64,000 nucleotides of DNA from Proteiniphilum saccharofermentans (GTDB lineage: Bacteria; Bacteroidota; Bacteroidia; Bacteroidales; Dysgonomonadaceae): contig NZ_LT605205.1 in the NCBI RefSeq assembly GCF_900095135.1, positions 3,906,001-3,970,000 of the forward strand, read 5' to 3'. Made by a program: the position numbers and the translations under genes. The notes under the pieces were generated by a model, which searched no databases, was not told where the DNA came from, and worked only from the letters and a program-made list of their open reading frames with translations. Below, piece after piece: positions 1-64,000 of the stretch (the first letter of the stretch is position 1; each line of letters begins with the position of its first letter).

Positions 1-1068
1 AATACTCTACTTGTCGGCATTTTCTATATTCTTTCTCTACAACTCCATGCGCAAACAGTGTATTATGATGCGGACCAGTTCCCGTTGGTCGGAAAAACGT
101 CGGACGAGACCGAAACCCGGTACGAGCGGCTTCCGGCCTATCTGAAAGAGGTATGCCGACCGCCGATATGGAACTTGGGAAAAAATACGTCGGGACTGGC
201 AATCCGTTTCAGGACAAACAGTACGGCTATCTCCGCGAAATGGGAGGTGACAGGCGACAACCGGATGAATCATATGACCGAAACGGGCATCAAAGGTGTC
301 GACCTGTATGCATGGGAAGAGGGTCACTGGCAGCCCGTGAAAGCCGGGCTCCCTTCCGGAAAAGTGAACGAACGAACCATTATCTCGGATATGACACCGC
401 AGGAACGGGAATATATGATGTTCCTCCCGCTTTATGACGGAGTGGTTTCCCTTTCGATAGGGATAGACTCTACCGCCTATATCAAAAATCCGGAACTCCC
501 CTATCCCGATACGACTCATCCCATCCTAATTTACGGGACCAGTATTACCCAGGGAGGATGTGCCACGAGACCGGGAATGTCATACACCAATATCCTCGCC
601 CGCCGGTTAAACAGGGAAGTGATCAACCTGGGGTTCAGCGGAAACGGGCAGCTCGATTATGAGATTGCGGAATTAATGGCAACCCGCAGGGATGCATCAA
701 TGTTTATCCTCGATTTTATTCCCAATGTCAATGCTACGCAGCTGACAGAAAAAACAAGGCCTTTTTTCGATATATTGCGCAAAGCAAACCCCGATACCCC
801 GATCCTTTTCGTGGAGACAGTTATTTTTCCCCATTCGTTTTACGATAAAAACATCTATGAAACCATAACGGAAAAGAACAGGCTGCTGAGGGAAGAATAT
901 GAAAAGATCAAACGTGAGGGAGATAAAAATGTATATTATCTGGCAAATGACGGCCTGATCGGCAGTGACGGGGAAGCCACAGTGGACGGTATCCACTTCA
1001 CCGACTTGGGCTTTCTACGCTTTGCCGATAAATTGTATAATACTATCCAACATATCAACATTCAATAA
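1..1068 (+). CDS. SGNH/GDSL-family hydrolase (5' end outside window)
   Basis: The frame is open from base 1. The first ~19 codons read as a hydrophobic stretch ending L-H-A-Q, so the window begins inside a Sec signal peptide and the true start lies to the left. The mature protein has an N-terminal beta domain carrying GVDLY (the GxDLY signature that accompanies one SGNH group) and an SGNH hydrolase domain: GTSITQGG with the nucleophile Ser near base 541, and DGIHFTDLGF with the catalytic Asp and His near bases 985 and 994. Such enzymes deacylate sugars or lipids outside the cytoplasm. It sits 17 bases before a DUF4434 gene in a cluster ending in a sialidase, so sugar O-deacetylation is plausible, but the substrate is not shown. 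Confidence 0.85.
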   Translation, partial: NTLLVGIFYILSLQLHAQTVYYDADQFPLVGKTSDETETRYERLPAYLKEVCRPPIWNLGKNTSGLAIRFRTNSTAISAKWEVTGDNRMNHMTETGIKGVDLYAWEEGHWQPVKAGLPSGKVNERTIISDMTPQEREYMMFLPLYDGVVSLSIGIDSTAYIKNPELPYPDTTHPILIYGTSITQGGCATRPGMSYTNILARRLNREVINLGFSGNGQLDYEIAELMATRRDASMFILDFIPNVNATQLTEKTRPFFDILRKANPDTPILFVETVIFPHSFYDKNIYETITEKNRLLREEYEKIKREGDKNVYYLANDGLIGSDGEATVDGIHFTDLGFLRFADKLYNTIQHINIQ

Positions 1069-1085
1069 CCATTAAACAGAAAACA

Positions 1086-2198
1086 ATGCAGCACAACAGA
1101 AGAGACTTTATCAGGAAAGCCGCCCTTGCCGGCGCTTCGGTAGCGGCTATTCCCGCATTATCTGCTTGCAACGGCGACGGGAAATCATCCTTAGCAGGTG
1201 ATAATCGTTCCAACATATATAAAAACAATGAGTTGAAAAGTAAACTCATTGTACCTGAAAATAACGGAATACAAATAACCGGCACATTCCTGGATGAGAT
1301 ATCCCACGATATTCCCCATCAGAACTGGGGAGAGGCGGAATGGGACCTGGATTTCCAGTATATGAAGGCCATCGGTATCGATACGGTGATCATGATCCGC
1401 TCCGGATACAGGAAATTTATTACCTACCCGTCGGAATATTTATTGAACAAAGGATGTTTCATGCCGTCGGTTGACCTGGTGGATATGTACCTGCGCCTCG
1501 CGGAAAAACATGGGATGAAGTTTTATTTCGGGCTGTACGACTCCGGCCACTATTGGGCCACCGGTGATATGTCGCACGAAATCGAAGACAACAAGTATGT
1601 GATCGACGAAGTCTGGAAAAACTACGGCGAAAAATATAAGAGTTTCGGAGGATGGTATGTGAGCGGTGAAATAAGCCGCGCCACAAAAGGGGCCATCGGT
1701 GCTTTCTACGCCATGGGCAAGCAGTGCAAAGATGTTTCCGGAGGACTACCTACATTTATCTCGCCATGGATCGACGGTAAAAAGGCAGTAGCAGCAAGCG
1801 GCTCAGCACTTACCAAAGAGGAAGCGGTCTCGATCCAACAACATGAGAAAGAGTGGGATGAGATATTTGCGGGGATTCACGAGGTGGTCGATGCCGTGGC
1901 ATTCCAGGACGGACATATCGATTATGACGAACTGGACGCTTTCTTCACGGTAAACAAAAAGCTGGCCGACAAATACGGTATGCAATGCTGGACAAACGCC
2001 GAGTCGTTCGACCGCGACATGCCTATTAAATTTCTACCGATCAAATTCGATAAGCTCCGGATGAAACTGGAGGCAGCCCAACGTTGTGGCTACGACAAAG
2101 CGATCACCTTCGAGTTCTCCCATTTTATGAGTCCGCAGTCGGCCTATCTCCAGGCAGGGAATCTATACAACCGGTATAAGGAATATTTTAATCTTTAA
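1086..2198 (+). CDS. DUF4434 domain lipoprotein (putative TIM-barrel glycosidase-like)
   Basis: This is a 370-residue protein. It begins with a twin-arginine-like signal (RRDFIRK, then an Ala-rich hydrophobic run) that also ends in a lipobox, ALSAC, at about residue 28, so it is probably exported and lipid-anchored. The mature part starts near ITGTFLDEI and continues through DLDFQYMKAIGIDTVIM and KFYFGLYDSGHYW, which fits DUF4434, a TIM-barrel family related to glycoside hydrolases and of uncertain activity. It follows the SGNH hydrolase by 17 bases and is 101 bases before a sugar porter, so a carbohydrate role is inferred from context only. I cannot assign a catalytic acid pair with confidence. 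Confidence 0.75.
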   Translation: MQHNRRDFIRKAALAGASVAAIPALSACNGDGKSSLAGDNRSNIYKNNELKSKLIVPENNGIQITGTFLDEISHDIPHQNWGEAEWDLDFQYMKAIGIDTVIMIRSGYRKFITYPSEYLLNKGCFMPSVDLVDMYLRLAEKHGMKFYFGLYDSGHYWATGDMSHEIEDNKYVIDEVWKNYGEKYKSFGGWYVSGEISRATKGAIGAFYAMGKQCKDVSGGLPTFISPWIDGKKAVAASGSALTKEEAVSIQQHEKEWDEIFAGIHEVVDAVAFQDGHIDYDELDAFFTVNKKLADKYGMQCWTNAESFDRDMPIKFLPIKFDKLRMKLEAAQRCGYDKAITFEFSHFMSPQSAYLQAGNLYNRYKEYFNL

Positions 2199-2299
2199 TA
2201 AAGGGGACCACCCGAACTCGCGGAATAAGGACGGGAGATCACCGGAATTCAAGAGAAACAACAGTGTAATATACATAGAATATTAATTTATAACTAAAG

Positions 2300-3703
2300 A
2301 TGCAGAAAGCAGAGAATATTAGCAGTTATGTGATCTTTCTTTCCGTTGTAGCGGCATTAGGCGGTTTCCTTTTCGGGTATGATACCGCCGTGATTTCGGG
2401 AACGGTGTCCCAGGTGACAAGTCAGTTTGGTTTGACAACGCTCCAAAGCGGCTGGTATGTCGGTTGCGCGCTGATAGGCTCAATCAGTGGGGTTCTCTTT
2501 GCCGGAGCTTTGAGTGATTATTTCGGGCGTAAAAAGACAATGCTACTATCAGCGGTATTATTTACCACCTCGGCATTGGGATGCGCCGTTGCCCCCGACT
2601 TTAACCAACTGGTCATTTGGCGAATTGTAGGAGGGGTAGGTATCGGTATTGTATCGATTGTTTGTCCGCTCTATATCTCAGAGATTTCCCCCGCTTCCCA
2701 TCGCGGCAGAATGGTTTCCCTCTACCAGCTTGCGGTCACAGTAGGCTTTCTGGGTGCCTATCTGGCAAATTACTATCTGCTAAATTTCTCTACAGGATTT
2801 ACCTCATCAAACTCGATATTGCATCAAATCTTCGGGACAGAGATCTGGCGTGGAATGCTCGGTGTCGAAACCATTCCGGCCATGATGTTCTTTATTATTA
2901 TCTTTTTCATTCCCGAAAGCCCCCGCTGGTTGATAGTGAAAGGGAAAGACGAAACCGCATCGGGAATACTCTCTAAGATTTACACCAAAGCATCGGAAGT
3001 CTCTTTCCAGATCAATGAGACCAAACAGATGTTGGAATCGGATGTAAAATCGGATTGGAAACTACTTCTCACGCCGGGCATCTTCCGTGCGGTACTGATC
3101 GGTTGTGCCATCGCCATCCTGGGACAATTTATGGGTGTCAATGCCGTGCTGTACTATGGCCCGTCCATCTTCGAGACAAGCGGGCTTTCAAGCGGTGATT
3201 CCCTGTTCTACCAATCATTGATAGGCCTTGTCAATATGGGGACCACGGTACTTGCCCTCCTTATCATAGACAAGGTAGGCCGGAAAAAACTGGTTTATAT
3301 CGGCGTTTCGGGTATGATCGTATCTTTGATCCTTATCGGGATTTATTTCCTGAAAGGTGAATCGTTGGGCATGTCGAGTATATTTTTGCTGGGCTGTTTC
3401 CTTGCTTATATTTTCTTTACGGCAGGATCCATCAGCGCGGTAATCTTCGTATTCCTTTCCGAGATGTACCCTACCAGGATAAGGGGACTGGCCATGTCTA
3501 TCGCGGGATTTTCCCTGTGGGTCGGCACTTACCTTATAGGACAGCTCACTCCGTGGATGCTTGAAAACGCTACCCCTGCCGGCACGTTCTTCCTGTTCGC
3601 ATTCATGTGCATCCCCTATATGCTTATCGTATGGAAACTGATGCCCGAGACCGCCGGTAAATCACTCGAAGATATCGAAAGATTCTGGTTAAAAAAGAAA
3701 TAA
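2300..3703 (+). CDS. MFS sugar porter (SP family, XylE/GalP-like)
   Basis: This 467-residue, roughly 12-helix inner-membrane transporter has the sugar porter signatures in order: GFLFGYDTAVISG in helix 1, DYFGRKK in the helix 2-3 loop, PESPRWL after helix 6, KVGRKKL in the helix 8-9 loop and PETAGKSLEDIE at the C-terminus (the PETKG motif). The family imports monosaccharides, usually with protons. It lies between the DUF4434 lipoprotein and a sialidase on the same strand, so it may import a sugar freed by these exported proteins. Sialic acid is one possibility, but the typical sialic acid symporters are other families. Substrate unknown; family call firm. Confidence 0.9.
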   Translation: MQKAENISSYVIFLSVVAALGGFLFGYDTAVISGTVSQVTSQFGLTTLQSGWYVGCALIGSISGVLFAGALSDYFGRKKTMLLSAVLFTTSALGCAVAPDFNQLVIWRIVGGVGIGIVSIVCPLYISEISPASHRGRMVSLYQLAVTVGFLGAYLANYYLLNFSTGFTSSNSILHQIFGTEIWRGMLGVETIPAMMFFIIIFFIPESPRWLIVKGKDETASGILSKIYTKASEVSFQINETKQMLESDVKSDWKLLLTPGIFRAVLIGCAIAILGQFMGVNAVLYYGPSIFETSGLSSGDSLFYQSLIGLVNMGTTVLALLIIDKVGRKKLVYIGVSGMIVSLILIGIYFLKGESLGMSSIFLLGCFLAYIFFTAGSISAVIFVFLSEMYPTRIRGLAMSIAGFSLWVGTYLIGQLTPWMLENATPAGTFFLFAFMCIPYMLIVWKLMPETAGKSLEDIERFWLKKK

Positions 3704-3748
3704 ACGGTGTATCTGGAAAAATAATTTTTACTCATAGAAATTTTACAG

Positions 3749-3756
3749 TAGCTTTG
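3749..3756 (+). promoter_or_regulatory. Bacteroides-type -7 element for the sialidase gene
   Basis: TAGCTTTG matches the TAnnTTTG -7 consensus of the Bacteroides primary sigma factor, 35 bases before the chosen ATG at 3791. Only a T-run, not a clear TTTG, lies at the -33 position. It suggests that the sialidase can be transcribed apart from the porter gene. Confidence 0.5.
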
Positions 3757-3790
3757 TTAAATGATTACTTATACTGTAAAACATTTTATA

Positions 3791-5419
3791 ATGAAAAGAA
3801 TTATTTTAAGTTTCCTGCTTGCCTGTTTCATTTTCACCATCCAGGCCACAGATACGATATATATAAAACAAACAAAAATTCCCGTTTTAATAGACAGGTT
3901 GGATAATGTATTGTTTTACGTCCGGATAGATGCCCGAAATTCAAAAACGCTGGATGAGATCAAACTCAGGTTTGCCGAAGATACTCATCCGGACGAAATA
4001 GCATCCGTAAAATTGTATTACGGTGGTACTGAAGCGCCGGAACGGCTGGGAAATATCCACTATGCGCCGGTACAGTATATTTCAAGTCATAACGCGCAGG
4101 GGAAAACTCGTGAGGCAATCCCATCCTATTCCATTAAAGTAAACGAGCAGCAATCACCGTCCGGCGAAGTGGTGTTTAAACCGGAATATAAACTGTTTCC
4201 GGGCATTAACTATTTCTGGGTGAGCTTGCAGATGAAACCTAATACTTCGCTTCTTTCTACGGTTGGGGTAGATCTTGTTTCGGCTAAACTCGACGGGAAG
4301 AATGCACCTGTAACAAGCCAGGATAAACCGGCAGCACATCGCATGGGAATCGGGGTACGCCATGCCGGCGACGATGGCGCAGCCGCTTATCGTATCCCGG
4401 GATTAGCCACGAGCAATAAAGGCTCATTGCTGGCAGTGTATGATGTCCGCTATAATAACAGTGTTGATCTGCAGGAATATATAGATGTAGGATTAAGTAG
4501 AAGTACCGATAAGGGACAGTCCTGGGAAGAGATGCGTCTTCCTTTGAGCTTCGGCGAATATGGGGGATTACCGAAAGCACAGAATGGCGTAGGCGATCCC
4601 GCGATATTAGTGGATACAAAAAGCGGCACAATCTGGATCATTGCACTATGGACACACGGCATGGGGAACAGGCGTGCATGGCACAACTCCCAGGCCGGAA
4701 TGGATATAAATGAAACCGGACAACTTGTGCTTACAAAAAGTACTGATGACGGTAAAACCTGGTCTGATCCTATCAATATCACACAACAGGTGAAAGATCC
4801 GTCATGGAGGCTTTTACTACAAGGCCCCGGAAGAGGTATCACCATGCAGGACGGGACGCTGGTCTTTCCGATACAATTTATCGACTCCACTTCCGTTCCC
4901 TTTGCCGGCATCATGTATAGCAAAGACAGCGGTGAAACATGGAAAATCCATAACCCGGCACGCTCGAACACGACGGAAGCACAAGTAGCTGAAACAGCTC
5001 CGGGAGTACTTATGCTGAATATGCGGGATAACCGGGGTGGTAGCCGTGCCGTTTCAACAACCGGAGACCTGGGATTGACATGGACGGAACATCCTTCATC
5101 CCGTAAAGTGCTACAGGAGCCAGTCTGTATGGCCAGCCTTTTACAGGTAGATGCCAAAGATAATGTACTGAACAGGGATATCTTATTGTTCTCCAACCCA
5201 AATTCTACCAAGGAACGGAATAAGATAACGATTAAAGCCAGCCTGGATGGTGGCATCTCTTTTCCTGAAGAGTATCAGTTACTGCTCGATGAGGATCACG
5301 GATGGGGATATTCGTGCCTGACGATGATCGACAAAGAGACCATTGGTATTATATACGAAAGCAGTGTGGCCCATATGACATTCCAGGCCATAAAACTGAC
5401 TGATATTATCAGGAAATAG
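3791..5419 (+). CDS. nanH: Exo-alpha-sialidase (GH33)
   Basis: The product hydrolyses terminal alpha-linked sialic acids from glycans. I start it at ATG 3791, which gives a clean signal peptide (MKRIILSFLLACF...IQA); a longer frame opens at 3761 but adds a polar leader before the signal. An N-terminal beta domain of about 170 residues comes before the propeller. The propeller opens with YRIPGLATS, the RIP motif with the first substrate-binding Arg, and carries Asp-boxes STDKGQSW, STDDGKTW, SKDSGETW and a degenerate TTGDLGLTW. The length (~540 aa) fits Bacteroides sialidases with this N-terminal domain. No nanA or nanE genes are nearby, so catabolism of the released sugar must be encoded elsewhere or is not used. 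The gene converges on the GH2 gene. Confidence 0.92.
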   Translation: MKRIILSFLLACFIFTIQATDTIYIKQTKIPVLIDRLDNVLFYVRIDARNSKTLDEIKLRFAEDTHPDEIASVKLYYGGTEAPERLGNIHYAPVQYISSHNAQGKTREAIPSYSIKVNEQQSPSGEVVFKPEYKLFPGINYFWVSLQMKPNTSLLSTVGVDLVSAKLDGKNAPVTSQDKPAAHRMGIGVRHAGDDGAAAYRIPGLATSNKGSLLAVYDVRYNNSVDLQEYIDVGLSRSTDKGQSWEEMRLPLSFGEYGGLPKAQNGVGDPAILVDTKSGTIWIIALWTHGMGNRRAWHNSQAGMDINETGQLVLTKSTDDGKTWSDPINITQQVKDPSWRLLLQGPGRGITMQDGTLVFPIQFIDSTSVPFAGIMYSKDSGETWKIHNPARSNTTEAQVAETAPGVLMLNMRDNRGGSRAVSTTGDLGLTWTEHPSSRKVLQEPVCMASLLQVDAKDNVLNRDILLFSNPNSTKERNKITIKASLDGGISFPEEYQLLLDEDHGWGYSCLTMIDKETIGIIYESSVAHMTFQAIKLTDIIRK

Positions 5420-5443
5420 CTTCTATCATAGTCAAAAAATAAA

Positions 5444-5476
5444 GTAGGGTTACGCGGCATTACCACGTAACCCTAC
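5444..5476. terminator. Bidirectional intrinsic terminator between sialidase and GH2 genes
   Basis: Perfect 11-bp arms GTAGGGTTACG (5444-5454) and CGTAACCCTAC (5466-5476) enclose an 11-base loop, with an A-rich run on the left and TTTT on the right. It lies between two converging genes and can serve both strands. Confidence 0.85.
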
Positions 5477-5503
5477 CGTTTTATGAGCCTGTAAGAAACG
5501 GGC

Positions 5504-7990
5504 TTATTTTGTCTGGATATTTATACTCGCTTTCCTCAATCCTTTGGCTGTTGCTTCCAGCGTAATGGTACCGGGCTTCTCCGTCGATTCAACGACCGCT
5601 ACCAGTTTGCCGTTGAAGAGGTACATCTGCGGCAGGTGGAAAAGATCGAGACTCGTGGGATCGCCATTGGCACCGGCCCGGTAACTGCCCGCCCCTTTCA
5701 CGTTGAACCTGACCAGTTCATTTACATTGGGACAGGGATTACCATCCTTGTCTACTACCGATACCGTAATAAACGCCAAATCTTTGCCGTCGGCATTGAT
5801 GATGGTCCGATCTGCTTCAAGCACTAATCCATGGGGTTCCCCCGCAGTACGGATTTCCTTTTCAGCTACGGCATTTCCATGCTCATCGTATGCCACTACC
5901 TTCACAGTTCCCGGCTCATACCGGGTATCCATCCACATCAGGCGATACCGTTTCTGTCGTGCAAAATTCTTTTGCGCCTCTTCTGTATAGCTTCCTTCGA
6001 GCGGTACAGAGAGGTCTTTGGTTCTTTTTCCCTGACTTTTTCCGTTGATAAACAATTCGGCCGAGGGGTGATTAGTGTACACAAAAACAGGCGTCACTTC
6101 GCCTTCCCGTCCTTCCCAGTTCCAGTGCGGAAGGATATGCAATGTCCCCTCTTCCTTATTCCAGTGGCTGCGATAAAGATAAAACCGGTCCTTGGGTATC
6201 CCAGCCAGATCCACGGCTCCGAACAATGAGCTGTGGCTGGGCCATGCACTGTAATAAGGGGTGGGTTCTCCCAGATAATCAAAACCGGTCCATATAAATT
6301 CACCCATTGTGTAGGACAGGTCGTCGTGCTGGATAAAATCGTCTTCCGGCAGGTTCGACCAGGCCGCATGTTCCACATCATATGACGAAGCCTGATGATC
6401 GTCATACATAGCCATTGATCTTCTCTCCACCGGAAACTTATACACTCCGCGGGAACTCAAGGCAGAAGTGGTTTCACTTCCCAGCACCAACTGCTGAGGC
6501 AATCGCTCATAGGCTTCCTGATACCGGAAGGAACGATAATTGAACCCGGGCACATCCATGATAGCCGCCATGTGATTGGAGAATACATGATCGGGACGAT
6601 CCATCCCATTGGTCACCGGACGGGTCGGGTCTTCCCGGTGGCAGATATCCTGCAGGAAACGGGCTACCCTGGCGCCCTGCTTATTGCTCTGTTCTTCCAC
6701 TTCGTTACCGATGCACCACATCACCACGCTGGGATTGTTGCGGTAATGATGGATGACATTCACAATATCCTTTTCAGCCCATTCGTTGAAATAACGGTTA
6801 TATCCATTCTTCACCTTGGGAATAGCCCATTCATCAAAAGTTTCCACCATCAGCATCATACCCATCTCATCGGCAATACGCACGTACTCAGGAGCCGGCA
6901 TATTGTGAGAAGTACGGATGGCATTTACTCCCATATCCTGCATAATTCGTATCTGCCGACGGATAGCCGCTTCATTCACCGCAGCACCCAGCGGGCCCAG
7001 GTCGTGATGAAGACAAACACCCTGAAACTTCACTTTTCTACCGTTAAGGATAAATCCTCCGTCAGCCACAATTTCAATGGTACGGATACCAAACGGGGTA
7101 CTATACTCATCCATCAGTACCCCATCTTTATATAATTTTGAAACTACCCGGTACATATTGGGCTGCCTGATATCCCATAGTAACGGATCTTCGACAAACA
7201 GGTCCCGGGAAATTTCACCAAGATCATATGGGGTCAACAATGCTTCATCTGATGCGACTACACGCGACGACGCATCATTAATTTCTGTCACCAGCCTGTA
7301 ATTTCCTTCTCCTGAAGTGACCACTTTTGTTTTCACATTCACCCGCGCAAATTTCTGATTTACTTCGGGTGTGGTCACGTAAGTGCCCCAAACGGGGATA
7401 TATGCTTCGTTGGTAGTAATGATATGCACATTACGGTAAAGCCCTGCCCCGGGATACCAGCGCGACTGCTCTTCGAAATTCTCCAGACGGACCGCCAACA
7501 GGTTATCCTGCCCGTCATTATGCACTAAGCCCGTGATGTCAAAATAAAAAGTGTTGTAACCGTTGGGCCAGTAGCCGGCCTCCTTCCCGTTGACAAATAC
7601 CCGCGCATTACTCATGGCACCATCGAACTGGATAATCACTCTCCTGCCTTCCGAATGGCCGGGTATGGAAAAAGTGTTCCGGTACCACCCCACCCCTGTG
7701 AAAGGCAGGCCACCGGTTCTGCCATAATGCTCGATGGCAGTAGTTTGTCCATCCTGCACAATCGCCATCCGGTGAATATCATTTTCTTTGCTGAAAGGAC
7801 CGTATATTGCCCAGTCGTGAGGTATGCGCACGGTCTGCCAATTGCTGTCGTCATACACAACGTCCGATGCTTTGGGATCATCGTTGCGGGTAAATTTCCA
7901 TCCCTGTTCAAGGGGAACAGTTGTCCGGGTAGCATACAAAGCACTTAGCCCGATCAAAAGTGCAATCCAAACAAATAAAAACTTCTTCAT
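5504..7990 (-). CDS. GH2 family beta-galactosidase-type glycosidase
   Basis: This 828-residue exported enzyme has a signal peptide of about 20 residues. The order is: a sugar-binding jelly roll (~25-190, with VRIPHDWAIYGPF), an Ig-like domain, a TIM barrel (~310-590), then C-terminal beta domains of the DUF4982 and Ig-like type found in many Bacteroidetes GH2 enzymes. The acid/base is the Glu of CIGNEVEEQ (~residue 428) and the nucleophile is the Glu of GSETTSA (~residue 505). Family members remove terminal beta-galactose and sometimes other sugars. Converging with a sialidase, it could act after desialylation of host glycans, which is inference. It has its own promoter region; no neighbour is close upstream. 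Confidence 0.88.
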   Translation of the reverse strand: MKKFLFVWIALLIGLSALYATRTTVPLEQGWKFTRNDDPKASDVVYDDSNWQTVRIPHDWAIYGPFSKENDIHRMAIVQDGQTTAIEHYGRTGGLPFTGVGWYRNTFSIPGHSEGRRVIIQFDGAMSNARVFVNGKEAGYWPNGYNTFYFDITGLVHNDGQDNLLAVRLENFEEQSRWYPGAGLYRNVHIITTNEAYIPVWGTYVTTPEVNQKFARVNVKTKVVTSGEGNYRLVTEINDASSRVVASDEALLTPYDLGEISRDLFVEDPLLWDIRQPNMYRVVSKLYKDGVLMDEYSTPFGIRTIEIVADGGFILNGRKVKFQGVCLHHDLGPLGAAVNEAAIRRQIRIMQDMGVNAIRTSHNMPAPEYVRIADEMGMMLMVETFDEWAIPKVKNGYNRYFNEWAEKDIVNVIHHYRNNPSVVMWCIGNEVEEQSNKQGARVARFLQDICHREDPTRPVTNGMDRPDHVFSNHMAAIMDVPGFNYRSFRYQEAYERLPQQLVLGSETTSALSSRGVYKFPVERRSMAMYDDHQASSYDVEHAAWSNLPEDDFIQHDDLSYTMGEFIWTGFDYLGEPTPYYSAWPSHSSLFGAVDLAGIPKDRFYLYRSHWNKEEGTLHILPHWNWEGREGEVTPVFVYTNHPSAELFINGKSQGKRTKDLSVPLEGSYTEEAQKNFARQKRYRLMWMDTRYEPGTVKVVAYDEHGNAVAEKEIRTAGEPHGLVLEADRTIINADGKDLAFITVSVVDKDGNPCPNVNELVRFNVKGAGSYRAGANGDPTSLDLFHLPQMYLFNGKLVAVVESTEKPGTITLEATAKGLRKASINIQTK

Positions 7991-8102
7991 ACAATTATTT
8001 TCTAATATCAGTTTTATTCAAAACCGTGAAGATACTAAACTTATTGCATGAATAAGTGAGACAAAACCAAAATATTTAAAAATTTATGTCCGTATCCGTA
8101 TA

Positions 8103-10010
8103 TCACACTCTTTCCCGGCTGATCTCTTCCACGATTTCGGGATTAACCAACGTGGTGATATCTCCAAAATCGGACTGTTCTCCTTCGGCAATTTTACGTA
8201 GGATGCGCCGCATAATCTTCCCTGAGCGCGTCTTTGGCAATCCCGTTACGAACTGTATCTTGTCCAGCTTGGCAATGGCACCGATCTGGTCGGAGATAAG
8301 TTGGTTGATCTCTTTTGCAAGATTCTGCCGGTCACGCCATAAGCCGGTTTCTTTAAGCACTACAAAACCGTACAAGGCGTTCCCCTTGATATCGTGCGGA
8401 TATCCCACGATAGCACTCTCTGCTACCGTCTGATGCTCGTTGATCACATCTTCGATGGGCGCGGTTCCCAGGTTGTGTCCCGAAACAATGATCACATCGT
8501 CTACCCTCCCGGTGATGCGGTAATAGCCCACCTCATCGCGTAGTGCGCCATCTCCTGAAAAATATTTACCGGGAAATGTTTTGAAATAGGTATCGATAAA
8601 ACGCTGGTGATCTCCCCAGATAGTCCTTGCAATACCCGGCCAGGGATATTCAATACAAAGGTTTCCGATTTGCTGATTGCCCTCGATCTCGTTTCGCAGC
8701 TCATCCATCAAAACCGGCTTAATCCCAGGAAGCGGCAGTGAAGCATAGGTAGGTTTAGTCGGTGTGACAAAGGGGATAGCCGATATCACAATACCTCCGG
8801 TCTCTGTCTGCCACCAGGTATCCACCAAGGGACACCGTTTGTTACCCACGTGGTCGTTATACCAGTGCCATGCCTCTTCGTTGATAGGTTCACCAACGGA
8901 GCCGATCACCTTTAGAGAGTCGAGACGGTAATCCCTGACATATTCAATCTTCTCTTTGGCCAGGGAACGGATTGCTGTGGGTGCCGTATAGAACTGATTG
9001 ACCCGGTGTTTTTGGATTACCTCCCAGAAACGGCTATGGGTAGGATACGAAGGGATTCCTTCAAAGATAACAGTAGTAGCCCCATTGAGCAGCGGCCCGT
9101 AAATGGTGTAAGAGTGTCCTGTAACCCACCCGATGTCGGCCGTACACCAGTATATATCTCCCGGCATGTAATTAAATACATTTTTAAAGGTGTACGCCGT
9201 ATAGACCATATATCCCGCCGTGGTATGCAGCATTCCTTTCGGTTTTCCGGTCGAGCCGGAAGTATAGAGAATAAAGAGGGGGTCTTCGGCATCCATCACC
9301 TCTGCCATACTGGTAGCGGGAGCCTCATCCAGTAGTGGTTGCAGCCAACGGTCACGTCCTTCTTTCATATCGATCTCCTGGCCGGTGCGCTTTACAACCA
9401 ATACTCTTTCTATCGAAGGGGACTTTACAAGTGCTTCGTCCACGATACGTTTCAGATCGATGGTCTTGGTTCCACGGTATCCGCCATCTGCAGTAATGAT
9501 AAGTTTACAGGTACAATCATTAATACGGGTAGCCAGGGCATTGGAAGAAAAACCGGCAAATACCACGGAGTGAATTGCACCTATACGTGCACAGGCCAGC
9601 ACACTGAAAGCCAGTTCAGGAACCATGGGCAGGTAAATACATACCCTGTCGCCTTTCTGTACTCCTTGTTCCCGAAGCACATTAGCCATTTTGGAAACCT
9701 CGGCATACAGTTGGCTATAAGTATAATAGCGTGCCGGTTCGTCCGGATCGTTGGGTTCAAAAATAATGGCATTCTCATCCCCCCTGTTTGCCAGATGTCG
9801 GTCGATACAATTCTTGGTGATATTGAGTTTGGCATTTTTGAACCAGATAAATTCAGCCTTCTCCATATCAAATTCCAACACCTTATCCCATTTCCGGTAC
9901 CAGGTGAAATTATTTTCTGCTATTTTCGCCCAGAACTTTTTGGGCTTTCGGATCGACTTTCGGTATACCTTAAAATATTGCTCTAAGGATTTGATCGAAT
10001 AACTACTCAT
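8103..10010 (-). CDS. acs: Acetyl-CoA synthetase (AMP-forming)
   Basis: The product activates acetate with ATP and CoA to acetyl-CoA through acetyl-AMP in the cytoplasm. I choose ATG 10010 (MSSYSIKSL), which gives 635 aa, close to the usual ~650; a frame start nine codons upstream has no support. Visible motifs are the P-loop-like YTSGSTGKPKG, VDTWWQTETGG (the Trp that limits the acyl pocket to acetate), the hinge region around YRITGRVDDVI, and PKTRSGKIMRR with the Lys that is regulated by acetylation in this family. It is a single gene between the GH2 gene and the mannan locus. It could recycle fermentation acetate or acetate freed from acetylated glycans. Confidence 0.95.
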   Translation of the reverse strand: MSSYSIKSLEQYFKVYRKSIRKPKKFWAKIAENNFTWYRKWDKVLEFDMEKAEFIWFKNAKLNITKNCIDRHLANRGDENAIIFEPNDPDEPARYYTYSQLYAEVSKMANVLREQGVQKGDRVCIYLPMVPELAFSVLACARIGAIHSVVFAGFSSNALATRINDCTCKLIITADGGYRGTKTIDLKRIVDEALVKSPSIERVLVVKRTGQEIDMKEGRDRWLQPLLDEAPATSMAEVMDAEDPLFILYTSGSTGKPKGMLHTTAGYMVYTAYTFKNVFNYMPGDIYWCTADIGWVTGHSYTIYGPLLNGATTVIFEGIPSYPTHSRFWEVIQKHRVNQFYTAPTAIRSLAKEKIEYVRDYRLDSLKVIGSVGEPINEEAWHWYNDHVGNKRCPLVDTWWQTETGGIVISAIPFVTPTKPTYASLPLPGIKPVLMDELRNEIEGNQQIGNLCIEYPWPGIARTIWGDHQRFIDTYFKTFPGKYFSGDGALRDEVGYYRITGRVDDVIIVSGHNLGTAPIEDVINEHQTVAESAIVGYPHDIKGNALYGFVVLKETGLWRDRQNLAKEINQLISDQIGAIAKLDKIQFVTGLPKTRSGKIMRRILRKIAEGEQSDFGDITTLVNPEIVEEISRERV

Positions 10011-10153
10011 CTTAAGCTGGATTTTTAATAATTGCAAATAAATAAAAAAAATCCGGCTAATCTTTCAATCTGCAATATTTCGACTATTTTTTATTTCAAT
10101 TTAACATTATGCAGATAAGTATTTAACTTTTCCAGTAAATTATCCGGTTCCCA

Positions 10154-11389
10154 TTATTCTCTAACAAACCGATCCATCATCTCCATGCACATGCGCCCGT
10201 TGTGGTAAGGACATTTCCAGAATCCGGCCTTGTCATCTTCCCGGTTGATACTCCCGTCGGATAAACGGCTCCAGTACCATTCCCCGTTCTCCTTATCTAT
10301 GATATAGTTCCGGATATATTCCCAAACGCCGTAGGCTTTTTCTTTATAGCGGATATCTCCCGAATTTTCGTATGCATAGATGTACCCGACCACCGCTTCA
10401 GCCTGTACCCACCAATGCCGCTCAGCGTCCGTGCAGACCGGGATACGTTTGTCCGGACTGCGGCCGCTCGAAACGGCCAATACGAACTGTTCAACCTTGG
10501 AGTGAATCCGGTCCGTTTCATATATCATGCTACCGTCAGCCTGCAACCCTTCGGAAGCGGCGTCCACTATTTTCAACGATAACGTCTTTATCTTTTCCAA
10601 CAGTTCCCTGTCGCCCAACACCTCTGCAGCTTCAAACAACAGCCACGAAGCCTCTATATCGTGCCCGTAAGATACAGCCGTTGACTTTACGTTCCATTCC
10701 TCATCAAAGAACAGGTTCAGATGTCCTGTTTCCCTGTCGAGTATTTTAGTAGTAAAGATATCTATCAGCCGCCGCTGTGCTACGATCAACTCTTCATCTC
10801 TCCAAATCCTGAGCAGAGTCGTATAAGGTTCCAGGATATGCAGGTGGGTATTCATCGTCTTTTTCTCATTGGCATCTTTCTCGCTCAGGCGCATATCCCC
10901 GATTGGTTGCCAATCCCGTGTATAGGCCTCCAGATATCCACCCGACCGGTTATCATGGCATTTTTCAATCAACCGGAAAAAATCTTTTGCCAGTACCAAT
11001 GCCTTTGGATCACCCGTTGCACGGTAAAACTCAGAAAAACCATATAGCATAAACCCCTGGGCATAGGCCTGCTTTTTCATATTCACCGGATTTCCCCTAT
11101 AATCCAGTTCCCAATAAGCTCCCCCCTGTTCTTTGTCGATAAAAAAGGTACAAATATAACCGAATGCCCTTTGGGCAATATCGAGGTATACCGGTTCTTT
11201 TAACAAGCGATACGCAGCCGAGAAGGTCCATAAAATCCGGGCATTGAGGATCGCTCCTTTATTCGCTTCGGGATGCAACTGGCCTTTCCCGTCTATCTGC
11301 CCGTAAAAGCCACCATACCGGTTATCCTGCATCCGGTCGATCCAGAACGGCAGTATATTCTCTGTCAACTCTTTTTTAAAACCATTCAT
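10154..11389 (-). CDS. Cellobiose/mannobiose 2-epimerase (AGE superfamily)
   Basis: This is a 411-residue cytoplasmic (alpha/alpha)6-barrel enzyme. Family signatures with catalytic His residues are NTHLHILEPYTTLLR, YGHDIEASWLL, RHWWVQAEA and WKCPYHNGRMCMEM, which fit cellobiose 2-epimerases better than N-acylglucosamine epimerases. In the Bacteroides fragilis mannan pathway this enzyme turns beta-1,4-mannobiose into mannosyl-glucose for GH130. The gene order here (GH26, GH130, transporter, epimerase) matches that pathway. Its ATG overlaps the transporter stop (ATGA), so the two are translationally coupled. It is the last gene of the mannan operon. Confidence 0.92.
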   Translation of the reverse strand: MNGFKKELTENILPFWIDRMQDNRYGGFYGQIDGKGQLHPEANKGAILNARILWTFSAAYRLLKEPVYLDIAQRAFGYICTFFIDKEQGGAYWELDYRGNPVNMKKQAYAQGFMLYGFSEFYRATGDPKALVLAKDFFRLIEKCHDNRSGGYLEAYTRDWQPIGDMRLSEKDANEKKTMNTHLHILEPYTTLLRIWRDEELIVAQRRLIDIFTTKILDRETGHLNLFFDEEWNVKSTAVSYGHDIEASWLLFEAAEVLGDRELLEKIKTLSLKIVDAASEGLQADGSMIYETDRIHSKVEQFVLAVSSGRSPDKRIPVCTDAERHWWVQAEAVVGYIYAYENSGDIRYKEKAYGVWEYIRNYIIDKENGEWYWSRLSDGSINREDDKAGFWKCPYHNGRMCMEMMDRFVRE

Positions 11390-12771
11390 AGTTGATGTCT
11401 TCTCTTTACCAGTTCAGTTGTGATCGCCTTTAACCCCTTCTCAGTTAAAGGATAAAAATAGATAAATATTACCGAAAGAGCAGCACCTACTGCCGGAAAA
11501 ATACTCATAAACATTTTGATGCCGCTGATGGTCTCCGCATTCTGCACCTGATTGGCTTCAAAACCAAAGTAAGCCAACAACCAGCCGGTCATGGCCGTAC
11601 CGATAGCCCACCCCAGCTTCTGGCTCATTGAAGAAGAGCTGAATATCAATCCGGTCGCGCGGTTTCCGGTTTTATATTCTGAATAGTCAGCACAATCGGC
11701 ATACATTGACCATAATAACGGGAAGATACTTCCTGCGCAAATACTGATTAGCGCCTGAAGACTAAATATCAAAGCGAGACCATGACTGCCCAGTCCGTAG
11801 AAAACAATACTGAGAACCATAGCAATTGCCATCGCCCCCATATAGGTGTACCGTTTTCCGATCCTGTTACTAACCGGCGCAGCAAGAATCACACCGAGCA
11901 AGTTGGCCGCCTGGCCCAGGGCAAGATACAACCCGCTAAGCACGAATGGAATATTCAGGATATTAACCGTTCCGAACAGATCCTCTTCCACATAATATTT
12001 AAAGTAATAGATGGTCGCGCCGTCGCGGATGGAGTTGAATATGAGTGCTGAGACACCTGCCCCCAGGAGTATCCACCATGGTCTGTTCCGGAGAAGATCT
12101 TTCAGGTCATCTTTCAACGGAGCCTGCTTTTGGCGTATGGGTTTTACCCTCTCCTTTGTAAATGCAAAACAGAGCAGAAACAAAACAGCACAGGCAATAG
12201 CGATCACAATGACAGCCATGAACCATCCGTGCTGTTGGTCTTCAATCACTTTGCTGTTACCACTGAAATAGTTGACCATCGGCATAAACAGGAGCAAGGT
12301 CACAAAGCTGCCAATATAGGCAAAAGCCATACGGTAGGTAGACAGTACATTCCTATCCTTCGGATCGGGACTCATCACTCCCAGCAGGGATGCATAAGGA
12401 ACATTAATCCCCGAGTAGACAATCATCATCAGAGAATAGGTAATATAGGCATATATCACCTTATCTGCAGAAGGGAAAGCCGGAGTAAAAAAGGTAAAGA
12501 CCCCGATTACCGCGAACGGTATGGCCAGAAACAACAGATAGGGTCTGAATTTCCCCCATCGGGTTTCGGTGCGATCGGCTATCACCCCAACTACCGGATC
12601 GAAAAGCGAATCCCATACCCGTGTGATCAGGAACATCGTCCCCACTGCCGCCGCCTCCATCCCGAACACATCGGTATAGAAGAAGAGGAGGTACATGCCG
12701 AATAATTTCCAGAACATCGACGATGCCGCATCGCCGAATCCATATCCTAATTTCTCCTTGAGTGTTATCAT
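11386..12771 (-). CDS. GPH-family sugar:cation symporter (mannobiose importer)
   Basis: This 461-residue, 12-helix inner-membrane protein of the glycoside-pentoside-hexuronide:cation symporter family begins KEKLGYGFGDAASSMFW, the typical GPH opening, and has DRTETRWGKFRPYLL in the helix 2-3 loop. It sits between GH130 and the epimerase, so mannobiose or short mannooligosaccharides are the likely cargo, moved from periplasm to cytoplasm with Na+ or H+. The stop overlaps the epimerase start by four bases; the GH130 stop lies 69 bases upstream. Family call firm, substrate inferred from the operon. Confidence 0.9.
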   Translation of the reverse strand: MITLKEKLGYGFGDAASSMFWKLFGMYLLFFYTDVFGMEAAAVGTMFLITRVWDSLFDPVVGVIADRTETRWGKFRPYLLFLAIPFAVIGVFTFFTPAFPSADKVIYAYITYSLMMIVYSGINVPYASLLGVMSPDPKDRNVLSTYRMAFAYIGSFVTLLLFMPMVNYFSGNSKVIEDQQHGWFMAVIVIAIACAVLFLLCFAFTKERVKPIRQKQAPLKDDLKDLLRNRPWWILLGAGVSALIFNSIRDGATIYYFKYYVEEDLFGTVNILNIPFVLSGLYLALGQAANLLGVILAAPVSNRIGKRYTYMGAMAIAMVLSIVFYGLGSHGLALIFSLQALISICAGSIFPLLWSMYADCADYSEYKTGNRATGLIFSSSSMSQKLGWAIGTAMTGWLLAYFGFEANQVQNAETISGIKMFMSIFPAVGAALSVIFIYFYPLTEKGLKAITTELVKRRHQL

Positions 12772-12840
12772 AAATAAGGTATTTTGGCTCCTGGGCCAAT
12801 GTCATTGTGAATATTTAACCCGCAAACGGGGTCAATCGGA

Positions 12841-14022
12841 TTATCTCGATCTTTCCAAAAACCGTAGATTCTTGTCGATCTGCTTACTCAATGCCTGTAC
12901 TGACGAAAAAGATGTCAATCCGTCTTCGGGAGTTTGGAAGCAATAATCTACCAACCGATCCAGCGTAGAGGTGGCCACGTGCATCCGCGTGTCGGACGAA
13001 GCATAATAGATGAACACCGTTCCATCGTCATCGGCAATCCAGCCGTTGCTAAAAAGCACGTTTGAGACATCACCCACACGCTCTTCACCTTCGGGAGCCA
13101 TAAAATAGCCGCCCGGAGAGGCAATAAGTTTCGACGGATCTTCCAGCGAAGTCATATACAAATATAATACATATCTCAGACCTGCAGCGCATGCCCTTAC
13201 ACCATGTGCCAGATGCAGCCACCCTTTGGCTGTTTTAATAGGTGCCGGCCCTTCCCCGTTCTTCAGTTCCTTGATGGTATGATAGAAGCGCCGGTCGACA
13301 ATTTTTTCTTCGGTGATTACCGTCTTCGTCATATCCTCTACCAATGTCCAACCGATACCCAATCCGCTACCTGCACTGATAAAGCCATCCTGCGGACGGG
13401 TGTACAGTGCATATTTCCCTTCGACAAATTCAGGGTGAAGCACCACATTGCGTTGCTGGCTTTTCGACTCAACATCTGGTAATCGTTCCCATTTGATCAT
13501 ATCTTTTGTCCGTACTATTCCCGCAGATGCTTTCGCTTTCGAAAGGTCTCCCTCCTCAGCTGTTCCATCAAACCGTTCTGCACAGAATACTCCATATATC
13601 CATCCGTCCTCGTGGAGGGTCAATCTCATATCATATACATTGGTCACAGGATCATCATTTTCAGGAATTACTATGGGGTAATCCCAAAAGCGAAAGTTAT
13701 CGATGCCGTTAGGGCTTTCGGCAATGGCGAAAAAAGATTTCCGGTCGACACCCTCCACACGTGCCACAAGCAGGTAGTTTCCATTCCATTTGATGGCACC
13801 TGCATTCATCACGCCATTCATGCCGATCCGCTCCATCAGGAAAGGATTTGCTTCCGGATCCAGATCGTATCGCCAGAATAGCGGCGTATGGGCTGCTGTG
13901 AGCACCGGGTTTTTATATCGTTGAAACCAGCCGTTATTACCGGGTAAGGGACTGTTTCTTTTACTAACCAATGTTTCGTAGTCCTCCAGTAACGCTTGCA
14001 TTCGTTGGTTGAACAGACTCAT
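12841..14022 (-). CDS. GH130 4-O-beta-mannosyl-glucose phosphorylase
   Basis: The product phosphorolyses mannosyl-beta-1,4-glucose to alpha-mannose-1-phosphate and glucose in the cytoplasm. I start at ATG 14022 (MSLFNQRMQ); the frame could open three codons earlier at a TTG, but the ATG is five bases past the GH26 stop and is better. GH130 features include NAGAIKWNGNYLLVARVEG, VYDMRLTLHEDGWIYGVF (the Asp of YDMR is the expected proton donor) and FYHTIKELKNGEGPAPI with phosphate-binding positions. The length (~393) fits the mannosylglucose phosphorylase subfamily. The adjacent 2-epimerase supports this substrate over mannooligosaccharides. Confidence 0.92.
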   Translation of the reverse strand: MSLFNQRMQALLEDYETLVSKRNSPLPGNNGWFQRYKNPVLTAAHTPLFWRYDLDPEANPFLMERIGMNGVMNAGAIKWNGNYLLVARVEGVDRKSFFAIAESPNGIDNFRFWDYPIVIPENDDPVTNVYDMRLTLHEDGWIYGVFCAERFDGTAEEGDLSKAKASAGIVRTKDMIKWERLPDVESKSQQRNVVLHPEFVEGKYALYTRPQDGFISAGSGLGIGWTLVEDMTKTVITEEKIVDRRFYHTIKELKNGEGPAPIKTAKGWLHLAHGVRACAAGLRYVLYLYMTSLEDPSKLIASPGGYFMAPEGEERVGDVSNVLFSNGWIADDDGTVFIYYASSDTRMHVATSTLDRLVDYCFQTPEDGLTSFSSVQALSKQIDKNLRFLERSR

Positions 14023-14027
14023 ATCAT

Positions 14028-15173
14028 TCAATCTTTAGGGTTGTATATATAGTGTATATCTTTGCAAAAAAGTGTTTTGGGATGTTGATAAAATGCAATA
14101 AAATCTGCTTCTGAAAGATGTCCGGGATAAGGAGCATAAAAATGATCCGGTCGCTCGCGGGCATTGCGCCATACCAGCACATAGGTAACGGGGTATTGAT
14201 CCAGCACGGGAAAAAGGACGTTTGTCCACCAATCGTGAATAGGGATCGCTTCTAATCCGGTTTCTGTCAGGGCAATCGGTTTATTACGTTTCTCTCCTTC
14301 TTCAGTCATAAAAGAGAGTATGGTATGTAAAGTCTGCTGATAGGCCGCTGTACCTTTCTCATTATCCCTGTGATAACAATCCAATCCCAACAAGTCTACA
14401 TATTCATCTCCGGGATACCGTTCCATGTATATATCACCGGGGCCTTGTGCGTCGGGAGAATAACCGTAAAGCAGATGATTGATCCCCTGTTGATCAAAAA
14501 AATCGCGGGTTATATGCCAAAGCTGCTTATACTCATCTACCGTACAGTGTTCTTTACCCCACCAGAACCAACTTCCGGTATGTTCATGCCAGGGCCTGAA
14601 AAGGACAGGAATCTTTACTCCGCTATCAGTAGTAAGTGAATTGAAAAAATCGGCTGCACGTTGTAACCACATTAGAAACTTCTCATGCTGCCCTCCTCCC
14701 GGAAGGATCGAAGTTACCACCCCGCCGGTAGAGACATCCCATGAGTCTCCTCCGGTTAACGGGTTATCCAAATGCCAGCTTATAGTGATTATTCCACCTC
14801 TGTTGTACTGGCGGATGATTTCCTGCCGGATCTTGTCGAAAGAGACATTATCGATATTTTTCTCATTGCCATGCTCAATCCGGCCAATATCAAAGCCCAT
14901 CACGGCAGGATAATCCCCCACCACACTTTTCACATCGGAACGGCCGCTGTCGCCTTCCCAGATGATACCGTATAACGGATCATCTTGATGACCGAACATG
15001 AATCCCTGGGAGGATATTTCTTTCAGGTTTTCCAGAAGATTTTGAGCCTCCGCTGTCAATTCGGTTCCTTGTACTTTATCGGAAATCTTACCTGTACCCG
15101 CTTTTGAAGTACAAGAAGCAAAGAAAAGAAAAATGAATATGCTTGTACAAAAAGCCAATGATTTCGCATTCAT
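14028..15173 (-). CDS. GH26 endo/exo-beta-mannanase lipoprotein
   Basis: This 381-residue GH26 enzyme is lipid-anchored: MNAKSLAFCTSIFIFLFF then the lipobox FASC at about residue 20. The acid/base Glu is in RPWHEHTGSWFWWG and the nucleophile Glu in IALTETGLE. There is no accessory binding domain. The B. fragilis counterpart releases mannobiose from the non-reducing end, so this is the likely source of mannobiose for the symporter; exo versus endo action cannot be read from the sequence. The start codon lies in the 3' arm of an inverted repeat that also occurs before the gene ending at 20530 (see repeats). GH130 follows after five bases. Confidence 0.92.
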   Translation of the reverse strand: MNAKSLAFCTSIFIFLFFASCTSKAGTGKISDKVQGTELTAEAQNLLENLKEISSQGFMFGHQDDPLYGIIWEGDSGRSDVKSVVGDYPAVMGFDIGRIEHGNEKNIDNVSFDKIRQEIIRQYNRGGIITISWHLDNPLTGGDSWDVSTGGVVTSILPGGGQHEKFLMWLQRAADFFNSLTTDSGVKIPVLFRPWHEHTGSWFWWGKEHCTVDEYKQLWHITRDFFDQQGINHLLYGYSPDAQGPGDIYMERYPGDEYVDLLGLDCYHRDNEKGTAAYQQTLHTILSFMTEEGEKRNKPIALTETGLEAIPIHDWWTNVLFPVLDQYPVTYVLVWRNARERPDHFYAPYPGHLSEADFIAFYQHPKTLFCKDIHYIYNPKD

Positions 15174-15274
15174 ATGATAAAACTATTTATTTTCAAAGGT
15201 ATCATATGGAACTCGCTTTTAATCATCATCTTGAGTGTCATGATTTACCTGCTCGTTTCATACAAATGTTATTC
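15171..15274 (-). repeat. Duplicated intergenic segment, copy A (upstream of GH26)
   Basis: The whole gap between the two GH26 genes closely resembles the gap at 20528-20627 over about 95 bases, starting at the start codon and ending near the upstream stop. Shared blocks include ATTTATTTTCAAAGG, TCATATGGAACTCGCT and GCTCGTTTCATA. Arms CATATGATA (15171-15179) and TATCATATG (15200-15208) can pair; in the minus-strand mRNA the 3' arm contains the GH26 start codon and the ~20-base loop contains the A-rich ribosome-binding region. Confidence 0.8.
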
Positions 15275-16957
15275 TTATTTTAAATCCGGCATCCCATCAC
15301 GGGTAATGACCTTATCACTATTCAGGAAACTATTCAGGAAAGTTGCCCCGTTATGCTTATCGTCACGGGTATAATTACCGTTCCACGGCATCACCCACGA
15401 CCAGATATCGCCATATTCGAACATAGCATCCACCGAAGGGATAGATCCACATTCACTTAAAGCCAGTATTTTCCGGCTTTCGAATAATGCTTTGACTCTG
15501 TCGAAGTTCACATATTGAGAGCCATGCTGATTTTCTCCGGGATATATATCCATACCGATCACATCCACATAGGCATCACCCGGATACCAATCGACGGCGC
15601 TATCCGAAGCATCCGACGTCCAGACCCAAATCAGGTTATTCAGCTGATGATGATCCACAAGCCTGTCGAACATAAGTTTCCACAACGCCTTACAGGGAGC
15701 CGCACCTTTAGCACCCCACCAGAACCAACCGCCGGAAGCTTCATGCAACGGGCGCCACAAAACAGGAATATTTTTCTCTTTGAATTGTTTCAGATAACCA
15801 GCAATGGCATCGATATCATCTATCATCGCCTTGTATTCATCAGAATTGGGATCCGTGATTTTTGATATATCGAAAGATGTACCTTCCGTATAGAATGCAT
15901 CGGTCTTTTTCAAGGGATCGCGCCAATGCCACATGATGGAAACAATTCCGTTGTTGTCCCACCAATCCTCCACGTTGGCCGTCATTTCCGTATAATCACC
16001 CACCCCCCACGATGTAGTATAATTGATAAGGTCGAAGCATGCCAAAGCGGGCCATTTGCCTGTATTGTCATACATCCACAGGGCTTCTTCGATCCCTGTA
16101 CTGTAATTGGCCATAGCACCTGAAATCACTTTTTTCCCGAAATTTTCTTTTAAAAAATTATACAGATTCATTGCTTCTTTCGACGGCGATGCCGTTACCA
16201 GATCCAGGGATATATTAAATGGAGTGGCTTCAGGAGCAGGATTGATTTCAATATAATCATAGTAAGTCCATCCCCAATTCTTTTTTATGGCAAGCGTATT
16301 GGTTCCTTCCCGAAAAAAGATATTCATAGAATTATTTTTCCAACTATAAGTGGCGTCAAAAACAATGGAAGATAGCTTCACATCATTAACCCACAAGTCG
16401 TTTTCTTTTCGTTGGTTATCGTTGGCATAACGGAAGAGCACCTCGTATCTCCCCGACTTCGGAACATTCACTTTAAAAACCAGATCACCCTCTTTTTGAT
16501 TGACATATCCTGAGCCAGAATAGTTCCCAAGTGTATTCTCGATAGCCGCATTACCGGTCAGCGTCGCCTTTTCCGCTTCGTAGCGGCTGTTATCTGAAAT
16601 GGTGGTGAATGAAAAACGAGCAGCAGCGGCTTTCCCTCCGGAACTATTCCGGACGGCTCCTTCTGGGATCACGATATCATATGTTGTACCGGTTTCCAAG
16701 GTGAGGGAAAACAACAATTTCCTGCTATTTGCCGTCACATTCGCCTTTTCATTGTTTACTGTAATCCCATGGTTATCCGCCAGTACTATTTCGGTATCAT
16801 AGCCCACACTCACTTCCTGGTTTAACGGTACATCCACACTTTTATCATCAGGCCTCGTATAAAGAAATACAGGCGGATCGACCGCATCTTCACCTTTACA
16901 CGAGGATCCAAAGCATAATACCAATAATAAATAAATATAGAAAAAATTTCTGCTCAT
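15275..16957 (-). CDS. GH26 beta-mannanase lipoprotein with Big_5-like and CBM35-like domains
   Basis: I start it at ATG 16957 (MSRNFFYIYLLL), which gives a proper lipoprotein signal ending FGSSC; a longer frame would run back through the hairpin at 17038-17079 and is unlikely. The order is: an Ig-like domain (~25-110, PDDKSVDVPLNQEVSV, Big_5-like); a beta-sandwich carbohydrate-binding region (~115-235, YEAEKATLTGNA to YDYIEINPA, CBM35/6-like); then a GH26 barrel with acid/base in LWRPLHEASGGWFWWG and nucleophile in ALSECGSIPSVD. Probably the surface mannanase that attacks the polymer first. A second GH26 lipoprotein follows after the duplicated spacer. Confidence 0.92.
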   Translation of the reverse strand: MSRNFFYIYLLLVLCFGSSCKGEDAVDPPVFLYTRPDDKSVDVPLNQEVSVGYDTEIVLADNHGITVNNEKANVTANSRKLLFSLTLETGTTYDIVIPEGAVRNSSGGKAAAARFSFTTISDNSRYEAEKATLTGNAAIENTLGNYSGSGYVNQKEGDLVFKVNVPKSGRYEVLFRYANDNQRKENDLWVNDVKLSSIVFDATYSWKNNSMNIFFREGTNTLAIKKNWGWTYYDYIEINPAPEATPFNISLDLVTASPSKEAMNLYNFLKENFGKKVISGAMANYSTGIEEALWMYDNTGKWPALACFDLINYTTSWGVGDYTEMTANVEDWWDNNGIVSIMWHWRDPLKKTDAFYTEGTSFDISKITDPNSDEYKAMIDDIDAIAGYLKQFKEKNIPVLWRPLHEASGGWFWWGAKGAAPCKALWKLMFDRLVDHHQLNNLIWVWTSDASDSAVDWYPGDAYVDVIGMDIYPGENQHGSQYVNFDRVKALFESRKILALSECGSIPSVDAMFEYGDIWSWVMPWNGNYTRDDKHNGATFLNSFLNSDKVITRDGMPDLK

Positions 16958-17037
16958 GGTCGTTTTTTCTGCTTTAGATGACTTCCCTTTGCCAAATGAG
17001 ACTACTGCAATGAATACAAAAAGATTGGGAATTAAAT

Positions 17038-17079
17038 AAAAAAGAGGGAATATTCCAGGAAAAAAACTCCCTCTTTTTT
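17038..17079 (-). terminator. Terminator-like hairpin inside the mannan operon
   Basis: Perfect 12-bp arms AAAAAAGAGGGA (17038-17049) and TCCCTCTTTTTT (17068-17079) flank an 18-base loop, 23 bases past the stop of the TIG-domain gene. On the minus strand the stem ends in a run of U, so it can terminate or attenuate transcription before the GH26 gene starting at 16957. A-U pairs make up half of the stem. Confidence 0.75.
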
Positions 17080-17101
17080 GAAACAAGTATTTCCGACGTT
17101 T

Positions 17102-19264
17102 TTATTTAAGTTCGTAACGGATATTATCGATACACAAACCAACGGTGGGGAAAGACACAGAAGCATCTTTATTATAGATAAGACCCCAATCGCCCCCCGT
17201 TGAAGTAGGATCGGACAAACCCGGGATATCAGTTAAAGGAATAGTTATTGTCTTCCACTCTCCTTCGGTTGTATACACAGAGCCTTTTTGAAGGTAAGGC
17301 ATAATATTATATTCCACATTCCCTGCAATCCGTATATTAAGTACATGCCAGCCCGAGGGAACCGGGATATCGTTCTTAAGGCGAATATCCATTTTAAGTA
17401 CATAATCCGTGATTCCCGAAATGCTCGGATAAGGAGCTTCTATCCAGTTATCAGCGATATACCAATAGCCGGTGATATTCGTACTTGTCGGCATCACCTC
17501 GAAGAAATGACCGCTTTCATCTCCGCCTTTCACACCGCATATTCCTCCCCAGTCACATGCATTATTCAGAACATTGTTACCACCTACATCTTCAAAATCG
17601 AAAATAATCAATGAAGGATCCGCTATAGGATCAGTCAATCCAATCGACAAAGGATAAGCCACTGAAGGACCCACAGGATTGATCAGGATCAGGTCAACTT
17701 TCCCCAATGCAGCCGGAGCATACATCTGTAACGATGTACCGTCCTGGTTGGGTAAAAAGCTGGTGGCCGGTATTATTGTCCCATTCTTATAACGGAATTC
17801 TATTTTCGTTACTGTACTTAAATTAATACCTTTTACCGTCACCAAAGCACCCGGTTTTACCGCTTCCGGCATTTCTGTTATCGCTGCCAGTAATGCCGGA
17901 GCGATAGTGAGTGATTGCGACGAGGTCACAATGGTTTCGTTTACCGTCTTCAGGTCAACCTTACCACTGGTCGCCGTAAAAGGAGATTGTATGGTAATAC
18001 TGTTTGGATCAGGGGCAGAAGTCAGAGCCACTGATACAGTACCTTCCCCTGTGCTGAAAATAATTTCACGCACCAGATCCAGGTCTGTTCCGGTAATGGT
18101 GATATTATCTCCGGCAGTAATACTTGTGGGTGCGATTGACGATATGGCCGGTACCACATAAGTGATACCCGTTATCGAAAGGTCTTTCGAGGAAGCAGTC
18201 ACAAATTTGATATGATTGCTTACGGCCGTTTCAGGAACGGTTACGGATAATTTACCGTCTGCATAAGAAAACTCTGCTTCCAGTTCATCGAACCAGACAG
18301 CAGTTACCAAATCGAGATCAGTTCCGGTGACGGTAATGTTTTCACCGTTTTTCACCTTCTTATTTTCTATCGCGGCAACGGGCATCTTTAGCGTAAGGCT
18401 TGTTTCGCTTACTATTTCGGCACCCGAATAGGCAACCAACATGACCGGACCATCCTGCGCGTCAGCCGGCACAGTTGCGGTAATACTCTTTTTATCCTCG
18501 CTTACGGTAAATTTGGATGCGTTTTTTTCACCTCCAAAAATAACTTTTTCTACCAAATCGAAATCAGTACCTGCAATGTTGACATCCGAACCCGCTTTTA
18601 CCGTAGACGGGGTTACGGATGTAATTACCGGCTCTACGATATCCGCCAGCAGATCTCCTGAATAAACCTCGATAGGGATCTCTTCGCCATTGGCTATCAT
18701 TATTTCACCCGAGCGCGCTTTAAGCGGTACTTTTACAATGATCTTTTCACGGCTTTGACTGACGAAATCAGTCGAATCAACTGCTACATTCTCCTGAAAA
18801 ACTACCCGGGCAATCAGATTCAGGTAATCTCCCTTTATCTCGAACTCGTCACCTGCCTTCACTTTCGAAGAGGTTATAGACTCAATGACAATAGGTTCCA
18901 AGAAAGTTAGCATTGTTTTCGGTGTGATATCACCTTGCGACGTACGCAGGATCACATAACCGGGTTGCGCGGTCTGTGGAATAATTACCCGTACCTCCGT
19001 TTTTTCCTTTTTGGTAAATTCGGTTATCTCGGGAACTCCGGGGATCACCACAGCAGTGGCCTTATCAACATTTGTACCTACAAATCGCAACTCTCCCCCC
19101 CGCAAGGCAGGACTGGGGCCGAAGGCTTTGACTGTAATCCCGGTGTCTGTCATCTGATCGGTACTCAGATCATCTCCATTATCACAGGCAGAGACAATAA
19201 AAAGGGCACTTACCAATATAAGACACATCATCCCAAATGATGCTATATTAAATCTTTTGTTCAT
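17102..19264 (-). CDS. Surface glycan-binding lipoprotein with about six IPT/TIG repeats
   Basis: This 720-residue lipoprotein has the lipobox VSAC near residue 27. About six consecutive Ig-like IPT/TIG repeats (~40-545) each carry a phrase like VTGTDLDLVTAVWF, AGTDFDLVEKVIF or ITGTDLDLVREIIF. The last ~170 residues form a different beta-sandwich (IIFDFEDVGG to VGLCIDNIRYELK) that resembles ligand-binding ends of surface glycan-binding proteins. It probably holds mannan at the surface beside SusCD, with the repeats as a rigid stalk. It is 21 bases downstream of the other binding protein and is followed by a terminator-like hairpin. Binding specificity is inferred from the locus. Confidence 0.85.
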   Translation of the reverse strand: MNKRFNIASFGMMCLILVSALFIVSACDNGDDLSTDQMTDTGITVKAFGPSPALRGGELRFVGTNVDKATAVVIPGVPEITEFTKKEKTEVRVIIPQTAQPGYVILRTSQGDITPKTMLTFLEPIVIESITSSKVKAGDEFEIKGDYLNLIARVVFQENVAVDSTDFVSQSREKIIVKVPLKARSGEIMIANGEEIPIEVYSGDLLADIVEPVITSVTPSTVKAGSDVNIAGTDFDLVEKVIFGGEKNASKFTVSEDKKSITATVPADAQDGPVMLVAYSGAEIVSETSLTLKMPVAAIENKKVKNGENITVTGTDLDLVTAVWFDELEAEFSYADGKLSVTVPETAVSNHIKFVTASSKDLSITGITYVVPAISSIAPTSITAGDNITITGTDLDLVREIIFSTGEGTVSVALTSAPDPNSITIQSPFTATSGKVDLKTVNETIVTSSQSLTIAPALLAAITEMPEAVKPGALVTVKGINLSTVTKIEFRYKNGTIIPATSFLPNQDGTSLQMYAPAALGKVDLILINPVGPSVAYPLSIGLTDPIADPSLIIFDFEDVGGNNVLNNACDWGGICGVKGGDESGHFFEVMPTSTNITGYWYIADNWIEAPYPSISGITDYVLKMDIRLKNDIPVPSGWHVLNIRIAGNVEYNIMPYLQKGSVYTTEGEWKTITIPLTDIPGLSDPTSTGGDWGLIYNKDASVSFPTVGLCIDNIRYELK

Positions 19265-19285
19265 AACTGTATTGTTTTTGAATGG

Positions 19286-20530
19286 TTATTCACCCGGCAC
19301 TACACGGACGTTATCTATCAGAATGACAGGATCACAATCGGTACCAACAGCGTCAACCCTACCTCTATTGTAAATATAGATATTCAACGCACCAAAATAT
19401 GTTGGAATTTTTTCCAGATCCACTCCCGAACCACTTAATCTAAAATCTGCAATTGGAATGGAAACAGTTACCCATCCGTCGGTTATATAAGAACCTCCTG
19501 TCTCTTTCCAGGGTATCCATTGCGCACGGGGAACGGAGTCATCCCATAAGGCACTCTCCTGTGAAGCTTGCGGACCGAAGAAAATATTCATAGGCAAGGC
19601 ACTCCACTCTTGCAATACATTCACTTCAAATTTCAATATAGATGTTGCAGGATCACTGGAGAACAGATTTCCGGTAGGTATACCGTTATCTTCACCCCAG
19701 AAGTTACACTGGTAGTTATCACCCGGGCTTATCCATTCACCTGCCAGAAGTTCACCTCTGAATTTCATATAATTACCTGAAATAGCATCAGGTCCGGTCT
19801 CAATGAGGTTCGGCCGTCCCCAACCCGGCACAATCGGATAATCGTCGAAATTGAAAAGGATACCCCGGTCATCGTGGAATACGAACTTGGTACGCCCACT
19901 ATTACCATAAGCTGTCGTCATAGAGATAGTACCCTTCACATCCATTGGAGGGGATTTGAATGTCACCTGTGTTTTCTGTATATCCACAATATCACTCTTT
20001 GGCACAGTATAATCACCGATCACAATAGTCAAAGGTACCGTTTGGCTGTCAAAGAAATAATCACCATAGAGAACTACATCTTCTCCTTCGGGTACCTGTT
20101 CACATTTAATGCTTGCTACTTCTGGAGCGGGGATTCTTACAATAAAATCATACTCTGCTCTTTCACCTGACTTGAGTACCATCACTATTTTATCGATTAC
20201 TTCATTTGGTACTTCTCTCGGTACTGTTACCAACAAAGTATTTTTGGTAATATAATTGATGTTGAGCAAAGCTTTTATATCATTGAAATAGAGTTCCTGA
20301 ATGCTAGTCAGGTTATCACCGACCAGGCAGATCGTTTCTCCCATATACGCACCGACCAATAGAGAATCGGCTTTTTCGATATCGGGCGGACGGACATAAT
20401 AGATAGTCGGTACTCCGTCTGTCATTTTATACTTCCCCTTATCGTCATCCTCACAGGCAACAAAGAATAGTAAAGTTGCCGAAAACAATAGGAAAACGAA
20501 TATTTTTTTATAATATATATTGTTTTTCAT
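19286..20530 (-). CDS. Surface glycan-binding protein (SGBP-B-like lipoprotein)
   Basis: This 414-residue lipoprotein (MKNNIYYKKIFVF then lipobox FVAC at about residue 26) has two IPT/TIG-like domains (~38-220) and a C-terminal beta-sandwich that starts ILFNFDDYPIVPGWGRP and ends DPVILIDNVRVVPG. That end resembles the C-terminal binding domain of xyloglucan SGBP-B proteins, and many aromatic residues suit sugar stacking. It lies directly after SusD, the usual place for such a protein. Like the GH26 gene at 15173, its start codon sits in the 3' arm of the duplicated intergenic inverted repeat. Confidence 0.85.
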   Translation of the reverse strand: MKNNIYYKKIFVFLLFSATLLFFVACEDDDKGKYKMTDGVPTIYYVRPPDIEKADSLLVGAYMGETICLVGDNLTSIQELYFNDIKALLNINYITKNTLLVTVPREVPNEVIDKIVMVLKSGERAEYDFIVRIPAPEVASIKCEQVPEGEDVVLYGDYFFDSQTVPLTIVIGDYTVPKSDIVDIQKTQVTFKSPPMDVKGTISMTTAYGNSGRTKFVFHDDRGILFNFDDYPIVPGWGRPNLIETGPDAISGNYMKFRGELLAGEWISPGDNYQCNFWGEDNGIPTGNLFSSDPATSILKFEVNVLQEWSALPMNIFFGPQASQESALWDDSVPRAQWIPWKETGGSYITDGWVTVSIPIADFRLSGSGVDLEKIPTYFGALNIYIYNRGRVDAVGTDCDPVILIDNVRVVPGE

Positions 20531-20627
20531 ATGACTAAAATATTTATTTTCAAAGGTGTCATATGGAACTCGCTGTAGTCATGATCTTGTGTGATAATGA
20601 TTACTGTGCTCGTTTCATATCTGTAAT
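20528..20627 (-). repeat. Duplicated intergenic segment, copy B (upstream of SGBP-B)
   Basis: This is the second copy of the segment at 15171-15274, and it again fills the whole gap (SusD stop to SGBP-B start). Arms CATATGAC (20528-20535) and GTCATATG (20558-20565) pair. Relative to copy A one T-A pair is replaced by C-G, a compensatory change. The mRNA start codon lies in the 3' arm. Confidence 0.8.
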
Positions 20628-22427
20628 TTATTCGTATGTATACTGACTTAAATCATAATCCACGGGATCTTTTGCCAGATTGGGGTTCATCGCCAAATCG
20701 GTAGAGGGGAAGGGCATGGTAAATTTACTTAATGTAAATGGCTTTCCATCGGGCTGTTCAGCATTAATACGGGGAGATGGTTTGCCATTATCATCTTTTG
20801 GATAACTGTTCTCACCTCCCTGTCCCCAGGTTTTCCACCCCTCATCCAGATAATAGGTGTTTAATCCCGTATAATTCTTGCGATTTTGGGCATTCAGTCT
20901 GGCCAACGCCTCATCAGGTTTATAGTAACTCAGGCGTACAAAGTCGTACCAGAAATCACCTTCGAAAGCCAATTCGAGGCGGCGTTCCTTGAATAAATCG
21001 TCAAACGTAATGGATGTTTTTTGGGCAACACCGGCACGTTTCCGTATTTCATTGAATGCATACAAGGCTTCAGGATCTGAAGTAGAAGCGTTATTTCCCA
21101 GAATAGCTTCGGCATATACCAGATATACATCCCCCAAACGCAAAATATGGGTAGCCAGATTACTTTTCCTGTCCATCATCGGAATGCCGAATTCTCCAAG
21201 ATGGTCGGCATTGTTACCTACAATATGTTTTACACAGTTAGCTCCGGTGGAGCTATTGAAGTCTCCCACTACCTTTCCGTAGAATTTTGCAAAATCAAAT
21301 CCATTCGGGAAACTCACCGGTTGTCCGTCGGCCCCCTCCTTGGTAGGATGATCACGCCAGAAATATTCATATACGTCACCATACATCATCATGGTAGCTT
21401 TCCGCCGTCTGTCGGTATTTTGCCGGTTAGGCGAGATGGCTCCCGAAAGGGTTGACCCGTCAAAAATCTCTCCAAATGCTTCCTGTAAGTCGAGCGAGGG
21501 TCCACCCCAGCTTCCCCATCCGCTGAATTCACTGAACGCACTGGATACAAGGTCGGCCTGCAGGTCGTTGGACGCTGTCCAATAGGTTTCACCGGCTACC
21601 ACCCAACGCCATGCGATAAGGCTTTCATCAGAAAGGTTTTTGCTACCCCTGAAAATATCGGCATACACCGGTTCCAGAACCCTCCCGCTTTCGCGTACCA
21701 CTTTACGTGCATATTCCCTGGCTTTGTCAAGATCATCCTGGTTGCGTGTACCGTTTTGGCCATAACCCGATTTAGCAAGATACACTTTTGCCAGTAAGCC
21801 ATAGGCAGAATATCTATCGATCCGTCCTGCCTGATGTGACTTTTCCGGTAACCATTCAACGGCTTTTTCCAACGTCATGACAATATAATCATATACATTG
21901 TCAATTTTGGCACGGAATAATCCATTGTATTCTCCGGTAGCCAACAGTTCGGTATTATTATGGACAATAGGTACTGCACCATAGATACGAACCATATAAA
22001 AATAGGCCATTGCTTTCCACACCAATGCTTCACCTTTGGCGGCATTACGTCCCACTTCGGTAGTACCGGATCCGGCATAAAGGTTAATATTTTCCAGCAC
22101 GGTATTGGCACGTGCATTCACAGCCCATAAAGATGCGGACATACTTTTCACCTCTTCCATATCTTCGTTGGGAGTAAGCATCCAGAAGCCGTTGCCATCC
22201 ATAAAGTAATTACCCGACTGGCAATCGCCTACACGAAGCCATCCACGGAAAAAATCGAACCAAGGCACAGTATAGAGTGGATTTACTGCCTGGAAACATT
22301 GCTCATCGTTCTGATAAAAATCAGACAATGTATAATTGGCTTTATCGGGACGATTTAAAAAATCCTCGCAGGAGATCATCCCTATTCCGATCGCTACAAT
22401 AAGTAGCAGTTTATTTATTCTTTGCAT
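20628..22427 (-). CDS. susD: SusD/RagB-family outer-membrane lipoprotein
   Basis: The product is the surface lid of the SusCD import complex. I start it at ATG 22427 (MQRINKLLLIVAIGIG), which gives a lipoprotein signal ending MISC at about residue 20; a longer frame reaches back into susC but lacks a signal. The typical SusD opening CEDFLNRPDKANYTLSDF is present, followed by the TPR-like helical core, with RIDRYSAYGLLAKVYL and, near the end, RLGDVYLVYAEAIL and FNEIRKRAGV. The ~600-residue length is usual. Downstream of susC with a short gap; probably binds mannooligosaccharides. Confidence 0.94.
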   Translation of the reverse strand: MQRINKLLLIVAIGIGMISCEDFLNRPDKANYTLSDFYQNDEQCFQAVNPLYTVPWFDFFRGWLRVGDCQSGNYFMDGNGFWMLTPNEDMEEVKSMSASLWAVNARANTVLENINLYAGSGTTEVGRNAAKGEALVWKAMAYFYMVRIYGAVPIVHNNTELLATGEYNGLFRAKIDNVYDYIVMTLEKAVEWLPEKSHQAGRIDRYSAYGLLAKVYLAKSGYGQNGTRNQDDLDKAREYARKVVRESGRVLEPVYADIFRGSKNLSDESLIAWRWVVAGETYWTASNDLQADLVSSAFSEFSGWGSWGGPSLDLQEAFGEIFDGSTLSGAISPNRQNTDRRRKATMMMYGDVYEYFWRDHPTKEGADGQPVSFPNGFDFAKFYGKVVGDFNSSTGANCVKHIVGNNADHLGEFGIPMMDRKSNLATHILRLGDVYLVYAEAILGNNASTSDPEALYAFNEIRKRAGVAQKTSITFDDLFKERRLELAFEGDFWYDFVRLSYYKPDEALARLNAQNRKNYTGLNTYYLDEGWKTWGQGGENSYPKDDNGKPSPRINAEQPDGKPFTLSKFTMPFPSTDLAMNPNLAKDPVDYDLSQYTYE

Positions 22428-22449
22428 ATGATTATAAGGTATTATAGCA

Positions 22450-25400
22450 TTAAAACGATAAATTAACCCCAAAAGTGATAATCCTGGGAGCAGGATAGCG
22501 CCCTTGATCAAACCCGAATGTATAGCCGGAAGCATCCTGCGGATTTACTCCCACTTCAGGATCATAACCCGAATATTTGGTAAATGTCCATAGGTTCTGG
22601 ATATTGGCATATACCCGTACATTATCTATCTGTACCTTGCGGAGCATCCTTTGCGGAAGAGTATAACCCAGCACAATATTTTTTACCCGCAGATAAGATC
22701 CGTCTTCGATATATCTGGTGCTGATACGTTGATTATTATAAGGTAAACTCTTACCGGCACGTGACATTTTTGTGTCTGGATTCGAAAGTGTCACATTATC
22801 GATATCCTCAAACCAATTGTTGATCATTTCTGTCGGACTATAGGGATTTTGTATCGGATACTGTTTATCAGGATCTATAGGGATCAGATTGGCATAATCC
22901 ATCGCTTTCCTCAACTGATTGTTCCAATATCCCATGCCGGTAAGGTCGCGGCTCAGGGCATTAAATACTTTATTACCATAGCTTCCCTGCACAAACAAGG
23001 TGAAGTCTAAATTCTTATAGTTGAGGGTATTAGTCAATCCGTAAGTAAATTTAGGGAGCGGCGAACCTATCCCCGTACGATCATAAGTATTGATTTTACC
23101 ATCCGGTTTCCCTTCCGGACCGCTGATATCCCTATATTTTATATCGCCTACAAACACGGTAGAATAACGATTATAGCCGTTTTCCGGGATCTCACCCCAG
23201 AGATGGTCCTCTATTTCCTGTTTATTCGCATAGACTCCATCTGCTATATAGCCGAAAAACTCATACAACGGTGCGCCTATTCTCGAAATACTAACCACAT
23301 CACTCCATTGTCCGTACCCCTCTATCCCGGAAGCATCGGTACCCGAAAGCGCGACCAGTTTGTTCTTGTTGAAGGAGATCTGGAAATCGGTATCCCATGT
23401 GAAATTACCGGTGAAGTTGCGTGTATTCAATGAGATTTCCAACCCTTTATTATTGATAGTCCCATAGTTACCCATCGGAGCAGTCAATGCAGAGTTGGCA
23501 TTTCCTCGCGACCCGAAATAGGAAGGTAACTGTAACTGCATCAACATATCATTGGCAGTCTTATCATACATATCTACGACCAGATTAATGCGGTCGTGAA
23601 AGAAACCAAGGTCAAGACCCAGATTCCATTGCTCCTGTGTCTCCCATTTCACATAAGGATTGGCAATCTGCGCCTGTTTATATCCTGCGCCTAAACCGGT
23701 AGGGAACATCTGAAGGCTTGCTCCCCATAAGCCTCCCCCTATATTGGAGTTACCGGTCTGTCCCCATCCTAAGCGCAGTTTACCGTTACTAATCACATTA
23801 TTCAGCGAGGCAAAGAAGGCCTCATTCGAAAAGCGCCATGAACCGGCTACCGAATGGAACCCCGCCCAACGGTTTTTCGGGCCGAAATTGGAAGAACCAT
23901 CATAGCGATAAGTATAAGTTACCAGATAGCGGTCATCATAATTATAAGTCTCACGCGTAAAGAAAGAGGCCATTGCCCCATCCCCCATTCCGTCGGCTAT
24001 CTGGTAGGTATCCTGATCACCTAGCTGGGGGTTGCGTATCTCATTCCCGGGTAAATTTTCTGCTCCTATCCGCTGCCACTCCCATGATGATTCCCACATT
24101 TCCTGGCCTACCATCGCAGTAAACGAATGTTTGTCTATCCGTCCGTTATAAGTCAGATAGTTCTTAAGCTGCCAATACATATTATTATTACGCTGCCAGG
24201 TTAACCTGTTGATCGGACGTTGTACCAGAGACCCGAAATTGTAGGTCGGCTGCCACTGTTCGGAACGGGAATTGCTGATATCATAACCTAATTCTGTGTG
24301 CCATGTCAAATCTTTCAAAGGAGTTATATCCATAAAGATGTTCCCATTCAGCTTCTGGCGGTCCAGCAGATTCTTATCTAACTCAGCTATAGCAATCGGA
24401 TTGATACGACTATAACCCTCTTTCACAGTAGATGCATAGTTTCCATAAGCATCATAGATAGGTATATCGGGAGGCGAAAGGAGAGAATAGGTCAAGACTC
24501 CTTCGGTACCTTCAGCACGCCCCAATCGTTCGCTTGTTTTCGAATACATGGTATTCAGACCTAACTTCATCCACGGTTTTAGGTTGGCATCCAGATTCAC
24601 CCTGAACGAATAACGGTTGAAGTCTGTACCTACAATCGTACCTTCCTGATCCATAAAAGAGCCGGACACATAATACTGTACGGCGTCCACACCTCCCTGT
24701 GCAGAAATAGTATGCTGGGTCATCAAGGCCTGACGGAAGATCGCATCCTGCCAATCAGTACCTTTTCCTAACAGGGAGGGATCACGGTACTCGGGAGTCC
24801 CGTCGGTTCCTCCCGTTGTTGCAGCAATAGAGTTATTGTAAATCGCATACTCCCGAAGGTTCATCATATCCAGGCGACGGGCCTGGTCTTGCAGACCGAA
24901 CATGCCTTCATAAGTAAACTTTGCTTTTCCTGATTGTCCCCGTTTGGTTGTGATCAGGACAACACCGTTAGCGCCCTGTGCTCCATAGATAGCTGTTGCT
25001 GAGGCATCCTTCAATATCTCCATGGAGACAATATCGGAAGGGTTTAACGTGGATAGCGGAGAGATGGCTCCTCTACCATTACCCAGGTTCAATCCCAGAC
25101 TGAGACCGGTAGTACTTCCACCCTGGAAGATAACTCCATCGACCACATACAAAGGTTCAGCCCCTGCATTAATGGTAGCCTGTCCGCGGATACGGATAGA
25201 TACCGCCGAACCCGGAGCACCGGAAGTCATCACCGATGTAACACCCGCCGCACGTCCCTGCAGTGCCTGATCCAGATTAGTGACGATAGAACTTTTTATC
25301 TTCTCTTCACTCACAGATACGGATGCCCCGGAGAGGTCACTCTTTCTCATGGTTCCGTATCCCACCACTACAACTTCTTCCAACATTTCGGCATCCTCTT

Positions 25401-25683
25401 CCATGGTAATATTCAGGCTGGAACGGTTACCAACATTGACTTCAAGTGCTTTATAACCAATACTGGATAAGACCAATACCGGATTTTGCGTGGTCACATT
25501 CAAGGAAAAGTTGCCATCAATATCGGTAACTGTACCGTTTAAGGTTCCTTTTTCCATAATATTCACACCGATCATCGCAGAATTATCCCTACTGTCTGTC
25601 ACAGTCCCGGTTATCCTGCGCTGCTGTGCCATTAACGAAATGCTCATAATGAGAGCTGTACACAACATAACAATGTTTTTCAT
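22450..25683 (-). CDS. susC: SusC/RagA-family TonB-dependent outer-membrane transporter
   Basis: This 1077-residue oligosaccharide importer has a signal peptide (MKNIVMLCTALIMSISLMA), a carboxypeptidase-regulatory-like domain (~22-100, ITGTVTDSRDNSAMIGVNI), a TonB box-like EEVVVVGYGT, a plug domain (~115-230, with DGVIFQGG and LKDASATAIYGAQGANGVVL) and a 22-strand barrel ending in ITFGVNLSF with the terminal Phe. It forms the pore under SusD. A matching promoter lies at 25731-25762 and the AraC-type regulator gene starts the locus. Mannan is inferred as the ligand from the downstream enzymes. Confidence 0.96.
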   Translation of the reverse strand: MKNIVMLCTALIMSISLMAQQRRITGTVTDSRDNSAMIGVNIMEKGTLNGTVTDIDGNFSLNVTTQNPVLVLSSIGYKALEVNVGNRSSLNITMEEDAEMLEEVVVVGYGTMRKSDLSGASVSVSEEKIKSSIVTNLDQALQGRAAGVTSVMTSGAPGSAVSIRIRGQATINAGAEPLYVVDGVIFQGGSTTGLSLGLNLGNGRGAISPLSTLNPSDIVSMEILKDASATAIYGAQGANGVVLITTKRGQSGKAKFTYEGMFGLQDQARRLDMMNLREYAIYNNSIAATTGGTDGTPEYRDPSLLGKGTDWQDAIFRQALMTQHTISAQGGVDAVQYYVSGSFMDQEGTIVGTDFNRYSFRVNLDANLKPWMKLGLNTMYSKTSERLGRAEGTEGVLTYSLLSPPDIPIYDAYGNYASTVKEGYSRINPIAIAELDKNLLDRQKLNGNIFMDITPLKDLTWHTELGYDISNSRSEQWQPTYNFGSLVQRPINRLTWQRNNNMYWQLKNYLTYNGRIDKHSFTAMVGQEMWESSWEWQRIGAENLPGNEIRNPQLGDQDTYQIADGMGDGAMASFFTRETYNYDDRYLVTYTYRYDGSSNFGPKNRWAGFHSVAGSWRFSNEAFFASLNNVISNGKLRLGWGQTGNSNIGGGLWGASLQMFPTGLGAGYKQAQIANPYVKWETQEQWNLGLDLGFFHDRINLVVDMYDKTANDMLMQLQLPSYFGSRGNANSALTAPMGNYGTINNKGLEISLNTRNFTGNFTWDTDFQISFNKNKLVALSGTDASGIEGYGQWSDVVSISRIGAPLYEFFGYIADGVYANKQEIEDHLWGEIPENGYNRYSTVFVGDIKYRDISGPEGKPDGKINTYDRTGIGSPLPKFTYGLTNTLNYKNLDFTLFVQGSYGNKVFNALSRDLTGMGYWNNQLRKAMDYANLIPIDPDKQYPIQNPYSPTEMINNWFEDIDNVTLSNPDTKMSRAGKSLPYNNQRISTRYIEDGSYLRVKNIVLGYTLPQRMLRKVQIDNVRVYANIQNLWTFTKYSGYDPEVGVNPQDASGYTFGFDQGRYPAPRIITFGVNLSF

Positions 25684-25730
25684 ACAATGATGATTATTAC
25701 AAAAATTAATAAAATATTATATTTATAATA

Positions 25731-25762
25731 CAAAAATAGAGTGAGGGTCGGTTAAATTCAAG
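25731..25762 (-). promoter_or_regulatory. Candidate promoter of the mannan SusC operon
   Basis: On the minus strand, TATTTTTG (25731-25738) fits the -7 consensus, with CTTG (25759-25762) 20 bases upstream as the -33 element. Transcription would start near 25724, leaving a leader of about 40 bases before susC. Confidence 0.55.
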
Positions 25763-25834
25763 TATTATCTTATCTGATTATGATACTTTTTGAATCAAGT
25801 AAGGGTAAATCATATTGTTATCGAGTAGTAAGAT

Positions 25835-26734
25835 CTAAATAATGCGTTTCATTTTCCGGTAGTTTTCCCGGAATTCTTTTGGCGAGCAGCCTTTTCTTTT
25901 CTTGAAAATACGATTAAAATTCGATAAATTATTAAAACCGCATTCATAGCAGATTTCGGCAATGGTATTAGAGGTGTCCACCAAAAGTCTTGATGCATAC
26001 CCCAGGCGGATATCGATAATGTAATCGGAGACAGTTTTTCCGGATCTAAGTTTAAAAAAGCGGCTCAATGCCACAGGTGTCATCCCTATGATACCTGCAA
26101 GGTCTTCCAGCCGTATTTCCTCTTTATAATGGTTATTGATGTATTCATGGATTTTCCGTACGCGTCGGCTATCGGAATTTCCATCGATATGTGCAAACGA
26201 AGTACTGGCCAGGGAGCGATAGTTATCACAGAGAGACAGGTCATACAGAATGGTGAGTAGTTTTATCACTGCGTGGAATCCCGATTTCTCAGCAGAAAGG
26301 GTATCGAGCATGGGATAAATTTTCATAATGGTCTCCATCGGAAAGTTAATCCCTTTTTGCGCGTTGTTTAGCATCTTTCTGATACTATCGAACTGGTTCT
26401 TATGGATAAAATTCCCGAAAAAAAGATCTTTGGAGAACTGAATAGTAATCTCCCTGATATGCCTGGAGGTACATTGGTGCTGTTCCCAGACATGCTCAAG
26501 ATCCTCACCGGCTATAAGGGTAAGGTCGTACTTGCCGATAATTTCGACAGAATCTCCCACAATACGCCTTACTCCCTCGGCATTTTCAATATAATTGATC
26601 TCGAACTCACTATGGGAATGCAAAGGATAGGTGAACTCCGATTTCCTCCGGTCAGCAATATAAAAGCAATCCTTATCCGATAAAGGAGTAATTTCATGTA
26701 TGATATATCTGCTATCCGGAGTGGCCATCGACAC
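25835..26734 (-). CDS. AraC-family transcriptional regulator (likely of the mannan locus)
   Basis: This 299-residue regulator has an N-terminal cupin-like sensor (HSHSEFEINYIENAEGVRR, ~40-110) and a C-terminal AraC domain (~200-298) with two helix-turn-helix units: LEDLAGIIGMTPVALSRFFK and IAEICYECGFNNLSNFNRIF. It lies 151 bases upstream of susC on the same strand and is the only regulator gene there: no hybrid two-component protein or ECF sigma/anti-sigma pair, the commoner PUL regulators, is present. A role in mannan induction is inferred from position. Its own start lies 40 bases past dnaJ, so it may partly be read from that operon. Confidence 0.9.
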   Translation of the reverse strand: MSMATPDSRYIIHEITPLSDKDCFYIADRRKSEFTYPLHSHSEFEINYIENAEGVRRIVGDSVEIIGKYDLTLIAGEDLEHVWEQHQCTSRHIREITIQFSKDLFFGNFIHKNQFDSIRKMLNNAQKGINFPMETIMKIYPMLDTLSAEKSGFHAVIKLLTILYDLSLCDNYRSLASTSFAHIDGNSDSRRVRKIHEYINNHYKEEIRLEDLAGIIGMTPVALSRFFKLRSGKTVSDYIIDIRLGYASRLLVDTSNTIAEICYECGFNNLSNFNRIFKKRKGCSPKEFRENYRKMKRII

Positions 26735-26774
26735 TTAACCATTAAGATCCCATAATAATTTTATAAAGATAATA

Positions 26775-27932
26775 CTAATCGAACATTCTTTTGAATTTAT
26801 CGAATACTTTTCTACGTTCCGTCTTAGACGGGATAAAGTTCTCCGACTTATCCATCTCCTCAAGCCATTTGCGTTCCTTGTCGCTCAAATTCTCCGGAAC
26901 ATATACGTTCACATTGACCAATTCATCGCCTTTGCCGAATCCATTTACAGAAGGAAGGCCCTTATTGCGCAAACGTAATACCTTGCCCGGTTGCGTGCCC
27001 GGTTCTATCTTCACTTTTGCGACGCCGTCGATGGTAGGCACTTCCACCGTTCCGCCAAGGGCAGCCATAGGAAAACTGAGGAACAGATTATATATCACAT
27101 CGTTCTCGTCACGGATCAGGTTCGGATCCTGTTCCTCTTCCACAACGATCAACAGGTCACCGTTGATTCCTCCTCTGCGGGCAGCATTCCCTTTTCCTGA
27201 CATGGACAGTTGCATTCCTTCGGCAACACCTGCAGGTATCCTGATTGAGAGTATCTCCTCATCACGTACGATCCCCTCGCCGTTGCAATAGGAACATTTT
27301 TTTGTAATAGTCGTACCTTCACCGTTACAGGTAGGACAGGTGGAAGAAGTCTGCATCTGGCCAAGGATAGTGTTTGTCACACGTGTCACTACGCCCGAAC
27401 CGTTACATGTACTACAGGTAGAAGTCGAATTCCCGTTTTCGGATCCGTTACCGCTACAATGGGAACAGGAGACATATTTCTTCACCTTGATCTTTTTCTC
27501 CACACCATTAAGGATCTCTTTCAGGTTCAGTTTCACCTTTACCCGCAGATCGGATCCTCTGTTCACTCTCCTTCCCCGTTGGGAACCCCCGAAGCCGCCA
27601 AAACCACCGAAACCGCCAAAATGGCCGCCAAAGATATCTCCGAATTGAGAGAAGATATCCTCCATCGACATGCCTCCGCCGCCAAAACCACCCGAAGCAG
27701 CTCCACCCACGCCGGCATGACCGAACTGGTCATACCTGACACGCTTCTGCTCATCGCTCAACACCTCATATGCTTCTGCAGCCTCTTTAAATTTTTCTTC
27801 CGCCTCTTTATCACCCGGATTTTTATCGGGGTGATACTGAATGGCTTTTTTACGGTAGGCTTTCTTTATCTCGTCGGCAGTAGCAGTCTTGGATACTCCC
27901 AATACTTCATAATAATCTCTTTTTGCTGCCAT
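26775..27932 (-). CDS. dnaJ: Chaperone protein DnaJ
   Basis: This type I Hsp40 co-chaperone stimulates DnaK ATPase. I start it at ATG 27932 ([13 protein letters not shown]), one base after the grpE stop; five extra codons upstream are not typical of the family. It has the J domain with HPD (YHPDKNPGD), a Gly/Phe-rich linker, four zinc-binding CxxCxGxG repeats ([32 protein letters not shown]), then the C-terminal substrate domains. All zinc cysteines are intact. It forms an operon with grpE, as in many Bacteroidetes. Confidence 0.98.
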
Positions 27933-27933
27933 C

Positions 27934-28539
27934 TTATTCTCCCACAATTACTTTCGGAAATCGGATAATTTTATCGTTCAACCGGTATCCTTTCTGGATA
28001 CAATCCACCACCATTCCTTTCTGCGACGCTTCCGGCGCCGGAATGGTTGTAACGGCCTCAAAACTGTCGGCATCGAACGGCTGTCCGATGGTTTCAATCT
28101 CACTCACTCCATGTTGTTTCAGGAAAGCGACAAATTTCATATAGATAAGATCCATCCCTTCCAGCATGGCCTCCCTATCCTCCGTCTTATGCAATGATTC
28201 AAGGGCACGTTCGAAATCGTCTACCAGCATGATGATATCGAGCAAGACCCGTTCCCCTCCACTTTTGATAAGGTCGGCCTTTTCCTTCAGCGTACGCTTG
28301 CGAAAGTTATCGAATTCAGCGTGCAGGCGAAGATAACTATCATTCAGATCATCGTATTTCTGCTGAAAATCATCCTCTTCCGTTTCAGGGCGGTCTACCG
28401 TATCTTCAGCTGCATCCACCTCCCCGGCATCATCTGTCATTTTGTCTCCGGCTTCACCGTGTATAGTCTCTTCCCAATCATGGAATTCCTTTTCGTTGAA
28501 CTCTTCGGGATCTTTATTCGATTGATTGTTATTACCCAT
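27934..28539 (-). CDS. grpE: Nucleotide exchange factor GrpE
   Basis: This 201-residue exchange factor releases ADP from DnaK. It has an acidic, poorly conserved N-terminus (~1-65), a long coiled-coil helix ([18 protein letters not shown]) and a C-terminal beta domain that includes [20 protein letters not shown] and ends [19 protein letters not shown]. The stop is one base before the dnaJ start, so translation is probably coupled. No CIRCE-like inverted repeat was seen in the 155-base upstream gap, which instead holds a short degenerate direct repeat. Confidence 0.97.
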
Positions 28540-28588
28540 ATAGTTGTTTTATTTGATTTCGTTCATATAATTAAAAGTGACAACTTAA

Positions 28589-28626
28589 GTACCCGGACAC
28601 TTAGGCACCCAGGTACCCAGACACTT
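28589..28626. repeat. Short imperfect direct repeat upstream of grpE
   Basis: GTACCCGGACACTT (28589-28602) and GTACCCAGACACTT (28613-28626) are 24 bases apart, with a partial GGCACCCAG between. It is a low-complexity intergenic repeat with no assigned role. Confidence 0.6.
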
Positions 28627-28694
28627 TCTCACCTTTCCACTTCTAACACTGCAAATAGTTTGCCAAAAATAAAAAAATGAAGTATTTACCGATC

Positions 28695-29231
28695 TCAAAG
28701 AAAAAGTTCACACCATTCATCAAACACTTCCACGTCATGCGAATCGTGATTGGCAAGGCTCTGCCTGATCTTTTTCAACGGCTTCTCCTTCCCCAACTGT
28801 GATTTCGAAAAAAACTTATCGGCAAAGCAAATAATTTTCTCCTCCAGGCTCTGCGGGCGCATATCCCTGTAAGGAACCGGTAATTTCCGGTTGATAATGG
28901 TTTCCAGACTCAATCCGGTACCCGTATGCCTTTCGCACACTAATCCATGCCTGGCCCAACCCTCTTTTGTAAGCAGCTCACGTCCCAGATAACCATGACA
29001 AATATAGGGATAACTGCCTTCGCAGGCAATATGTGGTGCCTTTGTCAGGAAGATACCAATATCATGAAGCATACCTGCCTCCTCAATAAACCGGACATCT
29101 ACTGCCAATTCCGGATGCTTTTGGACAATCGAAAGGGACTTATTTGTCACATCCGTCACATGAGACATATAAATATCATAGAGTTTTGTTCCCTTTTTAT
29201 AATATTTGTCGATAATTGTCTGTATATCCAT
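28695..29231 (-). CDS. HD-domain protein (putative phosphohydrolase)
   Basis: This cytoplasmic protein of ~178 residues has a compact HD domain: the metal-binding pair is in AGMLHDIGIFLT, with further His/Asp in CHGYLGRELL, RHGLVCERHTG and IICFADKFFSK. I favour ATG 29231 (MDIQTIIDKYY) over a start nine codons earlier, because similarity to small HD proteins begins there. The family hydrolyses phosphate esters, often nucleotides, but this member's substrate is unknown. Monocistronic, with a -7 element TACTTTTG at 29303-29310. Confidence 0.85.
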   Translation of the reverse strand: MDIQTIIDKYYKKGTKLYDIYMSHVTDVTNKSLSIVQKHPELAVDVRFIEEAGMLHDIGIFLTKAPHIACEGSYPYICHGYLGRELLTKEGWARHGLVCERHTGTGLSLETIINRKLPVPYRDMRPQSLEEKIICFADKFFSKSQLGKEKPLKKIRQSLANHDSHDVEVFDEWCELFL

Positions 29232-29302
29232 AAATAAGCCAACAAATTCCCGATTCAATTCTTTTTTGAAAAATCGGAATCGGAATATGCATACTTCTAT
29301 TA

Positions 29303-29310
29303 CAAAAGTA
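29303..29310 (-). promoter_or_regulatory. -7 element for the HD-domain gene
   Basis: TACTTTTG on the minus strand matches TAnnTTTG, 72 bases before the preferred start at 29231. No clear -33 TTTG is present. Confidence 0.45.
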
Positions 29311-29347
29311 ATATAAAAAATAGATGAGATGATAAGAGATCATAACA

Positions 29348-29392
29348 TTTATCCGGGTTCCTCCCGGTAAAAGGGAGAAAAACCCGGATAAA
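29348..29392 (-). terminator. Strong hairpin after the TonB receptor gene
   Basis: Twelve-bp perfect arms TTTATCCGGGTT (29348-29359) and AACCCGGATAAA (29381-29392) continue inward as CTCCC/GGGAG around a 7-base loop. A smaller hairpin (TCCCG/CGGGA, 29403-29421) lies between it and the stop at 29433. There is no long U-run, so termination is likely but not certain. Confidence 0.65.
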
Positions 29393-29432
29393 ACAGATAT
29401 ATTCCCGACAAATAGCCGGGAGTATGATAAGC

Positions 29433-31859
29433 CTACAAATTCCCGAACCGGAAACCAACGTTGATGGTACGCGGCTGCGAAGGGCCGTAAATATAAGCGG
29501 CATCACGGTACATTCCCCTGTCATAGTCGTTTTGTATCTGATTGAAGACATTCTTTACACCGGCAAAGAACTCCAACGTCGTTTCTTTACCCAAGTGGAA
29601 ATCATAGGAGAGTAACAGGTCCGCCACGAGAAAACTGCGGGTTCTCTCTAGCCTCTCGCCTTCGATGATGTAACCATTGTTGATAGCAGTCTCGACTCTC
29701 TCCCGTTCAGCGCCCTCAAAATCATCGGCAGAAAGGCCGAAATGCGGCACATCCATTGGGCCGGTATAGTTTAGCGAGAAGGATGCATTGAGGTGATGTG
29801 TCGGTTTCCAGATAAAAGTCGCATAACCATACTGGTTGGGAGTTCTCATAAAATTTCGTGAGACACTTTCGTCCTCTTCACCCCAGGCTTGTGCTGTTTT
29901 ATAGCGGCTGGTCTGGAAAGTAAATCCGAGCTGCGTTTCTATTTGAGTAGAAAAAAGCGACTTCAATTCGAGATTGATCCCGGAAACATAAGCGCCATCT
30001 TCGGCATTCACCCGCTCGTAGTAAAAACCACGTGACTCATCATCCTCATCAATCAGCGCATACTCATTGGCGAACGGGTCATTCAACAGCGTATAAAATC
30101 CTTCTGCCAGAAAATCGTGATAGGTACCTCCCCAATCGAATACCGAGTTGAAAGAGGCAGTAAAAGCATTGGAGGTTTCTTGTTTCAAGTCGGGGGAGTT
30201 ACGCGTTTCCACCCGTGTTGCGTTCACCAGGTCGATATGAAGGTCTTCATTGAATATCTGTGGAGCACGATAACCTCTGGCGTACCCTACCCGGAAACGC
30301 AAATCGGGTGTCAGCTTATAGAGCAAGCCTACACGAGGTACCAAAACTCCACCCTTGGGGTCATCGCTTACGCTTTCCGTATCTTTGATCCGATAGTAGT
30401 CATAACGAAGACCCAGAGAAAGGTTTACCTTCTCCGATTTCCAATCCTGCTGCACGAAAGTTCCCAACGTATTCACAGTCTGGTCGGCGAGTGTGGTGTT
30501 CTTCTCTCCTTCTGCGCCCAACTTCACATCATGAAGATTATCGTTGGTATTATCGATCCCGAAGACAGTAGTTGAGGGCGCAAACAAAAACCAGTCGCTG
30601 TTCAGGTTGTACTGGGCCCCTACCGAAGAAGTCAGCCCTTTTGTATCTCCATAAGCGTTAGGATCCTGCTCTGCTCCATAATAGGAGCCACGGGCAACAT
30701 GTTGTGCCGACACATACAGGTTTAGTTTGTCATACTTGTTATTGGTAAAAAGATCATAAGAGAGGCTTCCTCCCGAGATAAGGTGTTCGAGTTGCTCTGC
30801 TACATCTGCCTCATGAGGGAGATGGTCAAGCATATTACCACCCCGGCGGTATTCGCTGATCCGGTAGCCGTCGAGAGAGATCTTACTCTTGCTGCTTGGT
30901 TTATGGAATGCGTTGAACCCAAACGTTGTGTTTTCCATCTCCACCATTTCGCTGAAGCCGTCACCATTGGCATCATACGCCCCGCGGTTACGCAACATGG
31001 TGTATATATAGCCTCCCGTTTTCCGGTCGTCGCTGATTACAGATGCGTTGACGTTCAACTGCGCGTCTGCCTTCGTATTAGAGCCTTCACGCCCACCCAC
31101 GTTGATCGCTCCGAGTCGGCTTTCAACACTGAATGAGTTCCTGGCCGGTTCCCTCGTGATGATGTTGACCGTTCCGGCAATAGCATTCCCCCCGAAGAGG
31201 GCCGATCCGCCGCCGCGCACCACTTCCATCCGCTCCACCATATTGGTAGGGATCAGTTCCAGCCCATATACACCGGCCAGCCCGCTGAATACCGGGCGGC
31301 TGTTCAATAGTATCTGGGTGTAGGGACCCTCCAACCCGTTCATCCTCAGCTGGGTGAAACCGCAATTCTGACAGTTGGTCTCCGTGCGAAGTCCCGGAGT
31401 AAAAGAGAGTCCCTCGGCGATATTCACCGATTGGGTACGCACCATTAACTCCGGAGAGATAGACGAGACAACAACCGGTGCTTCGGCACGGTTAGTCTGG
31501 TTACGGTCGGCGGTAACCACAACAGTTTCCAATTGCAGGCGATCCTCTTCAATCACAAATTTGATCTCCTCGGTAGTGTTGGCTTTGGTAGTTACTTTCC
31601 GGGTTACGCTCTTGTAGCCGATTCCGCTGACGCGTACGGTCAATTCCCCTATCGGCAGGTCTATTAACTGGAAGTGCCCGGTAGCATCGGTCGAAGTACC
31701 GATGGTCGTTCCATCTATCGATACAGTCACATAGGGAACATGTTCCCCTCCGCACTGTACATCACCTACGATATTGGCATCTGTGCCTGCATGTGCTTGT
31801 GGCTTTCCCGCAACCACAATTATAAAAAGGATTATTGTAATTAATATAATTTTTTTCAT
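29433..31859 (-). CDS. TonB-dependent receptor with CarboxypepD-like domain (putative metal/cofactor uptake)
   Basis: I start at ATG 31859 (MKKIILITIILFIIVVAG), which gives a signal peptide ending AHA. The order is: carboxypeptidase-regulatory-like domain (~28-110, VTVSIDGTTIGTSTDATGHF), plug (~120-230) with NCQNCGFTQLRMNGLEG and EVVRGGGSALFGGNAIAG, then a BtuB/FepA-type barrel ending in TINVGFRFGNL. The Cys pair in NCQNCG at the plug is distinctive and could bind a metal or form a disulfide. No SusD partner is present, so small ligands such as metal chelates are likely. The His-rich membrane protein upstream and a palindromic operator support metal regulation. Ligand unknown. Confidence 0.9.
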   Translation of the reverse strand: MKKIILITIILFIIVVAGKPQAHAGTDANIVGDVQCGGEHVPYVTVSIDGTTIGTSTDATGHFQLIDLPIGELTVRVSGIGYKSVTRKVTTKANTTEEIKFVIEEDRLQLETVVVTADRNQTNRAEAPVVVSSISPELMVRTQSVNIAEGLSFTPGLRTETNCQNCGFTQLRMNGLEGPYTQILLNSRPVFSGLAGVYGLELIPTNMVERMEVVRGGGSALFGGNAIAGTVNIITREPARNSFSVESRLGAINVGGREGSNTKADAQLNVNASVISDDRKTGGYIYTMLRNRGAYDANGDGFSEMVEMENTTFGFNAFHKPSSKSKISLDGYRISEYRRGGNMLDHLPHEADVAEQLEHLISGGSLSYDLFTNNKYDKLNLYVSAQHVARGSYYGAEQDPNAYGDTKGLTSSVGAQYNLNSDWFLFAPSTTVFGIDNTNDNLHDVKLGAEGEKNTTLADQTVNTLGTFVQQDWKSEKVNLSLGLRYDYYRIKDTESVSDDPKGGVLVPRVGLLYKLTPDLRFRVGYARGYRAPQIFNEDLHIDLVNATRVETRNSPDLKQETSNAFTASFNSVFDWGGTYHDFLAEGFYTLLNDPFANEYALIDEDDESRGFYYERVNAEDGAYVSGINLELKSLFSTQIETQLGFTFQTSRYKTAQAWGEEDESVSRNFMRTPNQYGYATFIWKPTHHLNASFSLNYTGPMDVPHFGLSADDFEGAERERVETAINNGYIIEGERLERTRSFLVADLLLSYDFHLGKETTLEFFAGVKNVFNQIQNDYDRGMYRDAAYIYGPSQPRTINVGFRFGNL

Positions 31860-32243
31860 ATGATCAAAATATTTATTTTTTATTTCACACAATGTTTATT
31901 GTATGTTGTCTTTTAAAATAAAGTGTAAACCTGTCCGCATTATGCCATAGAGAGAACTAATAATCGAGTAGCAAGTGACTCAAATAGTCCCAACTATGGA
32001 AATAGCAGAATAAATTAAGAAAGTCTGAAAGAAATAGTCTAATTTTAATGAACCACGTCGACTGATAACCGAAAATCAACATAGTTAAATATAAAGAACC
32101 AAAGATAAGGGATGTTTGAGTTTCATCGCAAATGATAAACACAAAGCCATATCATGTGTGTAGTGCAAAACAAGCCTTTCCCGTAGCTTAGAAAACACAA
32201 GCCTGACACGGCCAATGACCGTTTCTGATGAAAAAAAGAAAAT
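31860..32243 (-). other. AT-rich non-coding gap; long leader of the TonB receptor gene
   Basis: No convincing gene lies here; a 61-codon minus-strand frame (31957-32142) has no start context or recognisable domain. The gap holds the promoter at 32100-32132, so the receptor mRNA would carry a leader of about 230 bases. I looked for a cobalamin riboswitch (a GCCACTG-type box) and did not find one; only small hairpins are visible. The start region resembles the plus-strand phrase ATTTATTTT seen at the duplicated spacers. Confidence 0.6.
32100..32132 (-). promoter_or_regulatory. Full -33/-7 promoter for the TonB receptor gene
   Basis: On the minus strand TTTG (32129-32132), a 21-base spacer and TATCTTTG (32100-32107) match both elements of the Bacteroides consensus. 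Start of transcription would be near 32093, about 230 bases upstream of the ATG. Confidence 0.6.
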
Positions 32244-32630
32244 TTACAAAGGCTGTAAATCCATCCCAAATAGAGTGGGTGGGGAACGTCCTCTTGATTT
32301 TGCAAAGTATTTAAGATGTAGTGACGGGTAAATAGAAGAGAAAACCCTTTTGTAGCCAATTCTGAGGACAGTAGCGGACAGCGTAATTAAAACAAAGAAC
32401 AGAAACTGAAGTTGAGCCAAAACAAACAGTTCCGGTGCCGTATGATGGTGTGTTTTAATAGGGGCAGGATCCTGGCTCTTTTTATACGGGTGAGCATGTA
32501 AGATGACTTGTCCGTCGGGCAACCGGTGGGCATGCAAAAAAACAGCATTATTCAGGATAAACAGACCGAGCACCACGATTAACAACCGGGCGATCTGTTT
32601 TGATATGCTATTTCTGAATGTCAATTTCAT
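32244..32630 (-). CDS. His-rich small membrane protein of unknown function
   Basis: This 128-residue protein has an N-terminal hydrophobic segment (ARLLIVVLGLFILNNAVFLHA) and a second one at ~70-90 (LQLQFLFFVLITLSATVL). Between them is a loop rich in His: FLHAHRLPDGQVILHAHPYK and KTHHHTAPE. Small His-rich membrane proteins next to TonB receptors occur in Bacteroidetes, but I know no tested function; metal binding in the periplasmic loop is inference. The promoter (32654-32684) carries a dyad in its spacer, so expression is probably repressed by a small regulator, perhaps metal-responsive. It lies upstream of the TonB receptor gene, which has its own promoter. Confidence 0.7.
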   Translation of the reverse strand: MKLTFRNSISKQIARLLIVVLGLFILNNAVFLHAHRLPDGQVILHAHPYKKSQDPAPIKTHHHTAPELFVLAQLQFLFFVLITLSATVLRIGYKRVFSSIYPSLHLKYFAKSRGRSPPTLFGMDLQPL

Positions 32631-32653
32631 CTTGTTTCACCACTCATGAATTG

Positions 32654-32684
32654 CAAAAGTACAAATTTAGACTAATCTAACAAA
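32654..32684 (-). promoter_or_regulatory. Promoter with dyad operator in its spacer (His-rich protein gene)
   Basis: Minus strand: TTTG (32681-32684), exactly 19 bases, then TACTTTTG (32654-32661), a full consensus match. The spacer holds TTAGATTAGTCTAA (32667-32680), arms TTAGA/TCTAA. The form TTAG-n-CTAA resembles operators of DtxR/MntR-type metal repressors. A protein bound there would block the polymerase. Confidence 0.65.
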
Positions 32685-32737
32685 TTTTTCCGTCCGAGAA
32701 GAACATTTCTTTTTTGTTTCGTTATAGCGAGTGGGCA

Positions 32738-33682
32738 TTACAACGGCACGACGTACTTTTTCATTGCCATATCCTGGAACGATTTGGGTACTGCCGATTT
32801 CACTTCGTCGGTGATAATACCGATCATTCGTTCGCGCAGGAACTCCTGACGGGTGATCAGGCTGATCTCACGTACCGGAGTGGAATTTTTGAAAGGACGT
32901 ACATTCTTTTTCTGCCTCTCACTCATATTGGCAAGTGCCATCTCCGGAATAACCGTAAGCCCTTCATTCTGATCCACAATATTGATTAATGTATCAATAC
33001 TGCCGGCTTCATAGGAAAAGATGGAATTGTTGGAGCCACGTTTTTTCTTCAGATTGCACAAATGCAATATCTGGGTTCTGAAACAGTGTACTTCATCCAA
33101 TAACCAGAGTGCGGAGGAATTCAGGTCGCTTTCATCGAGTGCCGTTTTGGCAAACAACGCTTTCTCCAACGGAGAAACATAAGCGAAAAACCGCTCATAA
33201 TAGATCGGATATTCCTTGATGGAAGGTTCTTTCAGGGGTGTAGCCAGAATACCTCCATCCAATGAGTCATTGGAAAGTCCTTTCAGTATCTGATCCGTAG
33301 TCAGTTCAGAGATAACGATGCGGACATCATACTTGTTCTCACGATGGACTTGCATCAGTTTCGGCAAAAGATAAGGTGATACAGTAGGAATAATACCCAA
33401 ACGGAAGACACCCTTCACAATTCCCCTTTCCTCCTGGATAATCTCCTTGATCTGACTTACCTGGGCTACCGCAATACGAGCCTGGTTAATAATCCGTGCA
33501 CCTATATCGGTCGGCTGTACCGGAAGTTGGGAGCGATCGAATATTTTCACTCCCAATTCCTCCTCCAGTTTCTGGATCATCATGCTCAATGTAGGCTGAG
33601 TCACAAAAGAGGCTTCAGCAGCTTTGGAAAAATGGCGGTAATTATCTACCGCGATAATATATTCTAATTGTTGGATGTTCAT
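32738..33682 (-). CDS. oxyR: LysR-type peroxide regulator OxyR
   Basis: This 314-residue transcription factor has an N-terminal winged HTH (~1-60, HFSKAAEASFVTQPTLSMMI) and a periplasmic-binding-like sensor. The two redox Cys are present in the expected context: LLDEVHCFRTQILHLCNL, matching the peroxidatic and resolving Cys of E. coli OxyR. Oxidation would activate genes such as ahpC, katB and dps elsewhere. It follows the dihydroorotate-dehydrogenase-like gene by nine bases, so they share a promoter with a 16-bp palindrome at 34713-34728. Confidence 0.93.
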   Translation of the reverse strand: MNIQQLEYIIAVDNYRHFSKAAEASFVTQPTLSMMIQKLEEELGVKIFDRSQLPVQPTDIGARIINQARIAVAQVSQIKEIIQEERGIVKGVFRLGIIPTVSPYLLPKLMQVHRENKYDVRIVISELTTDQILKGLSNDSLDGGILATPLKEPSIKEYPIYYERFFAYVSPLEKALFAKTALDESDLNSSALWLLDEVHCFRTQILHLCNLKKKRGSNNSIFSYEAGSIDTLINIVDQNEGLTVIPEMALANMSERQKKNVRPFKNSTPVREISLITRQEFLRERMIGIITDEVKSAVPKSFQDMAMKKYVVPL

Positions 33683-33691
33683 CTTCTTATA

Positions 33692-34666
33692 TTACTTGTA
33701 ACTGGAGAAATATTTCATGAATTGTACCCGTTCGTAGAGAGCCGAATCCTTGATGTTGCCATAGTTCAGCTTACCCTTGAAATCATCTATGCGCTCATAG
33801 TTGCTCTGAAGCATCCACTCTTCCATACACATAAGAGTATCTTCAATCACATCAAGACCCTGCTCATAAAGTAAGCTACAGAGCTGAATAGCACCTGCTC
33901 CTGCCAGAATTCCCTTGACAGAATCTTCCCATGAGTGTACTCCATAGGAACAAGCTATGTCGAAATCCGGCACCCGACCCGAAACAATGGCTGTCCAGCG
34001 AAGAGTATCACTGAAGTCGGAAGGATTGCTGAATACCGGCCCGGAGGTGATTTCCAGATTTTTAATATCAATATCGAGTTGATAAAAACGGTTAAAGAGT
34101 ACTACTCCGCCCGCACCCAACGCTTTCAGTTTCCCTACGAGCCCTGGCAGATTGCTGATATTCTTGGCCATCTTTATTACAACAGGAATACGGATAATCT
34201 TCCTCAATTCTCTTACAATATTCACATAAGAGTCCTCCAGATAAGTATCTCCCAATTCTCCTGCGTTCAATACAAACAGGTTAAGTTCAATCGCATCGGC
34301 TCCGGCATCCTGAATGGTCTTGGCAAATTCAACCCAACGGCTTAATTTATAGCAGTTGATGCTGGCTACGATGGGAATGTCACACTCTTTTTTGGCTGAA
34401 CGGATCAGATCAAGGTACTTCTCCATATGATTCATCTCAATATATGTATTGATATAATCAGCCGCTTCAGGATAATCAGCGATCTGGGAAAGTTTTTCGG
34501 AGTGATTCTCGATCTGCTCCTCGAATAGTGATTTCAACACAATAGCCCCTATACCGGCATTTTCCAACTCTTTAATTTTTTTTACTGAATTAGTAAGACC
34601 GCTACTCGCTGCTACTAACGGATTCTTTAACCGTAACCCTGCAAAGGTTGTTTCTAAATTGACCAT
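33692..34666 (-). CDS. Dihydroorotate dehydrogenase-like flavoprotein
   Basis: This cytoplasmic TIM-barrel flavoprotein has 324 residues from ATG 34666 (MVNLETTFAGLRLKNPLVAA); an extra 16 codons upstream are poorly supported. FMN-binding family features include NPLVAASSGLTNS, PIVASINCYKL, DAIELNLF, IPVVIKMAKNI and GGVVLFNRFY. It belongs to the PyrD/PreA superfamily, but the usual catalytic Cys or Ser loop is not clear and Bacteroidales have a separate pyrD with pyrK, so the true substrate is uncertain. The nine-base link to oxyR suggests a role in redox stress or co-regulation. Confidence 0.8.
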   Translation of the reverse strand: MVNLETTFAGLRLKNPLVAASSGLTNSVKKIKELENAGIGAIVLKSLFEEQIENHSEKLSQIADYPEAADYINTYIEMNHMEKYLDLIRSAKKECDIPIVASINCYKLSRWVEFAKTIQDAGADAIELNLFVLNAGELGDTYLEDSYVNIVRELRKIIRIPVVIKMAKNISNLPGLVGKLKALGAGGVVLFNRFYQLDIDIKNLEITSGPVFSNPSDFSDTLRWTAIVSGRVPDFDIACSYGVHSWEDSVKGILAGAGAIQLCSLLYEQGLDVIEDTLMCMEEWMLQSNYERIDDFKGKLNYGNIKDSALYERVQFMKYFSSYK

Positions 34667-34701
34667 GAATATACTATGTTTTTCAAAAAAATTATAATCA
34701 A

Positions 34702-34732
34702 CAAAAATAGGCATTTTATCGATAAAATCAAT
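34702..34732 (-). promoter_or_regulatory. Promoter with 16-bp palindrome upstream of DHOD-like/oxyR operon
   Basis: Minus strand: ATTG (34729-34732), 19 bases, then TATTTTTG (34702-34709). The spacer contains the perfect palindrome ATTTTATCGATAAAAT (34713-34728). OxyR autoregulation is one possibility; another dimeric repressor is equally possible. Confidence 0.6.
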
Positions 34733-34774
34733 AACTTATATCGGAAATATATTGGAATTTGGTTGTGGAGGGAT

Positions 34775-35437
34775 TTAGCGGTCACCAAAGATCAGGGTTC
34801 CTATCCGTATCATGGTGCTTCCTTCTTCAATAGCGACCGGATAATCGCCTGTCATTCCCATGGAGATTTCTTTGAAAGCGGTGTCGTGTCGGAAAAAACC
34901 GGTTTTAAATTCGTCGAACAATAATTTCAATTGCCGGAACTCATCGCGCACCTGATTCACATCATCGGTAAAAGTAGCCATACCCATTACTCCGGCAATC
35001 CGCACATGAGGGCATACTTTCCATTTACCCTCTTCAAGGAATTGGCGGCATTCTCCGGGTGAGAAACCAGCCTTGGTCTCCTCTTCGGCAATATGGATTT
35101 GCAACAGGCAGGGTATAATCCTTCCGTTGGCCGCCCCCTGCTTTTCGATCTCCAGCATCAACCGCTCATTGTCGAGGCTATGGATAAGGGAGATAAAAGG
35201 TGCGATCTGCTTCACTTTGTTCCGTTGCAGATTACCGATAAAATGCCACTCTATATCTCCGGGGAGTTGCTCTTTCTTGGCTACCAACTCCTGCACCCTA
35301 CTCTCTCCAAAGACCCGAAGCCCGGCATCATAGGCTTCCCTGACCGTCTCAGCAGGATGGAATTTGGAAACCGCAACCAGTGTCACATCTGGAGGGACGG
35401 TTTCCCGTAAATCATCGATATGGGATCGTATAGACAC
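34775..35437 (-). CDS. yggS: YggS/PLPBP-family pyridoxal phosphate homeostasis protein
   Basis: This 220-residue PLP-binding protein has an alanine-racemase-like barrel and no known catalytic activity; it buffers PLP. The Lys that holds PLP is in LVAVSKFHP. Other features are FGESRVQELVAKKEQL, WHFIGNLQRNKVK, SLDNERLMLEIEK, and the phosphate-binding SMGMTGDYPVAIEEGSTMIR. Translation starts at GTG 35437, which overlaps the upstream DUF4494 stop by one base (TAGTG), so the two are coupled. The length fits the family. Confidence 0.95.
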   Translation of the reverse strand: MSIRSHIDDLRETVPPDVTLVAVSKFHPAETVREAYDAGLRVFGESRVQELVAKKEQLPGDIEWHFIGNLQRNKVKQIAPFISLIHSLDNERLMLEIEKQGAANGRIIPCLLQIHIAEEETKAGFSPGECRQFLEEGKWKVCPHVRIAGVMGMATFTDDVNQVRDEFRQLKLLFDEFKTGFFRHDTAFKEISMGMTGDYPVAIEEGSTMIRIGTLIFGDR

Positions 35438-35886
35438 TACTCTTGATTTTGATTTTTCTCTTCGCCATAAGGGAAAACATCCATGATAGCCGTCTCGGTT
35501 ACCGAGGCAATGGCATAATCGATCATGGTCTTTTTCATTTCCCCCTCCACAATTTCCACAGCTTCTTTCAACGTGGAAGCCTGCACCAGCATATTGACGG
35601 CTGTTTTCTTTTCCGAGCCGCTCTTTTCATCGAGCGTTATAAAATAAAGTTTTGCCTTATAGTAACGGTCGCCCGTTTCATTGAAGAACGACTCAGTATA
35701 TTTCACCCGTTTAATATCGGACACCGAAAACTCACCCGAAATAAAAGGTTTGATTTCTTCTATAATCCTTGCTTCCGCTTCGGTGAACGACAACGCGTCT
35801 ACCAGATAGGGTTCAGTTACTGTTTTCTGCATGCCGGTCTCCAGCATCTTGTCATATCTTATCTTGCACTCAAACCAATTGTACAT
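35437..35886 (-). CDS. DUF4494 domain protein
   Basis: This conserved Bacteroidetes protein of unknown function has 149 residues from ATG 35886 (MYNWFECKIRYDKMLETGMQ), preferred over a start 24 codons earlier because the family begins with this sequence. It is a mixed alpha/beta protein with FFNETGDRYYKAKLYFITLD and a C-terminal helix-strand region, and has no signal peptide or membrane segment. It is translationally coupled to yggS by a one-base overlap, an arrangement I regard as common in the order. A promoter lies at 35928-35958. Confidence 0.85.
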   Translation of the reverse strand: MYNWFECKIRYDKMLETGMQKTVTEPYLVDALSFTEAEARIIEEIKPFISGEFSVSDIKRVKYTESFFNETGDRYYKAKLYFITLDEKSGSEKKTAVNMLVQASTLKEAVEIVEGEMKKTMIDYAIASVTETAIMDVFPYGEEKNQNQE

Positions 35887-35927
35887 ATATTTTTTATTTA
35901 TCAGTTGCATCCTTTCGCAACGCAGTG

Positions 35928-35958
35928 CAAAGTTATGATTTTCCACCATTGATTTCAA
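35928..35958 (-). promoter_or_regulatory. Promoter of the DUF4494-yggS operon
   Basis: Minus strand: TTG (35956-35958), 20 bases, TAACTTTG (35928-35935). It is divergent from the -7 element of the DUF554 gene at 35993-36000. Confidence 0.55.
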
Positions 35959-35992
35959 CCCTCACGGATACTAATTATCTCAAAAAAAATGA

Positions 35993-36000
35993 TACTTTTG
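35993..36000 (+). promoter_or_regulatory. -7 element for the DUF554 gene
   Basis: TACTTTTG matches TAnnTTTG, 19 bases before the ATG at 36019. The -33 region lacks a clear TTTG. Confidence 0.5.
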
Positions 36001-36018
36001 CAGATTATCGGTTAAAAA

Positions 36019-36696
36019 ATGATTGGAACCCTCGTAAATACAGCAGCAGTAGCGGGTGGAGGCATGATCGGCCTGCTATTGAAAAAACGGATGCCGGAAC
36101 GTGTCACCACCATCTATTTCCAGGCGATCGGACTCTTCACTCTGGCCATTGGTGCATCCATGGCCATCGAGATGGAAAAGATACTCATAGTGGTCAGCAG
36201 CCTTGCCATCGGCTCCCTGCTGGGAGAATGGGCCGATCTCGAAAAAGGTACCGAAAGGATGAGCGATTATCTGAAACACCGTTTTCGCATTGGCAGTGAA
36301 AAATTCTCGGAAGGACTGGTTACTGCATTTCTTCTTTTCTGCGTGGGATCCCTTACCATCATCGGCACAATCCAGGAAGGGACAGGCGGTTCACCCGACC
36401 TGCTTTTCACCAAGTCATTGATGGATTTTTTTTCGGCCATTCTTCTGGCTTCCGCTTTTGGCGCGGGTGTCGTAATATCTGCTATTCCGCTTTTTATCTT
36501 CCAGGCTTCTCTCACCTTGCTGGCCAAATATGCCGCAACTCTCTTTACCGACGATATTATCCTCGGACTTACCTCCACCGGTGGCATAATGTTGATCGGA
36601 CTGGGGATAAATATACTGGGGATAAAAAAACTCCGGATTATGAACATGCTACCGTCACTGATCATCGTCGTACTTCTGATCTGGATATTTGGTTAA
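36019..36696 (+). CDS. DUF554 family membrane protein (YqgA-like)
   Basis: This 225-residue inner-membrane protein has about seven hydrophobic segments. It begins IGTLVNTAAVAGGGMIGLLLK and contains GLVTAFLLFCVGSLTIIGTI, the conserved core of DUF554. The family is widespread; a transport role has been suggested, but none is established to my knowledge. It lies upstream of an amino-acid permease on the same strand with a 65-base gap, so a shared transcript is possible. Confidence 0.9.
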   Translation: MIGTLVNTAAVAGGGMIGLLLKKRMPERVTTIYFQAIGLFTLAIGASMAIEMEKILIVVSSLAIGSLLGEWADLEKGTERMSDYLKHRFRIGSEKFSEGLVTAFLLFCVGSLTIIGTIQEGTGGSPDLLFTKSLMDFFSAILLASAFGAGVVISAIPLFIFQASLTLLAKYAATLFTDDIILGLTSTGGIMLIGLGINILGIKKLRIMNMLPSLIIVVLLIWIFG

Positions 36697-36761
36697 TCAG
36701 TATAAGTAAAAGAAATCCCAAACGCACAGCCTCCCTTTGAAGAGATTGAAGAGATATATTA

Positions 36762-38186
36762 ATGAAGACAAAAGATGAAAAGTTAGGCCTATGGCTGCTG
36801 GTATTCGTGGCACTCGGGTCCATGATCGGGTCAGGGATCTTCAATTCACCGAAAGACCTCATCCAGGTAGCCAATCCACAGGGAACCATGCTCACCTGGG
36901 TCATCGGGGGGATCGGAGCTTTGATGCTGGCACTGGTATTCGTCTATCTGGCGGGGCGAAAACCCGAACTCAAGAGCGGAGTCTATGCCTATGCCCGCGA
37001 TGGGTTTGGTGATTATATGGGTTTCAATTCCGCTTGGGGGTACTGGTCGGTAGGCTGGTTGGGAAACATCAGTTATCTGGCTCTCTTCTTTAAAACATTA
37101 AACGATTTGTTGGGCAAACAGGCCCTTTCTCCCATACAATCCTTCTTCATCGGATCGGCCATCCTCTGGTTTTATTATGCTATCCTGAGGGCAGGGGTAA
37201 AGGAAGGCGCCATCCTCAACTTTATCGTCACAGTTGCCAAGTTGATCCCTATTGTGCTGATCATTCTACTGGCCCCGGCGCTCTTCGACAAGGACCTCTT
37301 TCATGTGCCCGACTGGCAATGGGAACTCGCTGCTAACGGAGCTGCGACAACCCCCATACAACAGGTGGGAAACGCGATGGCCATCGTTCTTTGGTGCTTT
37401 GTGGGAGTAGAAGCAGCCTCAGTACTGTCAGGGAGAGCCAGGAAGCAGAAAGCCGTACGTACTGCCACCATTCTCTCTACCCTGATTGTGCTGGCCATAT
37501 ATATGCTTATTACGCTGATAGCGATGGCAGGCATTCCTGCAGGGGAACTGGCTTCTTCGGAGACCCCCCTTGCCCTGGTGCTGGAACGTACCATTATAGG
37601 TGCTGCAGGCGGGATCATTATCAAGTTAGGGATTATGGTGTCGGTATTGGGAGCCAGCCTTTCGTGGATACTGCTCTCGGTGGAGACGATGTATGCCGCT
37701 GCCAGAGACAATGTAATGCCCCGCTACCTTGCCAAAGTGAACAGTAAAGGCACACCGGTGAACGCACTGCTACTGACACAAGGCTTCACACAAGTCTTTC
37801 TGCTTGCCATCCTGTCGCTCAGATTGAACGAGACTTACCTTGCCGCCATCACCATTGCCACCACACTGGTACTGATACCCTACCTCCTCTCGTCTCTTTA
37901 TGCAGTAAAGACCGCGCTGCGTTACAGGAAAGAGGAGAAAACAGCAAAGAATGTGATCATTGCCCTGCTTGGTACACTGTATTCCACTTATGTGATCTAT
38001 GCGGTAGGGATCAAATACCTGTTTCTTTCAGTGCTTTTTTACGGTATCGGCTCCCTTTTATTTATCAAGGCTAAAAAAGAAAAAAAAGAACAGCCCAAAC
38101 AGTGGGAATGGGCGGTCATTATCCTGTTACTTGCCGGCACACTGCTGATTGTCGTACAAATCCTGACCGGGAAGATTATCCTTTGA
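36762..38186 (+). CDS. APC-superfamily amino acid antiporter (arginine/ornithine-type)
   Basis: This 474-residue, 12-helix inner-membrane transporter has the APC helix 1 motif GSMIGSGIFNSPKDL. Other features, GVYAYARDGFGDYMGFNSAW and WCFVGVEAASVLSGRARKQK, match the basic amino acid/polyamine antiporter group, with arginine:ornithine exchange the best known activity. A short charged loop (KAKKEKKEQ) precedes the last helix. No arginine deiminase genes are in the window, so the exchanged pair is inferred from family only. Confidence 0.87.
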   Translation: MKTKDEKLGLWLLVFVALGSMIGSGIFNSPKDLIQVANPQGTMLTWVIGGIGALMLALVFVYLAGRKPELKSGVYAYARDGFGDYMGFNSAWGYWSVGWLGNISYLALFFKTLNDLLGKQALSPIQSFFIGSAILWFYYAILRAGVKEGAILNFIVTVAKLIPIVLIILLAPALFDKDLFHVPDWQWELAANGAATTPIQQVGNAMAIVLWCFVGVEAASVLSGRARKQKAVRTATILSTLIVLAIYMLITLIAMAGIPAGELASSETPLALVLERTIIGAAGGIIIKLGIMVSVLGASLSWILLSVETMYAAARDNVMPRYLAKVNSKGTPVNALLLTQGFTQVFLLAILSLRLNETYLAAITIATTLVLIPYLLSSLYAVKTALRYRKEEKTAKNVIIALLGTLYSTYVIYAVGIKYLFLSVLFYGIGSLLFIKAKKEKKEQPKQWEWAVIILLLAGTLLIVVQILTGKIIL

Positions 38187-38218
38187 AAGAGATCTAAGTA
38201 TATTCAATAGGCACAATA

Positions 38219-40597
38219 TTACCTGTTAAAAGTATAGCGCAATGTGGCACCGAAGCGGGTGGGATATCCACGCTGTACAAAGGTATTCATTTCATCGGTC
38301 GTCACATCATTTTGCTCGAACAGGAATGAGTTATATTTTGTATTGAAAAGATTCTCTACCCAACATTCCAGCCCAAAAGCTCCTTTCTCTACAGCAATAT
38401 TGGCATTGGTCATCCCATAAAAGGGTTGATATAGTTCTTTCGTGCCAGCATCATTTTGATTTGATTCTGTCCAGTAAATCTTACCAACTCCCTGGTATTG
38501 TATATTTCCAATCACCCGGTCGATAAATGAACCGTAAGGTAGATGGTGTATATAGCTGGCTCCCAGACTCAATGTATGCTGAGGCGCAAAAGGCACATGG
38601 TTTCCCGAATAGTCTATCTGATCATCCCCCTCTTCCCCAATCTCATACTTTACAAAACGGGCATCGGCAAATCCGTACTCGGCAAAGAGAGAGAGATTAT
38701 CTGTCGGTACATATTTCAAACTCAACTCAAATCCTTTACTGTCCGATTTCCCTGCATTGGCAATAGTACGTCCCGATGTACCTTGTTTGGCCAACTGGGT
38801 AATCTGCAAGTTATTGACATGGGTATAAAAAAGGGCATAGGTCAGTGAAAATCTCCTGTCCAGCATCTCATAACGGCCGCCCAACTCGTAGGTCCAACTG
38901 GTTTCGGGATCGTAGGAGAGTTGACTTTCTATGGGTGCCATGGGAGGTATTTCGGGAAGTTGAACGTTGCCAGGCACATACGGTTTAACGTTTCTAATCA
39001 ATGATTCCATAAGCGCACCCTGTAATACATCCGAGAAGACCTGTTCATTATATCCGCCTGTTTTATATCCTTTCGACGCAGAAAGATAAACTTGTGAAGT
39101 AGGAGACATCTGGTATTTCAGTGCAAACTTAGGCAGTATTTTCCAAAAATCTTTACGGAAAGAACCTTCCAATAAAGTATCTCCCTCCACAAATATGGGT
39201 GGAATAGGCATAGGAGTCTGAAACACCATATTAATATCTCCCCCGTCACTCTCTGTGAAGTAATCGAGACCGGTATGTTCGTAATCGAACCGGATACCGG
39301 CTGTAGCAGAGAATCCCTCCACACCAAAAAGATTATTGAAGGTGGACTGGTGAAACAAAGCTGCCCCGCGCGACGGCTTGGTATATACTCCGGGCAGGTC
39401 GATCCGGTCACCGGTATAAACCAGACGAAGAGGTGCTCCAAGGTTCTCCATAAGCATATCCAAAGGACGCTGCAATACCGTCATCATATCTTCTTTAAGC
39501 GCGACCGGCGTATCAATCTCCCGATTGTCATAAAAACCGAAAGCGCCTACTACCCAGCGGTAGTTTCCCTGCGTATCCGATTTCACGGTCACCTCCTGGC
39601 TTACGGAGCGCTGCTTCTGTTTCTGGTTGATAGAGAACACGGACTTAGGAGAGTAATCCTGGTCCATTTTCATATCATCTTTCAGATATTGAAAACCGGT
39701 AGTAGAATGGATCGTGAAACCGTTCCCGGTATAATCCAACGACAATCCGTTGGTAAACAGGTGGCGATCATACGACGACGGCTCATTAAAACTGGACGCA
39801 GTAGAATCCTCATGCATATAGGGAAAAGCACCACCGGACACATAGTCATAATTTCCAAAAAGCATCGCTTTGAATGAGGGAGAAGCCTGCCACTCCAGTT
39901 TGAACCTGCCTCCTGCATTTTCAGAAGCATCGACTTTCTTTCCGGTATAGCTGTTCATGAAATAACCATCGTCACGTTTGTAATAACCTGCAAGAGAAAG
40001 TCCAAAACGGTCGGAAAGTTTCCTGTAATCTGATCCTTTCGCAGAGAATTGTCCATAATTCCCTCCGCTCACCATTAGTTTAGTACCCTGGAAGGATAGA
40101 GGGGAAAGAGTATACATATTTACGATACCGCCAATGGCATTTCGTCCGTACAGGGTTCCCTGTGCCCCACGAAGCACCTCAATCCGTTGGATATCCTGAA
40201 ACTCGAAATCGAATGCTGAAGGGTTAAAGCTGGGGACATTGTCCACGTAAAGGCTTACAGTCTGTGACCCGAGACGGGCACCCACACCCCGGATATAGAT
40301 CGGTGTGGAGACTTTCGACCCGTAAGAAGGGATAAAAAAGTTAGGAATAAAAGCGCTCAATCGCGGCAACGACTCAATCCGGGCATCCTGCAACTGTTTT
40401 GGGGATACTACCGATATGGCTGTAGGCAGACTCTTCAATGCATTGGTCTCTTTCACGGAACTACTTATAACCACCTCATTCAGGTAATACACTTTTAACG
40501 TATCATCGGGGCTGGTCTCCTTAGCTGGTTCGTTATCTCCGGCAACCACACAAAAAGTGCTGCAGAAAACAAATATCACTAAAAACAAATTTCTCAT
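38219..40597 (-). CDS. TonB-dependent receptor (siderophore-type, no CarboxypepD domain)
   Basis: This 792-residue outer-membrane receptor has a signal peptide ending VVAG, then a short TonB-box region (YYLNEVVISSSVKE), plug (~45-160, with IYIRGVGARLGSQTVSLYVD and RGAQGTLYGRNAIGGIVNM) and a barrel ending FGATLRYTFNR. It lacks the N-terminal carboxypeptidase-like domain common in this phylum, and has no SusD partner. The plug and barrel motifs match ferric siderophore or haem receptors, but no iron genes adjoin it. It is divergent from the radical SAM/lipoprotein cluster across a 307-base gap. Confidence 0.88.
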   Translation of the reverse strand: MRNLFLVIFVFCSTFCVVAGDNEPAKETSPDDTLKVYYLNEVVISSSVKETNALKSLPTAISVVSPKQLQDARIESLPRLSAFIPNFFIPSYGSKVSTPIYIRGVGARLGSQTVSLYVDNVPSFNPSAFDFEFQDIQRIEVLRGAQGTLYGRNAIGGIVNMYTLSPLSFQGTKLMVSGGNYGQFSAKGSDYRKLSDRFGLSLAGYYKRDDGYFMNSYTGKKVDASENAGGRFKLEWQASPSFKAMLFGNYDYVSGGAFPYMHEDSTASSFNEPSSYDRHLFTNGLSLDYTGNGFTIHSTTGFQYLKDDMKMDQDYSPKSVFSINQKQKQRSVSQEVTVKSDTQGNYRWVVGAFGFYDNREIDTPVALKEDMMTVLQRPLDMLMENLGAPLRLVYTGDRIDLPGVYTKPSRGAALFHQSTFNNLFGVEGFSATAGIRFDYEHTGLDYFTESDGGDINMVFQTPMPIPPIFVEGDTLLEGSFRKDFWKILPKFALKYQMSPTSQVYLSASKGYKTGGYNEQVFSDVLQGALMESLIRNVKPYVPGNVQLPEIPPMAPIESQLSYDPETSWTYELGGRYEMLDRRFSLTYALFYTHVNNLQITQLAKQGTSGRTIANAGKSDSKGFELSLKYVPTDNLSLFAEYGFADARFVKYEIGEEGDDQIDYSGNHVPFAPQHTLSLGASYIHHLPYGSFIDRVIGNIQYQGVGKIYWTESNQNDAGTKELYQPFYGMTNANIAVEKGAFGLECWVENLFNTKYNSFLFEQNDVTTDEMNTFVQRGYPTRFGATLRYTFNR

Positions 40598-40904
40598 TCT
40601 ATGGATCGTTTTAACAGATTACATTTTATCTTCTAAGCCAAAATACAAAAGTTCATTAAAATTAGCCGTTTTCTCGCTATGGCAAAGTTCAAACAAGTTT
40701 GACTGTGCCCATTTAGCTTAACGAAAACGTTCGGATGCAAAGAAACAGCAAAATGGGACATCTGTCAATCACCACAATTAGTGATTTTTTTCTCTAAAAA
40801 AACAATTGTGAAAAATATATTGCTTTTGGTGCAACGTTTTTCCCTTTTTTTCATCTATATTATTATAATAACTCTAATTTTGCGTGAGTCTCAATGGATA
40901 ACCT
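40598..40904. other. Divergent intergenic region between TonB receptor and radical SAM cluster
   Basis: The 307 bases contain no credible gene; a 77-codon plus-strand frame from 40781 runs into the lipoprotein gene in another frame and is a shadow. A -7 element for the plus-strand cluster is at 40875. On the receptor side only partial -7 matches are present. No operator or hairpin of note was seen. Confidence 0.6.
40875..40882 (+). promoter_or_regulatory. -7 element for the radical SAM/lipoprotein cluster
   Basis: TAATTTTG matches TAnnTTTG, 22 bases before the lipoprotein ATG at 40905. The -33 region is a T-run without a perfect TTTG. Confidence 0.5.
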
Positions 40905-41417
40905 ATGAAGAAATTTGTCTTAAGAACCTATGGGAAAATTATCGCTTGGATCTTGACTGCATTAGGGCTATACACCTCCTGCGATATAATAGAGCCTCGT
41001 GTGGAGTACGGTAGTCCCTCCGCAGATTTCGTAGTCAAGGGAAATGTCAGTGATATTCAGAACCTGCAACCTATTGAGGATATGGCAGTCATCCGCAAAT
41101 CCCGGACAGCACCTCACTGGAATGACACCGTAAGAACCGATGCCAATGGAAATTACGAACTGGAATTCACGGAAGTTGCTTTCGGCCCGGAAGATATATG
41201 GGTTTATACCTCGGATATCGACAAAGGAGAATACCAGTCCGATACTATACGGATAAATGCATCTGAGCTGAGACAAATTGGCAAAAGAAGAAAAAACTGG
41301 TATAACGGTAAATTCGAAGGAAAAGCTGATTTTAAACTTAAAAAAGAATCTGGCCCGCATGTTATGTACGGCACACTTCCTGCCGAATACAAAGAGATGA
41401 AAAAAGACGTAGAGTAA
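40905..41417 (+). CDS. Radical SAM-associated putative lipoprotein (TIGR04134-like)
   Basis: This 170-residue protein has a signal (MKKFVLRTYGKIIAWILTA) and a lipobox-like LYTSC at about residue 26. The body is a small beta-sandwich resembling a carboxypeptidase-regulatory domain (FVVKGNVSDIQN to IWVYTSDIDKGEY), followed by a conserved-looking aromatic tail (KNWYNGKFEGKADFKLKK). It lies 18 bases before a radical SAM/SPASM enzyme; this pair corresponds to a known, functionally undefined Bacteroidetes pairing. The lipoprotein is thus a candidate substrate for peptide modification before export. That is inference; no cleavage motif is visible. Confidence 0.8.
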   Translation: MKKFVLRTYGKIIAWILTALGLYTSCDIIEPRVEYGSPSADFVVKGNVSDIQNLQPIEDMAVIRKSRTAPHWNDTVRTDANGNYELEFTEVAFGPEDIWVYTSDIDKGEYQSDTIRINASELRQIGKRRKNWYNGKFEGKADFKLKKESGPHVMYGTLPAEYKEMKKDVE

Positions 41418-41435
41418 AGAATCAAATCTGATTGT

Positions 41436-42563
41436 ATGGATACTAAAAAGAAGCTCATTCTTTCTCTTTACCGGCAACATAAGGCTACACAGAGCAAACT
41501 GCACAAACTAACCTATCTTTTCTGGGAGTGCACCTTACGGTGTAACTTCAACTGCATGCATTGCGGAAGCGATTGTACGAGACAGGCGGCTGTTCCCGAT
41601 ATGCCAAAAGAGGATTTTCTGAGAGTACTTGCGGATATCCGCCCACATGTGAACCCACACAAGACCATGATTGTACTCACCGGCGGAGAACCGTTGGTAC
41701 GAAAGGACCTGGCGGAGTGTGGCCAGGCAATGTACGACATGGGCTATCCATGGGGATTCGTAACCAACGGCTGGGGACTGGAGGAAAAAAGATTACAATC
41801 TCTTCTCAATGCAGGATTACGCTCTGTGACAGTGAGTCTGGATGGTTACACAGAAGAATCCCATGACTGGTTCAGAGGAAAACAAGGCTCCTGGTTACGG
41901 GCTATCAATGCCATTTCCAGAGTCGTATCGACACCCGATCTGGTGTATGATGTAGTCACTTGTGTCAATAAAAAAAATATTGCGGATTTGCCGAAACTAC
42001 GTGATTTACTCATTTCTTTAGGCGTTACACACTGGCGGCTCTTCACCGTCTTCCCGAAAGGAAGGGCTAAGGACAACCCGCTTTTAAAACTCTCCACAGT
42101 GGAATTCCGGCAGATGATGGATTTCATTCGTGATACCCGACGGGAAGGGAAAATCAATGCCTCTTACGGTTGCGAAGGATATCTGGAGGACTATGAAATG
42201 GAGGTACGCGACACCCCTTTCCATTGTCAGGCAGGGATCAATATTGCGTCAGTGCTTGCCAACGGCGATATCAGCGCCTGTCCGAGCCTTAGGGGTGATT
42301 ACGTGCAAGGCAATATCTATCAGGATGATTTCTGGACGGTCTGGAACAGCCGTTACCAGATTATGCGGGACCGTTCATGGACAAAAACCGGGAAATGTGC
42401 ATCCTGTAAGTCTTATAAATATTGTCAAGGGAATGGTCTCCACCTACGTGACGAGAAGACGGGCGAACTATTGCATTGCCATCTCGAAATGATGGGAAAA
42501 GAGACACAAGCCGAACCAAAATTCGAAAATGTATTAACTGCAGCATTCCGCTTTTTAACGTAA
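41436..42563 (+). CDS. Radical SAM/SPASM protein (TIGR04133-like, lipoprotein-associated)
   Basis: This 375-residue cytoplasmic iron-sulfur enzyme binds the SAM cluster through CNFNCMHC in the N-terminal part (ECTLRCNFNCMHCGSDC), with the SAM-binding GGEPLVRKD. The C-terminal SPASM region has CQAGINIASVLANGDISAC and CASCKSYKYC, enough Cys for auxiliary clusters. SPASM enzymes often modify peptides (thioether or C-C crosslinks) in ribosomal peptide pathways. Here the presumed partner is the lipoprotein just upstream. An outer-membrane-like protein follows after 46 bases. The product is unknown. Confidence 0.88.
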   Translation: MDTKKKLILSLYRQHKATQSKLHKLTYLFWECTLRCNFNCMHCGSDCTRQAAVPDMPKEDFLRVLADIRPHVNPHKTMIVLTGGEPLVRKDLAECGQAMYDMGYPWGFVTNGWGLEEKRLQSLLNAGLRSVTVSLDGYTEESHDWFRGKQGSWLRAINAISRVVSTPDLVYDVVTCVNKKNIADLPKLRDLLISLGVTHWRLFTVFPKGRAKDNPLLKLSTVEFRQMMDFIRDTRREGKINASYGCEGYLEDYEMEVRDTPFHCQAGINIASVLANGDISACPSLRGDYVQGNIYQDDFWTVWNSRYQIMRDRSWTKTGKCASCKSYKYCQGNGLHLRDEKTGELLHCHLEMMGKETQAEPKFENVLTAAFRFLT

Positions 42564-42609
42564 TAGCAGTTCTTTAAAATATTATTAGTCCTTATAGGCA
42601 ACTGTGACC

Positions 42610-43359
42610 ATGAAGATTAAACTCATTCTCTTTTTATTTATTTGCATGGGGACACTCTCCTATGCCCAGCAGACACAAAATTCCCCATCCAATAACCGGG
42701 AGAAAAAATGGCTCATTGATGTAACGGCAGGAACAAATATCGACCTGATCCACTCCAGTTCCAATCCTGAATCCAAACTACTTGGATCCAGGCCGGACGT
42801 AGTACCGGTATTCGGATCCCGGGTGACCTGGCTTTTTTCGAACCAGACAGGTGTGTACGCGAAACTACGTTTCAATCTATACAAAAGTAAAAGATCTGAA
42901 TACAATCAGCAGGGTATTATAGAAGAAGTACTGGAAACTATCTTCCTCGACCATATCTTTTTTCCCGTTTCAAGATTGTATCCGTCTTTGGATGCGGGGA
43001 TTATCTATCGTTTTGAACAAGACAGATGGAAAATCCATCCGGGAATAGGATTTGGAGTCATGAGTTATTTACCTGATAGTGAATCATCAAGAACCCGGAA
43101 AGAAAACAATTCTGAATTGAGTGTATCCTATAAGCAACACGCCCTACCTATCTTTCTGAATATGGGCCTATCCACTCGTTATTCAATTTCCCGAATAAGT
43201 TCTCTGATATTGGATATAAACTTTCAACAGCCCCTCCAAAAATCCTATGCAGAATTAATTACCCATACAGACGGAGTGGAGACCGACAGAAAATCATACC
43301 GGACATCCACCGCAGGAAGAAACCTAAATATTAGTATCGGCTACGGAATAACATTCTGA
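42610..43359 (+). CDS. Predicted outer-membrane beta-barrel protein of the radical SAM cluster
   Basis: I start at ATG 42610 (MKIKLILFLFICMGTLSYAQ), a clean Sec signal; a GTG two codons earlier is also possible. The ~230-residue mature part alternates short amphipathic strands (VYAKLRFNLYKSKR, LDAGIIYRFEQDRW, GIGFGVMSYLPD) and ends LNISIGYGITF with a terminal Phe, as in small outer-membrane barrels. I do not recognise a named family. Placement right after the radical SAM gene suggests a shared job at the cell surface. Confidence 0.65.
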   Translation: MKIKLILFLFICMGTLSYAQQTQNSPSNNREKKWLIDVTAGTNIDLIHSSSNPESKLLGSRPDVVPVFGSRVTWLFSNQTGVYAKLRFNLYKSKRSEYNQQGIIEEVLETIFLDHIFFPVSRLYPSLDAGIIYRFEQDRWKIHPGIGFGVMSYLPDSESSRTRKENNSELSVSYKQHALPIFLNMGLSTRYSISRISSLILDINFQQPLQKSYAELITHTDGVETDRKSYRTSTAGRNLNISIGYGITF

Positions 43360-43434
43360 AAAGGATATCCGTTTCCCACCCTTGATCGAACCTCAAACAC
43401 TGTTTCCTTGTTATTACAATAAAACAGGCAACAG

Positions 43435-43980
43435 ATGAAACGAGCATTATTAATTGTTGACGTTCAGAACGATTTCTGTCCTGGAGGTACCTTGGCAGTA
43501 AAAGATGGTGATAAAGTGGTTCCGGTGATCAACGGAATTATGGACAAGTTCGATCTGGTGATCTCGTCGCAGGACTGGCATCCGGAGGAAACGGTGCATT
43601 TCAGGAAATGGCCGGTACATTGTGTCGCCGGAACACAAGGTGCAGAATTCCATCCCGGCCTGGAGGCTGATAAAATAGATTTGGAACTGTTAAAAGGCAC
43701 GGATAACAAAGATGATGGCTATTCCGCTTTTGAAGCAACCAATGCATCGCTTACCGATTTCCTCCAGGAAAACAACATTCAACACCTTTACGTATGCGGT
43801 CTCGCCACTGATTATTGTGTCAAGGCCTCTGCCATTGATGCGGTAACGCAGGGTTTTCATACCTATGTGATCACTGATGCCATAGCGGCAGTCAACGTAC
43901 AACCCGGTGACGATGAAAAATCCTTACAGGAAATGTACCAGAAAGGTTGCGTACTGATGGAATCGACAGAAATTCAATGA
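43435..43980 (+). CDS. pncA: Nicotinamidase
   Basis: This 181-residue enzyme hydrolyses nicotinamide to nicotinate for NAD salvage. The isochorismatase-like fold shows the catalytic Asp in LLIVDVQNDFCPGG, the metal ligands in SSQDWHPEETVHF, Lys/His around WPVHCVAGTQGAEF, and the nucleophilic Cys in GLATDYCVKASAID. The length is usual. It stands alone, with a small gap to the HipA-like kinase gene downstream, whose -7 element begins nine bases past the pncA stop. Confidence 0.96.
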   Translation: MKRALLIVDVQNDFCPGGTLAVKDGDKVVPVINGIMDKFDLVISSQDWHPEETVHFRKWPVHCVAGTQGAEFHPGLEADKIDLELLKGTDNKDDGYSAFEATNASLTDFLQENNIQHLYVCGLATDYCVKASAIDAVTQGFHTYVITDAIAAVNVQPGDDEKSLQEMYQKGCVLMESTEIQ

Positions 43981-43988
43981 GATTATCG

Positions 43989-43996
43989 TATCTTTG
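43989..43996 (+). promoter_or_regulatory. -7 element almost touching the HipA-like gene start
   Basis: TATCTTTG (TAnnTTTG) ends six bases before ATG 44003, so the transcript could begin at or within two or three bases of the start codon (leaderless). No -33 TTTG is visible, so this may be coincidence. Confidence 0.4.
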
Positions 43997-44002
43997 CTCC
44001 CG

Positions 44003-44785
44003 ATGGGAAAAGATATATCATTACGCACCGTAAAAGTTGTCCGTTACATCCTGCCTTTACGTGAAGGCGGATCACTTCCGGCATTAGCAGAAGCCGACGA
44101 CGGATTCAAATATGTACTGAAATTCCGTGGCGCGGGGCATGGCACTAAAATGCTGGTCTCGGAATTGCTGGGCGGAAAAATTGCCTCTGTCTTGGGCTTG
44201 CAAATTCCCGAATTGGTTTTTGCCACACTCGATGATGATTTCGGACGAAGTGAAGGCGATGAGGAAATACAGGATTTGCTGAAAGGAAGTGAAGGACTCA
44301 ACCTGGGGTTACATTATCTCTCGGGAGCCATTGCCTACGACCCAACCGTGAAAATCGACCCTTTCCTGGCATCAAAGATTGTCTGGCTCGATGCTTTTAT
44401 AACCAATATCGACCGCACATTTAACAATACGAACCTGCTGTGGTGGCATCGCGAGTTATGGGTGATCGACAACGGCGCATCGTTTTACTTCCATCACTCA
44501 TGGAACGACTTCGAGAGGCATGCCCTCAACCCGTTCCCCCATATCAAGGATCATGTATTGCTATCCCAGGCATCAATGCTCGACGAAGCAGACCAATTTG
44601 CACATGAGGTTCTTTCAGACGACTTACTGGAAGAAATCACGAAACTTATTCCTGGCGAGTGGCTGGTATGGAACCACACGCAAGAGACACCCGAAGAGAT
44701 CAGAGGAGTTTATCTGAATCTTTTGAAAACACGATTACACCATTCTCAAAACTTTCTAAACACTGCCAAAGATGCAAGGGGATAA
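44003..44785 (+). CDS. HipA-family kinase-like protein
   Basis: This ~260-residue protein starts at ATG 44003 (MGKDISLRTVKVVRYI). It matches the short HipA-like family found with DUF3037: a nucleotide-binding region with YVLKFRGAGHGTKMLVSELL, and a catalytic core with LASKIVWLDAFITNIDRTFN (Asp, Asn and Asp in the order of the HipA active site) and LWVIDNGASFYFHH (metal Asp). It is shorter than HipA toxin kinases, lacks the usual N-terminal subdomain, and there is no HipB-type repressor. It overlaps the DUF3037 gene by 14 bases. Kinase activity and target are inferred; unlike classic HipAB it may not be a toxin. Confidence 0.8.
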   Translation: MGKDISLRTVKVVRYILPLREGGSLPALAEADDGFKYVLKFRGAGHGTKMLVSELLGGKIASVLGLQIPELVFATLDDDFGRSEGDEEIQDLLKGSEGLNLGLHYLSGAIAYDPTVKIDPFLASKIVWLDAFITNIDRTFNNTNLLWWHRELWVIDNGASFYFHHSWNDFERHALNPFPHIKDHVLLSQASMLDEADQFAHEVLSDDLLEEITKLIPGEWLVWNHTQETPEEIRGVYLNLLKTRLHHSQNFLNTAKDARG

Positions 44786-45155
44786 ACTGTATCATTATGC
44801 TGTTATTCGACTGGTACCGAGGATTGAGCGGGAAGAGTTCTTCAATGTGGGACTTATCCTTTTCTGCAAGCGTGAAAGATATATACGGTTTGAGTATCAT
44901 CTCTGCCCTGACAAATTCAGGCTGATGCACTCGGAAGCGGATTATGATGATGTGATAGAAAACCTTGAAACACATAAACAGATTGCGGAAGGCAATCCCC
45001 AATGCGGCCCCATAGCGCAATTAGACATCCCCGAACGTTTCCGCTGGCTGACGGCCGTCCGCAGTTCCATTATCCAGTCGTCACGTCCCCATCCCGGGAA
45101 AACCGGCGATCTGGATAAAACCTTTGAGCGTTTATTTGAAGAGTTGGTAAAGTGA
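44772..45155 (+). CDS. DUF3037 domain protein
   Basis: This 127-residue cytoplasmic protein has the DUF3037 opening YHYAVIRLVPRIEREEFFNVG and a later FRWLTAVRSSIIQSSRPHPG. No function is known. The start overlaps the HipA-like kinase end by 14 bases, so the two are translationally coupled. This pairing recurs in unrelated bacteria, which suggests partners, perhaps substrate or regulator of the kinase. A decayed DUF4143 gene end follows. Confidence 0.85.
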   Translation: MQGDKLYHYAVIRLVPRIEREEFFNVGLILFCKRERYIRFEYHLCPDKFRLMHSEADYDDVIENLETHKQIAEGNPQCGPIAQLDIPERFRWLTAVRSSIIQSSRPHPGKTGDLDKTFERLFEELVK

Positions 45156-45171
45156 GAGGGATTCGGCCAAA

Positions 45172-45486
45172 TTGGTGAATAAATATCCGCAAAGTATTTG
45201 TAAACAAAGAAAAGCAGATTATAATCATTATCGGGACAAGAATGGACTGGAGTGTGATGCTGTGTTACATCTGCGCAATGGCAGCTTTGGGCTGATAGAG
45301 GTAAAACTGGGTGGCGACAGTTTAATAGAAGCTGGCGCTAATACACTCAAACAATTGGCAGATAAAATAGATACCACTAAAATGAAATCCCCTTCATTTT
45401 TGATGGTTCTTACAAGAGTGGGTCAATATGCTTACCGGAGGAAGGACGGTGTTTATGTAGTACCTATAGGCTGCCTGAAAGATTAA
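45172..45486 (+). pseudogene. C-terminal remnant of a DUF4143/AAA ATPase gene
   Basis: About 100 codons match only the C-terminal end of ATPase-DUF4143 proteins, which usually have around 400 residues: HYRDKNGLECDAVLHL and GLIEVKLGG, a PD-(D/E)XK-like core, then MVLTRVGQYAYRRKDGVYVV. The ATP-binding N-terminal part with its Walker motifs is absent; the frame opens at a GTG 17 bases after DUF3037 and its first ~15 residues look unrelated. It is best read as a truncated relic, perhaps left by a deletion or insertion at this site. It is unlikely to make a working protein. Confidence 0.8.
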
Positions 45487-45535
45487 TAATTGAGAAAACA
45501 ATGAAACCGATATACCCATAAACGATACCGACCCG

Positions 45536-45901
45536 TTACCCCTTAAAAATAAAATAGACTGCGAGTACCAGAAAGACAAATCCAAGAAAGTGGTTCCATT
45601 TCAATTGGGTACCGAAAGCGAGGAATGAAAAAATGACGAAGACGACCAAAGTAATTACTTCCTGTATGACTTTCAGTTGCAGGAGAGAGAAACTGCCTCC
45701 GTTTCCTTCAAACCCAATACGGTTTGCCGGAACCTGAAAGCAGTATTCGAAAAAGGCAACCAGCCAACTGAAGACGATCACCCCGATAAGCGGCAATTTA
45801 CTGAACCATGCATTTTCTGCCAATTTTAAATGTCCGTACCATGCAAAAGTCATAAAGACATTTGAACAGATCAAAAGTCCGATAGTGAGAAGATAATTCA
45901 T
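45536..45901 (-). CDS. DMT-superfamily DUF486 membrane protein
   Basis: This 121-residue inner-membrane protein has four hydrophobic segments. It matches DUF486, small DMT-like proteins, through LLICSNVFMTFAWYGHLK and VFSWLVAFFEYCFQVPANR with GFEGNGGSFSLLQLKVIQE. Function unknown; small multidrug-resistance-type transport is possible by fold only. It has a full promoter at 45936-45967 that overlaps the end of the upstream dipeptide epimerase gene. Confidence 0.9.
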   Translation of the reverse strand: MNYLLTIGLLICSNVFMTFAWYGHLKLAENAWFSKLPLIGVIVFSWLVAFFEYCFQVPANRIGFEGNGGSFSLLQLKVIQEVITLVVFVIFSFLAFGTQLKWNHFLGFVFLVLAVYFIFKG

Positions 45902-45935
45902 TCCAATAACCTGAAAAAGAAGTGAAAAAATCGCG

Positions 45936-45967
45936 CAAATGTACGAACAAGATTTTTATCTTCCAAA
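45936..45967 (-). promoter_or_regulatory. Full promoter of the DUF486 gene
   Basis: Minus strand: TTTG (45964-45967), 20 bases, TACATTTG (45936-45943), both elements matched. It lies across the last codons of the epimerase gene. Confidence 0.6.
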
Positions 45968-47110
45968 GATCAACTCTTTTATCGGTTTTACCCCGATACC
46001 GGGCCGGTCGTTAGGTATAATCTTTCCATTTTCAAGTTTTGCACCATCGAAACAATCATTCCCTATCAGGAGTGCACCATCAAGGTCGGCAAAATCCATT
46101 CCTGAATAAAGCTGGGCCGCGGCCGATATCGCACAAGAGGTTTCGGTCATACACCCTATCATTACCTTCATTCCCAACGAGGAAGCCAACCCCCGCATTT
46201 TCCACGCTTCATGCATACCGGTACACTTCATCAGCTTGATATTAATCCCGGAAAAGACTCCTTTCATGCGCTCCACATCAGCAAGACGTTGTATCGACTC
46301 ATCGGCAAAAATTGGAAGAGGGCTTTCTTCGGTGAGGCGGGCAATATTATCCAGATCCTGTTTCGGCATAGGTTGCTCTACCATCACTACCCCTTTCTCC
46401 TTCAGCCAGAAGATCATATCAAGTGCCTGTTGGCGGTCTTTCCACCCCTGATTGGCATCCACGGCCAACGGCAGATCGGTTTCTGAACGTATGGCTTCGA
46501 TCATTCTCTTATCGTCAGGGCCACCTACCTTTACCTTCAGGATGTTGAATCGTCCAAGCGCTTCGCGTGTCTTTTCGCGCACCACTTCATCGCTGTCGAT
46601 ACCGATGGTAAAGGTAGTATCCGGCACATTGTATTTGTCCAATTTCCGTATCTTGTACCACGGCATACCTGCGATCTTCCCCACCAGATCATGCAGGGCA
46701 ATATCGACAGCCGCCTTTGCCGCCGTGTTTTTCCCGGCAATGCTGTCAACATAAGCCATTATCCCTTCAATATGATCAGGCCCCGTAAAGCCTGACAGAT
46801 CCACTTTCCTGAGGAATTCGATCACCGAAGCCTGTGTTTCTCCAAGATAAGGAGGCAGGGATGCTTCGCCGTAACCTTCCAGTCCGTCATATTCTATTTT
46901 AATCAGTACCACAGGTGTGGTCGTACGTGAAAACCCGGAGATGGTAAATGTATGGTTCAACTGCAGGTCATAAGGAGTCCAGGATAGTTTCATTGTGCTG
47001 TTTGGTTGTCTGTTTCTTTTGGAAGAGCAAGCGGGCAGTATTGACGTTGCAGCCAGAGATGCGGCAGCCATGGCTGATATCTTTAGAAAGTGACGACGAT
47101 CCTCTTTCAT
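45956..47110 (-). CDS. Exported dipeptide epimerase (enolase superfamily, L-Ala-D/L-Glu type)
   Basis: The product epimerises L-Ala-D-Glu from peptidoglycan to L-Ala-L-Glu in murein-peptide breakdown. I start at ATG 47110 (MKEDRRHFLK), eight codons inside the longest frame. Active-site residues are in order: KVKVGG (Lys pair), AVDANQGW (Asp), MVEQPMP (Glu), FADESIQ (Asp) and INIKLMKC (Lys). Oddly, it begins with a twin-arginine motif RRHFLKIS followed by a hydrophobic run and lipobox ILPAC, so it should be exported folded and lipid-anchored, whereas E. coli YcjG is cytoplasmic. It lies four bases after the NlpC/P60 gene, its likely partner. Confidence 0.9.
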   Translation of the reverse strand: MKEDRRHFLKISAMAAASLAATSILPACSSKRNRQPNSTMKLSWTPYDLQLNHTFTISGFSRTTTPVVLIKIEYDGLEGYGEASLPPYLGETQASVIEFLRKVDLSGFTGPDHIEGIMAYVDSIAGKNTAAKAAVDIALHDLVGKIAGMPWYKIRKLDKYNVPDTTFTIGIDSDEVVREKTREALGRFNILKVKVGGPDDKRMIEAIRSETDLPLAVDANQGWKDRQQALDMIFWLKEKGVVMVEQPMPKQDLDNIARLTEESPLPIFADESIQRLADVERMKGVFSGINIKLMKCTGMHEAWKMRGLASSLGMKVMIGCMTETSCAISAAAQLYSGMDFADLDGALLIGNDCFDGAKLENGKIIPNDRPGIGVKPIKELIFGR

Positions 47111-47114
47111 ACTC

Positions 47115-48293
47115 TCATTGCTTATAAAATTCATTTTCGAAGATAGTCTCGATTCCTGGTGTACCTACCATGCCGACAATACGTTTGGTTCGAAGGTAAC
47201 GGTTCCTGTTATACCCATCATACAACGGATCAGCCGGATCAAGACTACTGACATGGATATAATCGGAAGCGTGGATAAAACGGTTATTCCCGATGTATAT
47301 ACCTACATGTACCACCTTTTCTTCCGGATTGTCATCAGTCGCTTTTGAACCGAAAAAGAGCAGGTCTCCCGGCAAGGCATTACTGAAATCACCCTGATCG
47401 TCTGTCAGTTTACCGCTATGAACCTGCTGGGAAGCATCACGGGCCAAAATGACACCGTGCATAAAATAGACGGTTTTGGTAAACCCACTGCAATCCAACC
47501 CCCTGGAAGAAGTGCCTCCCCAAAGGTAAGGTATTCCCATAAACCGGTATGCGGTATTTACAATACTTTCACCGGTCAACTTAATACCCTTCAACCATTC
47601 TGTAGTTTCGACACCATCCGATTTACTGACATATCCTTCACGACCGTCGGGATATTCCACATGATAGAATTCTCCATTAGCGCCTTTCATTACTAACATA
47701 TTGCCCGTGACCAGATCGGAAACAGGCAAGGAATCTCTTTCCGGCTTCTCCAGTGAATGGGCAAAAACAGATGTAACAATAATCTTTGGTTTTTGCAGGT
47801 ATTGCTGTAACTCCGGCTTTGTCATCGCTTTTACCGATCCGTTCATCCAACCAATATATTTATCCGGAGTCTGTATACGCCACCATCCACCGCGTTTCTC
47901 CAGTATCATTACCGGCATTCCCAACAATCCCTGGGATACCAATTCAGAACCGTAACGGGGTTCAGCACGAAGAGTCCCTGCCGAATTATAAATCACGCCC
48001 CATACTGTATCGCCCAACTCCCGGCCAGGCAGCAGGCGAATACTGTCTCTCACAATTCCTGATATTGCTTTCGCCTGTAAAATCAGATCATCATAAGCCA
48101 ACCTACTGCTCGTTTCACCTTTAAGGATAAGCTGGCCCCCTTGCTCCACAGCCTCCACATTGAATACCCCGACACGGCTATCAGGCGCATATTTCTCCTT
48201 TAACAACTTAATCACAGAGTCCATATCACTATTCTGAGACATAACAGATAACGTTGAAAAGAACAAGACAAATAAAAAAAATATTTTTTGCAT
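47115..48293 (-). CDS. NlpC/P60 endopeptidase with SH3-like domains (YkfC-like)
   Basis: This 392-residue exported enzyme probably cleaves L-Ala-D-Glu from the rest of murein peptides (gamma-D-glutamyl-L-diamino acid endopeptidase). A signal peptide (MQKIFFLFVLFFSTLSVMSQ) is followed by an N-terminal region, bacterial SH3-like domains (~95-240, RAEPRYGSELVSQGLLGMPV) and the NlpC/P60 domain (~250-380). Catalytic residues are Cys in LDCSGFTK, His in VVHVGIYIG and His in FIHASDYIHV. The four-base gap to the dipeptide epimerase makes a two-step murein-peptide unit. Confidence 0.93.
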   Translation of the reverse strand: MQKIFFLFVLFFSTLSVMSQNSDMDSVIKLLKEKYAPDSRVGVFNVEAVEQGGQLILKGETSSRLAYDDLILQAKAISGIVRDSIRLLPGRELGDTVWGVIYNSAGTLRAEPRYGSELVSQGLLGMPVMILEKRGGWWRIQTPDKYIGWMNGSVKAMTKPELQQYLQKPKIIVTSVFAHSLEKPERDSLPVSDLVTGNMLVMKGANGEFYHVEYPDGREGYVSKSDGVETTEWLKGIKLTGESIVNTAYRFMGIPYLWGGTSSRGLDCSGFTKTVYFMHGVILARDASQQVHSGKLTDDQGDFSNALPGDLLFFGSKATDDNPEEKVVHVGIYIGNNRFIHASDYIHVSSLDPADPLYDGYNRNRYLRTKRIVGMVGTPGIETIFENEFYKQ

Positions 48294-48389
48294 TTCAATT
48301 ACCGCTATGAAAATTATGCGAAATATACAACTTTTTATTGAACTGAAAATAATATAATGAAAAATTCATATAAGACACAGAATATCATT

Positions 48390-48397
48390 ATCTTTGC
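48390..48397 (+). promoter_or_regulatory. -7 element for the isoaspartyl methyltransferase gene
   Basis: TATCTTTG matches TAnnTTTG, 27 bases before the ATG at 48424; no clear -33 TTTG. Confidence 0.45.
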
Positions 48398-48423
48398 TTT
48401 TATCACACTAGAAACCGCATATT

Positions 48424-49185
48424 ATGAGAAGAGGAAAGCAGCATCCCATTACGGTGTTCATTATTGCCCTTTTCTGTATAGGGCTGATCACCTGCGCATC
48501 GAACAGTACTAGAAACCAGCAAAAGAAATCAGATATCCACATGACAGATCTTCCCCGGCGACACGACGAAGCAAAAAAACTAGCCAAAGAATTAAAGAAA
48601 AAAGGCATTTCCGACAAGCGTGTTTTAACGGCTATCGGCAATATCCCGAGACATTCCTTTATCGACGCGCAACTCTCCGCATACGCTTATGAGGATCGCC
48701 CACTACCGATCGAAAGCGGACAAACCATCTCTCAACCTTTCACAGTAGCCTGGCAGACCCAGCTATTGCAATTGAAACCGGGTGAAAAAGTACTGGAGAT
48801 AGGAACCGGCAGCGGATACCAAGCGGCGGTACTATGCGAAATGGAGGCAGAGGTTTACAGCATAGAGAGGTACTACAACCTGTATGAAAGCGCCAAAGAG
48901 ACCCTGAACAAATTGGGATATTATCCGAATCTCTTTTTTGGTGATGGCTTCGAAGGACTGCCCGAACATGCTCCTTTCGACAAGATACTGATCACCGCTG
49001 CACCGGAGAAGATCCCTGAAAAGCTATTACAGCAACTACGCATAGGTGGATGGATGGTTGCACCTGTGGGAGGAAGGGCAGGACAAAAAATGACCGTTAT
49101 CCGGAGGATAAGTGAGAATGAATTCAAGGAATCGGAGCACGGGGATTTTATCTTTGTTCCCATGCAGGAAGGAACAGTAAAATAG
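48424..49185 (+). CDS. pcm: Protein-L-isoaspartate O-methyltransferase with lipoprotein signal
   Basis: This 253-residue enzyme repairs isoaspartyl residues with SAM. Family motifs are GQTISQPFTVAWQTQLLQL and LEIGTGSGYQAAVL, then NLFFGDGFEGLPEHAPFDKI. The C-terminal ~205 residues are a normal PCMT. Unlike the cytoplasmic E. coli enzyme it has an N-terminal hydrophobic segment with a lipobox-like LITC (~residue 25), so it may be periplasmic and lipid-anchored. An internal ATG at about residue 40 (MTDLPRRHDE) would give the cytoplasmic form, so localisation is open. Confidence 0.9.
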   Translation: MRRGKQHPITVFIIALFCIGLITCASNSTRNQQKKSDIHMTDLPRRHDEAKKLAKELKKKGISDKRVLTAIGNIPRHSFIDAQLSAYAYEDRPLPIESGQTISQPFTVAWQTQLLQLKPGEKVLEIGTGSGYQAAVLCEMEAEVYSIERYYNLYESAKETLNKLGYYPNLFFGDGFEGLPEHAPFDKILITAAPEKIPEKLLQQLRIGGWMVAPVGGRAGQKMTVIRRISENEFKESEHGDFIFVPMQEGTVK

Positions 49186-49206
49186 AGATACCCCAAGGGA
49201 TCCGAT

Positions 49207-49241
49207 AAAAAAAGCTGCCGCTGTATTTCTACAACGACAGC
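49207..49241 (-). terminator. Intrinsic terminator of the LVIVD lipoprotein gene
   Basis: Minus strand: a 12-pair stem (49214-49241, two G-U pairs) with a GAAA tetraloop, followed by seven U (49207-49213), 25 bases past the stop at 49267. On the plus strand the two wobbles become mismatches and there is no U-run, so it is directional. Confidence 0.85.
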
Positions 49242-49266
49242 AGGAAATTGAGCAAACAGGGAAGTT

Positions 49267-50541
49267 TCATTTACCGATCGGTAAACGGCTCAACCGCCTT
49301 ATACTTTTCACATCGGTATAGTCGTACTGGTATATCCCGTCTTCTGCAATCATCATCAGCACATTATTGAAGGGGATCACATCAAACCCGTCAATATCTT
49401 TGAAATGCGCAAGTATATTGTCCTTATACATAATGGCGCTCGGATTTTCAGCGTTGAATACCCGCAGACCATCATCACAGACGAAAAGTGTACCATTATC
49501 GATCCCCAGCCCTTTCGGGTTTTTCATGTTGTAGGTGACGATGTGTTGGGGTTTCTTTACATCGCTCACATCCACAACGATCAGCTCATTGGCGTCTTGA
49601 CCGCAAAAGGTACCGGAACGAACGGTTACATAGGCGATGTCGTTTTCCACCACCACCGGATCACAACCGAACACATGGGTAATCATGGACTGACGCTCGG
49701 GTTTTAACGGATCTTCCAGCGAATAAATGATCATCCCCGTGGGGGTTCCCATGAACATACAGTTCTTGTAGCTGAAAATGGTTTCCACACTGAAGCCCAC
49801 ATATATATCTTCACCGGTTTTTACGGGTGTCTCTCCTGATAAATCGAAGATCCCGAGCATATTGTTCATTACAGTATAAAGATTGTCCTGATAAATAGCG
49901 AAGCGCGACATGGAGCCGACTACCCCTACACCACCTCCACTATACGAAGCGGCATCGTTATACACCAGATCTTCAGTCACACCGCCCCAGCTCCACCAAC
50001 GGGGTTTGTAATTACGAACCAGCTCTTTTTTCTCCACGGTTTTCCATCCCACAACGACCTTGTTGCCCCGATCCGCAAATTTATCATAATCGATACCGAA
50101 TCCATTTTCCGTTAATGGTAACGCCTCTGGAAAAACCTCTTCTTTCCGCCCTTTGAACACCGGTTTAGCCGGATCATTGATATCGAACCAAACCAAATCG
50201 ACATATGAATCGGCATACAGCATATTATTACGCACATGCATATCTGCATTTCCCAATAATTCGATAAAAGCAATATTGCGCGGATCCGACGGATTGCGAT
50301 TGTCGATGATATGGATTCCTTTCTCCGGTTGGGAAATATAGAGGTATTCGTCATAAAAAACAATTTTCCCCTGTTTTTCAATAGGCTTAGGCCCTTCCAC
50401 ATCGACCGTGCTCCTGAATTCAGAAGCCGACATAAACACAGGCTCATTCACTGTGTAGGTTACATATTCATCTACATAATCCCTACACCCCGGCAAAGCA
50501 AAAAGACCGGTCATTAATAGAAAAAAAGTCAGTTTTTTCAT
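49267..50541 (-). CDS. LVIVD-repeat lipoprotein
   Basis: This 424-residue lipoprotein from ATG 50541 (MKKLTFFLLM) has the lipobox LPGC at about residue 19. The body is a beta-propeller-like set of LVIVD repeats: GIHIIDNRNPSDPRNIAF, LVWFDINDPAKPVF, GIFDLSGETPVKTG, ELIVVDVSDVKKPQHIV, with the family's D-P/K-P turns. Such proteins sit on the outer surface; function is unknown, with adhesion or ligand binding suggested. Its upstream region is broken by a MITE only 22 bases before the start codon, and no promoter is visible between them. Confidence 0.85.
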   Translation of the reverse strand: MKKLTFFLLMTGLFALPGCRDYVDEYVTYTVNEPVFMSASEFRSTVDVEGPKPIEKQGKIVFYDEYLYISQPEKGIHIIDNRNPSDPRNIAFIELLGNADMHVRNNMLYADSYVDLVWFDINDPAKPVFKGRKEEVFPEALPLTENGFGIDYDKFADRGNKVVVGWKTVEKKELVRNYKPRWWSWGGVTEDLVYNDAASYSGGGVGVVGSMSRFAIYQDNLYTVMNNMLGIFDLSGETPVKTGEDIYVGFSVETIFSYKNCMFMGTPTGMIIYSLEDPLKPERQSMITHVFGCDPVVVENDIAYVTVRSGTFCGQDANELIVVDVSDVKKPQHIVTYNMKNPKGLGIDNGTLFVCDDGLRVFNAENPSAIMYKDNILAHFKDIDGFDVIPFNNVLMMIAEDGIYQYDYTDVKSIRRLSRLPIGK

Positions 50542-50563
50542 GATCAAACTATTTTTAAATTAA

Positions 50564-50757
50564 GAAACTGTTTAAATTTTACCGAAATATTTTTTATAAT
50601 TGTACTGTCTATTTTTCTTTGCTACTATTTTGGTCTCTTTTGCGCATCTTTTTCACTTTTTCCTTTTGATTTAGCCCGCTAAATCCGCAAGAAAAAAATA
50701 AAAAATCTATTTCAAAATAGATTCAAAATAGTATAGCAATAAAATTTAAACAGTTTC
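50564..50757. mobile_element. 194-bp MITE with 18-bp terminal inverted repeats
   Basis: Perfect 18-bp ends GAAACTGTTTAAATTTTA (50564-50581) and its complement TAAAATTTAAACAGTTTC (50740-50757) are flanked by the direct repeat TAA (50561-50563, 50758-50760). There is no reading frame of note inside. A perfect internal dyad GATTTAGC/GCTAAATC lies at 50668-50685. This is the structure of a non-autonomous IS derivative; a 3-bp TNA target suits IS5-type elements, but the parent was not identified. Confidence 0.85.
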
Positions 50758-50823
50758 TAAAAATCAAGAATGAAAAATGAAAACTAAAAACCAGGAAATT
50801 CTTCACTCTTAACTATTCATTAT

Positions 50824-52089
50824 TCACTTAAACTGTAGTCTTATCCCCATATTTAATCCGAATATCAACGGATTTTCCGTGCGGGCGCTCATTGGTTGGT
50901 TATTCCTGAAATAGTAGACAATCCGAGGCTCACCGAACAGACTTAGGTTCCCCTGCAACTGATAGCTGAATCCGGCTCCGCCCTGTGCAGAAAACTGTAA
51001 CCCTTTGATCCTGCTATAGAGATTAGTGTGATATACCACGCCGCCATTTTGCTCGATCTCCTGTTTGTAAATTGAGCGAAGTCCCTTCTCGACGCTCCCG
51101 CCACCCAGCAAATACACGTTCCATACATCATTTTGCCACACGGTATATCTCAGGTTTACCGGTATACCTAAATAGTGTTGCCGTAATGTACCCCGGTAAA
51201 TGAAATTATCATTGCGCCTGTAACGAGAAGAAAGGTAAGTGTAGGACAATCCGGTTTCCAGAGTCATGTCCTCAGCAATTGGAAAATCAGCCGTCAGGCT
51301 GAATGAGACGGGAAGACGATGAATGACCTCGGTATAATCATCCGGATCAAGTAAATTGGACTCTCCTCCGGAACCCACTCCACTTCCGTCATGAAGGCCA
51401 CCCCCCGGAAAATAACCATCATAGATTTTTTCATCAGTATCATAAATACCTAATGAAAAATCCAAAGGGGCACCACCGCTCCCCAAAGCCGCTATCAACG
51501 ACCGAAGTCCGCGTTGCTCCTGAGGAGGGGAAGAATTACCATTCTCAGCCAATAACCCTCCCACCGGAAGTTCTTCCACCTCATACCTTATAACTTCTTC
51601 CTGATTGGGCATCTTCTCCGGCACTGGGATCCCACCTGATATTTCATTTTCTGACAACTCAGCAACTTCAATCGGATCCAGAACATCAACCAACTCTACA
51701 ATTTCTGCCGGTTTTACATCCTCAGTTGGCATAACACCCTGCGACGGTTTTGGAGATCCTGTCTGATCCGTAGTTGCTGCTACCTGTATCCTGCTTTCCG
51801 GCTTTATAACTTTTTCCTTTCTTATTTGTTCGGGGAATTGCGAGTCCTCTGTAAGTAAAGGTTCTTTCCCAAAAGGGTTCAATAAAAACAATACCGAGAG
51901 CAATACCACAGCTACGCCTGCTACCCCCCACGACCAATAGGTGAAAACAGGCTTCCTGCATGGCCGGAGTCTGTCCGTTAACGAATCCCACACCTCTGGG
52001 TCTACAGGTATCCGATGCTCGCGCAGCTTATTGCCGACTTTCCTCGCAAAGTCATCCGGTTTATCTATATATTTATCATCTGACCGCAT
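50824..52089 (-). CDS. Single-pass membrane protein with C-terminal beta-barrel-like domain, sigma-factor partner
   Basis: This 421-residue protein has a soluble N-terminus (~1-50, EVWDSLTDRLRPCRK), one membrane helix (WSWGVAGVAVVLLSVLFLL), a long acidic, Pro/Glu-rich linker (~75-215), and a C-terminal domain with alternating strands like OMP_b-brl proteins (FSLTADFPIAEDMTLETGLS to FGLNMGIRLQFK). It lies 13 bases after an ECF sigma gene, so the N-terminus might act as an anti-sigma domain while the C-terminus reaches the outer membrane. That role is inference; no anti-sigma motif is recognised. Confidence 0.7.
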   Translation of the reverse strand: MRSDDKYIDKPDDFARKVGNKLREHRIPVDPEVWDSLTDRLRPCRKPVFTYWSWGVAGVAVVLLSVLFLLNPFGKEPLLTEDSQFPEQIRKEKVIKPESRIQVAATTDQTGSPKPSQGVMPTEDVKPAEIVELVDVLDPIEVAELSENEISGGIPVPEKMPNQEEVIRYEVEELPVGGLLAENGNSSPPQEQRGLRSLIAALGSGGAPLDFSLGIYDTDEKIYDGYFPGGGLHDGSGVGSGGESNLLDPDDYTEVIHRLPVSFSLTADFPIAEDMTLETGLSYTYLSSRYRRNDNFIYRGTLRQHYLGIPVNLRYTVWQNDVWNVYLLGGGSVEKGLRSIYKQEIEQNGGVVYHTNLYSRIKGLQFSAQGGAGFSYQLQGNLSLFGEPRIVYYFRNNQPMSARTENPLIFGLNMGIRLQFK

Positions 52090-52102
52090 TTTTGCTACCT
52101 GT

Positions 52103-52639
52103 TTATCTGTGATCCATTAATTCTGTGACCTTCTTTTGCAATAACTGCCTCGCCCTGAAAAAGAATGAACGTGACGTGCTTTCGGGAATATTCAGCAATG
52201 CAGCAATTTCCCGATGGCTAAAACCCTCCACCGCAAAGAGATTAAAAACCGCTCGATGGGTATCGGGAAGCTCGTCGATACAACGGATTAAATCGTCAGC
52301 TGTGATATCTGCCATATCGGGAACACTGCCGGAACATTCCATCTCAACATCCGTTAACAATTCTTTCTGCTTCAGGCGATTCTTCTTCCGCATATAATCG
52401 AGTGAGGTATTCACAAAAATTTTCCTTATCCATCCTCCAAAAGAACCTTTTCCCGAATATTGTCCTATTTCAACAAAAATTTTCAGGAAGCCTTCCTGTA
52501 ACACGTCTTTGGCATCTTCCATATCGGAGACATAGCGCCTGCATAGAGCCATCATGGCAGGAGCGTACTGGTCGTACACTTCTTTCCTCGCCCACAATTT
52601 TCCCTGCTTGCAAGCAAGTATTAATCGTTGTTCCGACAT
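52103..52639 (-). CDS. ECF-family RNA polymerase sigma factor
   Basis: This 178-residue sigma-70-like factor has region 2 (~20-90, YVSDMEDAKDVLQEGFLKIF, GGWIRKIFVNTSLDYMRK) and region 4 (~115-170, TADDLIRCIDELPDTHR then HREIAALLNIPESTSRSFFF) with the HTH. It has the usual ECF length and no region 3. The neighbour, 13 bases downstream, is a single-pass membrane protein rather than a FecR-type anti-sigma. No SusCD pair is near, so this is probably not a PUL regulator of the FecIR type. Confidence 0.95.
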   Translation of the reverse strand: MSEQRLILACKQGKLWARKEVYDQYAPAMMALCRRYVSDMEDAKDVLQEGFLKIFVEIGQYSGKGSFGGWIRKIFVNTSLDYMRKKNRLKQKELLTDVEMECSGSVPDMADITADDLIRCIDELPDTHRAVFNLFAVEGFSHREIAALLNIPESTSRSFFFRARQLLQKKVTELMDHR

Positions 52640-52804
52640 AAAATTTCCCTGTTTATTATAATGACGTTCGTTGAAAGCAAAACGTTGCAGAGATACAACA
52701 AATTTTTGGTTATTTTTTTTAATCCGAATGTAATTCGGAAAGTGTATGCATTTAAGGAGAAGAAAAGGTCAATATGCCAATGGGGAATTCAATAATTATT
52801 AATC

Positions 52805-52848
52805 AGCAGATTTATCAATCTACCAATCAGTAAATCAACAAATCTGCT
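52805..52848. repeat. Inverted repeat downstream of guaB
   Basis: AGCAGATTT (52805-52813) and AAATCTGCT (52840-52848) flank a 26-base AATCA-rich stretch. It lacks a U-run on the guaB side, so termination is doubtful. Confidence 0.5.
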
Positions 52849-52884
52849 AATCAACATGTATGCTAATAACTACACCCGGAGAGG

Positions 52885-54369
<1,485 letters not shown>

Positions 54370-54392
54370 TCACTTTAAATTTTTATTGCATA

Positions 54393-54400
54393 CAAAAGTA
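54393..54400 (-). promoter_or_regulatory. -7 element for guaB
   Basis: TACTTTTG on the minus strand, 29 bases before the ATG; no perfect -33 TTTG upstream. Confidence 0.5.
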
Positions 54401-54475
54401 GGTATTTTTTCGCGAACTAATCTGATCTCTGATGTTAATTTTAATGATAGGCTTTCCTAATGTTGTTTTATCCTG

Positions 54476-55669
54476 CTATGGCAAGATATTTAGATTTTTA
54501 AATACTTTGGCAATATGCTCTAGAGAGTAATCTATCTGCTCTTTGGTATGTGTCGCCATCAACGAATAGCGAATGAGCGTATCGCCCGGGGAAACTGCCG
54601 GAGATACGACCGGATTGACAAAGATACCTTCTTCAAACAGAAGCTTGGTAACGAGGAAAGTCTTGTCATTGTCACGCACATAGAGAGGCATAATGGGTGT
54701 TGCGGTCGGGCCCAGCTCAAAACCTCTTTCTTTGAACTGGTTGATGGCATAATGGGTAAGTTCCCACAAATTCTTCACCCGTTCGGGTTCCGCCTTCAAT
54801 ATATCCAGGGCGGCTGATGCAGCAGCAGTGGCAGCAGGGGTAATACTTGCACTGAATATATTTGTCCGGGCATTGTGACGCAGGTAATTGATAACAGGGT
54901 AATCGCCCGCCACAAAACCCCCGATTGACGCCAGAGATTTACTGAAAGTACCCATCACCAGGTCCACATCATTAAGCAGGCCAAAATGATCGCACACTCC
55001 ACGTCCACTGTATTTTCGACCGAGAACACCCAGGCTATGGGCTTCATCAACCATAATGTTGGCATTATATTTCTTCGCCAATTTCACAATCTCGGGTAGA
55101 TTGGCCAGATCTCCCTCCATGCTGAATACACCATCTACAACAATTAATTTCACCTTTCCCTGATGGCAGCGTTTTAATTGTTTCTCCAAATGCGCCACAT
55201 CGTTATGACGAAATTTAAACTTTGTAGAATAGGAAGTACGAAGTCCCTCTATAATGGAAGCATGGTCCCTTTCATCCCAGATAATAAAATCATCCCTTCC
55301 CGTGAGACATCCCAGTACCCCCTCATTGACGGTGAAGCCGGTAGAAAATACAATGGCCTCATCCTTATTCATGAAATTGGCAAGTTTCCGTTCCAACTCC
55401 AGGTGAATATCGAGTGTACCGTTCAGGAAGCGGGAACCGGCCATCCCGGTACCATATTTTTTGGTTGCGGCAACGGCCGCCTCTTTCACTTTCGGATGAT
55501 TGGTCAACCCCAAATATGCATTGGAACCGAACATCAACACTTTTTTTCCGTTGATGACTACCTCGGTATCCTGGTCACTCTCAATAGCCCGGAAATAGGG
55601 GTAGATACCCGCCGCCTTTGCGCGTTGCGGAGCATCATATTTCATCATTTTTTCCCTTAAAAGATTCAT
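54476..55669 (-). CDS. spt: Serine palmitoyltransferase-like alpha-oxoamine synthase
   Basis: This ~397-residue PLP enzyme condenses serine with palmitoyl-CoA to 3-ketosphinganine, first step of Bacteroides sphingolipids. I start at ATG 55669 (MNLLREKMMKYDAPQRAKAA). The region from there through IYPYFRAIESDQDTEV and GKKVLMFGSNAYLGL closely fits Bacteroidales SPT. PLP features are WDERDHASIIEG (stacking His), MVDEAHSLGVLG (Asp) and GTFSKSLAS (Schiff-base Lys). Related 2-amino-3-ketobutyrate and 8-amino-7-oxononanoate synthases share the fold, but the N-terminal sequence and the organism favour SPT. Confidence 0.88.
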   Translation of the reverse strand: MNLLREKMMKYDAPQRAKAAGIYPYFRAIESDQDTEVVINGKKVLMFGSNAYLGLTNHPKVKEAAVAATKKYGTGMAGSRFLNGTLDIHLELERKLANFMNKDEAIVFSTGFTVNEGVLGCLTGRDDFIIWDERDHASIIEGLRTSYSTKFKFRHNDVAHLEKQLKRCHQGKVKLIVVDGVFSMEGDLANLPEIVKLAKKYNANIMVDEAHSLGVLGRKYSGRGVCDHFGLLNDVDLVMGTFSKSLASIGGFVAGDYPVINYLRHNARTNIFSASITPAATAAASAALDILKAEPERVKNLWELTHYAINQFKERGFELGPTATPIMPLYVRDNDKTFLVTKLLFEEGIFVNPVVSPAVSPGDTLIRYSLMATHTKEQIDYSLEHIAKVFKNLNILP

Positions 55670-55748
55670 CTGAAAAAAATTTAAAGAATAAGCCCCCACT
55701 TAAAAAAGTACCGGAAGCATCTTTTTAACCATGAACGCAATCAATTCG

Positions 55749-55756
55749 CAAAGATA
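55749..55756 (-). promoter_or_regulatory. -7 element for the SPT gene
   Basis: TATCTTTG on the minus strand, 80 bases before the ATG at 55669, giving a leader of about 70 bases. The -33 match is poor. Confidence 0.4.
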
Positions 55757-55893
55757 GCAATTAATTTAATTTCCGAAGTAGGGTTAATTTTTGAAATATG
55801 GGGAATTTTGTTGAAACTATGTACTTATAAACATTTTAACCCGAAAAGCGTTTTAACCTCAATAGACATTAAATATGATAAACAGACAGAATT

Positions 55894-56415
55894 ATGGTAA
55901 GTAAAGAATTAGAAATTGCAATTAATAAACAGATCAATGCCGAACTTTGGTCGGCTTATCTCTATCTTTCCATGTCGGTGCATTTTGCGCACAAAGGTCT
56001 TCCCGGCTTCGCGAACTGGTTCAAGGTACAGTTTAAGGAAGAACAGGATCATGCCCACAAGTTGATGAATTATCTTATTTCCAAAGGGAACAGGGTAGAG
56101 CTGCAACCCATTGACAAAGTAGACACATCGTGGGATTCGTTACTGCATGCATTTGAAGTGACATTAGAACACGAGAGGGTTGTTACCTCCCTTATCAACA
56201 ATCTGGTCGCCATGTCACGCAAAGAAAATGACTTTGCTTCAGAAAATATGCTGCAATGGTTCGTAAGCGAACAGGTAGAAGAGGAAGAAACCGCGCAGGG
56301 TCTGATTGACGGGTTAAGGCTGATCGGCGATAATGGCTTTGGTATTTATACGATGGACAAGGAGTTGTCCAAGAGGAGTTATACTCCACTCGACACAACT
56401 ACCGGCAGCGAATAA
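55894..56415 (+). CDS. ftnA: Ferritin (non-haem, FtnA-type)
   Basis: This 173-residue four-helix iron-storage protein forms a 24-mer and oxidises Fe(II). Ferroxidase ligands are visible: the Glu of the first helix (INKQINAELWSAYLYL), EEQDHAHKLMNYL (Glu and His), LEHERVVTSLI and QVEEEETAQGLID. It is close to Bacteroides FtnA in length. In B. fragilis this gene responds to oxygen and iron; no OxyR or iron box is clear in the 194-base gap shared with the SPT gene. Confidence 0.96.
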   Translation: MVSKELEIAINKQINAELWSAYLYLSMSVHFAHKGLPGFANWFKVQFKEEQDHAHKLMNYLISKGNRVELQPIDKVDTSWDSLLHAFEVTLEHERVVTSLINNLVAMSRKENDFASENMLQWFVSEQVEEEETAQGLIDGLRLIGDNGFGIYTMDKELSKRSYTPLDTTTGSE

Positions 56416-56526
56416 TTTTTACACCGTTAATAATAACCAGAAAAATTTATAAAAAGATATTGCTTATTTTTTTCCCGGTAATCCTTTTTATATTTACTTT
56501 TACCGCCTGAAGTGTAAAATATCAAT

Positions 56527-56847
56527 ATGGATAATAAATACAGGAAACTGATCAAGTGTGTGTTGTTGGATACTGTTGGCATGGCCTCTTTGGCCATCCC
56601 TGTTATCGGCCCGTTTCTGGACGTCGTCTGGGCTCCCATAGCCGCCTCCATCAGCTATAAGATGTTCGGGGAGAGAAAAGGGAAATATACCTCACTGATC
56701 ACCTTCCTTGAAGAATTGTTACCGGCTACCGACGTGATACCCTCTTTCACGATCTTCTGGTTCCTGTTCGATTTCCTGGGCATAGGGAAAGAAAAAAGCC
56801 ATTTAGAGAAAACTCCCGATGCCGGTTTCGCAAAAGTACGGCAATAA
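56527..56847 (+). CDS. Conserved small hydrophobic protein, function unknown
   Basis: This 106-residue protein has two hydrophobic stretches (LLDTVGMASLAIPVIGPFLD and VIPSFTIFWFLFDFLGIG), the second with a charged tail (GKEKSHLEKTPDAGFAKVRQ). No signal peptide is visible; it is probably an inner-membrane hairpin. I do not recognise a named family. It lies between ftnA and a TraB/GumN lipoprotein on the same strand, with gaps of 111 and 62 bases. Confidence 0.7.
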   Translation: MDNKYRKLIKCVLLDTVGMASLAIPVIGPFLDVVWAPIAASISYKMFGERKGKYTSLITFLEELLPATDVIPSFTIFWFLFDFLGIGKEKSHLEKTPDAGFAKVRQ

Positions 56848-56909
56848 ATATAAGTTCCACTAAATAGCAAATAATTCCATACCCACAAAGAAAAAACATA
56901 AATAATCAA

Positions 56910-57821
56910 ATGCATTATAAAAAGGTCTTCATCGCTGTAACAGCGATATTCTTATTGCTTTCCTGTTCCTCCGGAGCTTCAAACAAGACAGAGAGTTCCC
57001 TCTTGTGGAAAATATCAGGAAATGGATTACAGAAACCATCCTATATTTTCGGGACACATCACCTTGTCCCCATCTCCTTTCTGGATAGTATACCCGGAAT
57101 TGAGGCTGCTTTCGAAGAAACAGAGCAGACCGTAGGTGAACTCGATATGAGTGACATGTCGGAGATGCAGATGAAGATCATGGGTGAAGGCATGCTACCA
57201 CCGGATATTGCCTACGCGACTTTACTCTCCCCTGAAGATACAGCGGTGCTGGACAGTATGCTCCGTGCCGTAGTGGGGGTTGGTCTCGACCAATTGGGAC
57301 AACTGAAGCCGGCCATGCTCTCAAACCTGGTTTCCATCTCACTCTACCAACGATATTATCCTTCTGTAGCTTCGGCGCAAAACATAGATTATTACTTCCA
57401 GGAAGAAGCACTGAAACGGTCACGTCCGGTAGTAGGACTTGAGACTGCGGAAGATCAGATCTATGTATTATTGAATTCGCAATCATTGGAACGCCAGGCT
57501 GAGATGTTGATCTGCATGGTGAAACATCCGGAAATGCTGAAAGAGCAGATGGATGAAATGCAGGCGGCCTATCATGCTCAGGATATTGAAGTCTTGCGCC
57601 AATTGTACGAAAAAGAAATACCTGACGATCCCTGCCCTTCTACGGAAGAGGAGAAAAATGTGCTGAACGGCGACCGTAATAGGAAATGGCTGGACCAACT
57701 CCCATCCATCATGGAAGATAAATCCTCATTTATTGCCGTTGGCTGCCTGCACCTGCCGGGAGACGAAGGACTGATTGAAGGACTGAAGAAATTGGGATAT
57801 AATGTGGAAGCAGTCAGGTGA
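56910..57821 (+). CDS. TraB/GumN-family lipoprotein
   Basis: This 303-residue protein has a lipobox LLSC at about residue 19, and the TraB/GumN domain. It carries the two metal-binding motifs of the family: YIFGTHHLVP near the start (GxxH type), and FIAVGCLHLPGDEGL near the end. It also has RPVVGLETAEDQIYVL. TraB-type proteins are related to the Tiki metalloproteases, and a hydrolytic role is inferred. It converges on the lyase operon with a 16-base gap and no hairpin between. Confidence 0.9.
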   Translation: MHYKKVFIAVTAIFLLLSCSSGASNKTESSLLWKISGNGLQKPSYIFGTHHLVPISFLDSIPGIEAAFEETEQTVGELDMSDMSEMQMKIMGEGMLPPDIAYATLLSPEDTAVLDSMLRAVVGVGLDQLGQLKPAMLSNLVSISLYQRYYPSVASAQNIDYYFQEEALKRSRPVVGLETAEDQIYVLLNSQSLERQAEMLICMVKHPEMLKEQMDEMQAAYHAQDIEVLRQLYEKEIPDDPCPSTEEEKNVLNGDRNRKWLDQLPSIMEDKSSFIAVGCLHLPGDEGLIEGLKKLGYNVEAVR

Positions 57822-57837
57822 AACAGAATACCCCTGA

Positions 57838-60066
57838 TCAAAACTCAATCGTTACACTATCGCCTGCATAATTTCCGTACGGCAATTCAATAACAATATG
57901 ACTTCCACCCTTAGCGGCATGCCATACGGCATGCCAATTATCTCCTCCCCCTTCGATCCTGACAGAGACAAAAAGGTTGAACCTCGTCAATTCACGATTG
58001 GGATCGGAGACGGAGATTTTTGTAATTGCACCATTCTTCATTTTTACCATCACAATTCCCGGATTATCGGAAGAAAGAGTCAGATTGTCTCCGATATTTA
58101 CCTCTCCTCCCTTGTAAAATACTGCCTGGCAAATATCAGTTCCGGTGTGCCTGACAGCCTGGACATAGGGGGTATTCACTAATATATCAATATTTTTTGT
58201 TGCATTATTTTGTCGCATTTTCTCTAAAGAGGTGGCGGGTACTACAATATATTCATAGGTAGCGTCGGATGGTCTCATACCGTGATCAAGCCACAATTTG
58301 AACACCTCCATGCTAACCTTCTCTTTCGGTGTGCTGGTCTGCTTGTTGATATCCCACCATGAACCGGTTGCACTGTCATTCGTCAAGGAAACCTTTGTCG
58401 ATTCAGGAAAAACATATCCTATTCCATCGTGAAAGACCCAATCAACGTTTTCATGCTCTCTTTCTCCTTTGGCTATTACAGCATGTTGATTTCCGGACGA
58501 AATGACTACATCACCCCGAAGCAAACACTGATTCAATGTCGTGACTACCGGTAATTGTTGCCTGCCGGAAATACCGGCCCCCAGGCAAACATATTCATCG
58601 TCAAAGAAAAACCATGATTTGCGGGCTATCAGCGGATCGTGCGGGCTCTTGAAATCAAAAGCGACAGCACCGTATGTACCATCAGTTACTGCACCCACAA
58701 AATCGGTCAGGCCAATCTTCTGTATCTGTCCCGGAGGAGGGAGTTCCTCCTTTTGCATAATAGTGGCTCCCGGCACCTTTTGATAGTCGAATACAGGAAA
58801 AATATCAGAATATTCTTCTCCGGTTCGTGAAATATGGTTAGTCCCGTCACCCCGGTGGTGATTCAAAAGACCCTCGCTGTTGTAACCCACCTCCATATTG
58901 TATGTACGGGTGGAATACATCCTTACAGAGGTGTACCACTCCGGACGCTGATAGGCAAAGTGTTCCGTATTCCAGAAGAAGGTTGCGTGCGACAGGGTCG
59001 GTTTGATCCCGTCATTAGCCCGGATATTGACTATCTCCTGCAACTCCCCGGCCCTGTAACAGGTAGTCTTTAAAAGATCTTCCGCGCTTCGGGTACTAAA
59101 TGGGCGTAAACTGCCATGACGGCTCACCTCCCGGTTTTTTGCCCCCGGATCGGGGTACTTTCCAAAGGCAGCCATTTTACAAATGCCATCCAGAAAATAA
59201 TCCACCAACCGTGCTATCTTATCTTCAGAAAAAGCATAACCGGTACCGGCTGTATATACAGCCCATTCGATAAAAGAATCGGCATAGCCCAACCCGTAGG
59301 AAAGGGTATTGTTCACCCCATCCGTTCTGTGATGGAAGCTATTGCCATACTGAATGCCGCGTCCTCCCGCTGAACGGTTAGAGAATCCTCCTTCGTGCAG
59401 ACGATAGGTGTAACCATATTCACGGCCGATCCATTCCACATATTTAATCTCATTTTCAATTACCCCGATCACTTTCTCAAAAGTTTCCCCATCCCCAATG
59501 AATAACATATTTTTGGCCTGGATGCCGGCAATCTTTATCCTGTCACCGCCCGGCCGTGCACCCGGTGCGTCAATGTGCGCCCGGCCTATGATCGGTTGTG
59601 TCTTTACTACCAGGTCTTTTGACAAATCATCCCCTGTTATCAGCATCAGGTTGACAAGCTGGGTAGGCGTACCAACTTCATTATGCCACCAGTTATCGCA
59701 GATATAATCATTTTCGACCCAGTGTTTGAGCGCCAACTCAATTGTATTTCTCACTTTTCTGTTTTTATAAAACTTGGATGGTTTTACCTGATATGCCCTG
59801 GCAAGCAGTACCATATTCCCCAAATGAACGGTATGCCGGAAACCTTCATTCGACACATCTTTATAGTCAATACCAGGCCACGTTCCGTCATCCCTGATGG
59901 AATCGACCAGTCTTTCCACCCTGCTATCATCCCCATGAGGAACCATGAGTGACTTCAATACCCGTGCTTTAATAACTTTCACATCGGCAGGAGTATTTAC
60001 CCCGGCAGTAGCGGCCCCACTACACAGGAGCAATATACCCAGTATAACGATTAATCTTCTTATCAT
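57838..60066 (-). CDS. Polysaccharide lyase, PL8-like
   Basis: This 742-residue exported enzyme (signal MIRRLIVILGILLLCSGAATA) has an alpha/alpha toroid (~25-330) followed by a large beta-sandwich (~370-740), the plan of PL8 lyases, which cleave chondroitin, hyaluronate, xanthan or related uronic chains by beta-elimination. Candidate catalytic residues are the Asn of NWWHNEVGTPTQL, a His and Tyr in FHHRTDGVNNTLSYGLGY and an Arg in NREVSRHG. The His-to-Tyr spacing is two residues longer than in the classical enzymes I know, so substrate and exact family are open. It is the third gene of a lyase operon. Confidence 0.78.
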   Translation of the reverse strand: MIRRLIVILGILLLCSGAATAGVNTPADVKVIKARVLKSLMVPHGDDSRVERLVDSIRDDGTWPGIDYKDVSNEGFRHTVHLGNMVLLARAYQVKPSKFYKNRKVRNTIELALKHWVENDYICDNWWHNEVGTPTQLVNLMLITGDDLSKDLVVKTQPIIGRAHIDAPGARPGGDRIKIAGIQAKNMLFIGDGETFEKVIGVIENEIKYVEWIGREYGYTYRLHEGGFSNRSAGGRGIQYGNSFHHRTDGVNNTLSYGLGYADSFIEWAVYTAGTGYAFSEDKIARLVDYFLDGICKMAAFGKYPDPGAKNREVSRHGSLRPFSTRSAEDLLKTTCYRAGELQEIVNIRANDGIKPTLSHATFFWNTEHFAYQRPEWYTSVRMYSTRTYNMEVGYNSEGLLNHHRGDGTNHISRTGEEYSDIFPVFDYQKVPGATIMQKEELPPPGQIQKIGLTDFVGAVTDGTYGAVAFDFKSPHDPLIARKSWFFFDDEYVCLGAGISGRQQLPVVTTLNQCLLRGDVVISSGNQHAVIAKGEREHENVDWVFHDGIGYVFPESTKVSLTNDSATGSWWDINKQTSTPKEKVSMEVFKLWLDHGMRPSDATYEYIVVPATSLEKMRQNNATKNIDILVNTPYVQAVRHTGTDICQAVFYKGGEVNIGDNLTLSSDNPGIVMVKMKNGAITKISVSDPNRELTRFNLFVSVRIEGGGDNWHAVWHAAKGGSHIVIELPYGNYAGDSVTIEF

Positions 60067-60123
60067 TGATTTATATTATTTAATCTTATAAACTCTTTCT
60101 TCACTACTATACTACTTTGTACC

Positions 60124-62757
60124 TTAATCGGTAAGCAAATAATTAATTATTGTCCCGCTTAAATCAATCTTTACCGGCTGATTACCTGAAACCGAGTACT
60201 CATTTTTATCATCGAGCCGGATAAAAACAGAAGCCGGAGCATCAATGCTCTTAACTTTTACATCACTGTAAGCGATATGGTGTCCTTCACCCAAATATAA
60301 CGACTCCAAATTTCCATTCACATCCGTTGAAATTACACCAAAAGAGCCTGAGAAACTAAAATGATCGCCTTTAATAATCCTTTTCGCGCAATTCCCCTGA
60401 AAAATTATCTGGGCAGAACCATCCTTGTGCCAAACGCGGATTACTGTATTTTCACTGTCACACAATTCAGCGATTCTTTCCACTGACACTATCGTATTAT
60501 TTTCCTTAGAGACAGAAGGTTCAAAAATACAAATAAATGGTTCTGTCCATGCCTCCTCCTCCGAACGGACTGTAAACAACGGCAATGGCCGATTGAAATA
60601 TTGGCGTCCACCGGTTCTGACTGCCGGTGATTTTGCCCGGTAGTAAACCTTGTCCGATGCAGGTAAAAAGACATGCATGAATATATCCTGTCCCTGCCTG
60701 TCTTTGGCAGAAAATAGCCCCCTGACATTTTCCCTTACATTCTCCATTTTCTCCACATCAGTGAAAAATCTAAATCCGGGATAATCCTCCTCCACCAAGG
60801 GATATTTGGCAGACTCCATCTGCAAAGGGTTACCTGATTGACCTGAAAAAACAAAGGAATCACCTATATTATGATAGACATAATCGTTCGATATCTGGTT
60901 ATCAGAACGGAAGATATCGATATAGTAACCGGTTGAATCGGATGTACGGATGATACCCATTGTTCGCAGCTGATTTGTATGGGTGGATATATCCAGATAC
61001 CTGGTATCTGTAAATGAATGATAGGGTGAAACGCCATTCTTCCCCGGTAAAGGTTCCATAGCAGCCAACTCAACCTGTCCGATATTTTTCTTCCCGGCAG
61101 CACCGCTGAAAGGGATGGAACTGGATCTACCCGCTGCCACTACAGTGTTATGCGCCGCCCATTGACTAAAATAACCCTGGTGCAAAGGGTGTTCATAATT
61201 CGGACCCGTTCCGGCATCAATACCCATCACTTCCCCACAACCATATAGTTCCATTGCCATGCCATTGCAATGGTTGTGGTTGTAACTTGCCCCCTGTACC
61301 CCATACATAAGTCCCTGCTTTTCATCCGTACCGTTCCTTTGGAAATAGAACCGGGCAAAATCCAACTCTCCACTCCGTGCCCACACATAAGGTTGGCTCA
61401 CCCCCTCCGGAAAATCGGGCAGATAGGTAAGCAACCCCATAAGCCCGGACTTACTGCGATCATACATTCCATGTCCGGTAATCGTGTTCATGGCCGCCAT
61501 CATGCCCGGAACCTCAGGACGGTTATATTCCGTAGCAATCACCAATCCTATTTCCAGTGTTTCAGGACTTTGAAAAGCCCTTCCGGTATCGCCAAAGGCA
61601 GAAACATACAGATTAGGAAATGAATATTTTAACATGGCATAGGTAGCATCAAACAATTCAGGATATTGCTGAAATACCGGATATCCATTTTTCTCTAAAG
61701 TAAAGGCAGCCTTAATAAGATTGGAGACCGGGAAGTTATGGTATCCACCCGGTTCTTTCCAATGCCCATCCGGAGTCAACCACTCTTTTACAGTGGTAGC
61801 AAGACTCAAACGGCCACAGGATCCGTCGATAGTATCCCTTTCCAATACGAACTGGAGGTAATAGTCCTGTTTCTCTTTGTCATCCAGGCTCAATACAGCA
61901 TACACCAAAGTTGCACTTACTGCCGCATACCAATTATTATTCCAGAATCCCCTGAATGTGAGTGTGGATGCAAATTTCTCAAAAACGTGCTGATACCGGC
62001 TCAACTCATATCCTTCCTTTTTCAAAAAAGGATATAAAAAATCGTATGCAAGTATCAAACTTTGATACCGGTTATCACCAAGTGTCTGGATATCTAAAAG
62101 TCCGGTTCGGCACGCACCTATGATGGGTTCCTGATAAAATACCCCCTGTGCCCACTGATCTAAAATATCTGCGGCAAATCTGGCATAACTCTCATCTTCT
62201 TTCAACCAGTAAATAACAGCAGCACTGAGAGCCAGGTCATTGATTTCTCCATTGATTATTGAAACAAACTGTTGTGGATCGATAAAATCTTTCTTATTGG
62301 TTTCGGTATTCAACGCCCAAATATACATGGATGTATCATTAGGTACCAACTCTTCAAGGGACGGCATAACATAGGGAGCGCCACTTTCAGTAACAGGATT
62401 CCTTTTATGGGTGGAAACCCTCACTGTGGGCACCGGAGCATCCCCCGAGTACCTTACTATATAATGGCCTGTCCCGTCATCGTATGCATGGGTGTAACGC
62501 TTTCCCTCTACCCGGTTCATAAGATACCTGCCCAGTATCCACTCCGGATCGCTTTGATGGCGCTCCACATAAGGGCTTACTTTATCATAATGCTCATTGA
62601 ATATGGACTTGGCCCATTCATGTTGTTCTATTTTATCAAGAATATATTTTTTCCCGGTATCCTTCACCAGGAGACGGGGATGTTCATGTTGATTCTGCCC
62701 CGTACTATAAAAGATACCCGCACACAGCGTAAAAAGGAATACAACTACTCTGCTCAT
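60124..62757 (-). CDS. Heparinase II/III-family polysaccharide lyase
   Basis: This 877-residue exported protein (signal MSRVVVFLFTLCAGIFYSTG) has an N-terminal alpha-helical toroid with conserved FWNNNWYAAVSATLVY and GGYHNFPVSN, then the heparinase II/III-like beta domain opening at GVQGASYNHNHCNGMAMELY and WAAHNTVVAAGRSS. His and Tyr in these motifs are the probable catalytic residues. The family acts on heparin, alginate and other uronates, so the substrate is not fixed. It is the middle gene of the operon, 59 bases after the upstream lyase and 57 before the PL8-like gene. Confidence 0.82.
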   Translation of the reverse strand: MSRVVVFLFTLCAGIFYSTGQNQHEHPRLLVKDTGKKYILDKIEQHEWAKSIFNEHYDKVSPYVERHQSDPEWILGRYLMNRVEGKRYTHAYDDGTGHYIVRYSGDAPVPTVRVSTHKRNPVTESGAPYVMPSLEELVPNDTSMYIWALNTETNKKDFIDPQQFVSIINGEINDLALSAAVIYWLKEDESYARFAADILDQWAQGVFYQEPIIGACRTGLLDIQTLGDNRYQSLILAYDFLYPFLKKEGYELSRYQHVFEKFASTLTFRGFWNNNWYAAVSATLVYAVLSLDDKEKQDYYLQFVLERDTIDGSCGRLSLATTVKEWLTPDGHWKEPGGYHNFPVSNLIKAAFTLEKNGYPVFQQYPELFDATYAMLKYSFPNLYVSAFGDTGRAFQSPETLEIGLVIATEYNRPEVPGMMAAMNTITGHGMYDRSKSGLMGLLTYLPDFPEGVSQPYVWARSGELDFARFYFQRNGTDEKQGLMYGVQGASYNHNHCNGMAMELYGCGEVMGIDAGTGPNYEHPLHQGYFSQWAAHNTVVAAGRSSSIPFSGAAGKKNIGQVELAAMEPLPGKNGVSPYHSFTDTRYLDISTHTNQLRTMGIIRTSDSTGYYIDIFRSDNQISNDYVYHNIGDSFVFSGQSGNPLQMESAKYPLVEEDYPGFRFFTDVEKMENVRENVRGLFSAKDRQGQDIFMHVFLPASDKVYYRAKSPAVRTGGRQYFNRPLPLFTVRSEEEAWTEPFICIFEPSVSKENNTIVSVERIAELCDSENTVIRVWHKDGSAQIIFQGNCAKRIIKGDHFSFSGSFGVISTDVNGNLESLYLGEGHHIAYSDVKVKSIDAPASVFIRLDDKNEYSVSGNQPVKIDLSGTIINYLLTD

Positions 62758-62816
62758 AATCTACAAAACTCAAAGACAAACAGTTTCTAAATTGATTCAA
62801 ATAAATGGCCCAAAGT

Positions 62817-64000
62817 CTACATTTCCGAAAGCCGTACTTTTATGGAACTTTTTCCATTGTCGATAGTCCATGCAGGTATTCTTAGTTCGACACGTTTCAG
62901 GGCTTTCATCTGTCTGTCCAGTTTTAAGGGTGCAGGATAAAGAGACACAACCGACATTGCCAGGCCGGGATGGGAAATATTCTCTACCCTTAAACTCTTG
63001 CCTGACTGTCTGAGGATAACTCCATTATTTGTCAGTTCCACGTCAGAAGTAGTCATTAGCTGCCATGTAACAAGTTCTGTGGAACCGATAGTCTCAATAT
63101 AATCTTCAATCACAAGCGAGGTAGCAGAATCTTTAATGAATCTCCGCTTAGCCTCCTTTAACTGCCCACGGAAGGTAGGTGTCAGATCGATGGTAGCTTC
63201 AGGCATCGCTCCATCTTTAAAATCTACAATAGTGGCTAATCCGTCAACCACATGCAGTTGGTCGTTGACAGTTAAAGTACTATGCCCAAAATTATTTTTG
63301 GTAAGCAAAGTCCATCGCTCACATTCCTGACAACGACTCCATAAATCGAACCCGGTCTGTTCCAGCTCATGATAACTCTGATTTCCCGGATCTACTACCC
63401 AGCGTACTCCGTTTAATTCGAAGACAAACGAACCGCCATCCATATTCCCATGGTTGACCGTACCTCGCCCTCCTTTTCCTCCAAAGTAATAATTATGGCG
63501 GTCACCCTTTTCTCCTGTAAAAACAACAACGGGATTAGAACCTCCCCCCTTCCAGGCCGTAGGGATCTCCCCTTTTCCTTTTTCCTCATATTGAGCAATC
63601 CACACCAGCGCTGCACCGGCGAGCCGTGATAATTTCCCCATCTTGGCGGGAGGTATTAGAAACCGTTCTTTTTCGAAAAAAGAAGCATTCCCGGATTTTG
63701 CAGCAAACCATGCGAGGGTTTCATCTCCCTGCACACTGCGCCTGTCCCCGCAATCAGCAAAATTATAATACCATCCGGATGGCGCATTCATCAGCACCCT
63801 GAAAACCGCACTCTCTTTGAATCCCGGATAGTCGGAATGTCCAAAGTCTTTTCCAAAAGCGCTCTCAAGCATGGCCACAGTAGTTGCGGAAAAGCTGGTT
63901 CCATATTCCCAGTAAGTAGAACCTTCGGGATATACCCCATCGGGCATGTATTCAACCAATGAGTGAGGCAGACCGTCCAATGCCCTTCGAATAGTCTTCG
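62817..64000 (-). CDS. Heparinase II/III-family protein (5' end outside window)
   Basis: The reading frame is open to base 64000, so the N-terminus and any signal peptide lie to the right of the window. The visible ~394 codons hold the end of the alpha-toroid (YWEYGTSFSATTVAMLESAF, then GWYYNFADCGDRR) and the heparinase II/III beta domain (GTVNHGNMDGGSFVFELNGV and RWVVDPGNQSYHELEQTGF, His in NHGNMDGG). It ends WTIDNGKSSIKVRLSEM. It differs clearly from the downstream family member, so the two probably attack different linkages in the same uronic polysaccharide. Confidence 0.85.
   Translation of the reverse strand, partial: KTIRRALDGLPHSLVEYMPDGVYPEGSTYWEYGTSFSATTVAMLESAFGKDFGHSDYPGFKESAVFRVLMNAPSGWYYNFADCGDRRSVQGDETLAWFAAKSGNASFFEKERFLIPPAKMGKLSRLAGAALVWIAQYEEKGKGEIPTAWKGGGSNPVVVFTGEKGDRHNYYFGGKGGRGTVNHGNMDGGSFVFELNGVRWVVDPGNQSYHELEQTGFDLWSRCQECERWTLLTKNNFGHSTLTVNDQLHVVDGLATIVDFKDGAMPEATIDLTPTFRGQLKEAKRRFIKDSATSLVIEDYIETIGSTELVTWQLMTTSDVELTNNGVILRQSGKSLRVENISHPGLAMSVVSLYPAPLKLDRQMKALKRVELRIPAWTIDNGKSSIKVRLSEM

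Follow-up and report, generated by a model that had tools for sequence, protein, structure and literature searches.

The window, the whole stretch of 64,000 nucleotides from Proteiniphilum saccharofermentans analysed here, contains a lipoprotein gene followed after 18 nt by the gene of a radical SAM/SPASM enzyme, both on the plus strand. The pair is real. In NCBIfam searches the lipoprotein exceeds the curated cut-off of TIGR04134 (93.7 bits against 39.8, E = 1.1e-26) and the enzyme that of TIGR04133 (553.7 bits against 425, E = 1.4e-166), and the enzyme contains the Radical_SAM and SPASM domains of Pfam, both above cut-off. The two NCBIfam models are of the 'hypoth_equivalog' type, named with no function given, which agrees with the description of the locus in an earlier note as a recognised, uncharacterised pairing of such an enzyme with a lipoprotein. 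The same gene order is found at annotated Parabacteroides and Treponema plasmid loci. There is one TIGR04133 match in the genome (a single contig of 4.41 Mb), and the closest relative of the enzyme that we found, also from Proteiniphilum, has 90% identity. Downstream lie a third ORF and then a nicotinamidase gene on the plus strand. The third ORF is taken from the ATG at 42610, and the ORF list begins it at GTG 42604. A scan for promoters and terminators gave numbers close to the shuffled expectation (6 found against a mean of 6.4, and 4 against a mean of 2.9, respectively).

Table 1 Positions of the genes and sites discussed, numbered from the first letter of the window.
Feature	Position	Strand	Details and basis
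Lipoprotein, TIGR04134	40905..41417	+	170 aa; signal helix, Cys26, linker, transthyretin-like beta-sandwich, C-terminal tail; profile and model
Lipobox-like Cys26	40980..40982	+	invariant in partner alignment
EYGSP, residues 34-38	41004..41018	+	proposed main modification site; conservation, motif counts, model
KNWYNGKFEG, residues 130-139	41292..41321	+	candidate site of the earlier note, largely a fold strand; alignment, model
MYGTLP, residues 154-159	41364..41381	+	possible second site, in low-confidence tail; sequence, model
Radical SAM/SPASM enzyme, TIGR04133	41436..42563	+	375 aa; NCBIfam, Pfam, model
CxxxCxxC SAM-cluster motif	41541..41564	+	C36, C40, C43 (CNFNCMHC); sequence, alignment
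Enzyme residues 248-258	42177..42209	+	G248, E254, R258, common to PlpX/GDL-type enzymes; profile alignment
SPASM region	42225..42479	+	conserved Cys 264, 282, 321, 324, 330, 348; Pfam, alignment
Third ORF	42610..43359	+	signal-bearing; neighbour, not core; profile and locus survey
TonB-dependent receptor	38219..40597	-	divergent; neighbour; Pfam, locus survey

The predicted model of the enzyme has a mean pLDDT of 89.0, with a helix at residues 3-22 ahead of the core. Among the Foldseek matches listed, its nearest solved folds are SuiB (E = 1.4e-13), BlsE, SkfB, and PqqE, and its identity to SuiB, SkfB, and PqqE is 17-19% across aligned columns. No solved splicease is named in the nine sequence matches or among the 50 fold matches listed. 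The lipoprotein model (mean pLDDT 80.7) consists of a signal helix, a linker, a beta-sandwich ending near residue 145, and a tail. Its Foldseek matches are weak, with SleC first (9.4e-5) and the transthyretin-like domain of carboxypeptidase D next (5aq0, 5.3e-4). In this model the EYGSP sequence is located in the linker that precedes the first strand (residue 39), and the MYGTLP sequence in the C-terminal tail, where the mean pLDDT is near 50. The lipoprotein contains two Tyr-Gly sites in segments predicted to be flexible or modelled with low confidence, and EYGSP is the element shared with other partners; MYGTLP matches less strictly and is absent in some close homologues (for example, L018).

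The Tyr-Gly-x-Pro motif in partner lipoproteins

We collected 155 enzyme ORFs from 153 loci, comprising the window locus (L001), 42 of 44 loci from a search for relatives, and 110 loci from a wider sampling of genomes; L044 (30% identical) and L045 (25% identical) were left out, and the G630 locus is also absent. The set reduces to 149, 132, and 88 enzyme sequences at less than 97, 90, and 70% identity. Among the 393 Bacteroidales genomes sampled, 87 encode a protein above the TIGR04133 cut-off, and the relatives of the enzyme include records named Bacteroides, Alistipes, and Prevotella. Outside Bacteroidota, the pair is annotated on a Treponema saccharophilum plasmid (enzyme 451.4 bits).

Five of the 155 copies are too near a contig end, and the remaining 150 were scored for an upstream partner. 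A same-strand ORF with Tyr-Gly lies within 700 nt upstream of the enzyme at 139 of these 150 copies, and 133 of the 139 partners contain the strict form YG-x(1-3)-P. The raw classes were 118 TIGR04134-like partners with the strict motif, 6 TIGR04134-like partners with another Tyr-Gly, 17 partners outside the TIGR04134-type profile with the strict motif, and 9 copies with none; two of the 17 (L141 and L173) were judged spurious on inspection, which lowers the total from 141 to 139. For comparison, YG-x(1-3)-P is present in 124 of the 4262 ORFs of 70-320 aa that served as background. The motif is concentrated next to the enzyme on the same strand (132/148 in adjacent ORFs), and its frequency is 23/74 and 14/97 in the middle distance bins, which take in second lipoproteins, 2/84 at 1.2-2 kb, and 1/53 at 2-3 kb (3/137 for the last two together). 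Of 113 ORFs in the adjacent position on the opposite strand, 7 have it. Two or three partner ORFs are present for 43 of the 143 enzymes that have a partner.

Tyr-Gly occurs in 53 of the 54 lipoprotein-like ORFs of L001-L043, whereas 500 shuffles averaged 23.1 and never exceeded 33; this test also takes in Tyr-Gly in signal peptides (such as KTYGK). The single ORF lacking Tyr-Gly (L029) was called too short, and its frame reads AYGTP upstream. Within L001-L043, a lipoprotein was not found at L038, where a contig end leaves the tail alone visible, or at L041. Over the whole set, no candidate partner was found at 6 of 150 copies (L041, L117, L122, L138, L148, and L173). Upstream of the L117 enzyme there is a fragment of a similar domain, perhaps a degraded partner. 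At five loci (L118, L128, L171, L172, and L141, the last with three repeats) the motif is found in a downstream gene; these cases are weaker, as they were noticed after the fact and over a wider span. Six TIGR04134-like partners are without YG-x(1-3)-P, and L022 and L023 have MYATP at the conserved position, which speaks against strict invariance.

Across 25 aligned partners, residues G21, C26, Y35, P38, G82, W132, and G135 (window lipoprotein numbering) are invariant and G36 is at least 90% conserved. Among 173 distinct motif windows the residue before Tyr-Gly varies (E in 53, C in 29, M in 27, and K in 24), as it should if Tyr and Gly are the residues that count, and Pro is found at +3 in 150.

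Ten partners fall outside the TIGR04134-type profile (L101, L104, L112, L113, L119, L124, L125, L129, L137, and L142). All ten keep a Cys-containing signal-like start and at least one motif, such as VYGSPE, VYGPPE, LYGVP, or KYGIPP. We note that they are not all independent, as the first eight look by eye like one or two coiled-coil-like groups. L123 belongs to the 17 and is not counted among the ten owing to a profile match nearby, and L162, L164, L168, and L169 look like remote TIGR04134 members, of which L162 alone was scored (E = 1.4e-4). The retention of the motif on unmatched scaffolds is our strongest argument that the enzyme depends on the motif and not on the fold.

The same sequence might instead serve docking or export, with the enzyme modifying another residue or another target. 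The motif often lies near the lipobox, at a median of 8 residues after the nearest Cys, a region that in Bacteroidota lipoproteins can also hold envelope sorting signals. However, it is also found in C-terminal tails and as triplicate repeats, and by inspection the unrelated partners have no other residue in common. Among TIGR04134-like ORFs in enzyme-free stretches of about 2-3 kb that we fetched, only 3 of 22 contain YG-x(1-3)-P, and one of these three comes from a genome (G172) that has motif-bearing lipoproteins on one contig and a TIGR04133 enzyme on a different one. We consider the docking explanation quite improbable. There is good support for the motif as the target, and it is very likely that the enzyme acts on x-Tyr-Gly-x-Pro. 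That the lipoprotein is modified, as the earlier note had proposed, is in our judgement the best reading of the pair.

Neighbouring genes and the KNWYNGKFEG segment

The earlier note had also placed a third, barrel-like gene and the divergent TonB receptor in one possible surface system with the pair, and had named KNWYNGKFEG, described as an aromatic tail of the lipoprotein, as a plausible modification site. The third ORF looks signal-bearing and does follow the enzyme. Its barrel-like character is unproven, given that Pfam yields no match and that the one to an outer-membrane barrel family falls below threshold (E = 0.014, 14.7 bits; cut-off 125). Where a homologue exists it stands directly after the enzyme, a position that would suit a three-gene system, but it was found at only 6 of 153 loci (L001 and L005-L009), a lower bound since some loci end early downstream. 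It is absent from the four closest relatives, of which L002, L003, and L004 have a different ORF in its place and L018 has nicotinamidase after the enzyme. Co-occurrence, proposed in the note as a check on this gene, therefore failed, and we exclude it as a core part. The receptor is indeed divergent; among L001-L045, matches to it (E <= 1e-30) other than its own are restricted to L002, L003, L004, L011, and L018, and this restriction to close relatives removes it from the system.

As for KNWYNGKFEG, the sequence exists, and the invariance of its W132 and G135 could be read in favour of a modified site. In the predicted model, however, it belongs to the folded domain, largely on a strand at residues 133-140; the two conserved residues are residues of the fold, and the segment is missing from short partners and those on unrelated scaffolds. 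We therefore reject it as the target and regard the three-gene explanation as hardly credible.

Within 2.5 kb of the enzyme, the lipoprotein cluster, present at 70 of 88 non-redundant loci, is the only one that recurs; the remaining large clusters overlap with the gene of the enzyme, as judged from one representative each. No exporter or leader protease recurs within this distance, the next non-overlapping cluster being present at 6 of 88 loci, and so the locus does not have the makeup of a classical secreted RiPP cluster.

Kinship of the enzyme and the proposed reaction

The motif is the kind of site cut by known splicing enzymes. According to the cited part of PMC10533398, PlpXY excises tyramine at xYG sites, naturally MYG and LYG, and tags for PlpXY derived from PlpA2 include YGLP. 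Of the tag placements tried in FtsZ, most were rejected, so context matters. A portion of PMC10373908 describes several splicing events in one precursor, and PlpX is assigned to IPR026482 in a portion of PMC11002830. In our searches, an enzyme on a plasmid of Nostoc sp. C057 belongs to TIGR04103 (853.1 bits) and adjoins a Nif11 precursor ending in IALYGLPPELF.

The TIGR04133 profile matches single PlpX/GDL-type enzymes at 8e-32 to 3e-36 and six other SPASM enzymes less well, at 5e-26 to 3e-30. Eleven positions are shared with the PlpX/GDL set (E31, G44, S45, T175, W200, A211, G248, E254, R258, C264, and C282), each of them present in at most two of the six others. The best single match of the profile is an Agathobacter enzyme (2.3e-41), and we did not identify a Tyr-Gly partner for this enzyme or for L188. 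In NCBIfam, the window enzyme scores higher against TIGR04053 (136.8 bits), heme b synthase (136.8), and NirJ2 (122) than against TIGR04103 (120.1), and a tree of the enzymes divides into three groups, with an order that changes with the choice of root. In view of these competing scores, the root dependence, and the lack of an identified Tyr-Gly partner for the Agathobacter enzyme and L188, we do not file the enzyme in the PlpX family; it probably works like a member of it.

Our main reading, to which we give a probability of roughly 0.6, is that TIGR04133 enzymes splice tyramine from envelope lipoproteins and leave alpha-keto-beta-amino residues behind. The enzyme would act in the cytoplasm on a lipoprotein not yet exported, excising tyramine at the xYG of x-Tyr-Gly-x-Pro. 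The lipoprotein would next be exported and then lipidated, and the ketoamide would end up on a flexible tether by the membrane anchor. In the window lipoprotein it would derive from Glu34, and a second ketoamide, from Met154, might be formed in the C-terminal tail. Where partners read CYG, the x position may coincide with the lipidated Cys, and a splicing model has to allow for this odd case. The additional helix at the N-terminus might take the place of PlpY; nothing more than the title of Richter et al. 2024 prompted this guess.

The same motif could also receive a different radical modification, for example a cross-link (C-C or ether) between the Tyr ring and the residue at +2 or +7. Cross-links of this type are made by cyclophane-type SPASM maturases, and SuiB, the nearest solved fold among the matches listed, is a streptide cross-linking enzyme. 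Phe or Tyr is found at +7 in 97 of the 173 motif windows, and the kinship to PlpX is not exclusive. On the other hand, many short partners are without an aromatic residue at +7, the residue at +2 varies and in some cases is Pro, and the xYG context fits both the known splicease substrates and the Nostoc precursor. Such other chemistry at the motif appears unlikely.

If splicing does occur, the lipoproteins may carry an unusual and reactive backbone. Spliceotides are reported as protease inhibitors in parts of PMC10373908 and PMC11117315 (both citing Scott et al. 2022), which at most suggests a protease-trapping role. It is conceivable, if speculative and on balance doubtful, that an electrophilic ketoamide acts at the envelope as a reversible trap for serine or cysteine proteases. 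At somewhat less than even odds, we propose that a sizeable fraction of Bacteroidales species use radical backbone splicing on anchored lipoproteins and not on secreted peptides, on several separately recruited scaffolds and sometimes at or near the lipidated Cys, to produce a tethered ketoamide that is perhaps a protease trap. Were the product indeed a ketoamide, common bacteria of the gut and of anaerobic digesters would bear a natural, envelope-anchored reactive group, and this would have a bearing on protease inhibition, contact with the host, and chemical labelling.

Comparison with known systems

The pair itself was already known as two named families of no stated function; what is new here is the probable target motif, and naming it reduces an orphan pair to one mass-spectrometry experiment. 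Neither TIGR04133/TIGR04134 nor a pairing of a radical SAM enzyme with an associated lipoprotein was found in the literature searched, whose scope did not extend to Scott et al. 2022. That study, credited in part of PMC10533398 with 27 characterised and 939 predicted spliceases, may already cover the TIGR04133 family.

Of the features of a splicease system, the window contains a SPASM radical SAM enzyme and an xYG substrate motif. The enzyme scores well below the cut-offs of the PlpX family TIGR04103 (120.1 bits against 725) and the GDL family TIGR03913 (114.9 bits against 591.75), and no PlpY-like small protein recurs within 2.5 kb (ORFs of at least 60 codons). Compared with PlpXY (TIGR04103, IPR026482), the likeness lies in the SPASM enzyme and the xYG substrate motif, often with Pro at +3. 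The substrates of PlpXY are Nif11/NHLP leader peptides, whereas the partners of TIGR04133 are lipoproteins, and the window enzyme has an extra N-terminal helix, the N-terminus of the Nostoc enzyme being shorter.

The TIGR03913 maturases found with DUF1843 peptides are also related enzymes. DUF1843 or similar peptides lie by related enzymes in Azospirillum, Aureibacter, L186, and L187, and several copies have xYG near the peptide start. Unlike the lipoproteins, these are small, soluble-looking peptides that lack a lipobox, and some copies read YA or YM. SuiB, SkfB, and PqqE have the same overall fold as the window enzyme, and their substrates and reactions differ from those proposed for TIGR04133. 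Finally, in comparison with the TIGR04133/TIGR04134 definition, the partner set described here is wider than TIGR04134, as the ten partners missed by the TIGR04134-type profile indicate.

Enzymes below the family cut-off and their partner ORFs

The enzymes of loci L174-L185 are TIGR04133-like, scoring ~333-372 bits, which is under the family cut-off of 425 bits. The tree includes three representatives, which group together on a deep branch with good support. A partner ORF bearing a Tyr-Gly motif is retained throughout these loci except at L183, which lies at a contig end. A distant relative of the window enzyme, with 30% identity, is the radical SAM ORF of L044; a small Lachnospiraceae peptide containing ...TVTPYGVIVAG... 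is encoded 5′ of this ORF. Tandem pairs of TIGR04133-type enzymes occur within a single locus at L144 and also at L154.

Partner variants and gene neighbourhoods

At L141, a partner-like protein encoded immediately 3′ of the enzyme gene carries ECxYGPPPG within three near-identical repeats, as if one precursor were modified at several sites. Cysteine immediately precedes Tyr-Gly (CYGTP, CYGMP) in the partners of L162, L164, L168, L169, L171, L172, and L190, where the lipidated cysteine itself may occupy position x of xYG. On the spirochaete plasmid pTS1 (L190), the enzyme/lipoprotein pair is adjoined by an Mpi-family DNA invertase gene. The order of the two window genes listed below is conserved in L002, L003, and L011.

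Coordinates of the features discussed
Feature	Position	Source
TIGR04133/lipoprotein pair	L190:2791-5083	Treponema saccharophilum plasmid pTS1
nif11-class rSAM maturase 3, Nif11 precursor, and 71-aa ORF	L189:5660-7481	Nostoc sp. C057 plasmid p057_G
Nicotinamidase gene, then HipA_2-type kinase-like gene	43435-44785	Window
DUF1843 or DUF1843-like peptides by GDL-type/TIGR04103-like enzymes	L194:537-2931
DUF1843 or DUF1843-like peptides by GDL-type/TIGR04103-like enzymes	L192:2180-4383
DUF1843 or DUF1843-like peptides by GDL-type/TIGR04103-like enzymes		L186
DUF1843 or DUF1843-like peptides by GDL-type/TIGR04103-like enzymes		L187

Possible relation to splicease systems

The Nif11 precursor encoded on p057_G ends in IALYGLPPELF at its C-terminus, and the 71-aa ORF that follows could encode a PlpY-like protein; the locus is probably a spliceotide cluster. 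Several copies of the DUF1843 and DUF1843-like peptides have xYG close to the N-terminus, and others have YA or YM. Splicease-like activity may extend to the GDL/DUF1843 system as well.
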